This document shows positions 1 through 64,000 of a stretch of DNA of 64,000 bases, piece after piece. Below the pieces are notes generated by a model. That model searched no databases and was not told the DNA's origin. It was given only the letters and a program-made list of their open reading frames with translations. Location of the stretch: the NCBI RefSeq assembly GCF_001294455.1, contig NZ_LIKT01000012.1:1-64000 (forward strand), in the 5' to 3' direction. Numbering within the stretch: position 1 is the first letter of the stretch; each line of letters begins with the position of its first letter. Both the position numbers and the translations under genes were made by a program. Source of the stretch: Phaeobacter sp. 11ANDIMAR09. Lineage in GTDB: Bacteria > Pseudomonadota > Alphaproteobacteria > Rhodobacterales > Rhodobacteraceae.

Positions 1-48
1 CCGCACTGCGGACACTGGACTTGACAGTTACGAATGACTGCAACGCGG
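1..48. other. Left-edge flank of the IS30 element
   Basis: I see no coding frame or RNA gene in these 48 bases. They are the left flank of the IS30 insertion. The intact tRNA-Arg expected at the left boundary of the integrated element is not here, so the element must continue beyond the window edge. Confidence 0.5.
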
Positions 49-75
49 GGTGGTTTCAACGGATCGACGCAACAC
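49..75 (+). repeat. IS30 left terminal inverted repeat
   Basis: This 27-bp end begins GGTGGTTTCAACGG and is the exact reverse complement of 1249-1275. The transposase stop codon lies inside it, so the coding region runs into the repeat. Confidence 0.92.
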
Positions 76-1216
76 ATGCGTTAAACCGTTCTGCTGGAGT
101 TTCGTATCCCAGCGTTTTTCGAGGTCGTTCGTTCAGTTGTCTTGCGACTGCGCTGAGCTTTGCCTGACTATGTATCGACAAATCGGTGCCTTTTGGGAAG
201 TACTGTCTCAACAAACGATTTGTGTTCTCGTTTGTGCCGCGCTGCCAAGGTGAGTGTGGTTCGCACAAGAAGACGTCGATGTCAGTGGCTAAGGTGAAGG
301 TCTTGTGACCTGCCATTTCTGACCCCCGGTCCCATGTTAGAGAACGATACAGCTCCTTGGGCAGTTTACGGGATTGTTTGATGAGCGCTTGAATGACGCT
401 GTGGCTGTCTTTGTTGCTAACCTTTGCCAACATCACAAATCGGGTGTTGCGCTCGACCAGTGTGGCAATGAAACTGTTGCTTGATCCTGCGATCAAATCA
501 CCTTCCCAGTGCCCTGGCACAGTCCGATCTTCTACCTCTGCGGGTCGCTCTCGGATCGAAACAGCGTTGTTGAACTTCCCCAAGCCGCTCCGCTTCAACG
601 TGGCATGGCGTGACCGCCTGATGGACCGTGTGGCACGTAAATGCGCCTGTAGTTCCTTCTTTAAGACGCCCCGCGTCTGAATGAACAGGCTCCGGTAGAT
701 CGTCTCATGCGAGATACGTTTGTCTTCCTCATCAGGATGTTCGCGCATCAGCCAGCCTGCGATTTGTTGAGGGGACCACTTACGATGCAGCTTGGTCGAG
801 ATCACCCGGCAAAGATAGTCGTTGCCGATCAGCTTACAGGGCTTTGGACGGTGGGCTCGATCCCAGGCCTTCGCGTCGGACCTGGCTGCACGGTAATCTT
901 TTGTGCTGCCATTGCGAAGAACTTCACGGCAGATGGTTGAAGGCGCCCGATGGAGGCTGCGCGCAATGGACCTCAGCGACTGCTTGGCGACAAGGCCCCG
1001 CGATATCTCTTCCCGCTCACCGAGTGTCAGCGCCAATCGAGACCGCTTCCAGGCTGTTGGTCTGATGCCACCAGTGCGCTCAAGTAGCGGGTAAATTGAA
1101 GACGATGCGCGATCAAACACACGCCCAATCGAGCTCATCGACTCCCCGCGCTGCCATCGATCCCATATCTCCGCCTTCTGCTTCTCTGAGAAAAATATCC
1201 GCTTCCGATAGGCCAT
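56..1216 (-). CDS. IS30-family transposase
   Basis: The 386-residue protein catalyses cut-and-paste or circle-mediated transposition of its own element. The N-terminal 60 or so residues form a helix-turn-helix region, followed by a second DNA-binding segment near residues 65-110. The DDE catalytic domain follows, with the acidic residues visible in GHWEGDLI, LTWDRGSEM and the NENTNRLLRQYFPKG signature typical of IS30. Length is as usual for the family. It occupies nearly the whole element, and the ATG at 1216 is 33 bp inside the right inverted repeat. The frame is intact, with no stop or frameshift. Confidence 0.95.
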   Translation of the reverse strand: MAYRKRIFFSEKQKAEIWDRWQRGESMSSIGRVFDRASSSIYPLLERTGGIRPTAWKRSRLALTLGEREEISRGLVAKQSLRSIARSLHRAPSTICREVLRNGSTKDYRAARSDAKAWDRAHRPKPCKLIGNDYLCRVISTKLHRKWSPQQIAGWLMREHPDEEDKRISHETIYRSLFIQTRGVLKKELQAHLRATRSIRRSRHATLKRSGLGKFNNAVSIRERPAEVEDRTVPGHWEGDLIAGSSNSFIATLVERNTRFVMLAKVSNKDSHSVIQALIKQSRKLPKELYRSLTWDRGSEMAGHKTFTLATDIDVFLCEPHSPWQRGTNENTNRLLRQYFPKGTDLSIHSQAKLSAVARQLNERPRKTLGYETPAERFNACVASIR

Positions 1217-1248
1217 GACTTACACTCCATCTTTCCAAAAAGACTAAA

Positions 1249-1275
1249 GTGTTGCGTCGATCCGTTGAAACCACC
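1249..1275 (-). repeat. IS30 right terminal inverted repeat
   Basis: A perfect 27-bp match in inverted orientation to 49-75. It lies just upstream of the transposase start and so probably also carries part of its promoter. Confidence 0.92.
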
Positions 1276-1340
1276 GGACATAGCTGACCTCTAGATTAAT
1301 CGAGTAAACGTCCGCTATCAGGGTTTTTGGCCTCGAACAC

Positions 1341-1760
1341 TTATATGTCCCGCTTTCCAGACGCTATCAGCCACCACGCGAGCAGCGGAAAACCAATCAG
1401 CTCAAATGCCAGTGATGGAGCAATCGCAGCGCTAAGTATTACCTCAGTGTTCATGCCACTCAGTCGAAACAGACCCGCGATCGCGATCACGGCCGACAGA
1501 GCAATCAGGATTGAGCGAAAACTGCGCATTGCAAAGCCGCCAATCATGAATAAAGCACCGACGCCAAACCAGATCCCACCAATGAACCGTATATGGCTGT
1601 CTTGGGCATTGAATGTTGCAACATCCGTGATCGAAACGAAATCACGCGTCGATTGCCATCCCAGTGTCTTTATCCCGCCTAGGCCAATATTCAATCCCAG
1701 AAAAACGATTGCGGTGCCAACGATCACAACAACCGAGTTCAGCAGGTTTACCTTATTCAT
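1341..1760 (-). CDS. DUF4345 family membrane protein
   Basis: This 139-residue protein has four predicted membrane helices, roughly at residues 7-29, 60-77, 84-101 and 110-132, with a glycine-rich segment (FIGGIWFGVGALFM) in the second. Size and layout match DUF4345, a family of unknown biochemical role in the inner membrane. It is divergent from the TetR regulator at 1886 with a 125-bp shared control region, so it is the likely target of that regulator. I cannot assign a substrate or activity. The family call rests on topology and motif memory. Confidence 0.7.
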   Translation of the reverse strand: MNKVNLLNSVVVIVGTAIVFLGLNIGLGGIKTLGWQSTRDFVSITDVATFNAQDSHIRFIGGIWFGVGALFMIGGFAMRSFRSILIALSAVIAIAGLFRLSGMNTEVILSAAIAPSLAFELIGFPLLAWWLIASGKRDI

Positions 1761-1802
1761 CTCACTTCTCCGGAATGCTAGCCTTGTAGTGCTTATTAAT
1801 CG

Positions 1803-1859
1803 GTACGCGTTCTATAATAATGTGATCTTGACAGGGCAAGGATTATTTGGGACGCGTAC
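1803..1859. promoter_or_regulatory. Inverted GTACGCGT/ACGCGTAC pair, candidate TetR operator
   Basis: GTACGCGT at 1803-1810 and its exact reverse complement ACGCGTAC at 1852-1859 lie 41 bp apart in the divergent region between the DUF4345 and TetR genes. Each also contains the self-palindrome ACGCGT. TetR regulators often bind palindromes between themselves and a divergent target, so these are good operator candidates. This is inference from position and symmetry. Confidence 0.45.
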
Positions 1860-1885
1860 TAAAATAAGTTTGAAAGGGCCTAACC

Positions 1886-2482
1886 ATGGCTAGAACCGCT
1901 GGCAGGCCACCCCGCAGTAAGGCTGAAACTCTGGAGTTCCGTTCAAAGATCGGGAAGCACGCGCTTGATATCTACCGGACGGAAGGCTACGGAGCGGTTT
2001 CCATGCGCCGTCTGGCCAAGGAGGTCGGATGCGCGCCGATGACAATCTACGCTCATTTTGAGGGCAAGACCGATATTCTACGATACCTATGGGCAGACGT
2101 CCTTGCGGACATGTCCAATGACATCGAGACAACGCTGAATTCGGTCGTTGGTGCGCGAGAACGGCTGCAATCAGCTGCACAAACCTTCCTCGCCTATTGG
2201 ATTGACCACCCCGATCATTTTCGACTTGTATTTATGTCCAACGACGTGACGCGGGCGGATGTCAGTAAGTTCGTTATGGACGAAGACACCTTGGCCCACT
2301 TCCGGGTGTTTTCGGGTTTGATCAGAGAGGTTCATCCGGAAAGACATGACGTCAAAGTGAGTTCTGACACGCTCATATCTGGATTGATCGGCATTGCTCT
2401 GTGTATGAACACCGTTGCTGATTACCCATGGTCCAACGCGACCTCGATGACCAACCAGTTACTATCGAGCATCACTGCGTAA
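1886..2482 (+). CDS. TetR/AcrR family transcriptional regulator
   Basis: The 198-residue protein has the N-terminal TetR helix-turn-helix at about residues 20-65, recognisable in SMRRLAKEVG followed by CAPMTIYAHFEGK. A helical C-terminal ligand and dimerisation domain (residues 75-198) resembles the WHG-type TetR C-terminal domains. The ATG at 1886 has a GAAAGGG ribosome site about 8 bp upstream. It is divergent from the DUF4345 membrane gene, and a pair of inverted ACGCGT sites lies between them, suggesting local control of both. The ligand is unknown. The gene belongs to the accessory element. Confidence 0.88.
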   Translation: MARTAGRPPRSKAETLEFRSKIGKHALDIYRTEGYGAVSMRRLAKEVGCAPMTIYAHFEGKTDILRYLWADVLADMSNDIETTLNSVVGARERLQSAAQTFLAYWIDHPDHFRLVFMSNDVTRADVSKFVMDEDTLAHFRVFSGLIREVHPERHDVKVSSDTLISGLIGIALCMNTVADYPWSNATSMTNQLLSSITA

Positions 2483-2595
2483 ACCGTTTCGCAATTTGAG
2501 GAAAAGCTGACGTTCGTGCATCTTGCAGCATCGGTGAGTGTGGGCTCATTCCGGCCGTTAGCTGCGTTTTGCACCAAGGTCCGCACTGAATATCG

Positions 2596-3495
2596 TTAAT
2601 GCTTGAAACAATTCTCTCTGTGCCAGGTTACAAACTCGGTCCTTGGCCGGTTGGCGAGGCGGTCCGGCACCAAGATTTTGCCGGACGAGTTGATCATCGA
2701 TGTCACAGCTTCGATATCGTTGCTTTGTCGGGAAACCAGAATTGTCAGGTCGTCTGCCAACCCTACGAGGCCGCGATCAAACATCCAATGCGCGGTTCCG
2801 GACAGGGCGAGTCCGTTGCTGACAATGTCGGGGCCGTCATGCTCTACAGGTCTGATATGAGCGGCTTCTACTTCAGCGCGGCCACCGCCATTGATCAGAC
2901 GTAAACCAGTGATGGCGCAGCGCTCGCCGTAGGCGCGCAGGACGTTCTTTCTGAAATTGCGATCGCGAACCGCGCGATTGGTCAGCTGGTTGACGCGTTC
3001 CCGTGCGGGCATGTGTTGGAAAGGTGTTTGCGCGTCCTGAAAACCTGGCAACTGCGTCGTGTCGCCCACGCGAGGCAGGATGTCCTCATCTCGCCCAAGT
3101 CCACGTTCGACTATTCGGGCAAAGTCTTCAGTTGAAAGGGTTCTTACCGCGGCTTGCGCGCGTCCAGATATCTTGCCTTGATCGTTCAGCAATCCTCTTT
3201 CGACGATTGAGTTTTCGTCTCGAAATGAAACAGGGTCGCCGAAATCAAGATACGTTCCTGGCTCGATGACCACCAAGAAAATGTCCTGCTTCCTAGGATC
3301 CGGAATGATTTCCTGCACTTTGGCGACAGCAAAACACCCTTTGGTCTCTTTGACCTTGCTTGGCTCTAGGTAGACGATCCAATCCCCTTCGCACTGTTGG
3401 GCACGCGAGAGGTATTGCTTGGGAAACTGATACCGCTCCGAGGGAATGTCGTCGTAGATCGAGTCGCTGCGGTGGATGAAGATACCGAAGGCCAT
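2596..3495 (-). CDS. HNH endonuclease with N-terminal PUA/EVE-like region
   Basis: The 299-residue protein ends in an HNH nuclease domain of the HNH_2 type at about residues 185-255: ERCAITGL, then EAAHIRP, SNGLAL and HWMFDRG supply the expected Cys/His/Asn/His residues. The first 90 or so residues (IPSERYQFP, GDWIVYLEPSK, YLDFGDPVSF) look like a small beta-barrel of the kind that reads modified bases in EVE/PUA-type restriction proteins. That part is my inference. It is the last gene of a three-gene operon, 4 bp after the small membrane gene. A modification-dependent restriction role is plausible; a repair or regulatory nuclease is the alternative. Confidence 0.75.
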   Translation of the reverse strand: MAFGIFIHRSDSIYDDIPSERYQFPKQYLSRAQQCEGDWIVYLEPSKVKETKGCFAVAKVQEIIPDPRKQDIFLVVIEPGTYLDFGDPVSFRDENSIVERGLLNDQGKISGRAQAAVRTLSTEDFARIVERGLGRDEDILPRVGDTTQLPGFQDAQTPFQHMPARERVNQLTNRAVRDRNFRKNVLRAYGERCAITGLRLINGGGRAEVEAAHIRPVEHDGPDIVSNGLALSGTAHWMFDRGLVGLADDLTILVSRQSNDIEAVTSMINSSGKILVPDRLANRPRTEFVTWHRENCFKH

Positions 3496-3499
3496 CGGA

Positions 3500-3796
3500 T
3501 CACCCGCGTTGGAGACGTTCCAGTTTTCGATCGGCCGCGCGTAGGGTCAGCACCGCACCTGTCAAAAATGGAAGTGCCAAGCCAGCCGCAGCAATTGCAA
3601 AAATCATGATGGTGGCCAAAACTGAGTATTCAGCAGTCTGTTGTGCCAATGATAGTCTGCCCAAGCCAATCAGGTAGAACACGCTGGTTCCCAGAAAGAT
3701 CAAGTAAAGCGGGCCAAAGGGTTCGATCACCTCACGGCGGGTGCGCTCCAAGACCGAATGTCGCAACATATTCCAGCGTTTGCTTGCCTTGTTCAC
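3500..3796 (-). CDS. Two-helix small membrane protein of unknown function
   Basis: This 98-residue protein has a basic N-terminus (residues 1-25), a first membrane helix at about 28-48 (LYLIFLGTSVFYLIG), a second at about 60-86 (ATIMIFAIAAAGLALPFL), and a basic tail. Translation starts with GTG at 3796, preceded by an AGGGAG ribosome site that overlaps the end of the upstream XRE gene. Gaps to both neighbours are 4 bp, so the three are almost certainly co-translated. I recognise no family. Small membrane proteins next to nucleases occur in defence cassettes, but nothing here proves that. Confidence 0.65.
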   Translation of the reverse strand: MNKASKRWNMLRHSVLERTRREVIEPFGPLYLIFLGTSVFYLIGLGRLSLAQQTAEYSVLATIMIFAIAAAGLALPFLTGAVLTLRAADRKLERLQRG

Positions 3797-3800
3797 CAGA

Positions 3801-4223
3801 CTACTCCCTTACCAGCTCGATCCATGTGTGCACGTCATCATCCGTCACTTCACGGCCTTCGACATGCGATTGATACCAGCGGGCGATTATGGCCCCGCGC
3901 TTTTCGCTTTTGATTTTTATGCCCTCATCGGTGAGGTGCTTATCCAGCGAGCTTTCGATGTGTTTGAGCGCTTCGAAATCATGCCCAGCCCGAATGGATT
4001 TGGTGCCGAGTAGCAGCCAGGGCACGTCAACCTCGAACCGCTCACCCATCGCGACCAAGGCTTCTACAGGTATTCCGCGCTGGCCCTTTTCGTAGCTGTG
4101 ATACGCGCGGGGTGAGACGCCGATAGCTTCCGCCATAGCCGCTTGTGAGAAGCCGATTTCATTGCGAGCAATGGTGAGACGAGCACCCATTGCAGCAAAA
4201 AGATCAGCATGTTTCTGCGGCAT
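3801..4223 (-). CDS. XRE-family helix-turn-helix regulator
   Basis: From the ATG at 4223 the protein is 140 residues. The HTH_3 domain covers about residues 10-65 (LTIARNEIGFSQAAMAEAIG, then YEKGQRG), and a short C-terminal helical tail follows. An in-frame upstream ATG at 4337 exists, but it would run through the operator-like palindromes, so I prefer 4223. It is the first gene of the XRE/membrane/HNH operon and divergent from the excisionase-like gene at 4379. That is the classic layout of a prophage or island control switch. Two overlapping palindromes lie directly upstream. Confidence 0.85.
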   Translation of the reverse strand: MPQKHADLFAAMGARLTIARNEIGFSQAAMAEAIGVSPRAYHSYEKGQRGIPVEALVAMGERFEVDVPWLLLGTKSIRAGHDFEALKHIESSLDKHLTDEGIKIKSEKRGAIIARWYQSHVEGREVTDDDVHTWIELVRE

Positions 4224-4242
4224 CTGAATTTTCCAATTGACT

Positions 4243-4265
4243 ACTTCGCCGAAGTTCGCGAACTT
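4243..4265. promoter_or_regulatory. Overlapping palindromes, candidate XRE operator
   Basis: AAGTTCGCGAACTT at 4252-4265 is a perfect 14-bp palindrome. Overlapping it, ACTTCG-C-CGAAGT at 4243-4255 is a second palindrome with a one-base centre. Both lie 20-42 bp upstream of the XRE start, in the region shared with the divergent excisionase-like gene. Tight symmetric sites in this position are typical operators of phage-type XRE repressors. Actual binding is inferred. Confidence 0.6.
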
Positions 4266-4378
4266 TGCAAAAAATGACGAACATTTACAGTTAATCCCAT
4301 CTGACCACGTCAGAAGGTGCAGAACAAGCGATTCCATGCGTATCGCCGATTCAACTTAAGCGGACAAGGACAACTGAA

Positions 4379-4726
4379 ATGGCAGAGACCAACTATTCAG
4401 ACAGCTCTCAGATCCTGGGGCTTGGTAAAACGCCTGCGCAGTGGGTCGAAGTCATGGCCGGGATGGGGATCGACATTTCAGAACGCACATTGCGAGAGCG
4501 CGCCAATGAGACCGGCGCTTTTTACCGCCTTGGGCGGACCATGCTCATCACGCCCGCGCAGATTGATACGATTTTTGAAGGAGGCCAGTCATGCCGCTCC
4601 AAATTTACAAGAGGGGCCGTGTCTACTGGGCCAAGGGGTGGATTGAATACAACGGCAGGCCAATCGCCGGCCCATACCGGCGAAGCACTAAGGCATCTAC
4701 AGAAGAAGGCGCACGGGACTGGATAA
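4379..4726 (+). CDS. Excisionase-like small DNA-binding protein
   Basis: The 115-residue frame carries a winged-helix/MerR-like region in residues 8-70: IDISERTLRERANETG followed by FYRLGRTMLITPAQID, the usual wing of excisionase-type proteins. Beyond residue 71 the sequence is low in pattern and overlaps the integrase by 136 bp in another frame. The C-terminal part may therefore be a by-product of that overlap, and the working protein may be only the first 70 residues. It is divergent from the XRE gene and lies directly before the integrase, as expected for a recombination directionality factor. Confidence 0.62.
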   Translation: MAETNYSDSSQILGLGKTPAQWVEVMAGMGIDISERTLRERANETGAFYRLGRTMLITPAQIDTIFEGGQSCRSKFTRGAVSTGPRGGLNTTAGQSPAHTGEALRHLQKKAHGTG

Positions 4727-5685
4727 ACCATGAGACCGAACGGCAAATCCGTCGCTATGTCGTGGGCGACGAACCGAGCAATACGTTCTCCGATGCCATT
4801 ATGCTCTACAACGCTTCGCCTAAGGCAGCGAAGCAGTTGATCCCGATTGTCGAAGCAATCGGCGACCTGTCGCTAGGCGCGATATCTGGTGCGCTATTGA
4901 AGAGCCTTGGACCAAAGCTGAAACCTAAAGCTTCGACCGATACTTGGTGGCGCGAAATCGTGACGCCCGCGAGTGCGGTGATCAACAACGCACACGAGCT
5001 GGAAGGCACGCCTCTGATCCGCGTGAAGCCCTACGACAAGTTCGAGCGGATCGCTCAGGACAAGCGGCGAGGGAAGCTCAGCCGCGTGGAGCGCACGCCA
5101 GCTGACAAGGAATGGATCGAGGCTTTTTGCCGTGCCGCGGATCCATACAATGCCGCGCTGGTCCGATTTATGTTTGAAACGGCTGCACGGATTGATCAAG
5201 CCGTATCATTGGAGCCTGATGACCTTCGACCGCATGAAAACAAAGCCCGTGTAAAAGCGCAGAAGGGCCATTCGGAAAGTTGGATCACCGTCTCCCCTCA
5301 GATGATGGACGAGCTGCTCGCGTTGCCGCCTAAGCGCCCAAAGAACCGGAAGACCGGCAAGCTGATGAAGGCGCGCATCTTCGGCTATGGCAGCTCGACA
5401 GGTTACAACACGCGCTGGAAGACGATCTGCAAGCGCGCGGGCATCCCGTACCTCTCGGCGCACCCGGCAGGACGGCACGGGTTCTTCACCGAACTGGTCG
5501 TGCGCCAAGGGGTCGATCCGGTCACAGCGGCTAAAGCTGGGCGATGGTCAGACCCCAATTTACCCATGCGCATCTATGCCCACGCAGAGACCGATGAAGC
5601 CGACATCAGGGCCCGTTTTCGTACAAACCACGTACAGAATGACGCTGTACAAACACCCAACTCTAAGAAATCACAAAAGGAATAG
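4591..5685 (+). CDS. Tyrosine recombinase (integrase)
   Basis: The 364-residue site-specific recombinase has an N-terminal arm-type domain (YKRGRVYWAKGWIEYNGR), a SAM-like core-binding segment around residues 50-150, and a catalytic domain from about 165. Visible catalytic residues are the Arg in FETAARIDQAV, the Lys in KAQKGHSESW, HPAGRHG (HxxR-H), and GRWSDPNLPMRIYAH with the nucleophilic Tyr. A strong GGAGG lies 6 bp before the ATG. Its stop codon is only about 15 bp from the tRNA-Arg fragment, which identifies that fragment as the attachment site it uses. Confidence 0.93.
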   Translation: MPLQIYKRGRVYWAKGWIEYNGRPIAGPYRRSTKASTEEGARDWINHETERQIRRYVVGDEPSNTFSDAIMLYNASPKAAKQLIPIVEAIGDLSLGAISGALLKSLGPKLKPKASTDTWWREIVTPASAVINNAHELEGTPLIRVKPYDKFERIAQDKRRGKLSRVERTPADKEWIEAFCRAADPYNAALVRFMFETAARIDQAVSLEPDDLRPHENKARVKAQKGHSESWITVSPQMMDELLALPPKRPKNRKTGKLMKARIFGYGSSTGYNTRWKTICKRAGIPYLSAHPAGRHGFFTELVVRQGVDPVTAAKAGRWSDPNLPMRIYAHAETDEADIRARFRTNHVQNDAVQTPNSKKSQKE

Positions 5686-5699
5686 CGTTATGAACGCAT

Positions 5700-5746
5700 C
5701 CCTCCTAAGGGGCAGGTTGCAGGTTCGAATCCTGCCGGGGTCGCCA
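5700..5746 (+). other. Attachment site: 3' fragment of tRNA-Arg(CCT)
   Basis: From the anticodon loop (CTCCTAA, 5702-5708, anticodon CCT) to the CCA end (5744-5746) this is a tRNA 3' half. It has a 3' anticodon strand GGGGC, a T-arm GCAGG/TTCGAAT/CCTGC at 5719-5735 and an acceptor strand CGGGGTC plus discriminator G. No D-arm or 5' acceptor strand precedes it, and the 5' anticodon stem (CATCC) does not pair properly with GGGGC. It therefore cannot be a functional tRNA. The break is in or just before the anticodon loop, a known crossover point for tyrosine integrases. Confidence 0.82.
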
Positions 5747-5793
5747 TTTCGCCAAGTGCCGTTTCGTTCTTTCCAGTCGGGCCTTGGCATAAC

Positions 5794-6966
5794 CTAGTGC
5801 AGATGGCTGAGCGCAGACCAGACTTCGGTGATCTGCCCCTCCAACAGCACCAAAACCTCGCCGAATTCAGGGATGACCGCTTCGCTTTGGCTGGGGTGCA
5901 GAAAAGCAAAGTGATCCACCGGCGAGGTCGCGAGCTGTGGTCCCGTCCAAACCTCCTGATTGGAAGAACGCCCAAAAATGCCAGAATACCCATAGCCCTG
6001 AGGATGCACCGGCCACCCTTTCCAATAGCCACCATAGATGGCCAGATTGGCCCGGCGGTGCCACTTCAATAGAGCGCTCAGCCGCTCCAGCCCCGGCATT
6101 GGGTTATTGGTGCGGTATTTCAGGATCGGCGTGGCGATGAACAGGGCCGGTTGAAAGCCCTGCGTGGCTGGCAGAACAAAATCCTGCGGCTTGACCAGCA
6201 CCGAGCCCAGCGAGACCTCACTCACCCCCTGGCCGCCCCCGTAATTGGCAAAACTCAGACTGCCACCGGTATTGACCAGCGGGGCGGCCCCATTTGCCCC
6301 CTCAATGCCCCGCTGTTTCAACAGATCCGCCGCCGCACACAGGGCGCGTTCAACTGCAGCTTTGGCGCTTTTGCCTAGGGGGGCAGGCAGTTTGGCCAGA
6401 TGCGGCTCATAGCCCATCACACCCTCGATATGCAGGCCCGGCATCTGCTGCATCTCGGTGATCATGGCGGCAAGATCCGCCGGTTCCACCCCGCCACGGT
6501 GCAGACCGACATCCAATTCGATGGCCACCCGCAGGTCAATCCCGAATGCTGCGGCCAGCTCCGCATATTGCCGCGCCCGGCACGGGGTATCGATCAGCCA
6601 TATCACCTGATCCTGCGCGGTTTCGCGCTGTGCCAGCACCTGAGCCGCCGCGCCCACGGGCAGGGGTTTTCCCATCAGATGTTCGAGCCCCGGACGTTCC
6701 AACAACAGGTCTTGCACCATCGCTGCGGAAAAGGTCATCACCCCCAAAGCGCCAAGCTGTTGCACCGCCAGATCCAGCATCGGCAGGCAGGCCAAAGATT
6801 TTGCCACCACCCGCAGCCCCGTGCCGGGCTTTGCGCGGCTGCGGGCCAGGGCCAGATTCGCAAGAAACCTGTCCTGGTCGAGCACCAGGCAAGGCAAGCT
6901 CTGGTCGTGTTGCTGCAAGGCCCGGTCCCAAAGCGCAAAATCCGGCAGGTTCGCTGAGGCGATCAT
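5794..6966 (-). CDS. D-threonine aldolase/DSD1-like PLP enzyme of the alanine racemase fold
   Basis: The 390-residue protein has the fold-type III PLP barrel. The Schiff-base lysine is K56 in RVVAKSLACL, a Glu-containing strand IELDVGLHRGG contacts the cofactor region, and NTGGS at about residue 240 is the phosphate-binding part. A C-terminal beta domain follows. The family includes D-threonine aldolase and D-serine dehydratase, and I cannot choose the substrate. The C-terminal metal ligands of DSD1 proteins are not clearly present. It overlaps the flavoprotein gene upstream by 4 bp, so the two are translationally coupled. Confidence 0.8.
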   Translation of the reverse strand: MIASANLPDFALWDRALQQHDQSLPCLVLDQDRFLANLALARSRAKPGTGLRVVAKSLACLPMLDLAVQQLGALGVMTFSAAMVQDLLLERPGLEHLMGKPLPVGAAAQVLAQRETAQDQVIWLIDTPCRARQYAELAAAFGIDLRVAIELDVGLHRGGVEPADLAAMITEMQQMPGLHIEGVMGYEPHLAKLPAPLGKSAKAAVERALCAAADLLKQRGIEGANGAAPLVNTGGSLSFANYGGGQGVSEVSLGSVLVKPQDFVLPATQGFQPALFIATPILKYRTNNPMPGLERLSALLKWHRRANLAIYGGYWKGWPVHPQGYGYSGIFGRSSNQEVWTGPQLATSPVDHFAFLHPSQSEAVIPEFGEVLVLLEGQITEVWSALSHLH

Positions 6967-8213
6967 GGGCGAAACAGCCCCGCCAGAGCCGGTGACAAAA
7001 ACAGATCCTTTGGGTCCAACCGGGCGCGCAGTTCATCAAACTTGCCCAGGTCAGGATAGAGCGCTTCCAGGTCCTGCCGTTTCAGGCCGTGCAGCTTGCC
7101 CCAATGCGGTCGCCCACCTGCAGCGCGAAAGATCGACTCGCAATCGCGAAAGAACCCGGCATAGTTCTGTCCGCCATGCATGTGCACCGCGACCGAGACC
7201 CGAGGCCCGCCCTGAAAAGGCGAAAGCCAGGCGCTGTCTCCGGCGGTCTGGCGTACCTCAATCGGGAACCAAACCTCTGGGTGGCGGGTCTCGACCAAGC
7301 TGTTGATCTCGCGCAGAACAGCTTCGGCGGCCTCTGGCGGCAGGTGATATTCCATCTCGTTAAAGCGCATTTCGCGGCTGGAGCTGAGCACCCGCCAGCT
7401 TTCACCCACATAATCCTCCTCTCCCTGCAGCACCATCATCAAAGCCAGAACCTGGCGCTGCAGCGCCGGGTGTACGCGGCGCAGGGCACTGGCGATCTTC
7501 ATCACCTGCAGGCCAACGGCATCCAGATCTAGGGGGGATTTACCAGGCGCGGCCTCTGTCACATCATGAGAAATCTGCACACCCTTGCCGCTGTGGGGCA
7601 GCAGGAAGAATTCATAGCAGCGGTGCTCTGTCCAGTTGTTATGCATCTGGCCCAAGAGCTGCTCAAAGCTGCGCACCCCAACCCGGCGGCGCAGGTTAAA
7701 CGCGGGCACAGTGTTCAATTCAATCTCGAGCAGGATACCCAATAGACCCAGGCTGACCTGAACACCCGGCAGATCCTCGCCCCTGATCTCGATGACATCG
7801 CCACTGCCCGTCAGCAGCTGGGCTGAGGTCATTTCTGCGGCGATACAGGGCATCTCTCGCCCGGTGCCATGGGTCGCGGTAGACATGGCCCCCGCAAGCG
7901 TCTGTACGTTGATGTCCCCAAGATTGCGAAAGGCCTGACCCTTGTTTCCCAGCGCAGCGGACAGCTCGTGCAGCCGGGCATTGGCATTGACCCGCGCCCG
8001 CCCCGGTCGACTGCTGATCACTGCCGGGCGCTCCAGTCGATCCAACCGGAGGATCTGTGAGCTCCCTGTCACCAGCGGTGTAAAAGAATGTCCGGCGCCA
8101 ACAGGTCGCAGCACACCACCGGCGCCGCGCACAAGCGATTGTAGTTGCGCCACGGTGCCTGGGTTTGCCATGGCTGCTGCTGACGTCTGACTTCCTGACC
8201 AGTTCTTCCACAT
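6963..8213 (-). CDS. D-arabinono-1,4-lactone oxidase-type FAD oxidoreductase
   Basis: This 416-residue flavoprotein belongs to the vanillyl-alcohol-oxidase superfamily. The FAD-binding PCMH domain covers about residues 10-175 (PVGAGHSFTPLV, with the His that may hold FAD covalently, and THGTG near 115). The ALO C-terminal domain ends with HWGKLH at about 370. Family members oxidise aldonolactones or related polyols and pass electrons to oxygen or a dehydrogenase acceptor. The operon with the PLP enzyme suggests one pathway for a hydroxylated amino acid or sugar derivative, but the substrate is unknown. Confidence 0.85.
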   Translation of the reverse strand: MWKNWSGSQTSAAAMANPGTVAQLQSLVRGAGGVLRPVGAGHSFTPLVTGSSQILRLDRLERPAVISSRPGRARVNANARLHELSAALGNKGQAFRNLGDINVQTLAGAMSTATHGTGREMPCIAAEMTSAQLLTGSGDVIEIRGEDLPGVQVSLGLLGILLEIELNTVPAFNLRRRVGVRSFEQLLGQMHNNWTEHRCYEFFLLPHSGKGVQISHDVTEAAPGKSPLDLDAVGLQVMKIASALRRVHPALQRQVLALMMVLQGEEDYVGESWRVLSSSREMRFNEMEYHLPPEAAEAVLREINSLVETRHPEVWFPIEVRQTAGDSAWLSPFQGGPRVSVAVHMHGGQNYAGFFRDCESIFRAAGGRPHWGKLHGLKRQDLEALYPDLGKFDELRARLDPKDLFLSPALAGLFRP

Positions 8214-8364
8214 ACCCTATGCCCTCCGCTGTTGCAGGCAATCTAGACGCAGACCCCCAGGGGCAAACAATACTAACCCCGCGTAAGGCTCCGCACCTTG
8301 GGGGAGACTTGACTCTAGCAATGCGCCAGTCACGATTGGGTCGCCAGGAAGACAAGGAAAACGA

Positions 8365-8676
8365 ATGCTGGAACTCAGACCAAACTGCGAGCTCTGTGAC
8401 CGAGACCTGCCACCGCAGTCTGCCGACGCCCGTATCTGCAGCTATGAATGCACCTATTGCGCCGATTGTGTGGAGCAGCTTTGCAATGTCTGCCCGACCT
8501 GTGGCGGCGGCTTTGCGCCGCGCCCGATCCGGCCGCAACAGGCCTATCGAGCGGAGCTAAAGCTGGGTCTGGGTAATCACCCTGCGGGCAGCCAACGCCA
8601 TCACTCCAGATTCACCTCCGAAGACATCGCCGCCCATGTGGAGCGGATCAAGCATATCCCACCCGAGCAGCGTTAG
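8365..8676 (+). CDS. DUF1272 cysteine-rich protein
   Basis: The 103-residue protein starts with the DUF1272 signature: LRPNCELCDRDLP, then CSYECTYCADC and CPTCGGG, giving several CxxC pairs that probably bind zinc. Function is unknown for the family. The C-terminal 40 residues are charged and lack pattern. It stands alone on the plus strand between the flavoprotein gene and the convergent AllA-like gene, whose stop codon is only 4 bp away. Confidence 0.88.
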   Translation: MLELRPNCELCDRDLPPQSADARICSYECTYCADCVEQLCNVCPTCGGGFAPRPIRPQQAYRAELKLGLGNHPAGSQRHHSRFTSEDIAAHVERIKHIPPEQR

Positions 8677-8680
8677 CGCT

Positions 8681-9349
8681 TCAGAGATCCTTGATCTTGG
8701 CGGCATCCAAGGGGCAGGACAGGTAGACACCAAACTCCTGACCAATGTCCGCACTGACGCGGGCATGTACGGCTCCCTGACGGTCGAGAAAACGCTGGTT
8801 GTCTTCCACCGGGAAGATGCCTTCGTGCCAGATGTTGGGGTGAATATAGAATCCCCTGGAACCATCACACCAAAAGGCCACCACCTTTTCCGGGCTCAGA
8901 TTGTCACCGGGTAGGGCCAGCGGCACGATAAAGGGTTTGTTATCCAGCGGAAAGAACAGCTGCCCCCCGTCGGGGTGGTAATTCATATGCCAGAGCAGCA
9001 CCTGATCGCGCGGTGCCGTTTGGGCCTCGGTCTGGGCCTGCTGCGGATCTGCGGACCAGCCCAGCACATAGTTACCATTGACGGCTTCGTTCTCGCCATA
9101 AAGCACATCGCCACGCCAGTCGCATTTAAACGTGCCCTCGACCCAGCCGCCCTCATCCCCGGTGCCCTCATCAATCGGGCGCCAGCCCTGCTGCGGCCAG
9201 CGACTGATTTCGATCTCAAAACCCTCAGCGCTGTCCACCAGCTGCCCATAGCCTTTGACGCGGGCCTCGGTCGCCCGGATCAGCGGCACCTCATGCCAGG
9301 GCAGCGAGGGTTTGGAACTGGCTTCAAAGATGTACTCGGGATTGTTCAT
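8681..9349 (-). CDS. Ureidoglycolate lyase (AllA)-like cupin protein
   Basis: From the ATG at 9349, which has AGGA 9 bp upstream, the product is 222 residues. An in-frame TTG at 9382 is the only longer start. The central WHMNYHPDGGQLFFPL and the later CDGSRGFYIHPNIWHEG are typical of the AllA fold, where His and acidic residues bind the metal. AllA releases glyoxylate and urea from ureidoglycolate. No other allantoin genes are nearby, so a related lyase activity is possible. Confidence 0.78.
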   Translation of the reverse strand: MNNPEYIFEASSKPSLPWHEVPLIRATEARVKGYGQLVDSAEGFEIEISRWPQQGWRPIDEGTGDEGGWVEGTFKCDWRGDVLYGENEAVNGNYVLGWSADPQQAQTEAQTAPRDQVLLWHMNYHPDGGQLFFPLDNKPFIVPLALPGDNLSPEKVVAFWCDGSRGFYIHPNIWHEGIFPVEDNQRFLDRQGAVHARVSADIGQEFGVYLSCPLDAAKIKDL

Positions 9350-9499
9350 GTGCGGGAGTCCTGTGGCATCTGTTTGGGGCAATCAAACAGTCCAGCAGAC
9401 GCAAGCGCAAGCTCATCTGCGACAGCTTCGTTTAGCTGCTACGGAAAAGAGGCAGAGACCTATCACAGCCCCTGCCTCTTTTCACTTTTGCTTGCGTGA

Positions 9500-11950
9500 T
9501 CAGACCTTCACACGCTCTGATTTGGGATCATACATCGGCTTCAGGGAGGCCTCAGCACGCACCCGCGTGCCCATGACCTCAATCTCATAAGCAGAGGCCA
9601 GCACATCCGCCGCTTTCTCGCCTTCGCAGGGCACATAGCCCATGCCGATGGCCGCCCCCAGCGTGTGACCGTAGTTGCCCGAGCTGATATAACCGACGAT
9701 CTCACCATCACGGATCAGCGGCTCGTTGTGATAGAGCAACGGCTCGGGATCGGTGAGCTTGAACTGCATCATCCGCATTTTCGGCCCGCTTTCCTTGCGC
9801 GCCAGCACAGCATCGCGACCGATGAAATCAGGCTTGTCGGTCTTGACCGCGAAGCCAAGCCCAGCGTCGATCACATGGTCCTCGCAGGTGATGTCATGGC
9901 CAAAGTGTCGGAAACCCTTCTCGATCCGGCAGCTGTCCATCATATGCATACCGCAGAGCTTTAGCCCCATGTCCTGCCCCGCCTCATGCAGGGTCTCAAA
10001 GGCATGACCGGCCATATCCGCACCGACATAGATCTCCCAGCCGAGTTCCCCCACGTAGGTCACCCGGTGAACCCGTGCCAGCCCCATGCCCAGCTCAATC
10101 TCCTGGGCGGTTCCAAAGGGGTTCACCGCGTTGGAAAAGTCATTGGGCGAGACCTTCTCCAGCAGTTTGCGCGCATTGGGGCCCATGACGGCCAGCACGC
10201 CTTCGCCTGCGGTCACATCGGTGATCACGACGTTGAAATCACCCTTGTTGCGCATCATCCAGGTCTGGTCCGCCAGACGGGTTATCGCCGGCGTCACCAC
10301 CAGATAGGCGGTCTCAGTCAGGCGAGTGACGGTCACATCCGCCTCGATGCCGCCGCGCGGGTTCAGGAACTGGGTATAGACGATCTTACCCACCGGCACG
10401 GAGAGGTTGGCGCCGCAAACATAGTTGAGGAAACTTTCAGCATCTGGCCCTTCGACCCGCAGCTTACCGAAGGACGACATATCATACATGCCGACGTTTT
10501 CACGTACGGCGCGGTGCTCAGCTGCCGAGTTTTCAAACCAGTTCTGGCGTTTCCAGCTGTATTTGTATTCCCGCTCCTGGCCTTCATTGGCAAACCAGTT
10601 GGCGCGTTCCCAGCCACCGAGCTCGCCCATCACCGCGCCCTGTTCCAGCAGGTGGTGGTGGAAGGGCGTGCGGCGCACACCGCGGGCGGTGGCCTTTTGA
10701 CGATAGGGGAAGTGATCGGCATAAAGCAGCCCCAGCGTCTCTTTGGAGCGCTCAAACAGGTAGTGTTTGTTGCCCTGGAAAGGCTGCATGCGGCTGATGT
10801 CCACATCGCCGAGATCAAAGGGCTTCTGTCCTTCGTCCATCCATTGCGCCAGCGCCATGCCGGCGCCACCCGCCGACTGAATGCCAATAGAGTTGAACCC
10901 GGCGGCCACCCAGAAATTATCCATCTCGGGCGCCAGACCCAGGTGATAGGCGTCATCCGGGGTAAAACTCTCGGGCCCGTTAAAGAAGGTATGGATGCCC
11001 GCCTCGGCCAGCATCGGCATTCGGTTGCAGGCGTTTTCCAGAATGGGCTCGAAGTGATCGAAATCTTCCGGCAGCTGGTCAAACTCAAAACTGTCAGGAA
11101 TGCCCTTCATCGCCCAGGGCTTAGCATTGGGTTCAAATGCGCCCAGCAGCATCTTGCCTGCGTCTTCTTTGTAGTAGGCGCATTCATCCGGCACCCGCAG
11201 CACCGGCATCTGCGTCAGGCCCTCGATCGCCTCGGTCACAATGTAGAAATGCTCACAGGCATGCAGCGGCACGTTGACGCCCGCCATACGGCCGACCTCG
11301 TGGCCCCACATACCGGCGCAGTTCACCACCATATCGGCCGCAATATGGCCCTGAGCCGCACCATCGTCGCTGACCCAATCAACTCCCGTCACCCGGCGGC
11401 CATCCTTTGACAGACCTGTGACCTTGATCCGCTCCTTGACCAGCGCCCCGCGCTGACGTGCGCCCTTGGCCAAAGCCAGTGCGATATTGGCCGGATCGCC
11501 CTGCCCATCCTTGGGCAACCAGACGCCGCCGGTGACATCGCCGATGTTCAGATGCTCATAGCGCGCTTTGACCTCTTCGGGAGAGATCTCTTCGACATCC
11601 ACCCCAAAGGCCCGTGCCATGCTTGCCTGGCGAAAGATCTCTTCGCGGCGCTCTTCGGACAGGGCCACAGTGATCGAACCACAGCGTTTAAAGCCCGTAG
11701 CAACACCGGTTTCCGCTTCCAGCGCACCGTATAGCTCCTGGCTGTATTTTGCCAGCTTGGTCATATTGGCAGTGGCGCGCAGTTGCGCGATCAGACCCGC
11801 AGCATGCCAAGTGGTGCCAGAGGTGAGCTGCTTGCGCTCCAGCAGGACCACATCCTTCCAGCCCAGCTTGGTCAGATGATAGGCAACCGAGCAGCCAATA
11901 ACGCCGCCACCGATGATGACCACACGGGCCTGTGTAGGAAGTTCGCTCAT
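9500..11950 (-). CDS. Dimethylglycine/sarcosine dehydrogenase-type FAD-GcvT fusion (copy 1)
   Basis: From the ATG at 11950 (GGAG 7 bp upstream) the protein is 816 residues. An upstream in-frame start at 11992 lacks support. The N-terminal DAO domain opens with the Rossmann motif VIIGGGVIGCSVAYHL. TTWHAAGL has the His that carries covalent FAD in mitochondrial DMGDH. The C-terminal half is a GcvT-type tetrahydrofolate-binding domain (YVGELGWEIYV, RIEKGFRHFGHD) plus GCV_T_C. The enzyme N-demethylates DMG or sarcosine and passes the C1 unit to folate. Specificity between the two is not visible. Confidence 0.88.
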   Translation of the reverse strand: MSELPTQARVVIIGGGVIGCSVAYHLTKLGWKDVVLLERKQLTSGTTWHAAGLIAQLRATANMTKLAKYSQELYGALEAETGVATGFKRCGSITVALSEERREEIFRQASMARAFGVDVEEISPEEVKARYEHLNIGDVTGGVWLPKDGQGDPANIALALAKGARQRGALVKERIKVTGLSKDGRRVTGVDWVSDDGAAQGHIAADMVVNCAGMWGHEVGRMAGVNVPLHACEHFYIVTEAIEGLTQMPVLRVPDECAYYKEDAGKMLLGAFEPNAKPWAMKGIPDSFEFDQLPEDFDHFEPILENACNRMPMLAEAGIHTFFNGPESFTPDDAYHLGLAPEMDNFWVAAGFNSIGIQSAGGAGMALAQWMDEGQKPFDLGDVDISRMQPFQGNKHYLFERSKETLGLLYADHFPYRQKATARGVRRTPFHHHLLEQGAVMGELGGWERANWFANEGQEREYKYSWKRQNWFENSAAEHRAVRENVGMYDMSSFGKLRVEGPDAESFLNYVCGANLSVPVGKIVYTQFLNPRGGIEADVTVTRLTETAYLVVTPAITRLADQTWMMRNKGDFNVVITDVTAGEGVLAVMGPNARKLLEKVSPNDFSNAVNPFGTAQEIELGMGLARVHRVTYVGELGWEIYVGADMAGHAFETLHEAGQDMGLKLCGMHMMDSCRIEKGFRHFGHDITCEDHVIDAGLGFAVKTDKPDFIGRDAVLARKESGPKMRMMQFKLTDPEPLLYHNEPLIRDGEIVGYISSGNYGHTLGAAIGMGYVPCEGEKAADVLASAYEIEVMGTRVRAEASLKPMYDPKSERVKV

Positions 11951-12036
11951 GTCAGCACTCCAAAAGAACCTGAGTTTTGCCCTGATTATCACGGTCAGGC
12001 GTCACAAAATGTGTCAAAAACGTCAGAGACCTTTGG

Positions 12037-13047
12037 CTATTCACCGGCTTTCAAGAAATCTGTCGGCATGTCCTCGCCCAGACGGCGGCGTTTGCGCAGG
12101 GCAAAAGGCGTGATTCCAAAGACCGATTTATAGAGGGTCGAAAACCCGTTCTGAAAGCCACAGGCGAGGCCGATCTCGCGCACGCTCATGGTGGTGTTCA
12201 AGAGCAGATTATTGGCCTTGTTGAGCCGCATTTCGCGGTAGAACCCATTTGGCGTGGTGGCCAGGAAGGTCTTGAACTTGCGCTCTAGTGAGCGCGTGGA
12301 AATCCCCAGATCCGCAACAATATCGCCAATTGGCATCGGCTCTTCGATATTGGCCTGCATCAGCCGGATCGCATGGTCCAGATCCCGGTCACCTGTGATC
12401 GTGGGCTTGGCCCCGGCAAAGGGCTGAAGCGAGGAATAGTCCCGCACCTGTTCATGCAGCATGATATTGGCGACCGTCATCTGTGCCGCAGCCGAAGTCA
12501 ACCGACCAATCAAGGCCAGCACAATATCGATGGTAGAGCCCATGCCGGCGCAGGTTATAACGGGTCCGTCTTCACTGGCCAGGGCATGGCTTGCCTCAAA
12601 CAGCACCTGGCGCTCCCGCAGCAGGGCGGCATTTTCCCAATGGGTTGCGCCAGCAGTGCCCTGATCCTTGAGATAGCGCGCGGCCGCCTCGGCCAGCAGA
12701 TAGACCCGCGCGCCCCGGTTGGTATAGGTTTTGATCACCCGCCCCATAGAGAGCTCTGGGTGATCCGGATCGGAATTTCCCAGAGCAAAAGCAAAATCCG
12801 CTTCCGGGCGGTCGACAAAGGGCTCTGTATTGACCAAGAGCCCCGCTCGGCAGGACATCTGCCCGCCCTTTGCGGATCGGATGCAGATCCGAAAGGGCGG
12901 TTGGGCAAGCACCCGATTGGCGATCCGCAGGGTTTCCACCACGGCGGACATTTCCGTCAGCACAAAGCCTTCGGACACCAGAACATCCACCGTCCAGACA
13001 GGAGGTGACGAAACGTCCAGCCCAGCAGAGGTCTTTTCACCGCCCAT
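12037..13047 (-). CDS. GlxA/GbdR-type AraC-family regulator
   Basis: The 336-residue protein has a DJ-1/PfpI-like N-terminal domain (residues 18-190) in which the nucleophile elbow reads ITCAGMGSTIDIV. An AraC double helix-turn-helix follows at about 225-320 (ISTRSLERKFKTFL, VREIGLACGFQNGFSTLYKSVFG). GbdR of this family activates glycine betaine, dimethylglycine and carnitine catabolism in Pseudomonas. Its location between the two DMGDH paralogues supports the same job here. It lies 86 bp upstream of DMGDH copy 1 on the same strand. Confidence 0.88.
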   Translation of the reverse strand: MGGEKTSAGLDVSSPPVWTVDVLVSEGFVLTEMSAVVETLRIANRVLAQPPFRICIRSAKGGQMSCRAGLLVNTEPFVDRPEADFAFALGNSDPDHPELSMGRVIKTYTNRGARVYLLAEAAARYLKDQGTAGATHWENAALLRERQVLFEASHALASEDGPVITCAGMGSTIDIVLALIGRLTSAAAQMTVANIMLHEQVRDYSSLQPFAGAKPTITGDRDLDHAIRLMQANIEEPMPIGDIVADLGISTRSLERKFKTFLATTPNGFYREMRLNKANNLLLNTTMSVREIGLACGFQNGFSTLYKSVFGITPFALRKRRRLGEDMPTDFLKAGE

Positions 13048-13228
13048 AGCACGCTTCCCCGCTTAGCTGGACCGGGATCAGCCCCACTGCCCCCCCTAAA
13101 AGGGAAGCAGGACAACCGGAGTTTTCTTTTTGCATCTGCGGGCCATGTCGGCCCGTGAGGAGAACAGGCTGCAAACTGATTGTTACCATTTCTCTCTCCT
13201 CACAGGTCTGAACCACCGCCTGCCTCGA

Positions 13229-15676
13229 CTAGGCGCGCAGGCGCTCATTGGCGGGATCCCACAGGGGCTGGTCTTCTTGTACCAGGGCACGACATTTCTC
13301 GCCGTAGATTTCGACCTCAACTTCCGTCCCCGGCACCGCCAGGTCGCTGCGCAGGGTGCCCAGCGCGATGGAGGCATCAACCCGATAGCCATAATCGCCA
13401 GAGGTGGTTTCGCCAACGATCTCGCCATCTTTCCAAATGCAGGACATATAGGGCGCATCCGCATCACCGGCCTCGACGATCAGGGTCACAAAGGTCTTCT
13501 TTGGCCCCTGCTGTTTTTCGCTCAGGATCGCGGCCTTGCCGGGAAAATCCTGTGGCTTGTCGAGTTTGATGAACCGGCCAAGACCGCCTTCGAGCATGGT
13601 GAAATCGGTCGAAAGGTCACCCTTCCAGGTGCGATAGCCCTTTTCAATCCGCAAAGAGTTCAGCGCATACATGCCAAAGGGTTTCGCGCCACCGGCCAGC
13701 AGAGCGGCGTAGATTTCAGCCTGATGCGCGTTGGCACAATGCACTTCCCAGCCCAGTTCACCGGCATAGGAAACCCGCGCCAGGAAGGCGGGCTTGCCCG
13801 CAACCGTGGCTTCCTGATGGGTCAGCCAGCCCAAGCTCAGATCGGCATCCGAAATGCTCGCGAACAGCTCTCGAGATTTTGGACCGGTCACGATCATGGT
13901 GGCAAATTCGGTGGTGTGATCAGTCAGGCTGAGCCCAGCGGGCAGTGCCTTTTTCAGCACCTCAAAGTCATGCCACTGGGCCGAACCCGCGGTGATCATG
14001 GTGAAATGATCTTCGCCGTGACGCACACAGGACATCTCGGTCAGGATGCGGCCACGTGTGTCGGAGAAATAGACCAGGTTCATCCGGCCTACCTTAGGCA
14101 AACCACCGGTGACCATCCCGCGCAGGAACTCAGCCGCGCCCTCGCCACTCAGGTTGAAACGCGAGAAACCGGGCAGATCGAGCACACCAACACTGTCCCG
14201 TACCGCTTCGCATTCTTCCTTGATGCGGCTCTGCCATGGGCCGGAGCGGCTCCAGGTATGGGTGGCTTCTTCAGATGTGTCATCACCAGGTTGCGCAAAC
14301 CAGTTGGCGCGTTCCCAACCGTTATAGGCGCCCATTTGGCCGCCCAGCGCTTTGATTTGAGCATGCACCTGGCTGACTTTTTTGTCGCGCGCGGCCGGCC
14401 ATTCGTGATGTGGGAAATGCATGGCATACTCGTTGCCATAAACCTCCATACCCTTCTGGTCGCAATAATCCTGGTCTGTGTAATCGGTATAGCGGCGCGG
14501 ATCGACCGACCACATGTCCCATTCGGTCTGACCATCGACGATCCATTCCGCCAGCACCTTGCCGGCGCCGCCCCCCTGGGCAATACCAAAGGTAAAGACG
14601 CAGGCCTCAAAGGCATTGTCGACGCCGGGCATCGGACCAATCAGCGGCAGACCATCGGGGGCATAGGGGATCGGACCATTGATAACGCTGGAGACGCCAG
14701 ATGTCGCCATCAGCGGCACCCGCTCCATCGCATCGGTGACGATATCCTCGATCCGGTCCAGATCATCCTGCCACAGCTGGAAAGAGAAATCCTCCGGCAT
14801 CTGGTCGTCCTCGGTCATCCAGTGGCCACGGCAATTGGGCTCATAGGGGCCAAGGTTATATCCGTTCTTTTCCTGGCGCAGATAGTAGGACACATCCACA
14901 TCACGGATCAGCGGCAGTTTCTTACCGGTCTCTTTGACATGGGCCTCAATCTCACCGATCTGCTCGGTCAGCAGATATTGGTGCGACATCACCATCATCG
15001 GAACGGTGCGCCCGCCATAGGGTTTGAACATCTCGCCAACACGCTGGGCATAATAGCCCGCGGCATTGACCACGTAGTCACATTCGATATCGCCCTTCTC
15101 GGTATGCACGACCCAGGTCTTGTCTTCTTTCTGGGTCACCCCTGTGGCCGGGGTAAAGCGCAGGATCTTGGCCCCCATGTCGCGCGCGCCCTTGGCCAAT
15201 GCCTGGGTCACCTGCGCCGGGTCAATGTCCCCGTCAGTCGGATCCCAGAGCACCCCTTCCAGATCGTGTGTTTCTAGGAAAGGATAATGCGCCTTGGCCT
15301 GCTCTGGCGTCCAGATCTCCATCTCGATGCCCTGATAACGGCCCATGGAACAGGCGCGCTCAAATTCCTGCATCCGCTCCTTGCTATGCGCCAGACGGAT
15401 CGAACCCGTCTGGTGATAGTTCATCGGATAGTCCACCTCTTCACCCAGACGGGCATAGAGCTCGGTCGAATAGCGCTGCATATTCATGATCGACCAGGAG
15501 GTGGAAAAGGTCGGCACATTGCCCGCCGCATGCCAGGTGGACCCGGCGGTCAGCTCGTTCTTCTCCAGAAGCACACAATCGGTCCAGCCCTTCTTGGCCA
15601 GATGATAGAGGCTAGAGGCGCCAATCACGCCGCCGCCGATGATGACCACACGGGCCTTGGTTGGAAAATCAGACAT
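13229..15676 (-). CDS. Dimethylglycine/sarcosine dehydrogenase-type FAD-GcvT fusion (copy 2)
   Basis: This 815-residue paralogue of the 9500-11950 protein has the same order of domains: Rossmann VIIGGGVIGASSLYHL, FAD-linking STWHAAGN, a DAO/FAO middle region to about residue 430, then GcvT and GCV_T_C (YAGELGWEVHC, RIEKGYRTWKGD). The two copies differ widely outside the motifs, so they probably have different substrates in the DMG-to-glycine chain rather than being a recent duplication. It is the distal gene of the XRE-cupin/LysE/GFA operon, 15 bp after the GFA gene, and probably under the tandem operator at 17291-17354. Confidence 0.88.
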   Translation of the reverse strand: MSDFPTKARVVIIGGGVIGASSLYHLAKKGWTDCVLLEKNELTAGSTWHAAGNVPTFSTSWSIMNMQRYSTELYARLGEEVDYPMNYHQTGSIRLAHSKERMQEFERACSMGRYQGIEMEIWTPEQAKAHYPFLETHDLEGVLWDPTDGDIDPAQVTQALAKGARDMGAKILRFTPATGVTQKEDKTWVVHTEKGDIECDYVVNAAGYYAQRVGEMFKPYGGRTVPMMVMSHQYLLTEQIGEIEAHVKETGKKLPLIRDVDVSYYLRQEKNGYNLGPYEPNCRGHWMTEDDQMPEDFSFQLWQDDLDRIEDIVTDAMERVPLMATSGVSSVINGPIPYAPDGLPLIGPMPGVDNAFEACVFTFGIAQGGGAGKVLAEWIVDGQTEWDMWSVDPRRYTDYTDQDYCDQKGMEVYGNEYAMHFPHHEWPAARDKKVSQVHAQIKALGGQMGAYNGWERANWFAQPGDDTSEEATHTWSRSGPWQSRIKEECEAVRDSVGVLDLPGFSRFNLSGEGAAEFLRGMVTGGLPKVGRMNLVYFSDTRGRILTEMSCVRHGEDHFTMITAGSAQWHDFEVLKKALPAGLSLTDHTTEFATMIVTGPKSRELFASISDADLSLGWLTHQEATVAGKPAFLARVSYAGELGWEVHCANAHQAEIYAALLAGGAKPFGMYALNSLRIEKGYRTWKGDLSTDFTMLEGGLGRFIKLDKPQDFPGKAAILSEKQQGPKKTFVTLIVEAGDADAPYMSCIWKDGEIVGETTSGDYGYRVDASIALGTLRSDLAVPGTEVEVEIYGEKCRALVQEDQPLWDPANERLRA

Positions 15677-15691
15677 GTTTGCTCCCTAGTC

Positions 15692-16063
15692 TTAGTCTTT
15701 TTGCAAAACGCCATCGGCGATCTCGTAGAAATCGCCTTTGTCGCGCACAAAAATATGTTTCTCGATGCTCAGCCCCGTGGGCGCTTCCACAGCGCCAAGG
15801 GCAAAGCTGGTGGTGTCCTCGTCATGGGCCTTCCAGAACAGGTAGGAGCCGCAGCGCGCACAAAAGCCGCGTTTGGCTGTGTCACTGGCCTCATACCAGC
15901 TGACCGGCCCAGTGATTGTCAGATCCGTGTCTTTGACGTAGGCCGAGGACCAGATGCCCCCCGATTGCTTGCGACATTGACCGCAATGGCACATCGAAGC
16001 CCCCTGCGGCGCGGCAGCGGTTTGAAATTGGATATTCCCACACAGACAGCTGCCTTTGATCAT
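15692..16063 (-). CDS. GFA-family (glutathione-dependent formaldehyde-activating-like) protein
   Basis: From the ATG at 16063 (GGAGG 7 bp upstream) the protein has 123 residues. A longer frame to 16270 only shadows the LysE gene. The zinc-binding cysteines of the GFA/CENP-V fold are all visible: GSCLCGNI, MCHCGQCRKQSG and FCARCGSYLFW. Members react with S-hydroxymethyl-glutathione or bind thiols. Placement directly before a demethylating DMG dehydrogenase suggests handling of released formaldehyde. It overlaps LysE by 4 bp (ATGA), so translation is coupled. Confidence 0.86.
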   Translation of the reverse strand: MIKGSCLCGNIQFQTAAAPQGASMCHCGQCRKQSGGIWSSAYVKDTDLTITGPVSWYEASDTAKRGFCARCGSYLFWKAHDEDTTSFALGAVEAPTGLSIEKHIFVRDKGDFYEIADGVLQKD

Positions 16064-16689
16064 TCCACGCCCTCCAATTGCGGACCACTGCTGACGCCCA
16101 GCAGAACTCCATAGACAATGAAACACAGCGCCATCACGCGGCGAATCCAGGTATTGAACACCGCCGCTAGCGCCGCCCGCCCCATCAACACGCCGAGGAG
16201 GGTAAAGCCGGTGTAGCTGAGCGTAGTGATCACCAAGGCGGTCGGCATGATCACCCCCATCTGGCTCCAAATCGGCACATCGGGCTGCACAAATTGCGAA
16301 AAAGCAGCAAGGTATCCCGCCACGCTCTTGGGGTTGATCGTGGCCACCGCCAGAGCATGAAAATAGACATGGCGGGCCGGACGCTCAGCAGCAGGCGCGG
16401 GTCGCGTGGCATTGAGCCAGCCCCGCACTCCGAGATAGATCAGAAACCCGGCTCCGATCAGCTTGGCAATGAAGAACCCTGTCGGAGAGGCCGCAATCAG
16501 CGCCGTTACCCCCAGGGCCGACAGCAGCAAAAACAGACTCGCCTGTGTCAGAATCGCCAGAACCCCAAGCATCGCCTTGGCGAAGCCCAGAGACATCCCA
16601 TTGGAGATACAATTCACCGCATTCGGCCCCGGCGTGGTCACAATAACCACCCAGAACAGCACGAATATGGTCCAGGCTTCAAAAGACAT
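16060..16689 (-). CDS. LysE/RhtB family exporter
   Basis: This 209-residue inner-membrane protein has six predicted helices, including residues 5-25, 40-65 and 70-90. The LysE signature TPGPNAVNCISNGMSLG follows the first helix. Family members export amino acids or related small zwitterions. Here it sits between an XRE-cupin regulator (3-bp gap) and a GFA protein (4-bp overlap) in an operon ending with a DMG dehydrogenase. Export of a methylated glycine or an amino acid made from it is plausible but inferred. Confidence 0.88.
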   Translation of the reverse strand: MSFEAWTIFVLFWVVIVTTPGPNAVNCISNGMSLGFAKAMLGVLAILTQASLFLLLSALGVTALIAASPTGFFIAKLIGAGFLIYLGVRGWLNATRPAPAAERPARHVYFHALAVATINPKSVAGYLAAFSQFVQPDVPIWSQMGVIMPTALVITTLSYTGFTLLGVLMGRAALAAVFNTWIRRVMALCFIVYGVLLGVSSGPQLEGVE

Positions 16690-16692
16690 GGT

Positions 16693-17277
16693 TCAATACA
16701 CCGGCGGCGCGATGACCCAGACCGCGACGGCCGGTTCATCATAGGGGTTCGCCCATTGGTAGGGCTGATGCTTGATGCGGAAACTGTCACCAGGCCCAAC
16801 CGTAAAGGCCCTGTCGTCGATCATGAGATCCAGGTGCCCCGAAATCATATAGCCGACCTCCTGTGTCGGGCGATCCGCAGGTTTTTGCATTTTTGAACGG
16901 GGCTGAAAGGTGGAATGCACCATTTCAAAGTCGTCCGTTAGATCCGGCGACAAGAGCTCTTCGATCAACCCTTCTTCCCCCGACCCCATTGGGCGCCGCG
17001 ATCCGGCCCGGACGATATAGCCATGCTCATCTGCCGGCACCCCGGAATGTGCAAAGAGCATCGACATCGGCACCCCCAGGCACTGGGCCAATTGCCGCAG
17101 GTCCGAAATCGACGGCTCCGACAGGTCCCGTTCTACCTGGCTCAGCCAGCCAACTGACTTGTCCAACATGCCAGCAACATCCGTCAAGGTCAGCCCCCGC
17201 GCCTTGCGCAGGGCCCGGATATCCGCTCCCAGGGTTGCCGGTTGTGGGGCCTGATTGGTCACGCCTGTCATCTCCAT
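16693..17277 (-). CDS. XRE-cupin transcriptional regulator
   Basis: The 194-residue protein has an XRE helix-turn-helix at about residues 17-72 (IRALRKARGLTLTDVAGML, then VERDLSEPSISDLRQLAQ) and a C-terminal cupin_2 domain at about 120-192 (EVGYMISGHLDL, VGPGDSFRIK). In this class the cupin usually senses a small metabolite of the pathway under control. It is the first gene of the LysE/GFA/DMGDH operon. Two identical-spacing inverted repeats lie 14-77 bp upstream, pointing to autoregulation. The same repeat recurs before the dioxygenase gene at 36488. Confidence 0.88.
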   Translation of the reverse strand: MEMTGVTNQAPQPATLGADIRALRKARGLTLTDVAGMLDKSVGWLSQVERDLSEPSISDLRQLAQCLGVPMSMLFAHSGVPADEHGYIVRAGSRRPMGSGEEGLIEELLSPDLTDDFEMVHSTFQPRSKMQKPADRPTQEVGYMISGHLDLMIDDRAFTVGPGDSFRIKHQPYQWANPYDEPAVAVWVIAPPVY

Positions 17278-17290
17278 CCGCTAAGCTCAC

Positions 17291-17315
17291 GTGAAATTTT
17301 AACCTACTTTTTCAC
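17291..17315. promoter_or_regulatory. Operator-like repeat, site 1 (GTGAAATTT-N8-TTTTTCAC)
   Basis: This is a 25-bp inverted repeat 14 bp upstream of the XRE-cupin start. Both 6-bp arms (GTGAAA and TTTCAC) are perfect and separated by 13 bp. Its flanking C and G extend the symmetry to 7 bp per arm. It shares 17 fixed positions with sites 2 and 3. Confidence 0.7.
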
Positions 17316-17329
17316 GATGGGTCAGGATG

Positions 17330-17354
17330 GTGAAATTTTCAAGGTTTTTTTCAC
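17330..17354. promoter_or_regulatory. Operator-like repeat, site 2 (GTGAAATTT-N8-TTTTTCAC)
   Basis: This is the second copy, in tandem with site 1 and 39 bp further upstream of the XRE-cupin gene. Arms and spacing are the same, while the middle 8 bp differ completely. Tandem sites with equal geometry suggest cooperative binding by the adjacent regulator. Confidence 0.7.
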
Positions 17355-17405
17355 ACAAAGAACCAACCGAGCTGCCACAAGCCCAACCCGCCCAGTCTGC
17401 GGTTG

Positions 17406-17436
17406 CTTTTCATCTTTCCAAAAATATTCTGGGGTG
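17406..17436 (-). repeat. Short intergenic repeat with ATATTTTTGG core, copy 1
   Basis: Read on the minus strand this gives CCCCAGAATATTTTTGG followed by a short A-rich tail with ATGAAA. It matches the copy at 18003-18030 in core and tail. It lies downstream of the GAF-domain gene after a GGGGC-AAA-GCCCC-type hairpin (about 17449-17464), so it probably forms part of that gene's termination region. Confidence 0.5.
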
Positions 17437-17484
17437 AGGCCAGGGGCCGAGGGGCAAAGCCCCTTCCTGACCTGGTCGACCTTA

Positions 17485-17937
17485 CTAGCCGCCAAAGACC
17501 TGGTGCAAAATCGCAGTCAACTGATGCTGATCTTCAGGCGTAAAGGCATCCGGTTGATCACTGTCAATATCCAGAACCGCAATCAGCTGATCCGCCGGGC
17601 CCCAAACCGGAAGCACCAGTTCGGATCGGGTAGAAGAAGCGCAGGCGATATGATCGGGGAATGCCTCCACATCCGCCACCAATTGCGCCTGGCCTGTACG
17701 CGCAGCAGCGCCGCAAACACCGCGAGAAAAGGGAATTTTCAGACAGCCATGCCCCCCCTGGTAGGGGCCGATTTTCAGTAGCTCAGGCCCAACAACGCGA
17801 TAAAAACCGGTCCAATCAAAACGAGCGTCACTGTGATGCAGCTCACAGACCACAGTGGCCATCAAAGCGACGATGTCGTCCTCCCCTTCAGTCAGGGCCA
17901 AAATTGTTTTGGAGAGGGTGTCGTAATCCACAGCCAT
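17485..17937 (-). CDS. msrC: Free methionine-R-sulfoxide reductase (GAF domain)
   Basis: The 150-residue protein is a single GAF domain. It carries the three cysteines that define fRMsr: HGCLKIPFSRGVCG (two) and HIACASSTRSELVLPV (one), plus the substrate-pocket Glu in TRSELVLP. The enzyme reduces free methionine-R-sulfoxide in the cytoplasm using thioredoxin. Size is as expected. It is monocistronic, transcribed away from the thiolase gene region, and followed by a hairpin near 17455. Confidence 0.9.
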   Translation of the reverse strand: MAVDYDTLSKTILALTEGEDDIVALMATVVCELHHSDARFDWTGFYRVVGPELLKIGPYQGGHGCLKIPFSRGVCGAAARTGQAQLVADVEAFPDHIACASSTRSELVLPVWGPADQLIAVLDIDSDQPDAFTPEDQHQLTAILHQVFGG

Positions 17938-17960
17938 GGTTCTGTCCTTTGAAACCGATA

Positions 17961-17998
17961 GAGGGGGCTTTCTGCCCCCTCTTGACCCTAGGGGTCAA
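17961..17998. terminator. Two consecutive hairpins between thiolase and msrC
   Basis: GAGGGGGC/GCCCCCTC (17961-17968 and 17974-17981) is followed immediately by TTGACCC-TAG-GGGTCAA (17982-17998). Both are perfect inverted repeats. They lie upstream of the msrC start and downstream of the thiolase stop, so they most likely end thiolase transcription on the minus strand. There is no good T-run, so the terminator call is tentative. Confidence 0.45.
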
Positions 17999-18002
17999 TT
18001 CA

Positions 18003-18030
18003 CCCCTGAGGATATTTTTGGCCAAATGAA
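18003..18030 (+). repeat. Short intergenic repeat with ATATTTTTGG core, copy 2
   Basis: ACCCCTGAGGATATTTTTGG, followed by a CCAAATGAAAT-type tail, matches the minus-strand copy at 17406-17436. It lies immediately downstream of the thiolase stop codon. Repeats of this kind downstream of genes are common in roseobacter genomes, as far as I recall. Confidence 0.5.
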
Positions 18031-18031
18031 A

Positions 18032-19204
18032 TCAGACCAATTCGATGGCGATGGCCGTGCCTTCGCCGCCGCCGATGCAGATCGCGGCGACACCGCGTTT
18101 CAGTCCACGCTTTTCCAGGGCATTGAGCAGGGTCACCATGATCCGGGCGCCAGAGGCTCCAATGGGATGGCCCAGCGCACAGGCGCCGCCGTTCACATTG
18201 ACCTTGTCGCGGCTGATGCCCATCTCATGCATGAAGGCCATAGGCACCACGGCGAAGGCCTCATTCACTTCCCACAGATCGACATCTTCCACCTGCCAAC
18301 CGATCTGATCCAGTAGCTTTTTTGCCGCCGGAACGGGGGCAGTGGTGAACCAACCTGGCGCCTGGGCATGGCTGGCATGGCCTAAGACACGGGCGCGCAG
18401 CGTCAGCCCCTGGGCCGCAGCAGCCTCTTCCGAGGCCAGAACCAGGGCCGCAGCCCCATCTGAAATGGAAGAAGCATTGGCCGCTGTTACTGTGCCCCCC
18501 TTGCGGAAGGCAGGTTTCAGTGTGGGGATTTTTTCGGGGCGGGCGCTGCCGGGCTGTTCATCCGCGGCATTGGTGGTTTCGCCCTTGCGTGTCTTGACAG
18601 TGACACTGGCAATTTCACCTTCAAAGGCGCCACTTTCCTGTGCTGCCAAAGCGTTGGACAGGGATTTCAGCGCATATTCATCCTGCGCCTCGCGGGTAAA
18701 CTGATAGTGTTCCGCACAGTCCTCGGCAAAGGTGCCCATCAGGCGGCCCTTGTCGTAGGCGTCTTCCAGACCATCCAGGAACATATGGTCCATGACCTGG
18801 CCATGTCCGATCCGGGCGCCGCCGCGTTGGTTGGGCAGCAGATAGGGCGCATTGGTCATGCTTTCCATCCCGCCGGCAACAACCGTATCACTTTGCCCCA
18901 AAGCGATTTGATCGTAGGCGATCATCGCCGCCTTCATGCCTGAGCCGCACATCTTGTTCAGGGTGGTTGCCGGAACCTCTTCGCCTAAGCCCGCTGCAAA
19001 GCCTGCCTGGCGGGCTGGAGCCTGCCCCTGGCCTGCTGGCAGGACACAGCCCATCAGAACCTCATCCACTGTCTTGGCGCCGGCCCCCTCGAGCGCGGCC
19101 TTAATGGCAACGCCACCAAGTTCGGCAGCAGGCATGGCCCCAAAGGCGCCCTGAAATCCGCCCATCGGGGTGCGGGCTGCGCCGGCAATCACAACATTTT
19201 TCAT
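18032..19204 (-). CDS. Acetyl-CoA C-acyltransferase (thiolase)
   Basis: From the ATG at 19204 (GGAGG 8 bp upstream) the protein has 390 residues. It contains the acyl-accepting Cys in LNKMCGSGMKA (about residue 88), the His in GGACALGHPIGASG, and the C-terminal CIGGGEGTA with the second catalytic Cys. These are the three residues of the thiolase superfamily. The biosynthetic acetoacetyl-CoA type is the likely subtype (reversible condensation of acetyl-CoA), but degradative use cannot be excluded. No PHB or fatty-acid genes are adjacent. Confidence 0.93.
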   Translation of the reverse strand: MKNVVIAGAARTPMGGFQGAFGAMPAAELGGVAIKAALEGAGAKTVDEVLMGCVLPAGQGQAPARQAGFAAGLGEEVPATTLNKMCGSGMKAAMIAYDQIALGQSDTVVAGGMESMTNAPYLLPNQRGGARIGHGQVMDHMFLDGLEDAYDKGRLMGTFAEDCAEHYQFTREAQDEYALKSLSNALAAQESGAFEGEIASVTVKTRKGETTNAADEQPGSARPEKIPTLKPAFRKGGTVTAANASSISDGAAALVLASEEAAAAQGLTLRARVLGHASHAQAPGWFTTAPVPAAKKLLDQIGWQVEDVDLWEVNEAFAVVPMAFMHEMGISRDKVNVNGGACALGHPIGASGARIMVTLLNALEKRGLKRGVAAICIGGGEGTAIAIELV

Positions 19205-19303
19205 CAGATATTCCTCCAATCGTCGCCAATAAACATACCGAATGCTAAGGTTTAAGGTCTAGACTGGTATAAATACGTTGAGACAACTTCCCGGGGGATC
19301 ATT

Positions 19304-19642
19304 ATGAGCCTGACAAGTACAGAAGCTGATGGTGCACAGATTGTAACCGTAAATGCGGACCGCATTGATGCAGCCATGGCTATTCAATTCAAAGAAGATA
19401 TGCGCTCTGAGACCGAAAGCGGTCCCGCACGCGTCATTCTGGATCTGTCACTGGTTCAATTCATCGACTCCAGTGGTCTTGGGGCCATTGTCGCGGCCAT
19501 GAAGCAATTGGGGAGGGATCGTCGCCTGGATCTGGCCGGTCCCACGCCGATGGTTGAAAAAGTGTTCCGCCTGACCCGCATGGATACAATTTTCACCCTT
19601 TATGACTCTCTCAATGACGCCGTGAGTGCAAACAAGACCTGA
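19304..19642 (+). CDS. STAS-domain anti-sigma factor antagonist
   Basis: The 112-residue single STAS domain has the phospho-acceptor motif FIDSSGLGAIV at about residues 53-63, whose Ser is the target of an RsbW-type kinase. The following gene, 43 bp downstream, encodes such a kinase, so the two form a partner-switching pair. There is no sigma factor or PP2C phosphatase in the window, so the output partner must lie elsewhere. Confidence 0.9.
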   Translation: MSLTSTEADGAQIVTVNADRIDAAMAIQFKEDMRSETESGPARVILDLSLVQFIDSSGLGAIVAAMKQLGRDRRLDLAGPTPMVEKVFRLTRMDTIFTLYDSLNDAVSANKT

Positions 19643-19685
19643 GTTCTGTCCAGCGTACCGCAAGAAGGCGGGAAGTGAGAAGTGA

Positions 19686-20123
19686 ATGACTGAGACTTTT
19701 GCCTGTTCGTTCAAAGCAACAGAACAAAGCGCCAGATCCTGTATCACAGCGGTCATGGAAGGGTTGCGCGACATTGAACTGCCTGTCGACCGGGCTGGTG
19801 ATGTGCAAATAGCCCTGGCAGAAGCGGTGAACAATATCGTCGAGCATGCCTATGCTGACAGAACAGATGGCGAGATATCGATTCGTTGCAATCTGTCACC
19901 AAACATTCTGCAAATTAGCATTAGCGATACCGGCCCACCGCTGCCCAAGGGCGAGTTGCCTGCCGGCTTGCCCGCAGATATCAGTGGCCCCTTGGAAACC
20001 CTGCCGGAAGGGGGATTTGGCTGGCATCTCATCCGCGAACTAACCTGCCGTCTGCAATACGAAAGACAGGCTGACAGCAACCTTCTCTCGCTGTTCTTTG
20101 AGATGCCTGGCACACAAAGCTGA
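19686..20123 (+). CDS. RsbW-type anti-sigma factor kinase
   Basis: The 145-residue GHKL ATPase domain shows the N-box EAVNNIVEHAY (about 55-65), the G1 box SDTGPP with its ATP-contacting Asp, and a G2-like GGFGWHLI near 117. RsbW/SpoIIAB-type proteins bind a sigma factor and release it when they pair with an unphosphorylated STAS antagonist. The preceding STAS gene is the natural partner. The target sigma factor or other client is unknown. Confidence 0.88.
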   Translation: MTETFACSFKATEQSARSCITAVMEGLRDIELPVDRAGDVQIALAEAVNNIVEHAYADRTDGEISIRCNLSPNILQISISDTGPPLPKGELPAGLPADISGPLETLPEGGFGWHLIRELTCRLQYERQADSNLLSLFFEMPGTQS

Positions 20124-20444
20124 CGCAATGCCCCAGGATCATGTGTCGATCCAAGCGGCTGCTCCCAACCATCCCCAGCAAAGTTGGCGCCGCAATAGCG
20201 CCACATTTCCAACGCACTTTTTCCTTGAGCTTCTAGTATTCCTTAACGCGTAGCTGAGATAGCTTCTCCTGGCGTCGGACATCTAAGCCCCCACCGATCG
20301 TGCGACGCCAGGGACACTGCACTCTTCCGTATACCCTTTGTTCTGCGCAAGCTTTCCTGGGCCGCCCCCAAGCAAAGCCAGAAAATCTTATTGTCATTTC
20401 AACCAGGGTCACTACCGTGCCGGGCAACCCAACAGGAGTGAACA
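20124..20444. other. 321-bp gap holding a 10-bp inverted repeat
   Basis: No gene is seen here. The notable element is CCTGGCGTCG at 20268-20277 with its exact complement CGACGCCAGG at 20303-20312, 25 bp apart and about 130 bp upstream of the gamma-glutamyltransferase start. It could be an operator or a cruciform. It is not followed by a T-run, so I do not call a terminator. The ribosome site for the next gene (CAGGAG) is at the right end. Confidence 0.5.
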
Positions 20445-22022
20445 ATGCGCGACTTTCAATCCCCCGGGCGTTCAGCCGTCTTTGCACAGAATGGGCTTTG
20501 CGCGACCTCTCACCCGCTGGCTGCAGGGGCAGCAATTGACGTGTTGAAACGGGGGGGGAACGCCATGGATGCCGCGATTGCCGGGGCGGTTCTTCTTGGT
20601 ATTTGCGAGCCTCAGATGACCGGGATTGGGGGCGATTGCTTTGTGCTTTTCTCGCGCGGTGGCAGCCCTGACATCCAGGCCGTGAATGGATCCGGGCGGG
20701 CGCCGGCAGGGAGCAGCGCGCAGGCCCTGCGCGATCAAGGGCTCACCGCCGTGCCCCTGGGCAGCGCCGATGCCGTCACCATTCCCACTGCGATTGAAAC
20801 CTTCTGCCATCTGGCCGAAACCGAGGGCAAACTGGGGCTGGATGCCCTGCTGGCCCCCGCCATCCATTATGCCGAAACCGGGGTTCCGGTTGCGCCGCGT
20901 GTGGCCTTTGACTGGGCCAAGGACGCGGGCACTCTGCAGGGCACAGCGCGTGGCGCTTACCTCTTTGACGGCAAGCCCCCGGAGGTTGGCCAGATCTTTC
21001 GCGCTCCCGGTCAAGCCGAAGTGCTGCGTCGCATTTCCCGGGATGGCCGCGACGCCTTTTACACCGGCGAGATCGCCGAAGACATGGTCGCCACCCTGCA
21101 GGCAGCTGGTGGCACCCATCAGGTCGAGGATTTTGCCGCGGCGGTTTGCGATCGGGTGGCCCCCATTGCCGCTCCCTACAAGGGGCTTGATCTGGTTGAG
21201 CATCCACCAAATGGCCAGGGCGCAACCGCGCTTTTGATGCTCAACATCCTGTCCCATTTTGATATTGCCGCGATGGATCCGCTGGGCAGTCAGCGCGCCC
21301 ATATCGAGGCCGAGGCCGCGAAGCTGGCCTATGATGCCCGCAACCGCTTCCTCGCCGACCCCGCGCATATGCAACGGCTAGATCATATGCTGGCCCCCGA
21401 AACAGCCAGCCGCCTTGCCGCCCTGATTGATCCCAAACGCGCCATGGCTGCTGCCGCCCCTCTGACAGAGGCGGTGCATAAGGACACAATTTACATCACC
21501 GTGGTGGACAAGGATCAGATGGCTGTCTCGCTGATCTATTCGATCTTCCATGGCTTTGGCTCCGGCCTCGCCTCCGAGAAATTCGGCATCCTGCTGCAAA
21601 ACCGTGGTGCTGGTTTCACCCTGCAACAGGGCCATCCAAACGAGCTCGCCGGTGGCAAACGCCCCATGCATACCATCATTCCCGGTATGCTGCGCCAAGA
21701 GGGGCGCGTCCTGATGCCCTTTGGTGTCATGGGCGGCGCCTATCAGCCCAATGGCCATGCCCGCTTTGTCTCCAACCTGCAGGATTTTGGCATGGAGCCG
21801 CAGGCCGCGATCGACAGCCCACGCTGCTTTTCAGATGCAGGAATTCTCAACGTTGAAAGCGGGTATAGCGATCAGGTGCGCCAGGAGTTGAGCGATCTCG
21901 GCCATCAGGTTCAGATCCCAACAACAGCCATTGGCGGCGCTCAGGCCATTAAGATCCATTCTGACGGGCTGCTCGAAGGAGGAAGCGATCCACGCAAGGA
22001 TGGCTGCGCCCTCGGCTATTAG
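20445..22022 (+). CDS. ggt: Gamma-glutamyltransferase family protein
   Basis: This 525-residue Ntn-hydrolase transfers or hydrolyses gamma-glutamyl groups. The proenzyme start has GNAMDAAIAGAVLLG, and autocleavage should occur before T348 (HKDTIYITVVDKD), which becomes the nucleophile of the small subunit. The small subunit carries FGSGL and GVMGGAYQPNGH. The usual second Thr is Ile here, a mild variation. No signal peptide is visible, so it may be cytoplasmic, unlike the periplasmic E. coli enzyme. The start ATG follows AGGAG by 8 bp. Confidence 0.86.
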   Translation: MRDFQSPGRSAVFAQNGLCATSHPLAAGAAIDVLKRGGNAMDAAIAGAVLLGICEPQMTGIGGDCFVLFSRGGSPDIQAVNGSGRAPAGSSAQALRDQGLTAVPLGSADAVTIPTAIETFCHLAETEGKLGLDALLAPAIHYAETGVPVAPRVAFDWAKDAGTLQGTARGAYLFDGKPPEVGQIFRAPGQAEVLRRISRDGRDAFYTGEIAEDMVATLQAAGGTHQVEDFAAAVCDRVAPIAAPYKGLDLVEHPPNGQGATALLMLNILSHFDIAAMDPLGSQRAHIEAEAAKLAYDARNRFLADPAHMQRLDHMLAPETASRLAALIDPKRAMAAAAPLTEAVHKDTIYITVVDKDQMAVSLIYSIFHGFGSGLASEKFGILLQNRGAGFTLQQGHPNELAGGKRPMHTIIPGMLRQEGRVLMPFGVMGGAYQPNGHARFVSNLQDFGMEPQAAIDSPRCFSDAGILNVESGYSDQVRQELSDLGHQVQIPTTAIGGAQAIKIHSDGLLEGGSDPRKDGCALGY

Positions 22023-22056
22023 ACTCGCCAAAGGGACAGCCCCTATCTCTTTTGCG

Positions 22057-22150
22057 CAACCGCGCCGGGCCAAAGGTCCGGCGCCGGGCCCAACGCCTGT
22101 CAGGCTGGCGCAGCCAGGTCTGAAACAGTGGGCGGGAGCCCCACCCTGAT
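22057..22150 (+). repeat. Structured intergenic repeat, copy A
   Basis: Hairpin GCGCCGGGCC-AAA-GGTCCGGCGC (22062-22084, one G-T pair) is followed directly by CGGGCCCAACG (22085-22095) and, 34 bp on, GGGCGGGAGC (22130-22139). The same order of parts occurs at 33087 and 35233 with different but complementary arms. It lies downstream of the gamma-glutamyltransferase gene. Confidence 0.65.
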
Positions 22151-22211
22151 AGAGCCACAACAGATGAGGTCGGGAAAGGGACGCTAGAACCTGCGCCCGG
22201 TTTTAGACAGA

Positions 22212-22538
22212 TCAGTTCAGCTGATACTGCAGGGCATAGGCCGCGCCATCAAACTGGTCAAACATCTCTGGCAGATCCGGATGGCTGATCGGTTCCCCGG
22301 AATAATCCGCAACCAGATTCTGCTCGGACACATAGGCCACGTAATAGGTCTGATCATTTTCAGCCAATAGATGATAAAACGGCTGGTTTTTCACCGGACG
22401 GCTGTCTTCGGGAATGGATTCATACCATTCCTCGGTGTTTGCGAATTTGGGATCCACGTCAAAAACAACGCCGCGGAACGGGTGTTTCCTGTGACGGACG
22501 ACCTGGCCCAGATTGTATTTCGCGCGTGTTCTTAGCAT
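22212..22538 (-). CDS. hspQ: Heat shock protein HspQ (YccV-like)
   Basis: From the ATG at 22538 the protein has 108 residues, as in other HspQ proteins. A longer frame reaching 22604 is unlikely. The YccV/hemimethylated-DNA-binding domain is visible in YNLGQVVRHRKHPFRGVVFDVDP and in YHLLAENDQTYYVAYVSEQN. E. coli HspQ modulates Lon specificity and DnaA stability. The gene is alone, divergent from the AEC transporter. Confidence 0.87.
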   Translation of the reverse strand: MLRTRAKYNLGQVVRHRKHPFRGVVFDVDPKFANTEEWYESIPEDSRPVKNQPFYHLLAENDQTYYVAYVSEQNLVADYSGEPISHPDLPEMFDQFDGAAYALQYQLN

Positions 22539-22623
22539 TGGCAGACTGTCTCCGTGACTTGTTCCTAGCGCAAAACGCTGGCAGATGTCCAACTCTTGAG
22601 GCAAAATTTAAAGGAAACAGTCT

Positions 22624-23511
22624 GTGAACCTGGCTTTGACAGTGCTCGAGATCACTGCCCCGGTTTTCCTGCTCGCAGGGGTTGGTTTTGCTTGGGTGAA
22701 ACTAGGATTTGAATACCGCATCCAGTTTGTCACCCGCCTGGCGATGACCCTGGCAGTCCCGGCGCTGATCTTCACCGCCTTGATGAAAACCGAGCTGGAC
22801 AAGAGCGCGCTTGGGGTCTTTGTCATCGCGGCCATTCTGGGCCATTTGCTGCTCGCCCTGGTCGGCGCCCTGCTGATCAAGACAGGCCGTTTGAACCGGC
22901 AAACCTATCTGGCACCGTTCATTTTTGGCAATACCGGCAACCTCGGCATCCCCCTCGCGCTTTTTGCCTTTGGCGAGGCTGGCCTGAGCTACGCCGTTGT
23001 TATGCTTTCGGTTTCCGCCGTCTTATCCTTCACTCTCGGCCTGTCTTTGGTGGCGGGCAAGGGCGGCGCTGGCAAGGCGCTGCGGGAACCGATGGTCTGG
23101 GCGACTTTGCTTGGCGCGCTGTTACTCTGGCAGGACTGGCAAACACCAAAGTTTCTGACCAATGCGCTGGATCTGATCGGCCAGATGGCGATCCCGATGA
23201 TGCTGATCACCCTCGGCGTTGCCATCGCCCGGCTGACACCGGGAAAGACTGGCCTTGCCATCCTGCTCTCTCTGGCCAAACTCTGTGCCAGTGTCTCCAT
23301 CGGCTGGGGGCTGGGACTAGCCTTTGGCCTGGATGAGATCGCCTTTGGCGTCTTGGTGCTGCAACTGGCCACACCTGTCGCTGTCACCTCCTATCTCTTG
23401 GCCGAAAAGTTCGGCGCAAAGGCAGAAGCAGTCGCGGGGCTTGTGGTGGTCTCGACCCTGATCTCCGTCGCCGCCCTGCCGCTGCTGCTGTCACTCTTGA
23501 TTGATTTGTGA
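22624..23511 (+). CDS. AEC-family (auxin efflux carrier) transporter
   Basis: This 295-residue protein begins with GTG at 22624, preceded by AAAGGA 8 bp upstream. It has about ten membrane helices in two inverted halves, with the polar break FGNTGNLGIPLALFAFGE in helix 4 typical of AEC proteins. Bacterial members move small organic acids such as malonate or malate. Substrate is unknown and there is no clear operon partner. Confidence 0.88.
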   Translation: MNLALTVLEITAPVFLLAGVGFAWVKLGFEYRIQFVTRLAMTLAVPALIFTALMKTELDKSALGVFVIAAILGHLLLALVGALLIKTGRLNRQTYLAPFIFGNTGNLGIPLALFAFGEAGLSYAVVMLSVSAVLSFTLGLSLVAGKGGAGKALREPMVWATLLGALLLWQDWQTPKFLTNALDLIGQMAIPMMLITLGVAIARLTPGKTGLAILLSLAKLCASVSIGWGLGLAFGLDEIAFGVLVLQLATPVAVTSYLLAEKFGAKAEAVAGLVVVSTLISVAALPLLLSLLIDL

Positions 23512-23570
23512 TTTTCTCTTTTGTCAAAATTCGCTAGACTGGCAAAAAAATATAAACATAGGCAGAGGCA

Positions 23571-24158
23571 ATGAGCAGAATCATCGTCGCACTCGCCCTT
23601 CTTCTGGTCGTCGCATCCTGCGGTGGTGGCCCCAATACGCCACCACGCAACCTGGACAATGCGTGTAGTATCATCAAGGAGCGGCCCCAATACCTGAAGG
23701 CCTTCCGCGCTACCGAGCGCCGCTGGGGCGTGCCCATCCATGTGCAGATGGCCACCATCCATCAGGAAAGCAAATTCCGCGGCAATGCCCGCACCCCGCA
23801 TAAATACCTGCTGGGGGTGATCCCTATGGGGCGGCAATCCAGCGCCTATGGCTATGGCCAGGCTCTGGATGGCACCTGGGAGGATTACAAACGCGACACC
23901 GGACGGCGCCGCGCCAAACGCGACCGGATCGAGGATGCCACCGATTTCATGGGCTGGTATATGAACAAAAGCCTCGAGAAGAACGGCATCCAATTGTATG
24001 ACGCGCGCAACCAGTATCTGGCCTATCACGATGGCCACACCGGCTATGCCCGCGGCACCTACAAAGCCAAAACTTGGCTGCTGCGCGTTGCCAGCAAGGT
24101 CGAGGCCCGCTCGCAGATGTACCAGGCCCAGCTCGCCACCTGCCGCCGTGCGCGGTAG
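23571..24158 (+). CDS. Lipoprotein lytic transglycosylase-like protein (SLT fold)
   Basis: The 195-residue protein starts with a lipoprotein signal peptide, with the lipobox VVASC cleaved before C17. An SLT-like domain follows, with the catalytic Glu in ATIHQESKF (about residue 66). SAYGYGQALDGTWEDYK matches the family's second motif, and YLAYHDGHTGYARGTY the third. Such enzymes cleave peptidoglycan to give 1,6-anhydromuropeptides at the inner face of the outer membrane. Confidence 0.83.
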   Translation: MSRIIVALALLLVVASCGGGPNTPPRNLDNACSIIKERPQYLKAFRATERRWGVPIHVQMATIHQESKFRGNARTPHKYLLGVIPMGRQSSAYGYGQALDGTWEDYKRDTGRRRAKRDRIEDATDFMGWYMNKSLEKNGIQLYDARNQYLAYHDGHTGYARGTYKAKTWLLRVASKVEARSQMYQAQLATCRRAR

Positions 24159-24289
24159 CCGCCTGAGCAGGAATCCAGTACAAGACCCAGGCCATCGCCC
24201 TCACGCCATGGCTGCTTTGCGCTTATTTACTACTACCCTGAATTGCATGAATGTCTGGTTTGCAAAGAATTTCTAGTGAGACATTTTTG

Positions 24290-24847
24290 ATGAGATTGCT
24301 CAAACCAAGCATCCGCGAGATTTCCGCCTATGTATCAGCTCTGCAAATGGGCTGGTCCCCGGACAACCTGCGATCCGAGGCAGCACAGGAACAGATCACC
24401 AGCATAGAAACCGACGCTGAATCATTTGTTTCAAATCTTGATGATCCAACCGCAAAGGCCGGACCCATTACTCTGCCGGATGGCTCACAGGTACCGCGAC
24501 TGCCGAGTATACGCCGCTGGATATGGCAGGATGAGTTTTGCGGCCACATAGGGTTGCGTTGGAAGCCAGGAACAGAGGAGCTGCCGCCGACCTGCTCTGG
24601 TCACATCGGATACGCTGTGGTGCCATGGAGACAAAAGGAAGGGCTGGCGACTGCCGCGCTAGTTGCAATTCTGCCAGAGGCAAGAGCGGTTGGTTTGCAG
24701 CACGTTCAGATCACCACCAGCCCCGATAATCCTGCCTCGGTGCGGGTCATCGAAAAGGCAGGTGGCACGTTGATAAGATCCTATACCGCCGACAAAGCGC
24801 TTGGTGGGCGTGAGACATTGGAGTTCAGAATTTTGCTCGCGTCCTAG
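24290..24847 (+). CDS. GNAT-family N-acetyltransferase
   Basis: I take the ATG at 24290, giving 185 residues starting MRLLKPSIREI; an earlier ATG at 24251 has no better ribosome site. The GNAT core shows HIGYAVVPWRQKEGLATAALVAIL, where the acetyl-CoA loop Q/RxxGxA is present as QKEGLA, then SPDNPASVRVIEKAGG. The substrate is unknown. It resembles YybT-type ribosomal or small-molecule acetyltransferases. It is convergent with lolA. Confidence 0.83.
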   Translation: MRLLKPSIREISAYVSALQMGWSPDNLRSEAAQEQITSIETDAESFVSNLDDPTAKAGPITLPDGSQVPRLPSIRRWIWQDEFCGHIGLRWKPGTEELPPTCSGHIGYAVVPWRQKEGLATAALVAILPEARAVGLQHVQITTSPDNPASVRVIEKAGGTLIRSYTADKALGGRETLEFRILLAS

Positions 24848-24932
24848 CCGCGGTCGCTGTTGGTCGGCATCCCTTTGCCATCAAAAGGCGGGAGATCCAC
24901 TGCGGGGCACCCGGCCTCGCCCGCGTTGCCAG

Positions 24933-25535
24933 CTATGGTGAATTGCCGCCACCGCCTGCGCTGAACAGGGTCGAGGGCAGGCGCATGCCGGTCTCCAGCG
25001 CCCCAAGGATAACCGTGGTCTTGCCCCCAGCGCCGTCGTGCACCACCCATTTGCGCAGCTCCACTGGCTCGCCCGTGAACATCAGCTCAAGGCTGCCGTA
25101 ATCGGGATTTTCAGGATCCTGGGCTCGCACCACGGTCGAGGTGCCGTCAAAACCGTGGCCCACCACCATATTGGCGCGCCCCAGATCCACCTGTTTGGCC
25201 AGGATGATCGACAGCGGCGTGCGCTTCAGCGGGAAGGTCTCGGGCGGTTGATTCGATTTGGGGTCGTGAATGCGCACGGCCCCGGCACCGGCCACCACGG
25301 TGCCACCGCCTGTGCCCTCATATTCAAACCGCATCCGGCCCGGACGATGCAGGTAAAGCTTGCCAGTGGTCAGGGTGCCATCATCGTTGATCTGAGTGAA
25401 ACTTGCCGTCGCGGTCTTCATCCCGTTCAGGTAGCCAGAGATTTCGTTCAGGCTCAGCTTCTCCCCGGCCCAGGCGGCAGAGGAGAAAACAACGGCGCAA
25501 CAGCTCAGCGCGATAGCAGACAGAATTTGTTTCAT
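24933..25535 (-). CDS. lolA: Outer-membrane lipoprotein carrier LolA
   Basis: The 200-residue periplasmic protein has a clear signal peptide (residues 1-23, ending AAWA). The LolA beta-fold follows, with FTQINDDGTLTTGKLYLHRPGRMRFEYE and, further on, a loop PETFPLKRTPLSIIL. LolA ferries lipoproteins from LolCDE to the outer membrane. It lies 80 bp downstream of ftsK on the same strand, the usual ftsK-lolA order in alphaproteobacteria. The C-terminal FSAGGGGNSP is a low-complexity tail. Confidence 0.9.
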   Translation of the reverse strand: MKQILSAIALSCCAVVFSSAAWAGEKLSLNEISGYLNGMKTATASFTQINDDGTLTTGKLYLHRPGRMRFEYEGTGGGTVVAGAGAVRIHDPKSNQPPETFPLKRTPLSIILAKQVDLGRANMVVGHGFDGTSTVVRAQDPENPDYGSLELMFTGEPVELRKWVVHDGAGGKTTVILGALETGMRLPSTLFSAGGGGNSP

Positions 25536-25561
25536 AAGATCTAGATAAGCCTTGCCGTAGA

Positions 25562-25595
25562 AATGAAAAGAGGCCGGATCATTTCTGACCCGGCC
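25562..25595 (-). terminator. Hairpin terminator after ftsK
   Basis: GGCCGG (25572-25577) pairs with CCGGCC (25590-25595), and inner TCA/TGA extend the stem. On the minus strand a TCTTTTCATTT run follows. It lies 20 bp downstream of the ftsK stop codon, before lolA. Confidence 0.65.
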
Positions 25596-25615
25596 CCCGC
25601 GATTTCTTGCGCAAG

Positions 25616-28600
25616 CTATTGCTGCTCAGGCACCAGGATTTCCCGTTTGCCCACATGGTTGGCCGGCGAAACCAGGCCTTCGTCCTCCATCTGCTCAACA
25701 AGGCGGGCGGCCTTGTTGTAGCCAATGGCCAGTTTACGCTGGATATAGGAGGTGGAGCATTTACGATCCTTGATCACGATCTGCACTGCGGAATCATAGA
25801 GCGCATCCTCCCCATTGGTGTTGCCACCCGTATTCAGCCCCAGAACCGCGTCGATATTATCGGCCTTTTCGTCATCCGGGCCATCCACAACGCCGCTCAT
25901 ATAGCTGGGTGGACCAAACTGCTTGAGATGGTTGACGACTTCTTCGACCTCTTCATCCGACACGAAGGGCCCGTGGCAACGGGTGATCTTGGCACCGCCC
26001 GCCATATAAAGCATGTCGCCCATCCCGAGGAGCTGCTCAGCGCCCATTTCGCCCAGGATGGTGCGGCTGTCGATCTTGGAGGTCACCTGGAAGGAAATCC
26101 GGGTCGGGAAGTTGGCTTTGATGGTGCCGGTGATCACATCCACCGAGGGGCGCTGGGTGGCCATGATCAGGTGAATACCAGAGGCCCGCGCCATCTGTGC
26201 CAGACGCTGGATACAGGCCTCGATCTCTTTGCCTGCCACCATCATCAGATCGGCCATCTCATCAACGATGACAACGATATACGGCAGCGCCTCAGGGGCG
26301 AATTCATCCGTCTCGAACACCGGCTCTCCAGTGTCATCATCAAAGCCGGTCTGCACCGTGCGGCTGAACATCTCGCCCTTCGCCAGGGCTTCTTTGACCC
26401 GGCCATTGTATCCTGCGATGTTGCGCACACCCATCTTGGACATCTTGCGGTAGCGATCTTCCATTTCGCCCACCACCCACTTCAGGGCTACAACCGCCTT
26501 TTTGGGGTCGGTCACAACCGGCGACAACAGATGCGGAATACCGTCATAGACGGACAGCTCCAGCATCTTGGGGTCGATCATAATCAGGCGGCACTCTTCG
26601 GGCGACAGCTTGTAAAGCAGCGACAGGATCATGGTGTTGATCGCCACCGATTTACCCGATCCCGTGGTCCCGGCAATCAGCAAATGCGGCATCTTGGCCA
26701 GATCGGCTACCATAGAGGAGCCGCCAATGTCCTTGCCCAGCGCCAGGGGCAAGTTCTGCGTGCCATCACCATAGTCGCGGCTGGACAGGATCTCTCGGAA
26801 ATTCACCATCTCACGTTTTTCATTGGGCAGCTCAATACCAATGACCGTCCGGCCTGGCACGGTAGAGACCCGCGCCGACAGCGCCGACATCGAGCGCGCA
26901 ATATCATCGGAAAGACCGATCACCCGGCTGGCCTTGAGGCCGGGCGCAGGTTCCAGCTCATACATGGTGACAACGGGACCGGGACGGACCGAGACGATCT
27001 CGCCTTTGACGCCATAGTCATCCAGCACCACTTCCAGCATCCGGGCGTTTTCTTCCAGGGCTTCATCGCTCAGGTGGTGGCGCTCAACCCCGTTTGGATG
27101 GCTGAGCAACGACAGCGGCGGCAGCTCAAAATCAGCGGCATTTTCTTCAAAAGCCAGGACAGGCTGGGCCTCGGCCTTGGCCCGCGTAGAGGGTTGCACC
27201 GGTTTGCGTTGAGGCTGCTCGACAACCGCCTTGCGCGGTGTCGCAACGGGCAGTTCAAACGCCCCTGGCTCCGGAACCTGTTGCGCGGCTGCGGGCTTTG
27301 GCGCGGCGCCAAATTCACGGTTGATCACCCGACCTGCAGGCAAGGCTTCCGAGGCGACCCGGTCCGGGGCCAATTCAGGCGCCAGTTCCGAGGCCATCTC
27401 CGAACCAAGTTCAGCGGCGGGCTCTGGAGCTGGGCTGTTCGACACAGGTGCCGCGTCCTGTGTGAGCACGGGCTGCAAATCGGGGGCCGATGGTACAAAG
27501 CCAGGCACAGAGGCGGCGGTTTGCGGCGCGGCCGGAATGGTGCTGCTGGCGGTCAGTGGTGGCTCTGGCGGCAAATCGCCTGCGGCCACGTTGGGATTAA
27601 ACAGCAATGGCTCTGCCCGCTTGCCACGCCCCTTGGTCAGTGGCAAATCCGGGTCGTGGTCCGGGGCCAGGCCAGCGGCCCGACGGATACGGACTGCGCT
27701 GGCGATCTTTTCTGAAATACGCGCGTCGCCTGACAGCACTGTTTCCCCGGCCTGGGCCGTTTCTACCAGTTCTGGTTCAGGCATCTGTTCGGGGATCTCG
27801 ACAGGGTCTGACCGGCGCATCAGGCCGGGCACACGCGAAAACAACCCAGCTTTTTCGGGCTTTTCGCCCGGATAATCATCTTCGCCAGCGACGAGCTCTT
27901 CGCTCTCCTCTTGTGGATAGCTTTCGAACATCTGCGCGCCATCATCATCGGCCATCCAGGCGTCTTCTTCGGCTTGCAATCTGGCAGCGCGGCGCTGGTC
28001 ACGCAGGGTCAATGCAGCCCGAAAGCCGCTGGTTGCCCCGCGCCCCAGCAGGCTGGCAATACCGCCATAGATCAACACAAATCCCAGCGTCAGATAACGG
28101 CCAGCCCGAGCAATCTCGGCCCGGCTGAAGCCAGCAACAAAAACACCCAAAGCCAGCATTCCAACCGCCATCAACAGCGACATCAGCTTGACCGCAAAAT
28201 GGGAGCTCACCGGCAACAGCGTCAGCAAGGCGCCCATGACAGTATCGCCAAACAGTCCACCCAGACCAAAACTATGGGTTATCTTCCATGCGGCACCGGG
28301 CACCAGTGTCGCGGCATAGACCGAGGCCACGGCCAGCAGAACCGGCGCAAAGATGATGCGGCCCAGAACCCGATCTTCTCCACTGTGAAGCAGGAACCGC
28401 AGTCCCCAGGCCAGGGGCATCAACGCGAGGCTCCAGGCAGCCCAGCCCACTATCATGAACAAAGGCGCCGCGATCGACGCACCGGGGCGGCCCAGCCAGT
28501 TCTGTACCGCAGCATCGGTAGAGACCATCCAATTGGGGTCATCCGGCGTATAAGAGCCGACCATTGCTGCCACAAGAAGACCAAGCCCGATCAGGAAGAT

Positions 28601-28687
28601 CCCAATCAGCTCCTTGCCGCGCTTTTCGATCGCCGCCTGCATCGAACTGTCAAGCAGGGGATCCCTGCTGCGGGTTTGAAATGCCAT
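25616..28687 (-). CDS. ftsK: DNA translocase FtsK
   Basis: The 1,023-residue protein pumps DNA during chromosome segregation at the septum. Membrane segments lie at about residues 25-195 (four or five helices). A Pro/Ala/Glu-rich linker at about 220-500 is followed by the motor. The motor has Walker A (AGTTGSGKS, about 671-680), Walker B near [12 protein letters not shown], and the arginine-finger region. The C-terminal gamma winged helix (about 955-1023, [17 protein letters not shown]) reads KOPS sites. Length is normal for the family. It is followed by lolA. Confidence 0.96.
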
Positions 28688-28797
28688 GCCTACCTCGGTT
28701 CATTGTTGCCGATGTGTCCTGTTTTACCACAGGATCGGATCACCGGTCATTTTGTATTGGCAAGGCCCCCCACCCAGCAGGGAGCCATCGCAGTCGT

Positions 28798-29982
28798 TCA
28801 ATTGTCGTACAGACAGCGCCGCAGTTTGGTCAGCGCCTCCCGTGTCACCTCGGGCGCAGCCACCAGGGCCACCCGAATATAGCCAGCGCCGGGATTCTCC
28901 GCGCCGTTGCCCTGCGCCAGATAGGCACCGGGCAGGACCCGCACGCCGGTCTCCTGCCAGAGCTTCAGGGCAGCGGCCTCGCCATCGGGCACGGGCAGCC
29001 ACAAGAAGAATCCGGCCTGGGGCGAGACGTAACCTGCGAGCCCGGCAAAAACCTCATCCGCGATTTTGTACTTCTCGACATAGAGCGCCCGATTTTCCAC
29101 CACATGGGCCTCATCCGCCCAGACCTTTGCGGCAGCAGCCTGCAAGGGGCCCGGCAAGGGCGCACCGGAATAGGCGCGCAGCTGCTTGAGCCGTTTGATG
29201 TTTTCCGGGCCAGAGGCAATCACCCCAGAGCGCAGCCCTGGCAGGTTGGAACGTTTGGAGAGCGAATTGAACAGCACCAACCGTTCCGGGTCCGCCCCCA
29301 TTTCCTGCGCCACGGTAAGCGCCCCGGTCGGAGCTTCATCACGGTAGATCTCACTGTAGCATTCATCGGCAAAGATGCAGAAATCATGTTTTTCTGCCAG
29401 AGCAATCAGCCGCTGCCAATAGGCCCGATCCGCGACCGCCCCCTGAGGGTTGGCAGGCGAGCAGATATAGGCAATGGCCGTGCGCTTGAGCAGCTCCTCC
29501 GGCAGGCTTTCATAGTCTGGCAGATGATCGGTCGCCGCAGTCGCCGAAAGGAAGACTGGCTCTGCAGCGACAGACAGGCTGGCCACCATATAGACCTGAT
29601 AAAAGGGGTTCGGGATTAGGATCGCTGGCTTTGTGCCCGCCTTGGTCTCAGGGCACAGCGCCATGGCAGCGTTATAAAGCCCCTCGCGGGTGCCGTTCAG
29701 CGCCATGATCTGGGTTGCCGGATCCATGGTGACGCCGTAACGGCTGGCAATCCACCCCGCCATGGCGCCGCGCAGCTCGTCCGAGCCGTCATTGGCCGGA
29801 TAGCTGTTAAAACCGGCTGCATTCTCAACGATGACATCCGTCACCCATTGGGGAAACTGGTGTTTTGGCTCGCCAATGGTCATATGCACCACGTCGCCGC
29901 CCGGCGTGTGATGGTCCAAAAGCGCCCGCAGTCGCGGAAACGCATAGGCTGGCAGGTTCGCAAACCGCTCAGGGAAATTCAT
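28798..29982 (-). CDS. dapC: Class I/II PLP aminotransferase, DapC-like
   Basis: The 394-residue fold-type I aminotransferase has the PLP-binding Lys in FNSLSKRSNLPGLRSG (about residue 238), the Asp/Tyr pair in FADECYSEI, and an Arg near the C-terminus (YIRVALV) that binds the substrate carboxylate. Sequence style resembles DapC, N-succinyl-diaminopimelate aminotransferase of lysine and peptidoglycan synthesis. Aspartate or alanine aminotransferase is the alternative. It is 110 bp upstream of ftsK on the same strand. Confidence 0.85.
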   Translation of the reverse strand: MNFPERFANLPAYAFPRLRALLDHHTPGGDVVHMTIGEPKHQFPQWVTDVIVENAAGFNSYPANDGSDELRGAMAGWIASRYGVTMDPATQIMALNGTREGLYNAAMALCPETKAGTKPAILIPNPFYQVYMVASLSVAAEPVFLSATAATDHLPDYESLPEELLKRTAIAYICSPANPQGAVADRAYWQRLIALAEKHDFCIFADECYSEIYRDEAPTGALTVAQEMGADPERLVLFNSLSKRSNLPGLRSGVIASGPENIKRLKQLRAYSGAPLPGPLQAAAAKVWADEAHVVENRALYVEKYKIADEVFAGLAGYVSPQAGFFLWLPVPDGEAAALKLWQETGVRVLPGAYLAQGNGAENPGAGYIRVALVAAPEVTREALTKLRRCLYDN

Positions 29983-30155
29983 AGCTGTGCCTCAAGTTCG
30001 GGATCATTAACGCCCCGTTTGCAATCAAATTACAGAGCATGAACCGATGCGTCCAGCCGCAGTATGCGGCGCAGGGCATTTCTGTGGCATTCCAGCCAGA
30101 CTACTGCGAAGAACCCACCCCCCTTTTCTCGCGCAGCACAACCCGCAGCCCAAGC

Positions 30156-31493
30156 TCAATCAGCCGCCAGAGCCGCTTCGAGGCCGATGCCAACCCGCAA
30201 CAGGGCCTCTTCGCAATCGGGCTGGCCCAGCACCTGCAGGCCACAGCTGGGCGTGCCGGTAGGCAGGCTCAACCCACAGGTTCCCATCAGATTGCCGATA
30301 CGGGTGTTGCGTAGGGTCAGTAGGTTGGCCTGCACATAGTAGTCCTCTTCTTGCAGCAGGCGGTTCAGATTTGGCGGCAGGATTGGGCAGCTGGGGGACA
30401 ACACCCCATCAAAGCCCGCAGTGACCTGATCCCAGGCCATGCGGCAGTTTTCGAGCCTGCCCCATGCAGCAACATAATCCGCACCGGAAAAATTTGCGCC
30501 CGAGCGGAAGCGTTCGAGGATCTTGTTGAACATCACCTCCGGGTTGGCTTCGATCACCTCTTTCCACAGCCCATAGGCCTCGGTGGTGAACAGAATCGCA
30601 CTCAGTGCCATGGCCTCCGCGAGCTCTGGCACCTCCAGCGGCACAATCTCGGCTCCAGCGGCGCGCAGCTTTTGCAGAGCATCGGCATAGCTTTGAGCGA
30701 CCAGGGGATCCAAATCCTCCTGCGCTATGGTCTGCAGGTCGGCAAAGCGACGCCCCTTGAGGCTGGTGTCGCCGCGCAGATCTGGCCCCGATGTGCCCTC
30801 CAGCAGCCCCAGGAACAGGCCCGCATCCTCGACCGAGCGCACCAGCGGACCGATGGTGTCGAACTTGAGGCACAGCGGCACCACCCCTTCGAGGCTGATC
30901 CGGCCAGAGGTGGTTTTTAGCCCCACCAGATCATTCCAGGCCGAGGGAATGCGCACCGATCCGCCCGTGTCAGAGCCAATCGCCCCGGCCGCCAGATCAA
31001 AAGCCACCGAAGCCGCCGCCCCAGAGGAGGAGCCGCCCGGAACCGCCGATTCGTCATTGATGCAGGGCGGTGTGGCTTTCACCGGATTGAGCCCAAGTCC
31101 GGAAAAGGCCAGCTCGCTCATGTGGGTCTTGCCCAGGCATACACTGCCCATGGCTGTGGCGGTCTCCAGAACCAGTGCATCCTGCTCTGGCACCCGACCC
31201 TTTAACAGATCCGATCCTGACTCAGTCGCGCTGCCCGCCGAATCAAACAAGTCCTTCCAGCTGATCGGCACCCCGTCCAATGGCGAGCGTCGCAGCCCCA
31301 TCTGCGCCCTCTGTGCAGCGGCATCAGCCTCGGCCAGAGCACGCTCACGGGTTACTTCGCTATAGATACGATCGCGATGGGGGTGACTGTCGATGGCGTC
31401 CAGAAAGCGCTGCGTCAGGGCAACCGGATCAATCTCCTGCGCTGCAATTCCCCGTCCCAGATCTGCGGCACTCATCTTTAGCCAGTCCTGCAT
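30156..31493 (-). CDS. Amidase signature family protein
   Basis: From the ATG at 31493, placed 8 bp after GGGGAG, the enzyme has 445 residues. A start two codons earlier and a far one at 31946 are less likely. The Ser-cisSer-Lys triad is visible: Lys in PISWKDLFD, the Gly/Ser-rich VPGGSSSGAAASVA, and nucleophile Ser in SDTGGSVRIP. It hydrolyses an amide or ester of unknown identity. There are no glutamyl-tRNA amidotransferase partners, so it is not GatA. It is divergent from the UbiH-like gene. Confidence 0.87.
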   Translation of the reverse strand: MQDWLKMSAADLGRGIAAQEIDPVALTQRFLDAIDSHPHRDRIYSEVTRERALAEADAAAQRAQMGLRRSPLDGVPISWKDLFDSAGSATESGSDLLKGRVPEQDALVLETATAMGSVCLGKTHMSELAFSGLGLNPVKATPPCINDESAVPGGSSSGAAASVAFDLAAGAIGSDTGGSVRIPSAWNDLVGLKTTSGRISLEGVVPLCLKFDTIGPLVRSVEDAGLFLGLLEGTSGPDLRGDTSLKGRRFADLQTIAQEDLDPLVAQSYADALQKLRAAGAEIVPLEVPELAEAMALSAILFTTEAYGLWKEVIEANPEVMFNKILERFRSGANFSGADYVAAWGRLENCRMAWDQVTAGFDGVLSPSCPILPPNLNRLLQEEDYYVQANLLTLRNTRIGNLMGTCGLSLPTGTPSCGLQVLGQPDCEEALLRVGIGLEAALAAD

Positions 31494-31646
31494 CGTCATC
31501 TCTCCCCTCGGTTTTTCAGGACGGTAGCCTCCTACCCCAAAACGCACAATCCCGAAGCCAATAATCAGCAGGATGCAGCGGCTGAGATTCGCCGAATTGC
31601 ACGCAACCGGCATGGACAATTCCGCTAATCGGCGCATAGTGCGGGC

Positions 31647-32873
31647 ATGAAAAACACATCCGATATTCTGATCGTAGGGGGGGGGCTGAATGGCCCAGCC
31701 CTGGCTTTGGCTCTGGCGCAGACGGGCCATAGCGTCACCATTGTCGACGCCCTGCCCAGGGGCGGGTTTGAGGATGAAGATTTTGATGGGCGGGGCTATG
31801 CTCTGGCCCTGGCCTCGCAGCGCCTGCTGGATCAGATTGGTATCTGGCCAATGGTCGCCGAACAGGCCCAACCCATGCTGGAAATCAAAGCCAGCGATGG
31901 CCATGCCGGTGAGGGCGCATCGCCGTTTTTCCTGCATTTCGACCACCGCGAGATCGAAGAAGGCCCGATGGGCTATATGCTGGAAGACCGCTATCTGCGC
32001 CGCGCTCTGCTGCGGGCTCTGAAGGGTGAGCCGGGTATCACCCAGCTCAACGAGGCCCGCGTTGTGGCCCAGGAGGCGGATCAGACCGGAGTGACTCTAA
32101 CCCTGGAGAATGGCGAAACCCTGCGAGGTGGTATTTTGGTCGGCGCAGACGGGCGCAAGAGCGGCACCGCAGCCCGCGCCGGGATCACCCGGAGCGGCTG
32201 GGACTACGGCCAGACCGCGCTGGTCTGCGCCATTGATCATGAAAACCCGCACCATGGCATCGCGCATCAATTCTTTATGGAGCCCGGCCCGCTGGCCATC
32301 CTGCCGCTGCCGGGCAACCGTTGCTCCATCGTCTGGAGCGAGAAGACCGCAATGGCCGAAGCCATCCATGGTCTGGATGATGCCGAGTACATTGCCGCGC
32401 TCAAACCACGATTTGGGGATTTCCTTGGCGAGATCTCCCTCGCGGGCAAGCGTTTCACCTATCCGCTCAACCTGACCATCGCCAACAGTTTCATTGGCAC
32501 GCGCATGTCGCTGATTGGGGATGCCGCCCATGGCATGCACCCGATTGCCGGACAGGGGCTGAATGCTGGTCTGCGCGATGTGGGTGCCTTGGCCGAAGTG
32601 CTAACCCTCGCCAAACGCCGCGGTGAAGATGTCGGCTCCTCACTGGTTCTGGAGCGTTATCAACAATGGCGCCGCTTTGATACGGCGACACTGGTGGCCA
32701 GCACAGATCTGGTCAACAAACTGTTCTCCAACGACAACCCGCTGCTGAGAATCGGGCGCGACCTTGGCATGGGTATGGTAAACAGCCTGCCCGGCCTCCG
32801 GCGGGGCTTCATGCGAGAGGCCGCCGGGCTGACCGGCGATTTGCCACGCCTGCTCAAGGGAGACCCTATTTGA
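31647..32873 (+). CDS. UbiH/UbiF/Coq6-family flavin hydroxylase
   Basis: The 408-residue FAD monooxygenase has the Rossmann start DILIVGGGLNGPALALAL, the middle DG motif VGADGRKSG near 170, and the second FAD motif LIGDAAHGMHPIAGQGLNAG near 295. This is the Ubi hydroxylase signature, so it adds a hydroxyl to the ubiquinone ring. Which ring position (UbiH, UbiF or UbiI/UbiL type) I cannot decide. Starts are divergent from the amidase with a 150-bp gap. Confidence 0.9.
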   Translation: MKNTSDILIVGGGLNGPALALALAQTGHSVTIVDALPRGGFEDEDFDGRGYALALASQRLLDQIGIWPMVAEQAQPMLEIKASDGHAGEGASPFFLHFDHREIEEGPMGYMLEDRYLRRALLRALKGEPGITQLNEARVVAQEADQTGVTLTLENGETLRGGILVGADGRKSGTAARAGITRSGWDYGQTALVCAIDHENPHHGIAHQFFMEPGPLAILPLPGNRCSIVWSEKTAMAEAIHGLDDAEYIAALKPRFGDFLGEISLAGKRFTYPLNLTIANSFIGTRMSLIGDAAHGMHPIAGQGLNAGLRDVGALAEVLTLAKRRGEDVGSSLVLERYQQWRRFDTATLVASTDLVNKLFSNDNPLLRIGRDLGMGMVNSLPGLRRGFMREAAGLTGDLPRLLKGDPI

Positions 32874-33298
32874 CGCTCTTTATGCAACGCTAAAAAAGCG
32901 GCTCCCGCCCATGCCATCAACACCAGAGGTGTTGTGATCTGGTTGGGCCGAGCGCCTTGCCTTTGGCAAGGCGCTGCACCGATCACCGCTTTAGTATGCT
33001 GACTCCTCAACGCTAAAAGGGAAATCCAACACCCCCGACCTGTCGCCCGCGCCCGCGCTGGGCCACCACATTAGAGAGCTGGCTGCGCGCTGTGCGTCAG
33101 CACAGCGCCGGGCCCAAGGCCGCCAAGGGGCCCCTGCGGGGGCGGGAGCCCCCCTTTGCCAAGCAGAGCGACAGGCAGTTTTGCCAGAAAGCCCAGAGCA
33201 TACACTCCTCAGCACCTCTCTGGCGGCACTGCCAACACATCGGCGGCACGGATAGCAAGAGAGAGCCGGGAAAGCCCGTAGAGAGCTACCTGGGAAAC
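32874..33298. other. 425-bp gap with hairpins and repeat copy B
   Basis: No gene is seen. It contains the hairpins CAACACC-AGA-GGTGTTG (32918-32934) and AGCGCCTTGCC-TTT-GGCAAGGCGCT (32951-32975, 11 perfect pairs), then the structured repeat copy B at 33087-33155. The first hairpins lie 45-100 bp downstream of the UbiH-like stop codon and could act in its termination, although no T-run follows either. Confidence 0.55.
33087..33155 (+). repeat. Structured intergenic repeat, copy B
   Basis: Hairpin GCGCTGTG-CGTCAG-CACAGCGC (33087-33108) is followed directly by CGGGCCCAAGG (33109-33119) and, 20 bp on, GGGCGGGAGC (33140-33149). The arms differ from copies A and C but pair perfectly. The six-base loop CGTCAG is identical to that in copy C. 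Confidence 0.65.
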
Positions 33299-33487
33299 CT
33301 AGTCGATCACCCGCGCTTCATCGACAAGCATGACAGGAATACCATTGCGGATTGGAAAAGCCAGATTGGCCGCCTTGGACCGCAGCTCCTGCGCCTCGGC
33401 ATCATACTCCAGCGTGCCTTGGGTTTGTGGACAGACCAGCGCCTCCAGCATGCGGCGATCAAAGCTCACCGGTTTTGCATCACTCAT
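33299..33487 (-). CDS. Trm112-family protein
   Basis: From the ATG at 33487 this is a 62-residue protein. The family core is clear in [14 protein letters not shown] and in [21 protein letters not shown]. The zinc-binding pairs are lost: the first CxxC is reduced to CPQT and the second is absent, as often happens in alphaproteobacterial members. Bacterial Trm112 proteins partner methyltransferases in translation factor or tRNA modification. It overlaps the LON-domain gene by 4 bp. Confidence 0.83.
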
Positions 33488-34128
33488 TGCAAGATATCCT
33501 CCTGTGCGCCGCCTCTCAGGCCAAACTCGATTAATGTCACCAGCGTTTCGCGCCTTTTGGCAAGACAAGGGGCCTCTAGCAAGGCCTGTTTGTCTTCCGG
33601 ATCAAACTCCAGCATCATGGACAGCGAATTGATCAACAGTTCATCCTCGGCCTCTTTCAATGAGCCCCAATCCGTCGACAATCCCTGCGTCGTCAGAAAT
33701 CGCTCCAGCAAGGCCAGAAAACCGGCGCGATCAAACGCGGGATCCACCTCGCCGGCACTGGTAAGATCCCGGTCAAAACCCGTCCAGCTCACATCACAGC
33801 GCCGATAGGGGCTAAAGCCTGTGACCTCCCCCAGAACGCGAAACCGGGACAGGCCCGACAGAGTGACCAGATAGCGCCCGTCCTCGGTCTCGGAGAATTG
33901 CGTAATCCGCCCAGCACAGCCAACCGCCTGCAGCGCGTCTTCCCCCGGCGAGGTCGCGCAGGGTTGAATCATGCCGATCAGGCGCTCCGGCGTCTTCAAA
34001 ACATCCTCAAACATCTGCAAATAGCGGGGTTCAAAGATATGCAGCGGCAACCTGGCCCGGGGCAATAGAATTGCCCTGGGCAGTGGGAAGACAGCAAGAG
34101 TGTCTGGCAGACCTGCGATATGAAACAT
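33484..34128 (-). CDS. LON N-terminal substrate-binding domain protein
   Basis: The 214-residue protein consists of a LON/PUA-like N-terminal domain only. [29 protein letters not shown] is the standard opening, and [19 protein letters not shown] follows. It lacks the AAA ATPase and protease of Lon, so it may act as an adaptor or bind substrates. Its place between Trm112 and the thioredoxin-like gene is common in alphaproteobacteria. It is probably co-transcribed with both. Confidence 0.88.
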
Positions 34129-34154
34129 CCTACTACTGTAGGGCAGAGCCCCGT

Positions 34155-35087
34155 TTAGGCAAATATCAATGAGCTCAGCTTGCGACGCCCATTCAAAACC
34201 ACCGGATCATTTGGCTGCAACGCATCAAAGATGGTAAAGAGCTGCGCCTTGGCAGCGCCATCGTTCCACTCACGATCACGACGGAACAGTTCCAAGAGTT
34301 CAACCACGGCAGCCTCGGCATCGCCAGCGGCATGCAGGGCCTGCGCCAGTTCAAACCGCGCTTCAAGATCCTCCGGGCTGGCCGCGACTTTGGCGGCCAG
34401 GTCTGCAACCGGGCCAGCGCTTTCCGCTTGTCGCGCCAGTTCAATTTGGGCCCGCGCCGCATCGATCTCAGCCGCATCCGAAATCTCTGCTGGAGCCCCA
34501 TTCAAAACTGCTTCGGCCTGGTCCAGATCGCCCAGCGCAATATGCGCCCGCGCCAGCCCCCCATAGGCTGCAGCACTCTTATCATCTTCGCCGATGATCG
34601 CGGCAAAGGTCTGTGCCGCATCGCTGTGATCACCATCCGCCAGCATTTGCTCGGCCACCTCCAACGCTTCGGCCAAACCACCATCGGCGCTGCCACCGCC
34701 CGCCTCGATCGCCTTATTCACAAAGGCTTCGATCTCACTTGGCGGGACATTGCCCTGGAACATATCAATGGGGCGCCCCTCGACAAAGGCGACAACGGTT
34801 GGGATTGATTGCAGCGGCAGCCCCTGCTGCGCCAGAGCCTGTGCTAGGCGCTGGTTTTCATCCACATTGACCTTAGCCATGGTCACCGCACCTTTGGCTT
34901 TAGTCACAACCGCTTCCAAAGCCGGGCCCAGGGTCTTGCAGGGGCCACACCAGGGCGCCCAGAAGTCAACAATCACCGGCGCCTGCATCGAGGCCTCAAC
35001 CACATCCTGCATAAAGGTCGCCTCACCGACGTCCTTGATCAAATCACCTGCGGGGGCCGCGGTGCCCGCTCCGCCAATAATATCCAT
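34155..35087 (-). CDS. cnoX: CnoX/YbbN-type thioredoxin-TPR chaperone
   Basis: From the ATG at 35087 the protein has 310 residues. The longer frame to 35198 has no better start. The thioredoxin domain covers about residues 20-125, with the complete redox motif FWAPWCGPCKTLGP. E. coli YbbN lacks the redox-active pair but Caulobacter keeps it. TPR-like helices with alanine-rich repeats fill the C-terminal 170 residues. CnoX protects nascent or chaperonin clients from oxidation. Neighbours are the LON-domain gene and Trm112. Confidence 0.87.
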   Translation of the reverse strand: MDIIGGAGTAAPAGDLIKDVGEATFMQDVVEASMQAPVIVDFWAPWCGPCKTLGPALEAVVTKAKGAVTMAKVNVDENQRLAQALAQQGLPLQSIPTVVAFVEGRPIDMFQGNVPPSEIEAFVNKAIEAGGGSADGGLAEALEVAEQMLADGDHSDAAQTFAAIIGEDDKSAAAYGGLARAHIALGDLDQAEAVLNGAPAEISDAAEIDAARAQIELARQAESAGPVADLAAKVAASPEDLEARFELAQALHAAGDAEAAVVELLELFRRDREWNDGAAKAQLFTIFDALQPNDPVVLNGRRKLSSLIFA

Positions 35088-35226
35088 TGTCTCAATTTTC
35101 TCCGTTTGAAGCTTGGCCCCTATATGGAGCCCTGAAGCACAGAAACCAAGAGAGGAGTTCGCCACAGCCTTCCCCTCTTCGCATTTCTGATGGCCCAAAG
35201 CACATCACACGAGACCGCAAAAAGGC

Positions 35227-35330
35227 GCAACCGCGCCGCGCGTCAGCGCGGCGCCGGGCCCAACGGGAGGCGGGCCCAACGGGAGGCGGGCCTCTATGAT
35301 GCCCAAACAACGGGCGGGAGCTCCCCCTGC
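35227..35330 (+). repeat. Structured intergenic repeat, copy C, with tandem 16-bp units
   Basis: Hairpin GCGCCGCG-CGTCAG-CGCGGCGC (35233-35254) is followed directly by CGGGCCCAACG. A 16-bp unit beginning GGGCCCAACGGGAGGC is repeated exactly twice (35256-35271 and 35272-35287). GGGCGGGAGC follows at 35312-35321. This is the third member of the family also seen at 22062 and 33087, here between xthA and cnoX. Confidence 0.65.
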
Positions 35331-35343
35331 CCTTCAAGCAGGC

Positions 35344-36132
35344 TTACAGATCAAAAGTCGCAAAAACCGGCGCATGGTCACTGGGTTTTTCCCAACCCCG
35401 CGCGGCGCGCAGAACCCGGCTGGAATGTGCCGCCTGGCGAATATCCCCAGTAGCCCAGACATGATCCAGGCGGCGCCCCTTGTCAGCTGCGTCCCAATCC
35501 TTGGCCCGGTAGCTCCACCAGCTATACAGCAGCCCCTCGGGGATATCTGCCCGGGTCACATCCGCCCAACCGCCAACCTCCTGCACCTCTGCCAGCAGAT
35601 CCACCTCCACTGGCGTGTGGCTGACAATTTTCAACATCTTCTTGTGATCCCAGACATCATCTTCGCGTGGCGCGATATTCAGATCCCCTACCAGGATGGA
35701 CTTCTCCGGGCGCTCAGACTTGAACCAATCCCGCATCTCACTGAGGTAATCCAGCTTTTGGCCAAATTTCTCATTTATCTCGCGGTCGGGTTTATCCCCC
35801 CCGGCCGGCACATAGAAGTTGTGCACCGTGACGCCATTTTCCAGCCGCCCCGCGATATGGCGCGCATGGCCCAGATCGGCAAAATCCTCAGCCCCAGCCT
35901 CCTCAATCGGCAATTTCGACAGAATGGCGACGCCGTTGTAGCCCTTTTGCCCGCGCGCCACCATGTAGCGATACCCTAGCGCGGCAAAGCCCTCGGTTGG
36001 GATCAGGTCCACCGGGCTTTTGCACTCCTGCAGGCACAGCACATCCGGGCCTTCCTCCTGCATAAGTTTCTGCACCAGACCTTCGCGCAGGCGGACAGAG
36101 TTGATGTTCCAAGTGGCAAGGGTAAAGGCCAT
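35344..36132 (-). CDS. xthA: Exodeoxyribonuclease III
   Basis: The 262-residue AP endonuclease/3'-exonuclease repairs abasic sites. It opens with the EEP fold signature LATWNINSVR. Metal-binding Glu is in CLQECKSP, the active region GDLNIAPREDDVWD follows, and the C-terminal SDHAPVFATF holds the catalytic Asp/His pair. Length is normal. It is divergent from the dioxygenase gene, with the third operator-like repeat between them. Confidence 0.94.
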   Translation of the reverse strand: MAFTLATWNINSVRLREGLVQKLMQEEGPDVLCLQECKSPVDLIPTEGFAALGYRYMVARGQKGYNGVAILSKLPIEEAGAEDFADLGHARHIAGRLENGVTVHNFYVPAGGDKPDREINEKFGQKLDYLSEMRDWFKSERPEKSILVGDLNIAPREDDVWDHKKMLKIVSHTPVEVDLLAEVQEVGGWADVTRADIPEGLLYSWWSYRAKDWDAADKGRRLDHVWATGDIRQAAHSSRVLRAARGWEKPSDHAPVFATFDL

Positions 36133-36487
36133 ACTGTGTCTCTCTTCCTAGATGGGTTGCCCGGAGCATGCATGAACAGAAGGGGAACCTCTAGACTGGA
36201 AAATCAAAGATTCACCATTTTCTGAACCAGATGTGGGTGCATTGTGAAATTTGCTTGCATTTTTTCACATGATTTTCCAAAGCTGCCTAAACGACCCTTC
36301 ACATAAGAGGCCTCGCGCAGTGCCACGCTCCTCCGTCCTCGGGCAACGCCCAGGGCATCCCTATAAAAAAGCCTATGACTGGTGGCCACCCCCGGTTGGA
36401 TCTGTCTGAGCCAAAGGGCTCGACCGCTATTCCGCTACAGACCTGCCCACCATGCCCGCACGCATGCTTTTTTATGGAGGCCTATCC
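36133..36487. other. 355-bp divergent gap between xthA and the dioxygenase gene
   Basis: No gene is seen. It holds the third operator-like repeat (36244-36268). A TATAAAAAAG stretch near 36371 is a possible -10 region for the dioxygenase. A ribosome site GGAGG at 36476-36480 is 7 bp before the dioxygenase ATG. Confidence 0.55.
36244..36268. promoter_or_regulatory. Operator-like repeat, site 3 (GTGAAATTT-N8-TTTTTCAC)
   Basis: This site has the same arms and spacing as the two sites in front of the XRE-cupin gene at 16693. Arms begin at 36244 and 36263, the same 19-bp offset as in the other two. It is about 220 bp before the dioxygenase start and 112 bp before xthA, so in principle it could serve either. 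The metabolic link favours the dioxygenase. Confidence 0.65.
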
Positions 36488-37597
36488 ATGGCCAATGCCA
36501 CCCTGCGTTCTGACGACGCCCTTGTTCACATCACCTTTGCCGATGGCAGCAGTGCCGATTTCCCCTATATCTGGCTGCGCGACAACGATCCCGCCGGTTT
36601 CCACCCGCAGACCCAAGAGCGCATCACCGACCTTACCGCCATTCCGCTCGACATCACTCCGGAAAAGATCGAGACCGACAGCCAGACCTTGACCATCTGG
36701 TGGCAGGGCGACGACACCATAACACGGTTTGAGTTCGGCTGGCTTAGCGGCCACCGCCCCGGCCGGGCGGCCAACGACCCGGCGCGCACCGGGTTTCTAC
36801 ACTGGCGCCGGGATCTGGGCGCCGATGGCATTCCCCGCGCCAAGGCGGATGAAATCCTGGCCTCGGATCAGGCACTGCAAGACTGGCTGGTCCAGACCCA
36901 AAAATACGGGCTCTCCATTGTGGAAGGGCTTGCTGATAGCACCGCAGCCGGGATGGATGTCGCCCGCCGCATCGGCTTTCTACGGGAAACCAACTTTGGG
37001 GTGACATTCGAGGTCCAGTCCAAGCCAAACCCAAATAATTTGGCCTATACCCCGATTGCCCTGCCGTTGCACACCGATCTGACCAACCAGGAATTGCCCC
37101 CCGGATTTCAGTTCCTGCACTGCCTGGCGAACGAAGCAACCGGCGGCGGCTCGCTGTTCTGTGACGGCTACGCCATTGCGGAGGATCTGCGTGCAACAGA
37201 CGCCGAGGCCTTTGCGCTTTTGTCCACGGTCTCGATCCCGTTCCGGTTCCACGATCAGGACACCGATATTCGCAATCGCAAAAAGGTCATCAATCTGGAC
37301 GAAGAGGGCCAGATCATCGAAATCTGCTTTAATGCGCATCTGGCCGATATCCTCGACCTCACGCCCGATCTGATGACCCGTTATTACCGCGCCTATCGTC
37401 AGTTCATGATCATGACCCGCAGCGCCGATTATCTGGTCACACTAAAACTCAAAGGCGGCGAGATGGTGGTGTTTGACAACCGCCGCGTCCTGCATGGACG
37501 CGATGCCTTTGACCCGCAGACTGGATTCAGGTACCTGCATGGCTGTTACGTCGATCGCGGTGAATTTGAAAGCCGCCTGCGCCTGCTGCAAAGCTGA
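36488..37597 (+). CDS. Gamma-butyrobetaine dioxygenase-like TauD-family enzyme
   Basis: From the ATG at 36488 (GGAGG 7 bp upstream) the protein has 369 residues. The N-terminal DUF971-like segment (FADGSSADFPYIWLRDN) is followed by the 2-oxoglutarate/Fe(II) domain. There LHTDLTNQ gives the H-x-D ligands, RRVLHGRDAF the distal His, and FRYLHGCY the 2OG-binding Arg. The zinc cysteines of the N-terminal domain of classic gamma-butyrobetaine hydroxylases are missing (DNDPAGFHP). Substrate may be gamma-butyrobetaine or a related trimethylammonium compound, such as the phosphonate handled by Leisingera TmpA. Confidence 0.8.
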   Translation: MANATLRSDDALVHITFADGSSADFPYIWLRDNDPAGFHPQTQERITDLTAIPLDITPEKIETDSQTLTIWWQGDDTITRFEFGWLSGHRPGRAANDPARTGFLHWRRDLGADGIPRAKADEILASDQALQDWLVQTQKYGLSIVEGLADSTAAGMDVARRIGFLRETNFGVTFEVQSKPNPNNLAYTPIALPLHTDLTNQELPPGFQFLHCLANEATGGGSLFCDGYAIAEDLRATDAEAFALLSTVSIPFRFHDQDTDIRNRKKVINLDEEGQIIEICFNAHLADILDLTPDLMTRYYRAYRQFMIMTRSADYLVTLKLKGGEMVVFDNRRVLHGRDAFDPQTGFRYLHGCYVDRGEFESRLRLLQS

Positions 37598-37600
37598 TCC

Positions 37601-37633
37601 CAAACAAAAAAGGGCCGGGCGCGAAGCCCGGCC
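37601..37633 (-). terminator. Rho-independent terminator after the CenR-like gene
   Basis: GGCCGGGC (37613-37620) and GCCCGGCC (37626-37633) pair across a five-base loop. On the minus strand the stem is followed by CTTTTTTGTTTG, a good terminator for the minus-strand response-regulator gene whose stop is 105 bp upstream. On the plus strand only the stem would serve the dioxygenase gene. Confidence 0.75.
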
Positions 37634-37738
37634 TAGTCCAACAGGGAGGTGCATGTCATGACCCGGACATGCGCGGGATACGAACAGATATAAAGGTGCC
37701 TCAAAAATGCGTCTTTGACCTATGTCAATATTGGCACC

Positions 37739-38425
37739 CTAGCTGATCAGGCGATAGCCACCGGACTCTGTCACCAGAATACGGGCATTGGAGGGATCGG
37801 GCTCGATCTTCTGACGCAGACGATAGATATGGGTTTCCAGGGTATGGGTGGTGACCCCCGCGTTATAGCCCCAGACCTCGTGCAGCAGCACATCGCGCGC
37901 CACCACGCCATCGGTTGAGCGATAAAGGAACTTGAGGATGTTGGTCTCTTTCTCGGTGAGACGGATCTTGCGATCATCCTCGGTCATCAGCATCTTCATC
38001 GAGGGCTTAAAGGTATAGGGCCCAAGGACAAATACCGCGTCTTCTGATTGTTCATGCTGGCGCAGCTGGGCTCGGATACGCGCCAGGAGCACCGGAAATT
38101 TGAAAGGTTTGGAGACATAGTCATTTGCGCCGGCATCCAAACCCAGAATGGTATCGGAATCGCTGTCATGGCCGGTCAGCATCAGGATCGGCGCCTTGAC
38201 GCCCTGCTTGCGCATCAGACGGCACAGCTCGCGCCCATCCGTGTCCGGCAGGCCCACATCCAGGATCACCAGATCATACAAACCCTCTTTGACGCGCTCC
38301 ATGGCGCCCTGGCCATTTTCAGCCTCAAAGACATCAAAGTCTTCGGTCATCACCAGCTGTTCGCTCAGGGCCTCGCGCAGGTCCTCGTCGTCGTCCACAA
38401 GTAGAATCTTTTTCAGTTGCGCCAT
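37739..38425 (-). CDS. cenR: CenR-like OmpR-family response regulator
   Basis: The 228-residue regulator has a receiver domain (residues 5-120) with acidic pocket DDDED, phospho-acceptor Asp in VILDVGLPD and Lys in SKPFKF. The OmpR winged-helix domain (about 130-228) carries LTEKETNILKFLYR and THTLETHIYRLRQKIEPDP. The sequence closely resembles Caulobacter and Rhodobacter CenR, which control the cell envelope. No kinase gene is adjacent. An orphan position is usual for CenR. Confidence 0.85.
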   Translation of the reverse strand: MAQLKKILLVDDDEDLREALSEQLVMTEDFDVFEAENGQGAMERVKEGLYDLVILDVGLPDTDGRELCRLMRKQGVKAPILMLTGHDSDSDTILGLDAGANDYVSKPFKFPVLLARIRAQLRQHEQSEDAVFVLGPYTFKPSMKMLMTEDDRKIRLTEKETNILKFLYRSTDGVVARDVLLHEVWGYNAGVTTHTLETHIYRLRQKIEPDPSNARILVTESGGYRLIS

Positions 38426-38610
38426 GTCCGTACTCTCCTGCCTTCAGTCTCCTGTTTCATGACTGACAGATGCGCCTCCCTCATGCAAAGGACAAGATAT
38501 GCTGCAAAAGCCTCACGCCGTCGTGTCCGCAGCAAAGGATTTGTTTCACTTCTGTCGAAATTGGGCCTAGGAAAGGTCCGTTATAGTGTACCAACCGCTG
38601 GATCTGCTGC

Positions 38611-39702
38611 ATGAGCCTGATGCCCTCCATGATCGAACTGCTGGCCCGCGCACGCGTGGATCTGCGCATGGGCCTCCCCGTTGTCCTCATCGAGGAGGGT
38701 CAGGCTGCCCTCGCCATTGCCGCCGAGAGCCTGTCGCAGCAGAGGTTCGAAGACATGTTGGCTCTGGGGGAGGTCACCCTGGCTCTGACCGCGCGGCGGG
38801 CCGAGACGCTTAAAGCCCGCGCCTATGACGGAGATACCGCCCGCATCTGCCTGCCCGACAGTGCGACCCTGAGCTGGATTCAGGCGCTGGCCGACCCGGC
38901 GGATGATCTCAAAGCGCCAATGAAGGGCCCGCTGATCAGTGCCCGCGAAGGCAGCGCCGCGCTGCATCGCCTCGCCATCGCTCTGGCCAAATCGGCACGT
39001 CTTCTTCCTGCGGCCCTTCTGGTGCCACTGCAGGGCGCAGGCGCTCAATTTGCCGCCGATCATGGGCTTACCCTGCTCCCGCAGGCAGCCGCCGAGCCCC
39101 TGATGAGCCAAAGCTCGCCCCTGCATGCGGTTGCCGCTGCCCGGCTGCCGATACAGGCCGCTGAAGCCGGACGTCTGCATATCTTCCGGCCCGAAGATGG
39201 TGCCGAAGAACACTATGCCATCGAGATTGGTCGCCCCGATCGCAGCAAGCCGGTTCTGGCGCGACTGCATTCGGCCTGTTTCACCGGCGATGTGCTGGGC
39301 TCGCTCAAATGTGACTGCGGCCCGCAGCTCAATGCGGCCCTGGGTCAGATGGGGGCGCAGGGCAGTGGCGTTCTGCTCTATCTCAACCAAGAGGGCCGCG
39401 GCATTGGGCTCGCCAATAAGATGCGCGCCTATTCGCTGCAGGATCAAGGGTTTGACACGGTCGAGGCCAATCACCGCCTAGGATTCGAAGACGACGAGCG
39501 GGATTTCCGGCTGGGCTCTGCAATTCTGAAAGAGCTGGGCTTTTCGCAGGTGCGGCTGCTGACAAATAACCCCAATAAGATTGCGATGATGGAAAAAACC
39601 GGCATCAAGGTCGCAGAACGGGTCGAACTGAAGGTCGGAGAAAACGCTTTCAACGCACAGTATCTGGCCACCAAGGCCGCCAAATCCGGACATATGCTGT
39701 GA
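38611..39702 (+). CDS. ribA: GTP cyclohydrolase II with an N-terminal extension
   Basis: This 363-residue protein makes the riboflavin precursor from GTP. The cyclohydrolase domain occupies about residues 165-363: ARLHSACFTGDVLGSLKCDCGPQL carries the three zinc cysteines, and LYLNQEGRGIGL and LTNNPNKIAM are present. The first 160 residues are not the usual RibB (DHBP synthase) half and show no catalytic motif I recognise. They may be a degraded RibB-like or structural domain found in this family group. It overlaps the next gene by 4 bp. Confidence 0.88.
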   Translation: MSLMPSMIELLARARVDLRMGLPVVLIEEGQAALAIAAESLSQQRFEDMLALGEVTLALTARRAETLKARAYDGDTARICLPDSATLSWIQALADPADDLKAPMKGPLISAREGSAALHRLAIALAKSARLLPAALLVPLQGAGAQFAADHGLTLLPQAAAEPLMSQSSPLHAVAAARLPIQAAEAGRLHIFRPEDGAEEHYAIEIGRPDRSKPVLARLHSACFTGDVLGSLKCDCGPQLNAALGQMGAQGSGVLLYLNQEGRGIGLANKMRAYSLQDQGFDTVEANHRLGFEDDERDFRLGSAILKELGFSQVRLLTNNPNKIAMMEKTGIKVAERVELKVGENAFNAQYLATKAAKSGHML

Positions 39703-40217
39703 GCCGCCAGCCCTATTCTGCCGCGGATCTGGTGCTGACCAGGCAAGGTCTGCGCTTTGCCGGGCGCCTGTTGCCCTGCAGTATCGGCAAGGGCGGGATC
39801 TCGGATCACAAGCGCGAAGGCGACGGGGCAACCCCCACCGGCGTGCATCATATCGTCGGAATGCTCTATCGCCCTGATCGCATCGCACCGCCCAATGCCT
39901 GGGCCCAGCCAATCGGTCCCCGTGACCTGTGGTCGGATGACGGGCGGGACAGCCAGTACAACACCCAGGTCACCGCGCCCTACGGCTATAGCCACGAGCG
40001 CCTGCGGCGGTCAGACCCGCTCTATGATCTGGTGCTGATACTGGATTGGAACTGGCCGGATGCCGTGCCAGGCCGGGGCTCTGCCATTTTCATCCATCAA
40101 TGGCGCCGCCCAGGATATCCGACCGAAGGCTGCATCGCCTTTGACCGCAGCGATCTGCATTGGCTGGCCGCCCGCGTGGTGCCGGGCAGCCGGGTTATTG
40201 TCCCCAATCTGGTATAA
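39699..40217 (+). CDS. L,D-transpeptidase (YkuD)-like protein
   Basis: This 172-residue protein starts with GTG at 39699, overlapping the ribA stop (GTGA). The YkuD signature is present: AIFIHQW, then GYPTEGCIAFDRSD holding the catalytic Cys at about residue 144. No signal peptide is seen, which is odd for a peptidoglycan cross-linking enzyme, so it may be exported another way or act differently. Translational coupling to ribA suggests co-expression only. A function in the riboflavin pathway is not implied. Confidence 0.83.
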   Translation: MSRQPYSAADLVLTRQGLRFAGRLLPCSIGKGGISDHKREGDGATPTGVHHIVGMLYRPDRIAPPNAWAQPIGPRDLWSDDGRDSQYNTQVTAPYGYSHERLRRSDPLYDLVLILDWNWPDAVPGRGSAIFIHQWRRPGYPTEGCIAFDRSDLHWLAARVVPGSRVIVPNLV

Positions 40218-40613
40218 TTATTCAGGATAGCGGCGCTGCGCTGTGGCCCGCGCCAGAACCTTGCCGCCCTTGCGCGCTGTCACCGTCCATTCATAGGTAT
40301 GAACCCCACTCGGGGGACAGGGGCTTTTGTAAGTGAAGCTGCCCGCAGGAACGGTCCCATCGCCAGACATTGCGATCCGCTTGCTGCCGCCGTGGTTATA
40401 GCTGGGGACATTCAGATCCTTGAGACGAAATTGCACCGAAGTGGTCCCCTCAGGCAGGCCCCTGAGCACAAAGGCAGGGTTTCCCACCTTGTTCGGGTTG
40501 CCAGTGGTGCAGCTCGGAATATTACCCCAAGAGGAAAATTTCAGCGAAAGCTCCCCGGCCTGAACGCCCGTTGCGCCCATCAGGAGAGTCAGTATCAGAA
40601 TGGCTTTCTTCAT
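40218..40613 (-). CDS. Secreted protein with PEBP/YbhB-like features
   Basis: The 131-residue protein has a signal peptide (residues 1-19, ending GVQAG). The segment FVLRGLPEGTTSVQFRL, followed by FTYKSPCPPSGVHTYEWTV, resembles YbhB/PEBP proteins, which bind phospholipids or inhibit proteases. It is shorter than usual and I see no complete ligand pocket, so the family call is tentative. It shares its stop region with the L,D-transpeptidase gene (convergent, adjacent by 1 bp). Confidence 0.55.
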   Translation of the reverse strand: MKKAILILTLLMGATGVQAGELSLKFSSWGNIPSCTTGNPNKVGNPAFVLRGLPEGTTSVQFRLKDLNVPSYNHGGSKRIAMSGDGTVPAGSFTYKSPCPPSGVHTYEWTVTARKGGKVLARATAQRRYPE

Positions 40614-40640
40614 CGTTACGCGTCTCGCACTTGTTAAGGT

Positions 40641-41303
40641 CTAGCTCACTTGCCCATAGGCCCTGGCCCCAAAAATGGCGGAACCAACCCGGACATGGGT
40701 AGCACCATGGGCGATAGCAGTTTCAAAGTCACCACTCATCCCCATGGAGAGACCTTGCAATCCATTTCGAACGGCCATTTCCCCCAGTTGCCTGAAATGA
40801 TCGACCGCCTCTTCTGAAACCGGCGGGATACACATCAGACCCTTGATTGGCAGATCCAAAGCGCGGCATTCGGCGATAAACCCATCCGCCTCTGCCGGGA
40901 GGATACCAGCCTTTTGTGGCTCGGCCCCGGTGTTGACCTGGATGAACAGGTCGGGGCATTTGCCCAGGTCCTGCGCCAGCCGCGCCAGGGTCTTGGCCAG
41001 CTTGGGACGATCCAGGGTGTGGATTGCGTTGAACAGCTCCATCGCCTGACGCGCCTTATTGGTCTGCAACGGGCCAATCAGATGCAGGTCCAACCCTGTG
41101 AACCTCTGAGCAAAATCGGGCCATTTGCCCATCGCTTCCTGGACGCGATTTTCACCAAAGCAGCGCTGTCCCTCTTCCAGCACTTCAGCGACCCGGTCGT
41201 TTGGCTGAACTTTGGAGACCGCGATCAGGGTCACTGATCCCGTGGGTCGATCAGCAGCAGCCTCTGCCACTGTAATACGGTTTTTGATTTCTTGCAGCGA
41301 CAT
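40641..41303 (-). CDS. yggS: YggS-family PLP homeostasis protein
   Basis: The 220-residue alanine-racemase-fold protein has the PLP Lys in TLIAVSKVQPND (about residue 31) and the usual HLIGPLQTNKARQAM and GLMCIPP. The C-terminal MGMSGDFETAIAHGATHVRVGSAIFG binds the phosphate. It buffers pyridoxal phosphate and affects amino-acid homeostasis rather than catalysing racemisation. It is convergent with nothing and lies 120 bp downstream of the porin terminator. Confidence 0.93.
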   Translation of the reverse strand: MSLQEIKNRITVAEAAADRPTGSVTLIAVSKVQPNDRVAEVLEEGQRCFGENRVQEAMGKWPDFAQRFTGLDLHLIGPLQTNKARQAMELFNAIHTLDRPKLAKTLARLAQDLGKCPDLFIQVNTGAEPQKAGILPAEADGFIAECRALDLPIKGLMCIPPVSEEAVDHFRQLGEMAVRNGLQGLSMGMSGDFETAIAHGATHVRVGSAIFGARAYGQVS

Positions 41304-41367
41304 TTTGCATTCTCCGGTTTTTACGCCAGATCAACACTGTTTGGCAGCAAATGTTAAGAGCCAAACG

Positions 41368-41397
41368 AAAAGGGCGAGCTCTGTAAAGAGCCCGCCC
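41368..41397 (-). terminator. Rho-independent terminator of the porin gene
   Basis: Read on the minus strand, a GGGC-rich 11-bp stem (41372-41382 with 41387-41397, one mismatch) with loop TTAC is followed by TTTTCG. It begins 26 bp after the porin stop codon. A strong hairpin of this kind fits a highly expressed gene. Confidence 0.82.
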
Positions 41398-41423
41398 CCA
41401 ATTCACGCTAAGCGTAGTTCAGC

Positions 41424-42434
41424 TTAGAAGCTGAAGTATACACCAGCCTGGAACTGGTTGTCGTCATCTGCTTCGTCAACATAGCCAGCAACGAAGGTAG
41501 CGCCGCCACCCAGGTCGTACTGGTAGTTGATGCCGAAGGAGGTGCCGTCACGGCCGCCGTCGCTCTTGGTGGTCGAAACCGAAGTAGGCGCGTCGTTGGA
41601 GTTAACCCAAACCAGGATGTTCGACGCTGCGCCGATGTCCATGTTGCCTTCCAGAGTGATCGACTCGTCGGAGTCGGTTTCACCGTAGGCGATACGTGCA
41701 CCGAAGGCACCGAAGTCACCGCCAGCAGCAACAAAGGTGATGTCGTTTGCAGCAACCGAAGAGGACTGAGCAGCAGCAGTTACATAGTAGTCCGAGAAGG
41801 AGTATGTAACCATGATGCCGGTACGGTCTTCGCCGCCAGCGGTACCCAGAACGGTGCCGCCGTTACGCTGGCTGTAGGAAACGTGGCCGGTGAAACCGCC
41901 AACGGAGTACAGAGCTTCGATGCCGTTGGAACCGTTGCCGCCGGAGGAATATGCATCCCAAGCAGCGCCTTTGATGGCCAGGGAGTGGAAGCCCATGCCG
42001 TCGATGCCGGTGCCAGCGGAACGAGTACCGGTGGTGTACAGGCCAGGTGCGTTTTCAACAGCACCGATGATGTTGCCAACGTTGACAGCCAGGCCGCCGT
42101 AGGTCACGCCAAAGCGGGCGCCGTTGGCTGCGGTTGTGCCGGTTGTGGAACCAGTGGTGGTGCCGGGGTTCGAACCACCGTTCACGAGGCCATCACGGCT
42201 TTCGGACTGCAGACGGAAGCGAGCGTTGAAGCCGATGCCGCTGTCAGTTTCGGTGGTCATGTCGAACTGCAGACGCAGACGGCTGGTGATGTTGGTGTCG
42301 GAAACGCCAGCAACCAGTTTGTTTGCGGAGTTATAGTCCAGGCCGAAACGGCCGTAGCCGGACATACGAACGTCGGCAGCTGCTACGGAAGCAGTGGCGA
42401 TCAGCGCGGTAGTCGCGAAGAGAACCTTTTTCAT
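41424..42434 (-). CDS. Major outer-membrane porin (Rhodobacter type)
   Basis: The 336-residue protein has a signal peptide of 20 residues (cleaved after SVAAA). Alternating beta-strands end in the final FQAGVYFSF, with the C-terminal Phe that directs assembly by BamA. A glycine-, serine- and threonine-rich inner loop (GGSNPGTTTGSTTGT, near residue 85) probably narrows the channel. The type matches the 16-stranded Rhodobacter porins. The strong terminator downstream and long leader upstream fit high expression. Confidence 0.92.
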   Translation of the reverse strand: MKKVLFATTALIATASVAAADVRMSGYGRFGLDYNSANKLVAGVSDTNITSRLRLQFDMTTETDSGIGFNARFRLQSESRDGLVNGGSNPGTTTGSTTGTTAANGARFGVTYGGLAVNVGNIIGAVENAPGLYTTGTRSAGTGIDGMGFHSLAIKGAAWDAYSSGGNGSNGIEALYSVGGFTGHVSYSQRNGGTVLGTAGGEDRTGIMVTYSFSDYYVTAAAQSSSVAANDITFVAAGGDFGAFGARIAYGETDSDESITLEGNMDIGAASNILVWVNSNDAPTSVSTTKSDGGRDGTSFGINYQYDLGGGATFVAGYVDEADDDNQFQAGVYFSF

Positions 42435-42826
42435 CGATTTTTCCCTCGGTTTTCAATTCTGATGCCCAAACCGGGGAATCCGGTGTGGGTATGACAAGGG
42501 GTTTCGCTTTTTCACCCCCGTTTTGGCAAGAGTGCCCCATCCGCCAGCCAGCATTGCCCTGCAGGATGGTGCAGCTTTGCCACAGTCTTATGCCTCGCTC
42601 CCGACTTCGCAGTCTGAATCCCGTTAATTCCTTAACAATGGCGCATCTTTGCAGCCGACGCCGAGCCCGCCTGTCCCTAGCTGTTCCTGCCTGCAATGGG
42701 TTGTGGCCTATATATAACTGTCCCGCCGCACGATTCGCAGGAAGCTGCCTGCAGGTGCTAAACCCCTTGCTCCGCTGCCCGTCGATACGGTAGGAGTTTC
42801 GCAAGATACTGGCGCCGGGAGCGAAG
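42435..42826. other. 392-bp divergent gap between porin and DUF3576
   Basis: No gene is seen. It contains the porin promoter region on the left and the DUF3576 promoter on the right, including a TATATATAACT stretch at about 42708. No repeat or clear hairpin stands out, and the size is compatible with an untranslated leader on the porin mRNA. Confidence 0.4.
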
Positions 42827-43315
42827 ATGACACTGCACAAGATAATTCAGACAGCCTTGGTTGGGACCCTGTGCCTGGGCGTATCGGCCTGTGGCGGCAG
42901 CACCGGCTCAGCCCCCAAGATCGCAAACAGCCCCGAAGAATTTAACGACGACATCGAGGCCTCCCGAAGCAATAAATCCTCCTTTTGGGATCTCTTCGGC
43001 GGAACACCGGATCAAAAAGTTCAGGTCAACCGCTACCTGTGGAATGCCTCCCTTGATGTTCTGGAGTTCCTGCCAGTGCAGTCGGTTGATCCTTTCACCG
43101 GCGTCATCGTGACGGGTTACGGCACCCCTCCCGGCAGTGGTCGCGCCTATCGTGCCACCGTGCATATCAAGGACCCAGCCCTGGACGCGCGTTCGTTGAA
43201 CGTATCGCTGCAGACCAAAGGTGGGCGCCCCGTTAACGCCTCGACCACCCGCGCGGTTGAAGACGCCATCCTATCGCGCGCCCGTCAGCTGCGCATCAAT
43301 GACAAGAACCTCTGA
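42827..43315 (+). CDS. DUF3576 lipoprotein
   Basis: The 162-residue protein begins with a signal peptide and lipobox GVSACG (Cys at about 23). The DUF3576 body follows (VNRYLWNASLDVLEFLPVQSVDPFTGVI, then YRATVHIKDPALDARSL). The function is unknown. Its location directly before leuS is the normal arrangement in Rhodobacteraceae and suggests an envelope role, as the LptE gene is just beyond leuS. Confidence 0.88.
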   Translation: MTLHKIIQTALVGTLCLGVSACGGSTGSAPKIANSPEEFNDDIEASRSNKSSFWDLFGGTPDQKVQVNRYLWNASLDVLEFLPVQSVDPFTGVIVTGYGTPPGSGRAYRATVHIKDPALDARSLNVSLQTKGGRPVNASTTRAVEDAILSRARQLRINDKNL

Positions 43316-43411
43316 CGCCCAGCGACGAAGCTCTGGAACAGAGATCAAAACAACAGTATTACAGGCGCCGGGTCACCACCCGGCGTTTTCATTCTTAAAG
43401 GACCTGTCGTG

Positions 43412-45979
43412 ATGTCGCGCTACGCTGCCACTAAAATCGAAGAAAAATGGCAAAAAGCCTGGGATGAGGCCGGGATTTTTGAAGCCAAGCGCACGCCTGG
43501 CAAAGAAAAATACTACGTGCTCGAGATGTTCCCTTACCCATCGGGTAAACTGCACATGGGCCATGTGCGCAACTACACCATGGGCGACGTGGTGGCGCGC
43601 TACAAAATGGCCACCGGGCACAACGTTTTGCACCCCATGGGCTGGGACGCCTTTGGCATGCCCGCCGAAAATGCCGCCATGGCCAGCGGCGGCCATCCCA
43701 AGGATTGGACCTACGCCAATATTGAAGCGATGAAGGACCAGATGAAGCCCCTGGGCCTGTCGCTGGACTGGTCGCGTGAATTTGCCACCTGCGATGAAGA
43801 CTACTACGGCCAGCAGCAGGCGCTGTTCCTGGATTTCCTGGAAAAAGGCCTGGTCTACCGCAAAAACGCCGTCGTCAACTGGGATCCCGTAGACATGACC
43901 GTTCTGGCCAATGAACAGGTCGAAGGCGGTCGCGGCTGGCGCTCTGGCGCGCTGGTGGAGCGGCGCGAGCTGACCCAATGGTTCTTTAAGATCTCCGACT
44001 ATTCCGAAGAGCTGCTCTCGGCCCTGGACGGGCTGGAGAACTGGCCTGCCAAGGTGCGCCTGATGCAGGAAAACTGGATCGGCAAATCGCGCGGGCTGCA
44101 ATTCGGGTTTGAACGCTGCGATGGCGGTGCCCCGATTGATGTCTACACCACCCGCCCCGACACTCTGATGGGTGCCTCTTTTGTGGGTATCTCGCCAGAT
44201 CACCCAATTGCCAAAGAGCTCGAAGCCAAATCACCTGAAGTGGCTACATTTGTTGCGGAATGCCGCAAGGGTGGCACCACTGAAGAGGCCATCGAGACTG
44301 CCGAGAAACTGGGTTATGACACTGGCATTCGCGTCAAACACCCGCTGAACCCGGATTGGGAACTGCCCGTCTGGATCGCCAATTTCATCCTGATGGATTA
44401 CGGCACCGGCGCCATTTTTGCCTGCCCGGCGCATGACCAGCGTGACCTGGATTTCTGCCGCAAATATGACCTGCCGGTGCTGAACGCCTTTTACGCACTG
44501 GATGACGCCGCTCCTGTGGCGAATGAAGCCCTGGTTCCGGCTAAATCGGAAAAGGTCCGCTGGGTCGATCACTTTGCTGGCCTCACCGAGACCACCGGCG
44601 AAGAGGCGATCAATACCACCGTTGATTTTGCTGAAAAGGCAGGTTGGGGCGAAGGCGTCACCAAGTATCGTCTGCGCGACTGGGGCCTGTCCCGCCAGCG
44701 GTACTGGGGTTGTCCGATTCCGGTTGTGCACTGCGAAGACTGCGGCGTGGTGCCGGAAAAGAAAGAGAACCTGCCCATCGCCCTGCCCTATGACGAAGAC
44801 GGCAAGGCGATTGATTTCTCAGTGCCGGGTAATCCACTGGATCGTCACCCCAGCTGGCGCAACTGCGCCTGCCCGAGCTGTGGCAAACCGGCCCAGCGCG
44901 AAACCGACACCATGGATACCTTTGTGGACTCATCCTGGTATTTCAGCCGCTTTACCGCGCCACATGCCAAAACACCGACGATTCTGCCCGAGGCTGAATA
45001 CTGGATGAATGTGGATCAGTATATCGGTGGTGTGGAACATGCGATTCTGCACCTGCTCTATGCCCGCTTCTTCTCGCGGGCGATGAAGATCTGCGGCCAC
45101 TTGCCCGACGGCTGCGAAGAGCCCTTTGACGCACTGTTCACCCAGGGCATGGTGACCCATGCGATCTATCAAAGCGAAGATGACACTGGTCGCCCGGTCT
45201 ATCACTACCCCGAAGAGGTAGAGCTGCGTGACGGTCAGGCCTTCCTCAAAGAGGGCGGCGCAGCGGTTAAAACCATCCCTTCGGCAAAAATGTCGAAGTC
45301 CAAAAACAACGTGGTCAATCCGCTCTCGATCATCTCCTCCTATGGTGCCGATACCGCGCGCTGGTTTGTGCTGTCCGATTCGCCCCCCGAACGGGACGTG
45401 GAATGGACCGCCTCCGGGGCCGAGGCCGCCTATAAGCACCTCAACCGGGTCTGGAACCTCTGTGACAAGATCGGCGAGATGGCGCCCGGCGCCGCAGGCC
45501 AGGGCGACGAGGAACTGCTGCGCGAGATGCATAAAACCATCCGTGATGTGACCCTAGGCGTTGAAAGCTTTGGCTTTAACGCTGCCATCGCGCGGCTTTA
45601 TGGCTTTACCAATACCCTGGCAAAATCCAAAGCAGGGCAGGCTGCGCAAAAGCAGGCCATCATGACTCTGGCGCAGCTGATGTCACCGATGGTGCCGCAT
45701 CTGGCCGAAGACATCTGGAACCATCAGGGCGGTGAAGGCCTGATCACTACAGCCCCCTGGCCCATCGCGGATGAGGCTATGCTGGTCGAGGCCTCTGTCA
45801 CTCTGCCGATCCAGATCAATGGCAAACGCCGCGGCGAAATCACCGTGGCAAAGGATCTGGCCAAGGATGAGGTTGAAAAAATCGCGCTGGCGCATGAAGC
45901 TGTGCAAAAGGCGCTGAATGGCGGCGCCCCAAAGAAGGTAATCGTGGTGCCGGGTCGTATCGTAAATGTCGTTGCTTAA
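43412..45979 (+). CDS. leuS: Leucyl-tRNA synthetase
   Basis: The 855-residue class Ia enzyme attaches leucine to tRNA. I choose the ATG at 43412 (AAAGGA 9 bp upstream); a GTG one codon earlier gives 856. The HIGH-like motif is [11 protein letters not shown] (about residue 45), the editing domain lies in the middle, and KMSKS ([11 protein letters not shown]) at about 620 is followed by the anticodon-binding helices. The length is normal. The 3' end overlaps lptE by 14 bp. Confidence 0.97.
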
Positions 45980-46490
45980 ACAGCCTCTGCTGATCCTCAC
46001 GCTGGCCGCCTCTTTGGCGGTCAGCGCCTGTGGCTTTACCCCGGTGCATGCGCCGGGCGGCAGCGGCCATGCGCTCTATGGCGCGGTGGATATTGCCCGT
46101 CCTGATCTGCCGGATGCCAGTGGCGACCAAAATGCCTATTTCCTGGTCCGGGATTTGGAGCAGCGTCTGGGGCGGAGCAGCAATGGCCCCTACAAGCTGG
46201 ACCTGACCCTTTCGACCCGCCAAGAGGGCCAGGCCATCACTGCGGATAATTCGATCACCCGCTATTCCATCATTGGTGCCGCCGGTTATAGCCTGGTCCG
46301 TCAATCAGATGGTGTGGTGCTGGCCAGTGGCAGCGAGACCAGTTTCACCGGTTATTCCGCCACCGGATCCACCGTAGAAACCCTGGCTGGTGAACGCGAC
46401 GCTTTTGAGCGTCTGATGCGTATCCTTGCGGATCAAATCGCCGCACGGCTGCTGGCGACAGCGGATCTGGCCACCTCAGCCGCCGAATGA
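45966..46490 (+). CDS. lptE: LPS-assembly lipoprotein LptE
   Basis: The 174-residue outer-membrane lipoprotein starts with a signal peptide and lipobox AVSACG (Cys at about 22). The LptE fold follows, with GFTPVHAPG right after the Cys and [13 protein letters not shown]. It plugs LptD and guides LPS outwards. The start codon overlaps the leuS end by 14 bp and the stop overlaps holA by 4 bp, so this is a compact leuS-lptE-holA unit. Confidence 0.9.
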
Positions 46491-47515
46491 AGCTTTCGCC
46501 GCGCGACACCGAGGCCTATTGCGCCAAGCCCGATCCTTCCAAAACCGGGCTGTTGATCTATGGCGCAGATGCCATGCGGGTGGCGCTGAAACGCCAGCAG
46601 ATGCTGGCCGCCCTGCTGGGCCCCGGCGCGGATGAGGAAATGCGCCTCACCCGGATGCCCGGCTCGGATCTGCGCAAGGATCCAGCGCAGCTTTTGGATG
46701 CGGTCAAAGCCGTTGGCTTTTTCCCCGGCGCCCGCGCCGTCTTTGTGGAAGAGGCCAATGACACCGCAGCCCCCGCAATCCTCGCCGCCCTTGAGGAATG
46801 GCAACCGGGAGACGCGCAGATCATCGTCACTGCGGGCCAGCTCAAAGCCACCTCAAAGCTGCGCAAGGGGTTTGAAACCCATTCAAACGCCTATGCCACC
46901 GGGATCTATGACGATCCGCCCTCACGTGCCGAGATCGAGCGCATTCTGAGCCAAGCCGCGATTCGGGATGTACCCGCTGACAGCATGTCGGCGCTGACAG
47001 ATATCGCCAATGATGTCGGCCCTGGAGATTTTTCCCGCATGGTGGAGAAGCTGTCGCTTTATAAACATGGCGACGGCTCCGCCCTGGCGCTGGAGGATAT
47101 CCAGGCCGTCGCCCCACAGTCCACCGAAGCAGCCCTGGATGATGTGCTCAACGTGGTGGCCGAAGGGCGCACCGCCGAAATTGGGCCATTGATCAGCCGG
47201 TTGCAATCCCAGGGCACCAATGCGGTGACGCTGTGTATTGGAGCCACCCGGCATTTTCGCACGCTGTATTCCGTTGCCGCCGACCCCGGCGGCCCGGCGC
47301 AGGGCATTGGGCGGCTGCGGCCGCCTCTCTACGGCAAACGCCGCGACAGGGTGCTGCGCCAGGCCCAGGCCTGGGGCGCCGACCGGTTGCAGCGGGCCCT
47401 GACCATCCTGACAGATACCGACCTGTCACTGCGCTCGGCTGGGCAAACCGCTCCGGCCCTGGCGCTGATGGAGCGCGCCATGATCCGTCTCTCGATGCTG
47501 GGACGCTCCCGCTAA
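46487..47515 (+). CDS. holA: DNA polymerase III delta subunit
   Basis: The 342-residue clamp-loader subunit opens the sliding clamp. Its features are LLIYGADAMRVALKRQQM in the first domain, then FFPGARAVFVEEAND and a C-terminal collar domain with LQRALTILTDTDLSLRS. It lacks a working ATPase site, as expected for delta. Its start overlaps the lptE stop. Confidence 0.92.
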   Translation: MKLSPRDTEAYCAKPDPSKTGLLIYGADAMRVALKRQQMLAALLGPGADEEMRLTRMPGSDLRKDPAQLLDAVKAVGFFPGARAVFVEEANDTAAPAILAALEEWQPGDAQIIVTAGQLKATSKLRKGFETHSNAYATGIYDDPPSRAEIERILSQAAIRDVPADSMSALTDIANDVGPGDFSRMVEKLSLYKHGDGSALALEDIQAVAPQSTEAALDDVLNVVAEGRTAEIGPLISRLQSQGTNAVTLCIGATRHFRTLYSVAADPGGPAQGIGRLRPPLYGKRRDRVLRQAQAWGADRLQRALTILTDTDLSLRSAGQTAPALALMERAMIRLSMLGRSR

Positions 47516-47607
47516 CGTCGCGCCTCCCTCTTGCTATGCCCCAATGGGCTTGACCTGCCCTTCTCAGGCTTCATCTTGGCGGCAAGAAATCAAAGGGAGA
47601 GATCATC

Positions 47608-48201
47608 ATGTATACCGTCATCGGCACACCTATGTCGCGCAGCTTCCGGGTGCTTTGGGCCCTGGAAGAGCTCGGTCAGCCCTACGAGTTGACCCCGGCG
47701 CTGCCACAAAGCCCCGAGATCCGGGAGGTCAATGCCAGCGGCAAGGTGCCCGCCATGATCGCAGAGGGGGAGGTGATCACCGATTCGACGGCGATCCTCA
47801 CCTATCTGGCGGACAAACACGGAAAGCTGACGGCGCCTGCGGGCACAATGGCGCGGGCGCATCAGGATGCCATGACCCAGCGATTTCTGGACGAGCTTGA
47901 TGCCGTGTTGTGGACAGCGGCGCGTCACAGCTTTGCCCTGCCCAAGGAGCAGCGCGTCCCAGAAGTAAAACCCAGCCTGAAATGGGAGTTCAACCGCAAC
48001 CTCGACCAGATCGCGGCGCTGATCAAAGGCCCCTATGTGATGGGAGAGGCGTTTTCGCTGGCCGATATCGTTCTGACCCATTGTCTGAACTGGGCCTATG
48101 GTGCCAAGTTCCCGGTCGAAAATCAGGCGATGCTGGCCTATGGCAAATCCATGCGCGCGCGCCCCGCGCATCAGCGGGTTGCGGCGCTGATAAAAAAATA
48201 G
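47608..48201 (+). CDS. Glutathione S-transferase family protein
   Basis: The 197-residue protein has a thioredoxin-like N-terminal half (residues 1-75: MYTVIGTPMSRSFRVLWALEELG, NASGKVPAM, ITDSTAILTYLADK with the Glu/Asp-Ser pair that binds glutathione) and an alpha-helical half (about 85-197). Its start is 90 bp after holA. The substrate is unknown. The Ser-rich start SRSFRV suggests a Ser-type active site. Confidence 0.9.
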   Translation: MYTVIGTPMSRSFRVLWALEELGQPYELTPALPQSPEIREVNASGKVPAMIAEGEVITDSTAILTYLADKHGKLTAPAGTMARAHQDAMTQRFLDELDAVLWTAARHSFALPKEQRVPEVKPSLKWEFNRNLDQIAALIKGPYVMGEAFSLADIVLTHCLNWAYGAKFPVENQAMLAYGKSMRARPAHQRVAALIKK

Positions 48202-48204
48202 CGC

Positions 48205-49413
48205 CTAAGCCTTTGGGGACTGCGCCGCAAGATAGCGCGCAGCTCCCTGCCCGGCCCAGCGCCCGGTGGCCAGACAGGCGGTCAACAGATAGCCGCCTGT
48301 TGGGGCTTCCCAGTCCAGCATCTCCCCGGCACAAAAACGGCCGGGGTATTTTTCAAGCATCAGGTCCGCGTTCAGTTCCTGCCAGGTTACGCCACCCGCA
48401 GTCGAGATCGCCTCATCCATCGGGCGCAATCCCGCGTGCGTCACCGGCAGCGCCTTAACCAGGGCGGCCAGACCACCGGGATCCTGCGGCAGCGGGCGGC
48501 CAAATTCCTGCAATAGAGCGCTCCGAGCCGCTCCCAAGTTCAGGCTGCGACGCAAATGATTGGTCAAGCTGGCCTTACCACGCGGGCGCGCCAGACGCTT
48601 TGCCACCTCTGACTCGGCAAGATCCGGCAGCAGATCCAGGTGCAGATCTGCGCCCTCGCGCACAGCTGCACTGACAGTATAGAGCCCGCCGCCTTCCAGC
48701 CCGCGTTCAGAAATCACCGCCTCGCCACGCGATGCACTGCGGCCCGCCTGCCATTTCACCCCTTTTACAGGCTGACCGAACTGGGCCCGCATATGGGGCG
48801 ACCAATCGACCATCAGACCCGCGTTGGACGGTTTGAAAGGCGCCAGCGCAATGCCCTGCCCTGCCAGGATCTCGCTCCAGGCCCCGTCAGAGCCCAGCCG
48901 CGCCCAGCTGGCGCCGCCCAGCGCCAATACCGCGCTGCGCGTCCGAATTTGTTCTGCCCCCTCCGGCGTGTCAAAACACAGATCTGCGCCTTGCCACCCG
49001 GTCCAGCGCCAGCGGGTCTTCCAGATCACCCCCTGGGATTCCAATCGGCTGAGCCAGGCGCGCAGCAGAGGCGAGGCTTTCATCTGTTTGGGAAACACCC
49101 GCCCGGTAGAGCCTGTAAACAGCGCCTGCCCAAGCCCCCGGGCCCAGTCCTGAATTGCCCCCGCATCAAAGGCAGAGACCATGGGCGCAAGCACGGGTGC
49201 CGCGGTGCCATACTGCGCCAGCAGCTGGTCCAGTGGCTCATCCTTGGTCAGGTTCAACCCGGATTTCCCGGCCATCAGGAATTTGCGCCCCAAGGAGGGT
49301 TTTGCCTCGACCAGCAGAACAGTGTGGCCGGCAGCCGCCAGCTCACCAGCAGCCATCAGGCCCGCAGGCCCGCCACCAATCACCACCGCGTCCCAGAGCT
49401 GCTTGTGATCCAT
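48205..49413 (-). CDS. TIGR03862/HI0933-like FAD flavoprotein
   Basis: From the ATG at 49413 (AGAGGA 4 bp upstream) the protein has 402 residues. A longer frame to 49479 is less likely. It opens with the Rossmann motif VVIGGGPAGLMAAGEL. It then shows AKPSLGRKFLMAGKSGLNLT, typical of HI0933-like reductases, and TGGYLLTACLATGR near the end. The redox substrate is unknown. It converges on the GST gene with 3 bp between stops. Confidence 0.88.
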   Translation of the reverse strand: MDHKQLWDAVVIGGGPAGLMAAGELAAAGHTVLLVEAKPSLGRKFLMAGKSGLNLTKDEPLDQLLAQYGTAAPVLAPMVSAFDAGAIQDWARGLGQALFTGSTGRVFPKQMKASPLLRAWLSRLESQGVIWKTRWRWTGWQGADLCFDTPEGAEQIRTRSAVLALGGASWARLGSDGAWSEILAGQGIALAPFKPSNAGLMVDWSPHMRAQFGQPVKGVKWQAGRSASRGEAVISERGLEGGGLYTVSAAVREGADLHLDLLPDLAESEVAKRLARPRGKASLTNHLRRSLNLGAARSALLQEFGRPLPQDPGGLAALVKALPVTHAGLRPMDEAISTAGGVTWQELNADLMLEKYPGRFCAGEMLDWEAPTGGYLLTACLATGRWAGQGAARYLAAQSPKA

Positions 49414-49506
49414 CTGATCCTCTTTCCTGATCGCCACCTCGGCCATCTCTGACGGCGCATCTACGCAAGATACCGCCAAAAGGCGAGGCTCCTTTGAGGC
49501 GGAACC

Positions 49507-50121
49507 TTACCTCTGGCACATCTCCAGAATGCCTGTAGCAATTTCGGGTTTTGCTGCCAGGGAATCAGCCAGCAAAAGCTGCGCCTGCGACATCAGCTCT
49601 TCCGGCTCCACCAAACGATCGACCAGCCCCCAGGCACAGGCCTCTGTGGCTTCAATCTTTTGGCCGCCAGCCAGAATCATCTTGGTGCGGGCCGGACCAA
49701 TCAGCGCCCGCATGCGCCCCGCATCGGAGGGCTGCGGCAGATAGCCGAGTTTCATCACCGGATAAAAGAACTTGGCCCCGGAAACCGCCAGGCGGATATC
49801 ACAGGCCAGTGCCATACCATTGGCCCCCCCGGCCAAGGTGCCGTTGAGCGCCGCAATCTTGAGGCAGGGCACCGCTGCCAATGCCGTCGACAGGCGTTCC
49901 CAGACAGATGAGGTCGCCAGACCGGCGCGGGCTTCATCCAGATCAGCTCCGGCGCTGAAAACCCCACCCGCCCCCGTGAGGATCAGCCCCCGAGCCGCTT
50001 GAGCGCGAGTTGCAATATCGACCAGCTCTTCCAGCATTGCGGTGGTCAGCGAATTGGCCTTTTCCGGACGGTTGATGGTGACGGTCCACAGACCGCCTTC
50101 GGATATATCCAGATCAATCAT
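49507..50121 (-). CDS. Crotonase-fold protein lacking the catalytic glutamates
   Basis: The 204-residue protein has the enoyl-CoA hydratase fold: GGVFSAGADLDEAR for the oxyanion hole and CoA contacts, and LAGGANGMALACDIRLA for the second hole. The Glu of GGGxE is Asn here, and the second catalytic Glu is Met (YPVMKLGY). It is also about 50 residues shorter than the 260-residue hydratases. It is thus probably an isomerase, a thioesterase-like member or a binding protein, not a hydratase. It overlaps the SDR gene by 4 bp. Confidence 0.83.
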   Translation of the reverse strand: MIDLDISEGGLWTVTINRPEKANSLTTAMLEELVDIATRAQAARGLILTGAGGVFSAGADLDEARAGLATSSVWERLSTALAAVPCLKIAALNGTLAGGANGMALACDIRLAVSGAKFFYPVMKLGYLPQPSDAGRMRALIGPARTKMILAGGQKIEATEACAWGLVDRLVEPEELMSQAQLLLADSLAAKPEIATGILEMCQR

Positions 50122-50867
50122 ATCAGACCAACCCGGCGACGAATCAGATCAAGCCGCAGCGAGACCTCATCTCCCAGGAAATCATCCGCATCCGGGCCGC
50201 ACATCCACAGCAGGGTTTTCGCTGGCCATTCCGCAGGGATATGGTCTTTCCAATTGATCTGACTGACGGGGTTTATGCCGCTGGACTTGATCTTGCGCTG
50301 CATTTCGGTGGCCACGGTGCCCGGCGATAGGCTGAGAACACGAATGCCATTGTCGGCCTCTTCCAGATGCAGAGCCTTGGTCAACATCAAGACACCCGCC
50401 TTTGAGGCGCAATAGGCGCTCCAGCCTTCGAGCGCATTATAGGCGGCACCCGAACCGATATTGATGATGGTGCCGCCAGAACCGGACTTCATCAAAGGCA
50501 GTGCCGCGTGGATACCGTTGAAAACGCCCTTGATATTAACATCCATCAACTGCCCCCAGGCCGCCGGGTCCGCATCTTCGATCCGGGCAATCGGGTCGAT
50601 GACGCCGGCGTTGTTGATCAGCACATCCAGACTGCCAAATGCCAGGTGCGTTTGTTGCAGGGCTGCGGCCACCGCTGCGGGATCTGAGACATCACAGGCA
50701 AAGGCCAGCGTGTTTCCGCCGATCTCTTCGCAGAGCGCCGCCAGACTGTCCGAGCTCCTTGCTAGCAAGGCCAGATTGGCCCCGGCTTCGGCAAAGACGC
50801 GGGCCGCATCTGCTCCGATGCCCCGACTCGCCCCAGTAATGACAACTGTTTTGCCCTTGATATCCAT
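50118..50867 (-). CDS. Short-chain dehydrogenase/reductase
   Basis: The 249-residue SDR has TGASRGIGADAARV for NAD(P) binding (residues 10-25), NNAGVI near 85, the catalytic Ser-Tyr-Lys with YCASKAGVL (about residue 155), and a C-terminal end rich in charged residues. The co-factor preference cannot be read securely, but an Arg in the first loop suggests NADP. It forms an operon with the crotonase-fold gene (4-bp overlap), which suggests acyl-CoA or related chemistry. Confidence 0.88.
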   Translation of the reverse strand: MDIKGKTVVITGASRGIGADAARVFAEAGANLALLARSSDSLAALCEEIGGNTLAFACDVSDPAAVAAALQQTHLAFGSLDVLINNAGVIDPIARIEDADPAAWGQLMDVNIKGVFNGIHAALPLMKSGSGGTIINIGSGAAYNALEGWSAYCASKAGVLMLTKALHLEEADNGIRVLSLSPGTVATEMQRKIKSSGINPVSQINWKDHIPAEWPAKTLLWMCGPDADDFLGDEVSLRLDLIRRRVGLI

Positions 50868-51009
50868 CAGTTAAATCTCCAAATCCTCTAATTCCAAATG
50901 TGGTAAACTGCTTAGGGGGAACGGTCCAGTCCCTGGCCCCTTGACCCTCATCACGATGCGGTTGACCATAGGTGTCATTGTATTTGACTATATGCAGAAA
51001 GGTTATCCT

Positions 51010-52530
51010 ATGACAGTTTCCCTCGCGCGCAGCACGGGCGCTGCTGCGGTTCTGATTATCTCCGCCCAAGGTGCATTTGCTGATGTAAGCGCCCAGGATG
51101 TCTGGTCGGACTGGAAAGCCTATATGACCGGAACCGGGTACACCGTGACCGGCACGGAAAGCCAATCCGGCAATGTGCTGACGGTCAGCGATATCTCCAT
51201 GACCATGCCCCTGCCCGAGCAGGACGGCACCGGCGGGCTGACCATGCCCGAAATTCAGTTCATCGAAAACGGCGATGGCACCGTCAATGTGATGCTGCCC
51301 AAAGAGTTCCCGATGACCTTTGCCGGTGAAGGTGACGGCGAAAAATTCTCGGCAGAGATCCTCTATTCCCACGACGGCAGCCCAATGGTTGTCTCCGGTG
51401 ACACCTCGGCTATGACCTATGACTATGCCACGGGCCAGGCCAGCCTGACATTGGGTAAGGTCATGGGCGACGGTGAGGAAATGCCGGAGGGGGCACTGAA
51501 AGCCTCCTTGATGATCAGCGATTTCACCGCCAATACCGTCATGCAGATTGCCGATGAGCGCAGCTACACTCAGAAGTCATCGATGGCCGAAGTCACCTAT
51601 GACATCGCCTTTCAGGACCCTGATTCGTCGGACGCCGGCACCATCAAGGGCAGCATTAAGAACATCACTGGCTCTGCCGTGAGCACCATTCCAGCTGGCC
51701 TGGACGCCCCGCAGATGGCGGATTTGATCAAGGCTGGCCTGGCCGTTGACGCCATGATCAACTACACTGGCGGCAATGCTGCCATCTCAGTGAGTGGCTC
51801 TGACAGCTTTGACATGCAAAGCAGCTCTGCCGGGGGCAACTTTGGTGTTACCATGAGCAAGGACGGCTTGTCCTATGATGTCGGCCAACAGGATATTTCG
51901 GTCAATGTATCGGGGTCGGAAATTCCCTTCCCGCTGGCGCTCACGATGGCGGAAACCGGCTTTAAACTGATGATGCCGGTTAGCAAGTCCGACGAAGAGC
52001 AGGACTTTGGCCTCGGCATCACCCTGCGTGACTTTGCCGTTCCTGAAATGCTGTGGGGCATGGTAGATCCAACCGGTGCCCTGCCACATGACCCCGCAAC
52101 AATTGTGCTGGATCTGGCCGGCAAGGGCAAACTGCTGTTTGACATGTTCGACCCAGAATCGATGAAAGCCATGGAACGTGGTACGCAAACGCCTGGTGAA
52201 TTCAACGCCGTCACCATCAAGCAACTGCTGGTCACTGCAGCTGGCGCCAAGCTGACCGGAACCGGTGATTTCACCTTTGACAACACCGATCTGGCCACCT
52301 TTGATGGCATGCCTGCTCCTGATGGTTCCGCCAATATCGAATTGGTTGGTGCCAATGGCCTGATCGACAACTTGATCAAAATGGGCCTGGTCAGCGACAG
52401 CGATGCCATGGGCGCGCGGATGATGATGGGCATGTTTGGCGTCCCCGGCGCGGGTGAAGACACCCTGACTTCGGAAATCAAGGTCTCCAAAGACGGTCAG
52501 ATCCACGCCAATGGCCAGCGCATCAAATAG
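51010..52530 (+). CDS. DUF2125 periplasmic protein
   Basis: From the ATG at 51010 (AAAGG 7 bp upstream) the protein has 506 residues. A start at 50941 would place odd residues ahead of a clear signal peptide (residues 1-24, ending GAFA). The rest is a beta-rich repetitive fold with many aspartate/glycine turns that fits DUF2125, a family of unknown function. It is followed by a strong terminator, so it forms its own unit. A surface or periplasmic structural role is likely. Confidence 0.8.
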   Translation: MTVSLARSTGAAAVLIISAQGAFADVSAQDVWSDWKAYMTGTGYTVTGTESQSGNVLTVSDISMTMPLPEQDGTGGLTMPEIQFIENGDGTVNVMLPKEFPMTFAGEGDGEKFSAEILYSHDGSPMVVSGDTSAMTYDYATGQASLTLGKVMGDGEEMPEGALKASLMISDFTANTVMQIADERSYTQKSSMAEVTYDIAFQDPDSSDAGTIKGSIKNITGSAVSTIPAGLDAPQMADLIKAGLAVDAMINYTGGNAAISVSGSDSFDMQSSSAGGNFGVTMSKDGLSYDVGQQDISVNVSGSEIPFPLALTMAETGFKLMMPVSKSDEEQDFGLGITLRDFAVPEMLWGMVDPTGALPHDPATIVLDLAGKGKLLFDMFDPESMKAMERGTQTPGEFNAVTIKQLLVTAAGAKLTGTGDFTFDNTDLATFDGMPAPDGSANIELVGANGLIDNLIKMGLVSDSDAMGARMMMGMFGVPGAGEDTLTSEIKVSKDGQIHANGQRIK

Positions 52531-52558
52531 GCGCCTGTTCTCAAAAAATGACCAATCA

Positions 52559-52583
52559 GGGCCGCCCAGAGCGGCCCTTTTTT
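52559..52583 (+). terminator. Rho-independent terminator after DUF2125
   Basis: GGGCCGC (52559-52565), loop CCAGA, GCGGCCC (52571-52577) and six T's (52578-52583). It lies 28 bp downstream of the DUF2125 stop codon on the same strand. Confidence 0.9.
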
Positions 52584-52652
52584 GTGCCACACCCTTGCAG
52601 CAGCGCGCGGGTCTGGCTAGCTCTTGTAGCAATCCAAATTCAGTAGGTGCCC

Positions 52653-53999
52653 ATGACCCAGTCTCCCCAAGCGCTTTGCCACGCCCTGATTGATGCCGCC
52701 AAGGCCGCCGGCGCCGATGCCGTTGATGCTATGGCCACAGAAGGCAGCTCTCTCAGCATCGAGGTGCGCGAAGGCAAACTGGAACATGCGGAACGTTCGG
52801 AAGGCACAGATCTCGGGCTGCGGGTCTTTATTGGTCAGCGTCAGGCGCAGGTCTCTTCTTCGGACAGTCGCCCGGAAACCCTGCAGGCCATGGCCGAACG
52901 CGCCGTGGCCATGGCCCGTGAAGCGCCCGAAGATCCCTATACCGGCCTGGCCAGCGCTAATCAGTTGGCGCAGAACTGGGACATCGAGGCGTTGGAACTC
53001 TGCGACCCCAGCGGTGAACCCGCCCCAGAAGCGCTGCAACAGGATGCGCTGGAGGCCGAGGCCGCCTGCGCCGCCATAGAGGGGATCAGCCAGGTGCAGG
53101 CTGCTGGGGCCAGCTATGGCCACCATGCCATCTATCTGGCGACCTCCAACGGATTTTCCGGCGGCTATCAGCGCACCGGGCGCTCCCTGTCCTGTACTGG
53201 GATTGCGGGCGCTGGATCTGGCATGGAGCGCGATTACGATGGCGATTCCCGCACCTTCCAAAACGATCTGCGCAGCGCCGAGGAAATTGGCCGCACCGCC
53301 GGCGAGCGCGCCGTGGCGCGGCTCAATGCCCGGCGGCCGCAGACCGGCAGCTACCCGGTCCTGTTTGATGAACGCGTCTCCTCATCGCTGATCGGCCATC
53401 TGCTCTCGGCCGCCAATGGCGCGGCCATCGCCCGTGGGTCTTCCTGGTTGCAGGGAAGCCTGGACCAACAGATTCTGCCCCAGGCCCTGTCGGTGATCGA
53501 AGATCCGCATCGTGCCCGCATCTCCGGTTCGCGCCCCTTTGACGGCGAAGGCCTGCCCACCCAGCGCCGTGCCATCATTGAAAACGGTGTGCTTACGGGG
53601 TGGACCCTGGATCTGGCCTCGGCCCGCAAACTGGGGCTGAGCAGCACCGGAAATGCGGCCCGCGGTGTTGGAACCGTGCCGACACCGTCAAACTGGAACA
53701 TCGAGCTGAGCCCCGGCCAACAAAGCCGTGAACAGCTGATCGCAGAGATGGGCACCGGCCTGCTGGTGACCTCGCTGATCGGCTCGACCATCAACCCCAA
53801 TACCGGGGACTACTCTCGCGGGGCTTCGGGCTATTGGGTGGAAAACGGCGAAATCGCCTATCCGGTCAATGAATGCACGATCGCGGGGAACCTGCGGGAC
53901 ATGCTGAAAACCCTTGTCCCGGCAAATGACGCCCGCACCTATCTGTCTCGGGTGGTGCCCTCGCTCCTGGTCGAAGGAATGACCCTTGCCGGCAGCTGA
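52653..53999 (+). CDS. pmbA: TldE/PmbA-family protein
   Basis: From the ATG at 52653 the protein has 448 residues. The family structure is visible in LGLRVFIGQRQAQVSS, in GMERDYDGDSRT and in FDGEGLPTQRRAIIENG. The HExxxH of TldD is absent, so it is the non-catalytic partner TldE/PmbA that forms a heterodimeric protease with TldD. No tldD gene is in the window. It overlaps the next gene by 14 bp, forming an envelope-associated operon with it. Confidence 0.9.
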   Translation: MTQSPQALCHALIDAAKAAGADAVDAMATEGSSLSIEVREGKLEHAERSEGTDLGLRVFIGQRQAQVSSSDSRPETLQAMAERAVAMAREAPEDPYTGLASANQLAQNWDIEALELCDPSGEPAPEALQQDALEAEAACAAIEGISQVQAAGASYGHHAIYLATSNGFSGGYQRTGRSLSCTGIAGAGSGMERDYDGDSRTFQNDLRSAEEIGRTAGERAVARLNARRPQTGSYPVLFDERVSSSLIGHLLSAANGAAIARGSSWLQGSLDQQILPQALSVIEDPHRARISGSRPFDGEGLPTQRRAIIENGVLTGWTLDLASARKLGLSSTGNAARGVGTVPTPSNWNIELSPGQQSREQLIAEMGTGLLVTSLIGSTINPNTGDYSRGASGYWVENGEIAYPVNECTIAGNLRDMLKTLVPANDARTYLSRVVPSLLVEGMTLAGS

Positions 54000-54792
54000 A
54001 GATCTAAAGCTCCTGACCCTGGCCGCCAAAGCAGCGGGAGATATCGCGCTGAAATACTCAGGCCCAACCGCGCAGCGCTGGGACAAACCGGATGGCCAGG
54101 GCCCGGTGACCGAAGCCGATCTGGCGGTCAATGCCATGTTGGAAGACATGCTGCCAAAGGCGCGGCCCGACTATGGCTGGCTGTCGGAGGAAAGCGAAGA
54201 CAACGAGGCGCGGCTAGGTAAGGACCACGTCTTTATCATCGATCCCATTGATGGCACCCGCAGTTTTGCCGAGGGCTCGGCCACCTGGGCCCATTCGCTG
54301 GCTGTGGCCAAACGGGGCGAAGTCACTGCAGCGGTGATTTACCTGCCACAACGCGATCTGCTGTATACCGCCTCCAAAGGGGGCGGCGCCTTTTGCAATG
54401 GCAGGCCGATTTCGGTGACCTCGCCTGCGGCGCTGAGTGCAGCAAAGGTGCTGACTGCCAAGCCCAACCTGGATGCACAGCATTGGCTGGGCGGTGCCGC
54501 GCCGACCTTCCAGCGCAGCTACCGCCCCTCGCTGGCCTATCGGCTGGCCCGTGTTGCCGATGGCGGCTACAGCGCCATGCTGACCCTGCGACGCAGTTGG
54601 GAATGGGACATTGCCGCAGGCGATCTGATCCTGCGCGAAGCTGGCGGCCTAATCAGTGACCGGCTCAAAGCGCCTTTGCAGTTCAACAATCCAACCCCGC
54701 TGCTGGAGGGCGTGGTTGCGGCAACCCCGACCACCCACCAAGAGCTGCTCAAGGCGCTGGACCCCAAAGGTCCCGGCATCCCTGGACAATGA
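53986..54792 (+). CDS. Inositol monophosphatase family phosphatase (CysQ/SuhB type)
   Basis: The 268-residue protein starts with TTG at 53986, 8 bp after AAGGA; no in-frame ATG exists nearby. Metal and phosphate motifs are typical: YGWLSEESED (metal Glu), IIDPIDGTRSFAEG and WEWDIAAGDLILREAGG. The substrate could be inositol phosphate, 3'-phosphoadenosine phosphate or histidinol phosphate. The family does not settle it. It follows pmbA with overlap and precedes the Kdo transferase gene. Confidence 0.88.
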   Translation: MPAAEDLKLLTLAAKAAGDIALKYSGPTAQRWDKPDGQGPVTEADLAVNAMLEDMLPKARPDYGWLSEESEDNEARLGKDHVFIIDPIDGTRSFAEGSATWAHSLAVAKRGEVTAAVIYLPQRDLLYTASKGGGAFCNGRPISVTSPAALSAAKVLTAKPNLDAQHWLGGAAPTFQRSYRPSLAYRLARVADGGYSAMLTLRRSWEWDIAAGDLILREAGGLISDRLKAPLQFNNPTPLLEGVVAATPTTHQELLKALDPKGPGIPGQ

Positions 54793-54836
54793 TGGCCTAT
54801 GCGCCCCAGCGCGCGCGCATGACCAGGCTGCAGTGA

Positions 54837-56018
54837 ATGACCGAGGCTCGGACAATAATGTCTCCACCGCGCCCAGCAGGCGAAGTGCTCTGGCTCCATG
54901 CCACCAATGTCGAACGCCTCATGGCGCTTTGTGATATTGGCCAAAGGCTCAAGGCCATGCGTCCCGACCTGGTGGTTCTGTGCACCTGGGAGGCCGATAT
55001 GGGGGAGGTTCCTGGGGGGGAGGGCTGCGATTACATGCTCGGCCCCTTGCCCGCAGATCAGACCAACGAATCTCGGGCCTTTCTCAGCCAGTGGCGGCCG
55101 GATCTATGTCTCTGGGCGGGCGGCAACCTGCGCCGGGGACTGCTGCGACAGATGCGGGAACAGGGCGTGTCTGCCCTTTTGGTCGACATTCTGGAAAGCG
55201 AGCTGCCTGCCCGCAGGCTGCGCTGGCTGCCGGATCAGCGCCATCGGATCTTCAGCGGTTTTGAAGCGGTCTTCACGCCCTCCAAATCCGTACATAATCA
55301 GCTGTTGCGCAGCCAGCTGTCAGTGGAACAGGTCCAACTGACCAGTCGGCTGCGGCTGTCGACGGTGCCACCGGGGTGCAACCACGAAGACTTGGGCGCC
55401 TTGCAACAGGATCTAGGCAGCCGCCCTGTCTGGCTGGCCGCCCAGGCCCAGCTACAAGAAATGCCCGCGTTGATTGAGGCCCATCGCACCGCCCTACGGC
55501 TGCTGCACAGGATGCTTTTGGTCATCGCCCTGGACGACCCGGAATGCCGCGGGCGCGCCCGCAATCTCATCCAGGCCAGCGGGTTGCAATGCGCCGATTG
55601 GGACGCCGGGGATGAGCTCAATGATTATACGCAGATTCTGATCACCGACAGCGCCAGTCTTGGGCTGTGGTATCGGCTGGCCCCCGTTACCCTGCTGGGG
55701 TCGAGCCTGGCACAGGATATGCCGGGTCAGAATCCACTAGATGCCCTTGCCTTGGGATCGGTTGTGCTGCATGGCCCCGGTCAGGGCCACCACAGGGCAA
55801 TCTACGATCAACTGGCCGCGCTGAAGGCCACAAAACAGGTCGACAATGCTCAGGGGCTGGCCGAGATGGTGATTCACCTATCGGCCCCGGATATGGCCGC
55901 CAAACGGGCACTGGCCGGCTGGAACGCCGTCACCGACGGCGCGGAAATGACCGATCAATTGATAGACAGGGTTCAGGATATTCTGGACCTGCGCGAGGAT
56001 CAAAATGCGACCTCCTGA
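54837..56018 (+). CDS. Divergent Kdo transferase-like glycosyltransferase (WaaA/KdtA type)
   Basis: The 393-residue protein lacks a strong membrane anchor but has the GT30 order of features. The N-terminal Rossmann half shows [33 protein letters not shown]. The C-terminal half holds [27 protein letters not shown] and [10 protein letters not shown]. In E. coli the catalytic Glu follows HAVSVGE. Here HATNVER leaves it displaced, so it may be a variant enzyme. It overlaps lpxK by 14 bp, a strong sign that it works on lipid A. Confidence 0.78.
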
Positions 56019-57003
56019 GTTTTGGAACAAACCGCCGCAGAGCTTTGATCTGCGCCGCCTGCTGCTTGCACCTTTGGGCTGGGTCTACGGCGCGGCCACC
56101 GCCCGGCGACAGCGTAGCCCCGGATATCAGGCCACTGTGCCGGTGATCTGCGTCGGCAATCTCAATGCCGGGGGCACCGGCAAGACTCCAACCGTGATCT
56201 GGCTGATGGAGGCCCTGCGGAACATGGGGCATGACCCTCATGTGGTGACACGGGGCTATGGCGGCACCTTGCAGGGGCCCGTGGCAGTGGACCCCGGCAA
56301 ACACCGGGCAAGCGATTGCGGAGACGAACCCCTGTTGCTGGCGGCCTTTGGCGAGGTCTGGGTGGCCCGTGATCGGGCTGCTGGCGCCCAGGCCGCAGAA
56401 GCCGCAGGGGCCAGCGTTATCCTGCTGGATGACGGGTTCCAAAACCCCAGCGTGACCAAGGATCTATCGCTTGTGGTGGTGGATGCCGCCCGTGGCTTTG
56501 GCAATGGCAGCTGTCTGCCGGCAGGCCCCCTACGTGAACCCGTGGAGCCAGGCCTGCGCCGTGCCGATTTGGTTCTGTCCATTGGCACAGCGGTGGCCCA
56601 GGAACAGTTCATCAAACTCTGGGGCAGTCACCTGCGGGGCTTGCCCCATGTCCAAGCTGTACTTGAGCCCTTACAGACTGGCATGCCCTGGAAAGACACA
56701 CCCGTTCTCGCCTTTGCCGGCATCGGCCACCCGCAAAAGTTCTTTGACACCCTGCGTGGCCTGGGGGCCAGGATCCTCCACGCCGAAGCTCTGGATGATC
56801 ACCAGCCGCTCTCCACCGCGTTGATGACCCGGCTGGAGGCAGATTCAAAACTGCGTGGTGCACAATTGGTCACCACCGAAAAGGACGCTGTGCGCCTGCC
56901 CGCGAGTTTCCGCCACAAGGTCATCACGCTGCCCGTGCGCCTGAATATCAAGGATGATCAGGCCCTCATGGAGCGGCTAAAGACCGTTGCGCCCGCCCCC
57001 TAG
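56005..57003 (+). CDS. lpxK: Tetraacyldisaccharide 4'-kinase
   Basis: This 332-residue enzyme phosphorylates lipid A at the 4' position. The P-loop [11 protein letters not shown] (about residues 53-63) and [12 protein letters not shown] (about 145-156) match LpxK, as do [14 protein letters not shown] and [12 protein letters not shown]. It starts inside the transferase gene (14-bp overlap), so pmbA, the phosphatase, the transferase and lpxK form a four-gene envelope operon. A terminator-like hairpin follows. Confidence 0.93.
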
Positions 57004-57020
57004 TCATCCGGAACTGCATC

Positions 57021-57052
57021 AAACAAAAAAGGCCCGGAGTTTCCCCCGGGCC
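57021..57052 (-). terminator. Terminator between lpxK and the DsbA-like gene
   Basis: GGCCCGG (57031-57037) and CCGGGCC (57046-57052) form a stem. On the minus strand it is followed by TTTTTTGTTT, so it ends the DsbA-like transcript. It may also serve lpxK, since only 20 bp separates it from the lpxK stop. Confidence 0.8.
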
Positions 57053-57080
57053 CTCGCAATCTCAAACAGTCAAACCAGGC

Positions 57081-57752
57081 TTAGCCGTCGAGTTCGGCGT
57101 CGATCAGAGCTTTGAAACTTGCATAGGACTGATTGGCAATCTTGGTGCCATTCAAAACAAATGAAGGAGTCGATTCGACACCGTCCGCTGTTGCATTTTC
57201 CTGATACCAGCTGACCAGAGTCTGTGCCTTGGCGCCATCCTGCAGGCAGGCTTCAACCGTGTCTTTGTCCAGCCCGGCCACAGCGCCGATCTTGCGTAGG
57301 GCGTCGATGACCTCAGATGCGCCACCGGCACGGGTCCAGTCGGACTGACCTTTGTAGATCAGATCGCTGATACCAAAGAACTTCTCGGGACCGCCACACC
57401 GGGCAATCATCGAAGCCCAGAGGCCGTAGCGATCAAAATAGACCTCGCGGTAGATCAGTTTGACCTTCCCGGTGTCGATGTAATCTGCCTCGATCTGCGG
57501 GTAGACTTCTTTGTGGAAGTTGGCGCAGTGCACACAGGTGTAAGAGGCGTATTCGATCAGGGTGACCGGCGCATCTTCAGCTCCGACAACCATTTCGACA
57601 ATAGTCGAGGTGTCAACTTCGGCCTCTTGCGCAGTGGCGGCCCCAACCAGGGACAGATCGGGCAAGCGCGTTTGGCTGTTGTAGCCAGTGATGGCATAGG
57701 CCCCGGCAGCAAGTGCCACCGCAGCAAAAACACCAGACATAAGACGGGTCAT
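57081..57752 (-). CDS. DsbA-family thiol:disulfide protein
   Basis: The 223-residue periplasmic protein has a signal or anchor sequence at residues 1-22. The thioredoxin fold with DsbA helical insert follows, with the redox motif YTCVHCANFHKEV at about residue 74. FVLNGTKIANQSYASF near the C-terminus includes the preceding cis-Pro (TPSF). Such proteins reduce or oxidise cysteines in the periplasm. It is transcribed opposite to lpxK and overlaps DUF721 by 4 bp. Confidence 0.9.
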   Translation of the reverse strand: MTRLMSGVFAAVALAAGAYAITGYNSQTRLPDLSLVGAATAQEAEVDTSTIVEMVVGAEDAPVTLIEYASYTCVHCANFHKEVYPQIEADYIDTGKVKLIYREVYFDRYGLWASMIARCGGPEKFFGISDLIYKGQSDWTRAGGASEVIDALRKIGAVAGLDKDTVEACLQDGAKAQTLVSWYQENATADGVESTPSFVLNGTKIANQSYASFKALIDAELDG

Positions 57753-58276
57753 TCATACCTCTTTCTTTGCGTTTTCTTCTTTGTCAGCACATTGCGCCCC
57801 AACCGTTCAAGCGCGGCGCGCAGATCTTCGTTTTCGACCCCTTCGGCGGCCTGAGCCGCCTCTGCCTGATCCTGCGGATCAACCGGGGCGAGCTTTTGCA
57901 CCTTGGGGGCGTGTTTGAATTCTACCTGGCCATCGGAAAACCCGGTGGGAGCAGTCTGGGTGATCCAAACCTTGGAAATGGCATTATAACCGTAGACCGC
58001 GTTCACCTTTTCCCGCAGCCGTTCCTTTTGCATCTCCAGCATTGGCGCATTGGCGCCATTGGTCAGCACCGTCAGCGTGGCACCAAAGGAACTGCGCCCA
58101 TAGCCAACCTTGACCGGGCGGGCGATCGCAGCAATATCGGAGCCGGCAATCTCCTCCCAATGGGTGAGCAGACGCGAGACCGCAAAGCCACGGCTTTCGC
58201 CCGCCTTGCGAATCTGATCCGACAGGAGCCGGGAGGTGCGAGAGAACCCGCGTGTGGTGCTGCGCCTGAATGCCAT
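57749..58276 (-). CDS. dciA: DUF721/DciA-family replication helicase loader
   Basis: From the ATG at 58276 the protein has 175 residues; a longer frame to 58336 is unlikely. The DUF721 core is visible in THWEEIAGSDIAAIARPVKVGYG, and LTVLTNGANAPMLEMQKERL follows. DciA helps load the DnaB helicase at replication forks in bacteria without DnaC. The acidic C-terminal tail has no pattern. It overlaps the DsbA-like gene by 4 bp and is divergent from mutY. Confidence 0.85.
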   Translation of the reverse strand: MAFRRSTTRGFSRTSRLLSDQIRKAGESRGFAVSRLLTHWEEIAGSDIAAIARPVKVGYGRSSFGATLTVLTNGANAPMLEMQKERLREKVNAVYGYNAISKVWITQTAPTGFSDGQVEFKHAPKVQKLAPVDPQDQAEAAQAAEGVENEDLRAALERLGRNVLTKKKTQRKRYE

Positions 58277-58360
58277 AATCTGGTTTTGCTTGACTGCTCC
58301 CCCTATTGTAAAGGGGGCACGTAGCATGGTCATCAAAACAACGACACCAAGGGGTAAAGA

Positions 58361-59464
58361 ATGCGTGATTTAGGCAAAACCCCGCAGGCGGTGGCAGACG
58401 AGACCGTGCTGAATCAAGAGCTGCTCGGCTGGTACGACCGCAATGCCCGCAGTATGCCCTGGCGCATTTCCCCGGCAGATCGCGCCCTTGGGGTGCAGCC
58501 CGACCCCTATCGGGTCTGGCTCAGCGAAGTCATGCTGCAACAGACCACGGTTGCCGCCGTAACAGATTATTTCCAGCGCTTTACCCAGCGCTGGCCAAGC
58601 GTGATGGATCTGGCCGCTGCCGAAGATGCCCAGGTGATGGCCGAGTGGGCGGGGCTGGGCTATTATGCCCGCGCCCGCAATCTGCTGAAATGCGCCCGTA
58701 TGGTGGCACATGATCTGGAGGGCAACTTTCCCGACACCTATGAGGCCCTGCTGAAGCTGCCCGGCATTGGCCCCTATACCGCAGCCGCCGTGGCCTCCAT
58801 TGCCTTTGACCAGCGCGAGACGGTGCTCGACGGTAATGTGGAGCGGGTCATGTCGCGGCTGCATAATGTCCACGATCCGCTGCCTGCGGTGAAACCCGTG
58901 CTGAAAGATCACGCCGGGCGCCTGACGCCAGAACTGCGCCCCGGGGATTATGCCCAAGCGGTGATGGATCTGGGAGCGACCATCTGCACCCCCAAAAACC
59001 CCGCCTGCGGCATCTGCCCCTGGCGTGCCCCCTGTCTGGCACGGGTGGCAGGAACCGCTCCTGATCTGCCCAAAAAGATCCCAAAACAGCCCAAACCCAC
59101 GCGGCTGGGGCTGGCCTATCTGGCCCGCAGCGTTGATGGCGCCTGGCTGCTGGAGCGCCGCCCCGACAAGGGCTTGCTGGGAGGCATGCTGGGCTGGCCA
59201 GGATCAGACTGGAACGAAGCCCCTGCACCGCGCCCCCCCTTTGAAGCCAACTGGCGCGATCTGGGCGGAGAGGTCCGCCACACATTCACCCATTTCCATC
59301 TCATTTTGCAGGTAAAAATCGCAGAACTGCCCGCCGGTCACAATCTTGCCCCCGGGCAGGAGCTGCTGTCGCGGCACGCGTTTCGCCCTCAGGATCTGCC
59401 AACCGTGATGCGCAAGGCATTTGATCTGTGGGAAGGCTCTGATTTCAACCCGGCTAGGGACTGA
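58361..59464 (+). CDS. mutY: A/G-specific adenine glycosylase MutY
   Basis: The 367-residue enzyme removes adenine mispaired with 8-oxoguanine. The helix-hairpin-helix reads LLKLPGIGPYTAAAVASIAF with the active Asp further on, and Glu in MLQQTTVAAV is catalytic. The [4Fe-4S] cluster motif CTPKNPACGICPWRAPC lies near residue 209. The C-terminal NUDIX-like domain (about 245-367) recognises 8-oxoG. The start is divergent from dciA with an 84-bp gap. Confidence 0.95.
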   Translation: MRDLGKTPQAVADETVLNQELLGWYDRNARSMPWRISPADRALGVQPDPYRVWLSEVMLQQTTVAAVTDYFQRFTQRWPSVMDLAAAEDAQVMAEWAGLGYYARARNLLKCARMVAHDLEGNFPDTYEALLKLPGIGPYTAAAVASIAFDQRETVLDGNVERVMSRLHNVHDPLPAVKPVLKDHAGRLTPELRPGDYAQAVMDLGATICTPKNPACGICPWRAPCLARVAGTAPDLPKKIPKQPKPTRLGLAYLARSVDGAWLLERRPDKGLLGGMLGWPGSDWNEAPAPRPPFEANWRDLGGEVRHTFTHFHLILQVKIAELPAGHNLAPGQELLSRHAFRPQDLPTVMRKAFDLWEGSDFNPARD

Positions 59465-59600
59465 ACCCGCACCAGGGAAAGCCGCACCTAAACTGCACCT
59501 TTGTAAGCGCTTCAGACCTCTTGGGTTTCACATAGAACAGGCCTAGTCTCTGCCCATATCGTCAGGCCCGCTCTGGGCCCCTGATTTTGGAGTCTAACCG

Positions 59601-60737
59601 ATGATCGCCGCTGATACCCTACCGCGCTGGCAATCCGCCCTCCCCTTCTGGCTCTCCTTTTTGCTGCTGCCGCTCCTGTGGCTGGCCGCCTTCTTTGGAG
59701 GAGGGGTCATCCTGCTGCCGCCACTGGTGACCTGGTATCTTTTTGCCATCCTTGACGGTCTCTTGGGGCTCAATCTGGAAAACGCCGATCCGACAACACC
59801 GGAAGACGACTTGATCTGGTATCGGCGGCTGACCACGGCCTGGGTGCCCCTGCAGTTTTTCACCCTCTTTGGGCTGATCTGGTTCGTCAGTGATGCCAGT
59901 CACCTTTCGGGGCTGGAAAAGTTCGGGGTGTTCTTTGGCGCGGGAGTCGTCACCGGCACCATCGGCATCAACTACAGCCATGAGCTGATGCACCAAAAGA
60001 ACAACCTGGAGCGCAATCTTGGGGATCTCCTGCTGGCCATGGTGCTTTATTCGCATTTCCGCTCGGAACACCTGCTGGTGCACCACCGCTACGTGGGTAC
60101 GCCACGCGATCCTGTAACCGCTTATTACAACGAAGGCTTTCATCGCTTCTATCCGCGTGTGCTACGGCAATGCTGGCAGTCTGCCTTTCGGGCAGAGCGC
60201 GAGAAGCTGGCGAAAAAGAATCTGCCCTGGACCCATGCCAAAAACCCCTTCTTCCGCTATTGGGCGCTGCAGATTCTGATGCTTGCCCTCGCAGTGCTCT
60301 TGGGGGGGCTGACCGGGGTGCTGCTGTTTCTGGTACAGGCCGGGGTGGCCATCTGGCAGCTAGAGCTGGTGAACTATGTCGAACACTATGGGCTGACCCG
60401 CAAACATCTCGGCGAGGGCAAATACGAACATGTGCGCCCGCATCATTCCTGGAATGCGGCCCATAAGGCTTCAAACTGGCTCCTGATCAATCTGCAGCGC
60501 CACTCAGACCATCACTACCGCCCGGACCGCCGCTTTCCGCTGCTGCAAAATTATACCACGGCCGATGCGCCGCAGCTGCCCTATGGCTACCCGGTGATGA
60601 CTGTTGCTGCGATGATCCCGCCCCTGTGGCGCCGAGTGATGAACCCCCGGGTGCGACGCTGGCGTCAGATGTATTATCCCGAAATCACGGATTGGAGCCT
60701 CTACAACAAGGCAAAGAACCCGATGCCAAAATCTTGA
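59601..60737 (+). CDS. AlkB-type membrane alkane/fatty-acid monooxygenase
   Basis: The 378-residue membrane diiron hydroxylase has about six helices. Its eight-histidine set is visible: NYSHELMHQ, EHLLVHHRYVG, NYVEHYGL and LQRHSDHHYRPDRRF. The family hydroxylates alkanes or fatty acyl chains with electrons from rubredoxin. No rubredoxin gene is next to it. It is followed by a very strong hairpin, so it is monocistronic. The native substrate is unknown. Confidence 0.92.
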   Translation: MIAADTLPRWQSALPFWLSFLLLPLLWLAAFFGGGVILLPPLVTWYLFAILDGLLGLNLENADPTTPEDDLIWYRRLTTAWVPLQFFTLFGLIWFVSDASHLSGLEKFGVFFGAGVVTGTIGINYSHELMHQKNNLERNLGDLLLAMVLYSHFRSEHLLVHHRYVGTPRDPVTAYYNEGFHRFYPRVLRQCWQSAFRAEREKLAKKNLPWTHAKNPFFRYWALQILMLALAVLLGGLTGVLLFLVQAGVAIWQLELVNYVEHYGLTRKHLGEGKYEHVRPHHSWNAAHKASNWLLINLQRHSDHHYRPDRRFPLLQNYTTADAPQLPYGYPVMTVAAMIPPLWRRVMNPRVRRWRQMYYPEITDWSLYNKAKNPMPKS

Positions 60738-60763
60738 TCCCCAAAATTTTGGCCACAAAGGCA

Positions 60764-60799
60764 AAAGAACACTGACCAGCCCAATGGTCAGTGTTCTTT
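60764..60799. terminator. Perfect 15-bp hairpin terminator after AlkB-type gene
   Basis: AAAGAACACTGACCA (60764-60778), loop GCCCAA, TGGTCAGTGTTCTTT (60785-60799): 15 perfect pairs with T's at its end. It lies 27 bp after the monooxygenase stop codon. Confidence 0.9.
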
Positions 60800-61058
60800 A
60801 AAGACCCTTGGCGAGGGCCTCAAGGAGGCGCAGATAGGGAAGGACCTGAAGGATGGTCTCCCCCCGCTGCACTGCAACGAAGGCATCCTGTCAGTGCACT
60901 CTTTCCAAATCCATAATGGGCGCCATGCAACCCAGAGATGTCATCATTAAGCGCTTGAAATTGAACGAAAAAAATTTGATCAGTAAATTCATTTCACCAG
61001 CGATAAATCGGCTAAACACCTAACCTTAAAGCAGAATCACCACCTTAACCCGTCAGAA
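60800..61058. other. 259-bp gap after the AlkB-type gene
   Basis: I find no gene, RNA or repeat in it. The AT-rich 60955-61040 part may hold the tail of the adenylate cyclase transcript, which ends at 61059 on the minus strand. Confidence 0.4.
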
Positions 61059-62447
61059 TCAGCGCCGGGCCCAGACCGTCATTGCGGTATCCAGGCCGCG
61101 CACTTCCTGATCTGGATGGCAGTCGAATCCTCTCACCAGATTGGAGGCGGGTTGTTCCTGCTGAGCCTGATGACGCAGCTCGTCGCTCATCACGATGGGG
61201 GTTTGCAGCCTCCGGGTCATCTCTTCCAACCTGGCAGCTACATTTACCGCAGTGCCAATAACCGCATATTCCAGCCGGTTGGCACCGATATCTCCCAGCA
61301 GCGTCTCGCCGAAATGAATGCCAATTCCGGCCTGGATCTCCGGCTCTCCCTGGCGGCGGCGTTCGCGGTTCCAGATTGTCAGGGACTCCTGCATTGCCAA
61401 AGCACAGTCCAAAGCATTGCTGGCATCGCGCTCCCCTGCCGTTGGAGTACCAAAGGTCGCCATCAGACCATCGCCCAGGTATTTGTCCAGCGTCCCGTTA
61501 TGCCGAAAGACCTCGCGCTCCATCCGACCGTGAAATCCCCGCAGCAGGGCAATAACCTGATGCGGATCGCGATCCGCAGCAAGCCGAGTAAACCCGATGA
61601 TATCGATAAACAGAACTGCAACATTCTGAATTTTCACCTGCTTGAGCGGTTCATCATTCTGCGACAGCTGCTCGACCACATTTGGGGAGAAATAGCGAGA
61701 CAGATTGGCGCGTTCACGTTCCAGCCCGGCATTGCTCAGCAAGAGCGTGTTCATCCGCCGCACCGAAAACCCCAGTGTGATAGCGACGATGAGAAAGACA
61801 ATGACTTCCTGCACCCTAAGCGACAGCATGAAATCATTGGGATCCAGAAACTGCAACAGATCACTGTCAGCCCCAAAGGCTGCAACGGCCGCCTCAGTCA
61901 ACCCCGCTGTCGGCAGGGTAAACCAGACCGCAAGCCCCAGCGCCACCAGCCACATGCCCGTGGTCCAGACGCCAATGGCGATCACTGTACGCCAGGAATA
62001 GGCCATGGTCCCGGCGGCGAGGATCACAAAGAAGTAGATGAAGTTGTCGAATCGGTACTGCATCGCCAGCGGCAGGGAATCGGTGCTCAACGGATTGGGC
62101 CCGACCATGCCCAATGTCATCAGGAACAGATCGATGAAAATCAAAAACAGCTCCATACGGGACCGACCCACCCGGCCAGCCCGCTGAATGAACCAGCCAT
62201 TCAGGCAGACCAATCCCATGATGCCAATGTAATAGATGACCTCAATCCGGGGATGAACGATCACCAGGAAGACCACAAAAATCGCCATGGCAATCCAGCG
62301 CGCTTTGACCGCGAGTTCCAGCCCCTGACGTTTGTGGTTTTCCAGCGCATCCAGGACATATTGCGATTCTGCGGCCTGCGCCTCTGCCGGATCCGGGAAA
62401 TATCTTCCGTTCTTAGGCTTGGACGAAATCAGAGCGGTATCAGTCAT
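61059..62447 (-). CDS. Membrane-bound class III adenylate cyclase
   Basis: From the ATG at 62447 (AGGGA 7 bp upstream) the protein has 462 residues. The N-terminal region holds about six helices (residues 48-235). The catalytic domain (about 265-420) shows the metal Asp in VAVLFIDIIGFTRLA, GDGLMATFGTP with the second metal Asp, and GIGIHFGETLLGDIG. It makes cAMP. A sensor role of the membrane part is inferred. It is downstream of the ccrM terminator, on the same strand. Confidence 0.9.
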   Translation of the reverse strand: MTDTALISSKPKNGRYFPDPAEAQAAESQYVLDALENHKRQGLELAVKARWIAMAIFVVFLVIVHPRIEVIYYIGIMGLVCLNGWFIQRAGRVGRSRMELFLIFIDLFLMTLGMVGPNPLSTDSLPLAMQYRFDNFIYFFVILAAGTMAYSWRTVIAIGVWTTGMWLVALGLAVWFTLPTAGLTEAAVAAFGADSDLLQFLDPNDFMLSLRVQEVIVFLIVAITLGFSVRRMNTLLLSNAGLERERANLSRYFSPNVVEQLSQNDEPLKQVKIQNVAVLFIDIIGFTRLAADRDPHQVIALLRGFHGRMEREVFRHNGTLDKYLGDGLMATFGTPTAGERDASNALDCALAMQESLTIWNRERRRQGEPEIQAGIGIHFGETLLGDIGANRLEYAVIGTAVNVAARLEEMTRRLQTPIVMSDELRHQAQQEQPASNLVRGFDCHPDQEVRGLDTAMTVWARR

Positions 62448-62522
62448 CGGGCAGTCCCTATTGCTGCGCCCTAGATAGGCAGTCTTGCGCCAGCATACAT
62501 CCCCTAAGCGGCCAGAGGTACG

Positions 62523-62607
62523 AAAAAACCCCGCCATAAAGGCGGGGCAAGGTGCGGTCTGCGCGTTTCATGCCGCGTCACGCGGGGTGACGCAGGAACG
62601 CAGACCG
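62523..62607 (-). terminator. Terminator and second hairpin after ccrM
   Basis: CCCCGCC-ATAAA-GGCGGGG (62529-62547) is followed on the minus strand by TTTTTTCG, the ccrM terminator. Next to it, CGGTCTGCG (62555-62563) pairs with CGCAGACCG (62599-62607) around an inner GCGTCA/TGACGC stem. This is an unusual second structure just before the terminator. Confidence 0.75.
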
Positions 62608-62644
62608 TCGGTTAACTGTGATGATTTTGAAACCGGGAGCAGGC

Positions 62645-63844
<1,200 letters not shown>

Positions 63845-63859
63845 TCAGCGTGCTGCGGT

Positions 63860-64000
63860 TCACTCTTGATACAATATCTTGTGTACCGGCTTAAATGAGC
63901 GCCGATGATGTGGTGTCACCCCCAATTCGACAAGCGCCTCACGGTGTTGCTTTGAGGGATATCCCGCGTTCTTCTCCCATCCATATCCTGGAAACTGTTG
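63860..64000 (-). CDS. rnhB: Ribonuclease HII, C-terminal part (runs off the right edge)
   Basis: The last 46 codons of an open frame enter from the right edge and stop with TGA at 63860-63862. They encode the RNase HII C-terminal pattern [18 protein letters not shown], followed by [13 protein letters not shown]. The catalytic domain lies beyond the window. RNase HII removes ribonucleotides from DNA. Its order rnhB-ccrM is conserved in alphaproteobacteria. Confidence 0.92.

What the first reader, a model, noticed from the sequence alone, without database searches (positions are those of the whole stretch)
2596..4265. XRE / two-helix membrane protein / HNH nuclease cassette: candidate defence module
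Three same-strand genes with 4-bp gaps lie inside a tRNA-integrated element. The first is an XRE repressor with palindromic operators, the second a small membrane protein with no known family, and the third an HNH nuclease carrying an N-terminal part reminiscent of modified-base readers. Repressor-controlled cassettes with a nuclease and a membrane protein are a known pattern of anti-phage systems, but I do not recognise this combination. Whether it defends is not shown by the sequence.
Basis: partly seen in the sequence, partly recalled or inferred. Interest (0 to 1): 0.7.

Follow-up and report, generated by a model that had tools for sequence, protein, structure and literature searches.

The report
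Mobile element's repressor operon carrying defence
Three neighbouring genes turn out to be the control region of a jumping DNA element of marine bacteria, in which a repressor and a small membrane protein travel together while the third gene, here an enzyme likely to cut chemically modified foreign DNA, is one of several exchangeable genes, many of them defence genes.

Summary
In detail: three same-strand ORFs, 4-bp gaps, a palindrome before XRE, a tRNA-derived attachment site. The reading "one three-gene defence system" does not. The cassette is the immunity end of an integrative and mobilizable element (IME) in tRNA-Arg(CCT): tRNA, left genes with MobC and relaxase, variable cargo, HNH-TM-XRE | xis-int, attR; 18 whole elements of 7.0-17.9 kb were read. 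In 295 same-family genomes XRE occurs at 24 places. A small hydrophobic ORF follows it at all 22 that are complete; this HNH gene is next at only 7. Elsewhere the slot holds Mza, Avs3a, type IIG, III or II enzymes or unknown genes. Among 25 near-identical elements a ~300-bp block (operator region plus DNA-binding half of XRE) exists as exchanged alleles (13 A, 11 B, 1 C), as expected of a repressor that sets immunity groups. TM divergence follows the XRE C-terminal half more than its DNA-binding half. The N-terminal part of HNH models as an EVE/PUA fold; the top whole-chain match is the EVE-HNH enzyme VcaM4I. Best reading: an IME immunity operon (compare lambda cI-rexAB) with a membrane partner of the repressor and a modification-dependent nuclease in an exchangeable slot. 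No function was tested.

The parts
2596..3495 (-). EVE-like-HNH nuclease gene (299 aa); catalytic His probably H213 (aligned with VcaM4I H224)
3500..3796 (-). small two-helix membrane protein (98 aa, GTG start), partner gene of XRE; invariant W8, LER16-18, R21, I24, P26 in 16 rows
3801..4223 (-). XRE-family repressor (140 aa): HTH half (1-72) exchangeable, C-terminal half (73-140) conserved
4013..4312 (.). allele (specificity) block: operator region plus HTH-coding half of XRE; A-B identity 0.62-0.77, adjoining windows 0.92 and 0.96
4252..4265 (.). perfect 14-bp palindrome AAGTTCGCGAACTT, putative XRE operator (core TTCGCGAA kept in most type-A relatives)
4379..4726 (+). excisionase-like gene (115 aa; weak family match), divergent from XRE; last 136 bp overlap int out of frame
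4591..5685 (+). tyrosine recombinase / integrase (364 aa)
5700..5746 (+). attR: 47-bp copy of the 3' end of tRNA-Arg(CCT)
1886..2482 (+). TetR-family regulator, cargo of this copy
1341..1760 (-). DUF4345 membrane protein, cargo of this copy
56..1216 (-). IS30-family transposase at the contig end, where the assembly of the element breaks

Best explanation
This is the immunity operon of an IME that sits in tRNA-Arg(CCT). In the quiet, integrated state XRE binds the operator region between itself and xis, holds xis-int off, and regulates its own operon (inferred from position and the allele block). The small two-helix membrane protein is a dedicated partner of XRE; I think it most likely that it contacts the conserved C-terminal half of XRE and passes on a cell or envelope signal (inferred, weakest step; about 0.45). 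The operon's last position is a slot for exchangeable genes, often defence genes. Here it holds an EVE-like-HNH nuclease that would flip out and recognise a modified base in incoming DNA and then cut it (fold by model; activity and base inferred). Shown: gene order, element ends, exchangeable slot, constant XRE-TM pairing, allele exchange. Not shown: transcription as one unit, DNA binding, mobility, restriction.
For: Element anatomy: tRNA-Arg, a ~290-aa protein, MobC (PF05713 2.7e-06, NikA-like 2e-09), relaxase (PF03432 6.2e-05, 23.7 bits against a cut-off of 24.6), cargo, HNH-TM-XRE | xis-int, attR; 18 whole elements L088-L105. XRE-TM pairing: 24 XRE loci (E<=1e-20) in 295 genomes; TM by profile, or a small hydrophobic ORF at +398 to +428, in all 22 complete ones; the other 2 end at a contig end. 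An integrase of one of three types lies upstream at all 19 fetched loci, broken in L129. Slot: HNH at 7 of 22; elsewhere MzaB/C/E, Avs3a, type IIG, type III, C5 MTases (one with an MvaI/BcnI-type REase): PADLOC hits in 7 of 8 loci scanned. Allele block 4013-4312: 13 A, 11 B, 1 C among 25 elements; within-type 0.94-0.99, A-B 0.62-0.77, next windows 0.96 and 0.92. TM distance tracks the XRE C-terminal half given INT and HTH (partial r 0.66, 0 of 2000 permutations, n=40 of one integrase type; 0.52, 6 of 2000, dereplicated to 16); for HTH given INT and CTD it is 0.01 and 0.07. XRE: 23 of 295 family genomes, 1 of 385 class-wide genomes (the own one), no plasmid match. EVE/PUA fold and VcaM4I as nearest whole chain; the HNH parts align up to the C-termini with VcaM4I.
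Against: No expression, binding, transfer or phage data. TM and the XRE C-terminal half are adjacent, so linkage alone could give part of the correlation; over all integrase types the correlation of TM with HTH is also there (0.13, 24 of 2000, n=49; 0.26, 1 of 2000, dereplicated to 25, beside 0.36 for the C-terminal half). The cassette can also move as one: L018 carries XRE-TM-HNH behind a different integrase beside a tRNA-Phe, which suits a three-gene unit too. The relaxase match is just under Pfam's cut-off. The HNH model has mean pLDDT 64 (10-residue block means 61-90 over residues 1-130, the HNH core as low as 35), and its whole-chain TM-score to VcaM4I is 0.31 (rmsd 18.3). By ungapped extension of the alignment, VcaM4I's stacking Y130 faces A116, so base specificity may differ or be absent. 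In 8 of 15 HNH elements scanned, the 1-2 cargo proteins examined had no PADLOC hit.
Confidence: 0.68

Rival explanations
1. A true three-gene defence system: XRE regulates, TM acts at the membrane and HNH is the nuclease that TM recruits or controls.
For: 34 of 80 loci carry all three; the trio sits on a second integrase type in L018 and, with diverged XRE and TM, on a third in L039, evidently the same contig as G300:C34 (both 225,606 bp).
Against: XRE-TM without HNH at 15 of 22 complete loci; 51 of 60 HNH-bearing family genomes without such an XRE; 53 plasmid records with HNH while XRE has no plasmid match. In the 8 clade-2 elements a gap of 79-102 bp lies between TM and HNH, while XRE-TM stays at 4 bp.
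Confidence: 0.1
2. XRE-TM is an immunity-plus-exclusion pair: TM is an effector (superinfection or entry exclusion against related elements or phages, RexB-like) and not a partner of XRE.
For: TM changes fast: 37-47% identity between clades while HNH keeps 81-86%; dN/dS 0.13 and 0.21 in the two clades against 0.05 and 0.06 for HNH and 0.03 and 0.07 for INT (XRE 0.14 and 0.07); two helices, charged ends; position as in repressor-exclusion operons (recalled: lambda cI-rexAB).
Against: TM follows the XRE C-terminal half more than the immunity (HTH) type; an exclusion protein might rather follow immunity groups.
Confidence: 0.3
3. XRE-TM is a toxin-antitoxin pair (membrane toxin, XRE antitoxin) that stabilises the element.
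For: Small membrane protein next to XRE at all 22 complete loci; weak similarity of XRE to antitoxin models, below their cut-offs.
Against: XRE carries exchanged operator-HTH alleles facing xis, the mark of a repressor of the element's own genes.
Confidence: 0.12

Closest known systems
VcaM4I and other EVE-HNH modification-dependent restriction enzymes (PMC7897488: abstract and found passages read)
   Same: Domain order EVE-like then HNH; top whole-chain Foldseek hit (6yex, E 3.4e-07); HNH parts align to the C-terminus, H213 with H224
   Different: EVE part has no detectable sequence similarity; 14% identity in the Foldseek alignment; the stacking Y130 probably replaced by Ala (inferred); sits in an IME operon
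PT-DNA restriction enzymes (NCBIfam NF045808)
   Same: HNH part, residues 172-298, 1.4e-31
   Different: 109.7 bits against a cut-off of 180; N-terminal half not matched
Integrative and mobilizable elements (review PMC5704250: search listing and abstract start only)
   Same: Integrase, excisionase-like gene, tRNA attachment site, relaxase, MobC
   Different: Constant repressor-membrane protein pair with an exchangeable slot and repressor-operator allele groups
Phage immunity operons with exclusion genes (lambda cI-rexAB; recalled). Prophage defence genes: PMC6426606, PMC6426596, listing and abstract start only
   Same: Repressor divergent from the recombination genes, followed by a membrane protein gene and a defence gene
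   Different: An IME, not a phage; the defence gene is variable; similarity of the membrane protein to Rex proteins was not tested beyond the family libraries

Membership tests
Integrative and mobilizable element | integrase and flanking direct repeats at a tRNA | tested here: met
   Phage_integrase 1e-09; 47-bp repeat of tRNA-Arg(CCT), both ends read in 18 elements
Integrative and mobilizable element | relaxase and accessory mobilisation protein | tested here: met
   MobC and NikA-like above their cut-offs; relaxase 6.2e-05 but 23.7 bits against a cut-off of 24.6; in this genome they lie on contig C5
Integrative and mobilizable element | no conjugation apparatus of its own | not tested
   no search for conjugation genes was made; most cargo proteins were not scanned
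Integrative and mobilizable element | excision and mobilisation observed | not testable with these tools
   needs an experiment
EVE-HNH modification-dependent restriction enzyme | HNH nuclease domain with catalytic residues | tested here: met
   HNH_2 3.3e-09; H213, N227, H236 invariant in 60 rows; H213 aligned to VcaM4I H224
EVE-HNH modification-dependent restriction enzyme | N-terminal EVE/PUA domain | tested here: met
   fold level only: Z 12.6 (2hd9, rmsd 2.8, 124 aligned), 10.8 (2eve, rmsd 2.9, 118 aligned), whole chain VcaM4I; sequence search negative
[quoted passage not shown]
   ungapped extension of the alignment puts Q114 on Q128 but A116 on Y130; no structural superposition was available
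EVE-HNH modification-dependent restriction enzyme | cuts modified DNA only | not testable with these tools
   needs an assay
PT-DNA restriction enzyme (NF045808) | full-length match above the curated cut-off | tested here: not met
   109.7 against 180 bits, residues 172-298 only
Single three-gene defence system | constant co-occurrence of all three genes | tested here: not met
   HNH next to XRE-TM at 7 of 22 complete loci
Element immunity repressor | operator region and DNA-binding domain vary together, the rest constant | tested here: met
   block 4013-4312 in 25 elements
Element immunity repressor | represses excision genes and confers immunity | not testable with these tools
   needs reporters and transfer assays

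The most novel reading that the evidence does not exclude
A family of defence-carrying IMEs in Rhodobacteraceae-type bacteria has heteroimmunity groups: the repressor's DNA-binding half and its operator are exchanged as one block between otherwise near-identical elements, while a fast-changing two-helix membrane protein, co-inherited with the repressor's other half, tells the repressor when to release the element, and an operon slot behind it is loaded with interchangeable anti-phage systems, so that immunity to sister elements and defence against phages are expressed together.
Probability: 0.4. Interest if true: 0.74.

Novelty: new variant of a known kind. Interest (0 to 1): 0.55.

Why it matters
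It suggests how small mobilizable elements could spread defence genes among marine bacteria: one conserved control pair with a plug-in slot. The exchanged repressor-operator alleles predict immunity groups that decide which elements can share a cell, directly testable with reporters. The slot right behind XRE-TM is a marker for finding new defence systems (some slots hold large proteins without a match in the library each was scanned with). The family also offers a diverged EVE-HNH enzyme with possibly different base specificity.

Tried and rejected
Three-gene system: rejected as the main reading after the slot survey. Phage origin: 6 viral contigs encode a relative of HNH. L106 carries the same int-xis|xre-TM-HNH set and is an IME by content; L107-L110 gave only HNH hits with six of the window's proteins as queries; L111 is a partial match. 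The annotated phage set gave 1 partial HNH match. Viral scans with L110, L109 and L108 proteins added no new contig. First HNH model (27 rows) too poor, mean pLDDT 49; replaced by a 60-row one. Sequence search for the N-terminal domain in the PDB found nothing meaningful. PT-DNA restriction enzyme: HNH half only. HNH tree: element copies fall in several places among solo copies, but many deep forks are open, so the number of recruitments is not settled. SRA folds: none in the 50 rows shown, which excludes nothing. Literature: eight searches listed no paper on this element family or on an XRE-TM pair with a defence slot, judged from titles, abstract starts and the passages named here; papers outside that library were not searched. 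In the EVE context survey PMC7641849 only found passages were read: EVE-HNH is mentioned, 'integrase' does not occur. PMC12923530: found passages only, not relevant.

Rows dropped or errors mended: HNH alignment A3 left out L047 (a stop), L065 and L071 of the first list; A4 left out L023, L042, L047, L048, L071, L078 (a stop, or a short match) and most near-copies among L002-L025. In one search, 33 of 34 loci with the trio were given (L016 is cut by its contig); 18 of the 23 genomes with both tRNA copies on one contig were read as whole elements. Searches scanned 19 cargo proteins from 15 of 18 whole elements; L094 and L101 (largest ORFs of the same lengths as in L092) were not scanned, L104 in Pfam only. 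One search scanned 10 proteins from 8 of the XRE loci. In some searches the integrase rows of L135 and L140 were wrong-frame ORFs and those of L130 and L131 too long; corrected, with the same result; L129 (broken integrase) is left out of that test. One search's last line failed (wrong method name); the tree itself was complete.

Full report
What is in the window. Three minus-strand ORFs lie at 2596-3495 (HNH), 3500-3796 (TM) and 3801-4223 (XRE), 4 bp apart. Divergent from XRE are an excisionase-like gene (4379-4726; phrog_1840 0.023, weak) and an integrase (4591-5685; Phage_integrase 1e-09; phrog_1 3e-20). At 5700-5746 lies a 47-bp copy of the 3' end of tRNA-Arg(CCT); the window has no whole tRNA. 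On the other side are a TetR gene, a DUF4345 gene and an IS30 transposase at the contig end.

The element. A scan of one genome per species gave 469 relatives of HNH and kept the best 80. In 34 of the 80 the neighbours are XRE and TM; in 32 of these the same integrase and excisionase follow. L016 is cut by its contig, and L018 has another integrase beside a tRNA-Phe. In the close loci with this integrase homology to the window runs from 5746-5750 (the tRNA end) to 2501-2600, just past HNH. Searching the tRNA in 33 of those 34 genomes placed an intact tRNA-Arg and the partial copy on one contig in 23. I read 18 of these as whole elements (L088-L105): repeat distance 7,002 to 17,949 bp; a few others are longer (about 27-33 kb by the positions). 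Order: tRNA, a protein of about 290 aa with no Pfam or NCBIfam match (a replication-type winged-helix protein in my reading), MobC, relaxase, cargo, HNH-TM-XRE, xis-int, attR. In the window's own genome the tRNA and the left genes are at the end of contig C5, so the middle is not in one piece in this assembly.

Which genes belong together. In the same 295 genomes of the family, TM was found in 16 (E<=1e-3), XRE in 23 (24 places, E<=1e-20) and HNH in 60 (E<=1e-40, some partial), of which 13 are close. Fifteen of the 16 TM places are next to XRE; the sixteenth (G141, L143) is a remnant with a broken integrase, a TM piece and a 41-residue HNH piece. Of the 24 XRE places, 5 have TM by profile and were not fetched with flanks here (G000, G085, G145, G237, G292; G000 is the window itself) and 19 were fetched. 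Of these 19, two end at contig ends, one of them with the first 28 residues of TM; the other 17 all have a small ORF starting 398-428 bp after the XRE start, 13 with two segments and 4 with one segment over my hydropathy threshold. An integrase lies upstream at all 19: 7 of the window's type, 8 of the L018 type (L129's broken), 4 of a third type. HNH is next at 7 of the 22 complete places (G000, G085, G106, G145, G237, G292, G300). Others carry MzaB, MzaC and MzaE (L127), Avs3a (L130), a type IIG enzyme (L139), a type III MTase (L141), C5 methyltransferases (L128, L129, L137, the last with an MvaI/BcnI-type REase) or genes without a clear match. So XRE-TM is the constant pair and HNH one occupant of a slot. 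The two surveys overlap: L039 and G300:C34 are evidently one contig.

Repressor alleles. Among 25 elements with over 93% HNH identity, sliding identity is about the same within and between XRE types everywhere except in five 60-bp windows covering 4312-4013, where A-B identity is 0.72, 0.62, 0.71, 0.77 and 0.63, against 0.94-0.99 within types; the next windows are 0.96 and 0.92. The block holds the XRE-side half of the intergenic region and the HTH half of XRE. In the 11 B elements the HTH half is 69-74% and the C-terminal half 94-99% identical to the window's. That is the pattern of repressor-operator allele exchange by recombination. It is the best evidence here that XRE acts on this intergenic region and is the element's own repressor; the function itself is inference.

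TM. Two hydrophobic segments, a short N-terminal part with W8, LER and P26 invariant in 16 rows. dN/dS is 0.13 and 0.21 in the two clades (HNH 0.05 and 0.06, INT 0.03 and 0.07, XRE 0.14 and 0.07; XRE's clade-1 value is raised by the HTH alleles). In 40 loci with the window's integrase type its distances follow the XRE C-terminal half after control for integrase and HTH (0.66; 0 of 2000 permutations) and not HTH (0.01; 914 of 2000); after removing near-copies 0.52 (6 of 2000) and 0.07 (474 of 2000; n=16). Over all 49 loci the values are 0.63 (0 of 2000) and 0.13 (24 of 2000); over 25 dereplicated loci of all types 0.36 (0 of 2000) and 0.26 (1 of 2000), so there the contrast is weak (correcting). 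Adjacency is a confounder. I take a physical partnership with XRE as most likely, with exclusion as the main rival.

HNH protein. Only the HNH part is seen by sequence: HNH_2, PADLOC HNH, the PT-DNA enzyme model, TagI, VcaM4I. The model from 60 rows has block means of pLDDT 61-90 over its first 130 residues. Foldseek's best is VcaM4I (3.4e-07, though with a whole-chain TM-score of 0.31), then MJECL36 and PH1033; VIA gives Z 12.6 and 12.4 (PH1033), 12.1 (MJECL36) and 10.8 (2eve), proteins that I recall as EVE-family, and 9.9 to VcaM4I, with the first ASCH and YTH rows at 9.7 and 9.6. In VcaM4I the EVE domain flips 5mC or 5hmC into a pocket of P24, W82 and Y130 (PMC7897488). Here the matching stacking residue seems to be Ala, so I would not assume the same base. 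HNH relatives occur without this XRE in 51 of 60 HNH-bearing family genomes and in 53 plasmid records, 47 of them Rhizobium, Sinorhizobium or Agrobacterium (XRE has no plasmid match). Three solo loci (L036, L043, L046) have a different HTH ORF about 260 bp upstream. So the enzyme probably does not need this XRE or TM.

Cargo of HNH elements. Nineteen proteins from 15 of 18 elements: 7 elements have PADLOC hits at 1e-10 or better (Upx with a weak type II REase match, Avs3a twice, PtuA beside one Avs3a, Dsr1 with PDC-S49, Avs2, an Aga/Avs2-like protein, an RT-Toprim); 8 have none. Pfam shows a hydantoinase in L098, a sensor kinase in L104 and STAND-like ATPase matches below their cut-offs in L099. 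The islands are rich in defence genes but not purely so.

Spread. XRE at E<=1e-15 was found in 1 of 385 class-wide genomes, the own one (only a few others of the same family are among them), and in no plasmid at E<=1e-15, so the pair appears confined to this family's elements as far as sampled.

Verdict. Ordinary parts (integrase, repressor, restriction-type nuclease, defence cargo) in an arrangement that my eight literature searches did not show: an IME immunity operon with a plug-in slot, and repressor-operator allele groups.

Noticed in passing
4591-4726: xis and int overlap by 136 bp in different frames. Fourfold-degenerate int positions differ at 0.061 in the overlap against 0.39 in the rest (other 45-codon windows: minimum 0.25), and the xis frame is intact in 25 of 25 elements: good evidence of dual coding.
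   Followed up: yes
L018:3452-6900: The XRE-TM-HNH cassette (HNH 95% identical) sits behind a different integrase beside a tRNA-Phe: the operon moves between integrase types.
   Followed up: partly
L106: A viral-collection contig whose first 3.5 kb carry int-xis|xre-TM-HNH: an IME rather than a virus, at least in part.
   Followed up: partly
L143 (G141): Deletion remnant of such an element: broken integrase, TM piece, 41-residue HNH piece, no XRE.
   Followed up: partly
L124:5581-9041, L126:8980-13083, L140:5672-7399: Proteins of 330 and 823 aa (L124), 1367 aa (L126, weak nSTAND3 match) and 575 aa (L140) behind XRE-TM with no clear family in the one library each was scanned with: candidates for unknown defence systems.
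   Followed up: no
L098:7355-10957: A hydantoinase/oxoprolinase (1200 aa) as cargo in one of these elements: metabolic genes also ride along.
   Followed up: no
L129, upstream of XRE: The integrase of this XRE-TM element is split into two ORFs, so this copy may no longer move.
   Followed up: no
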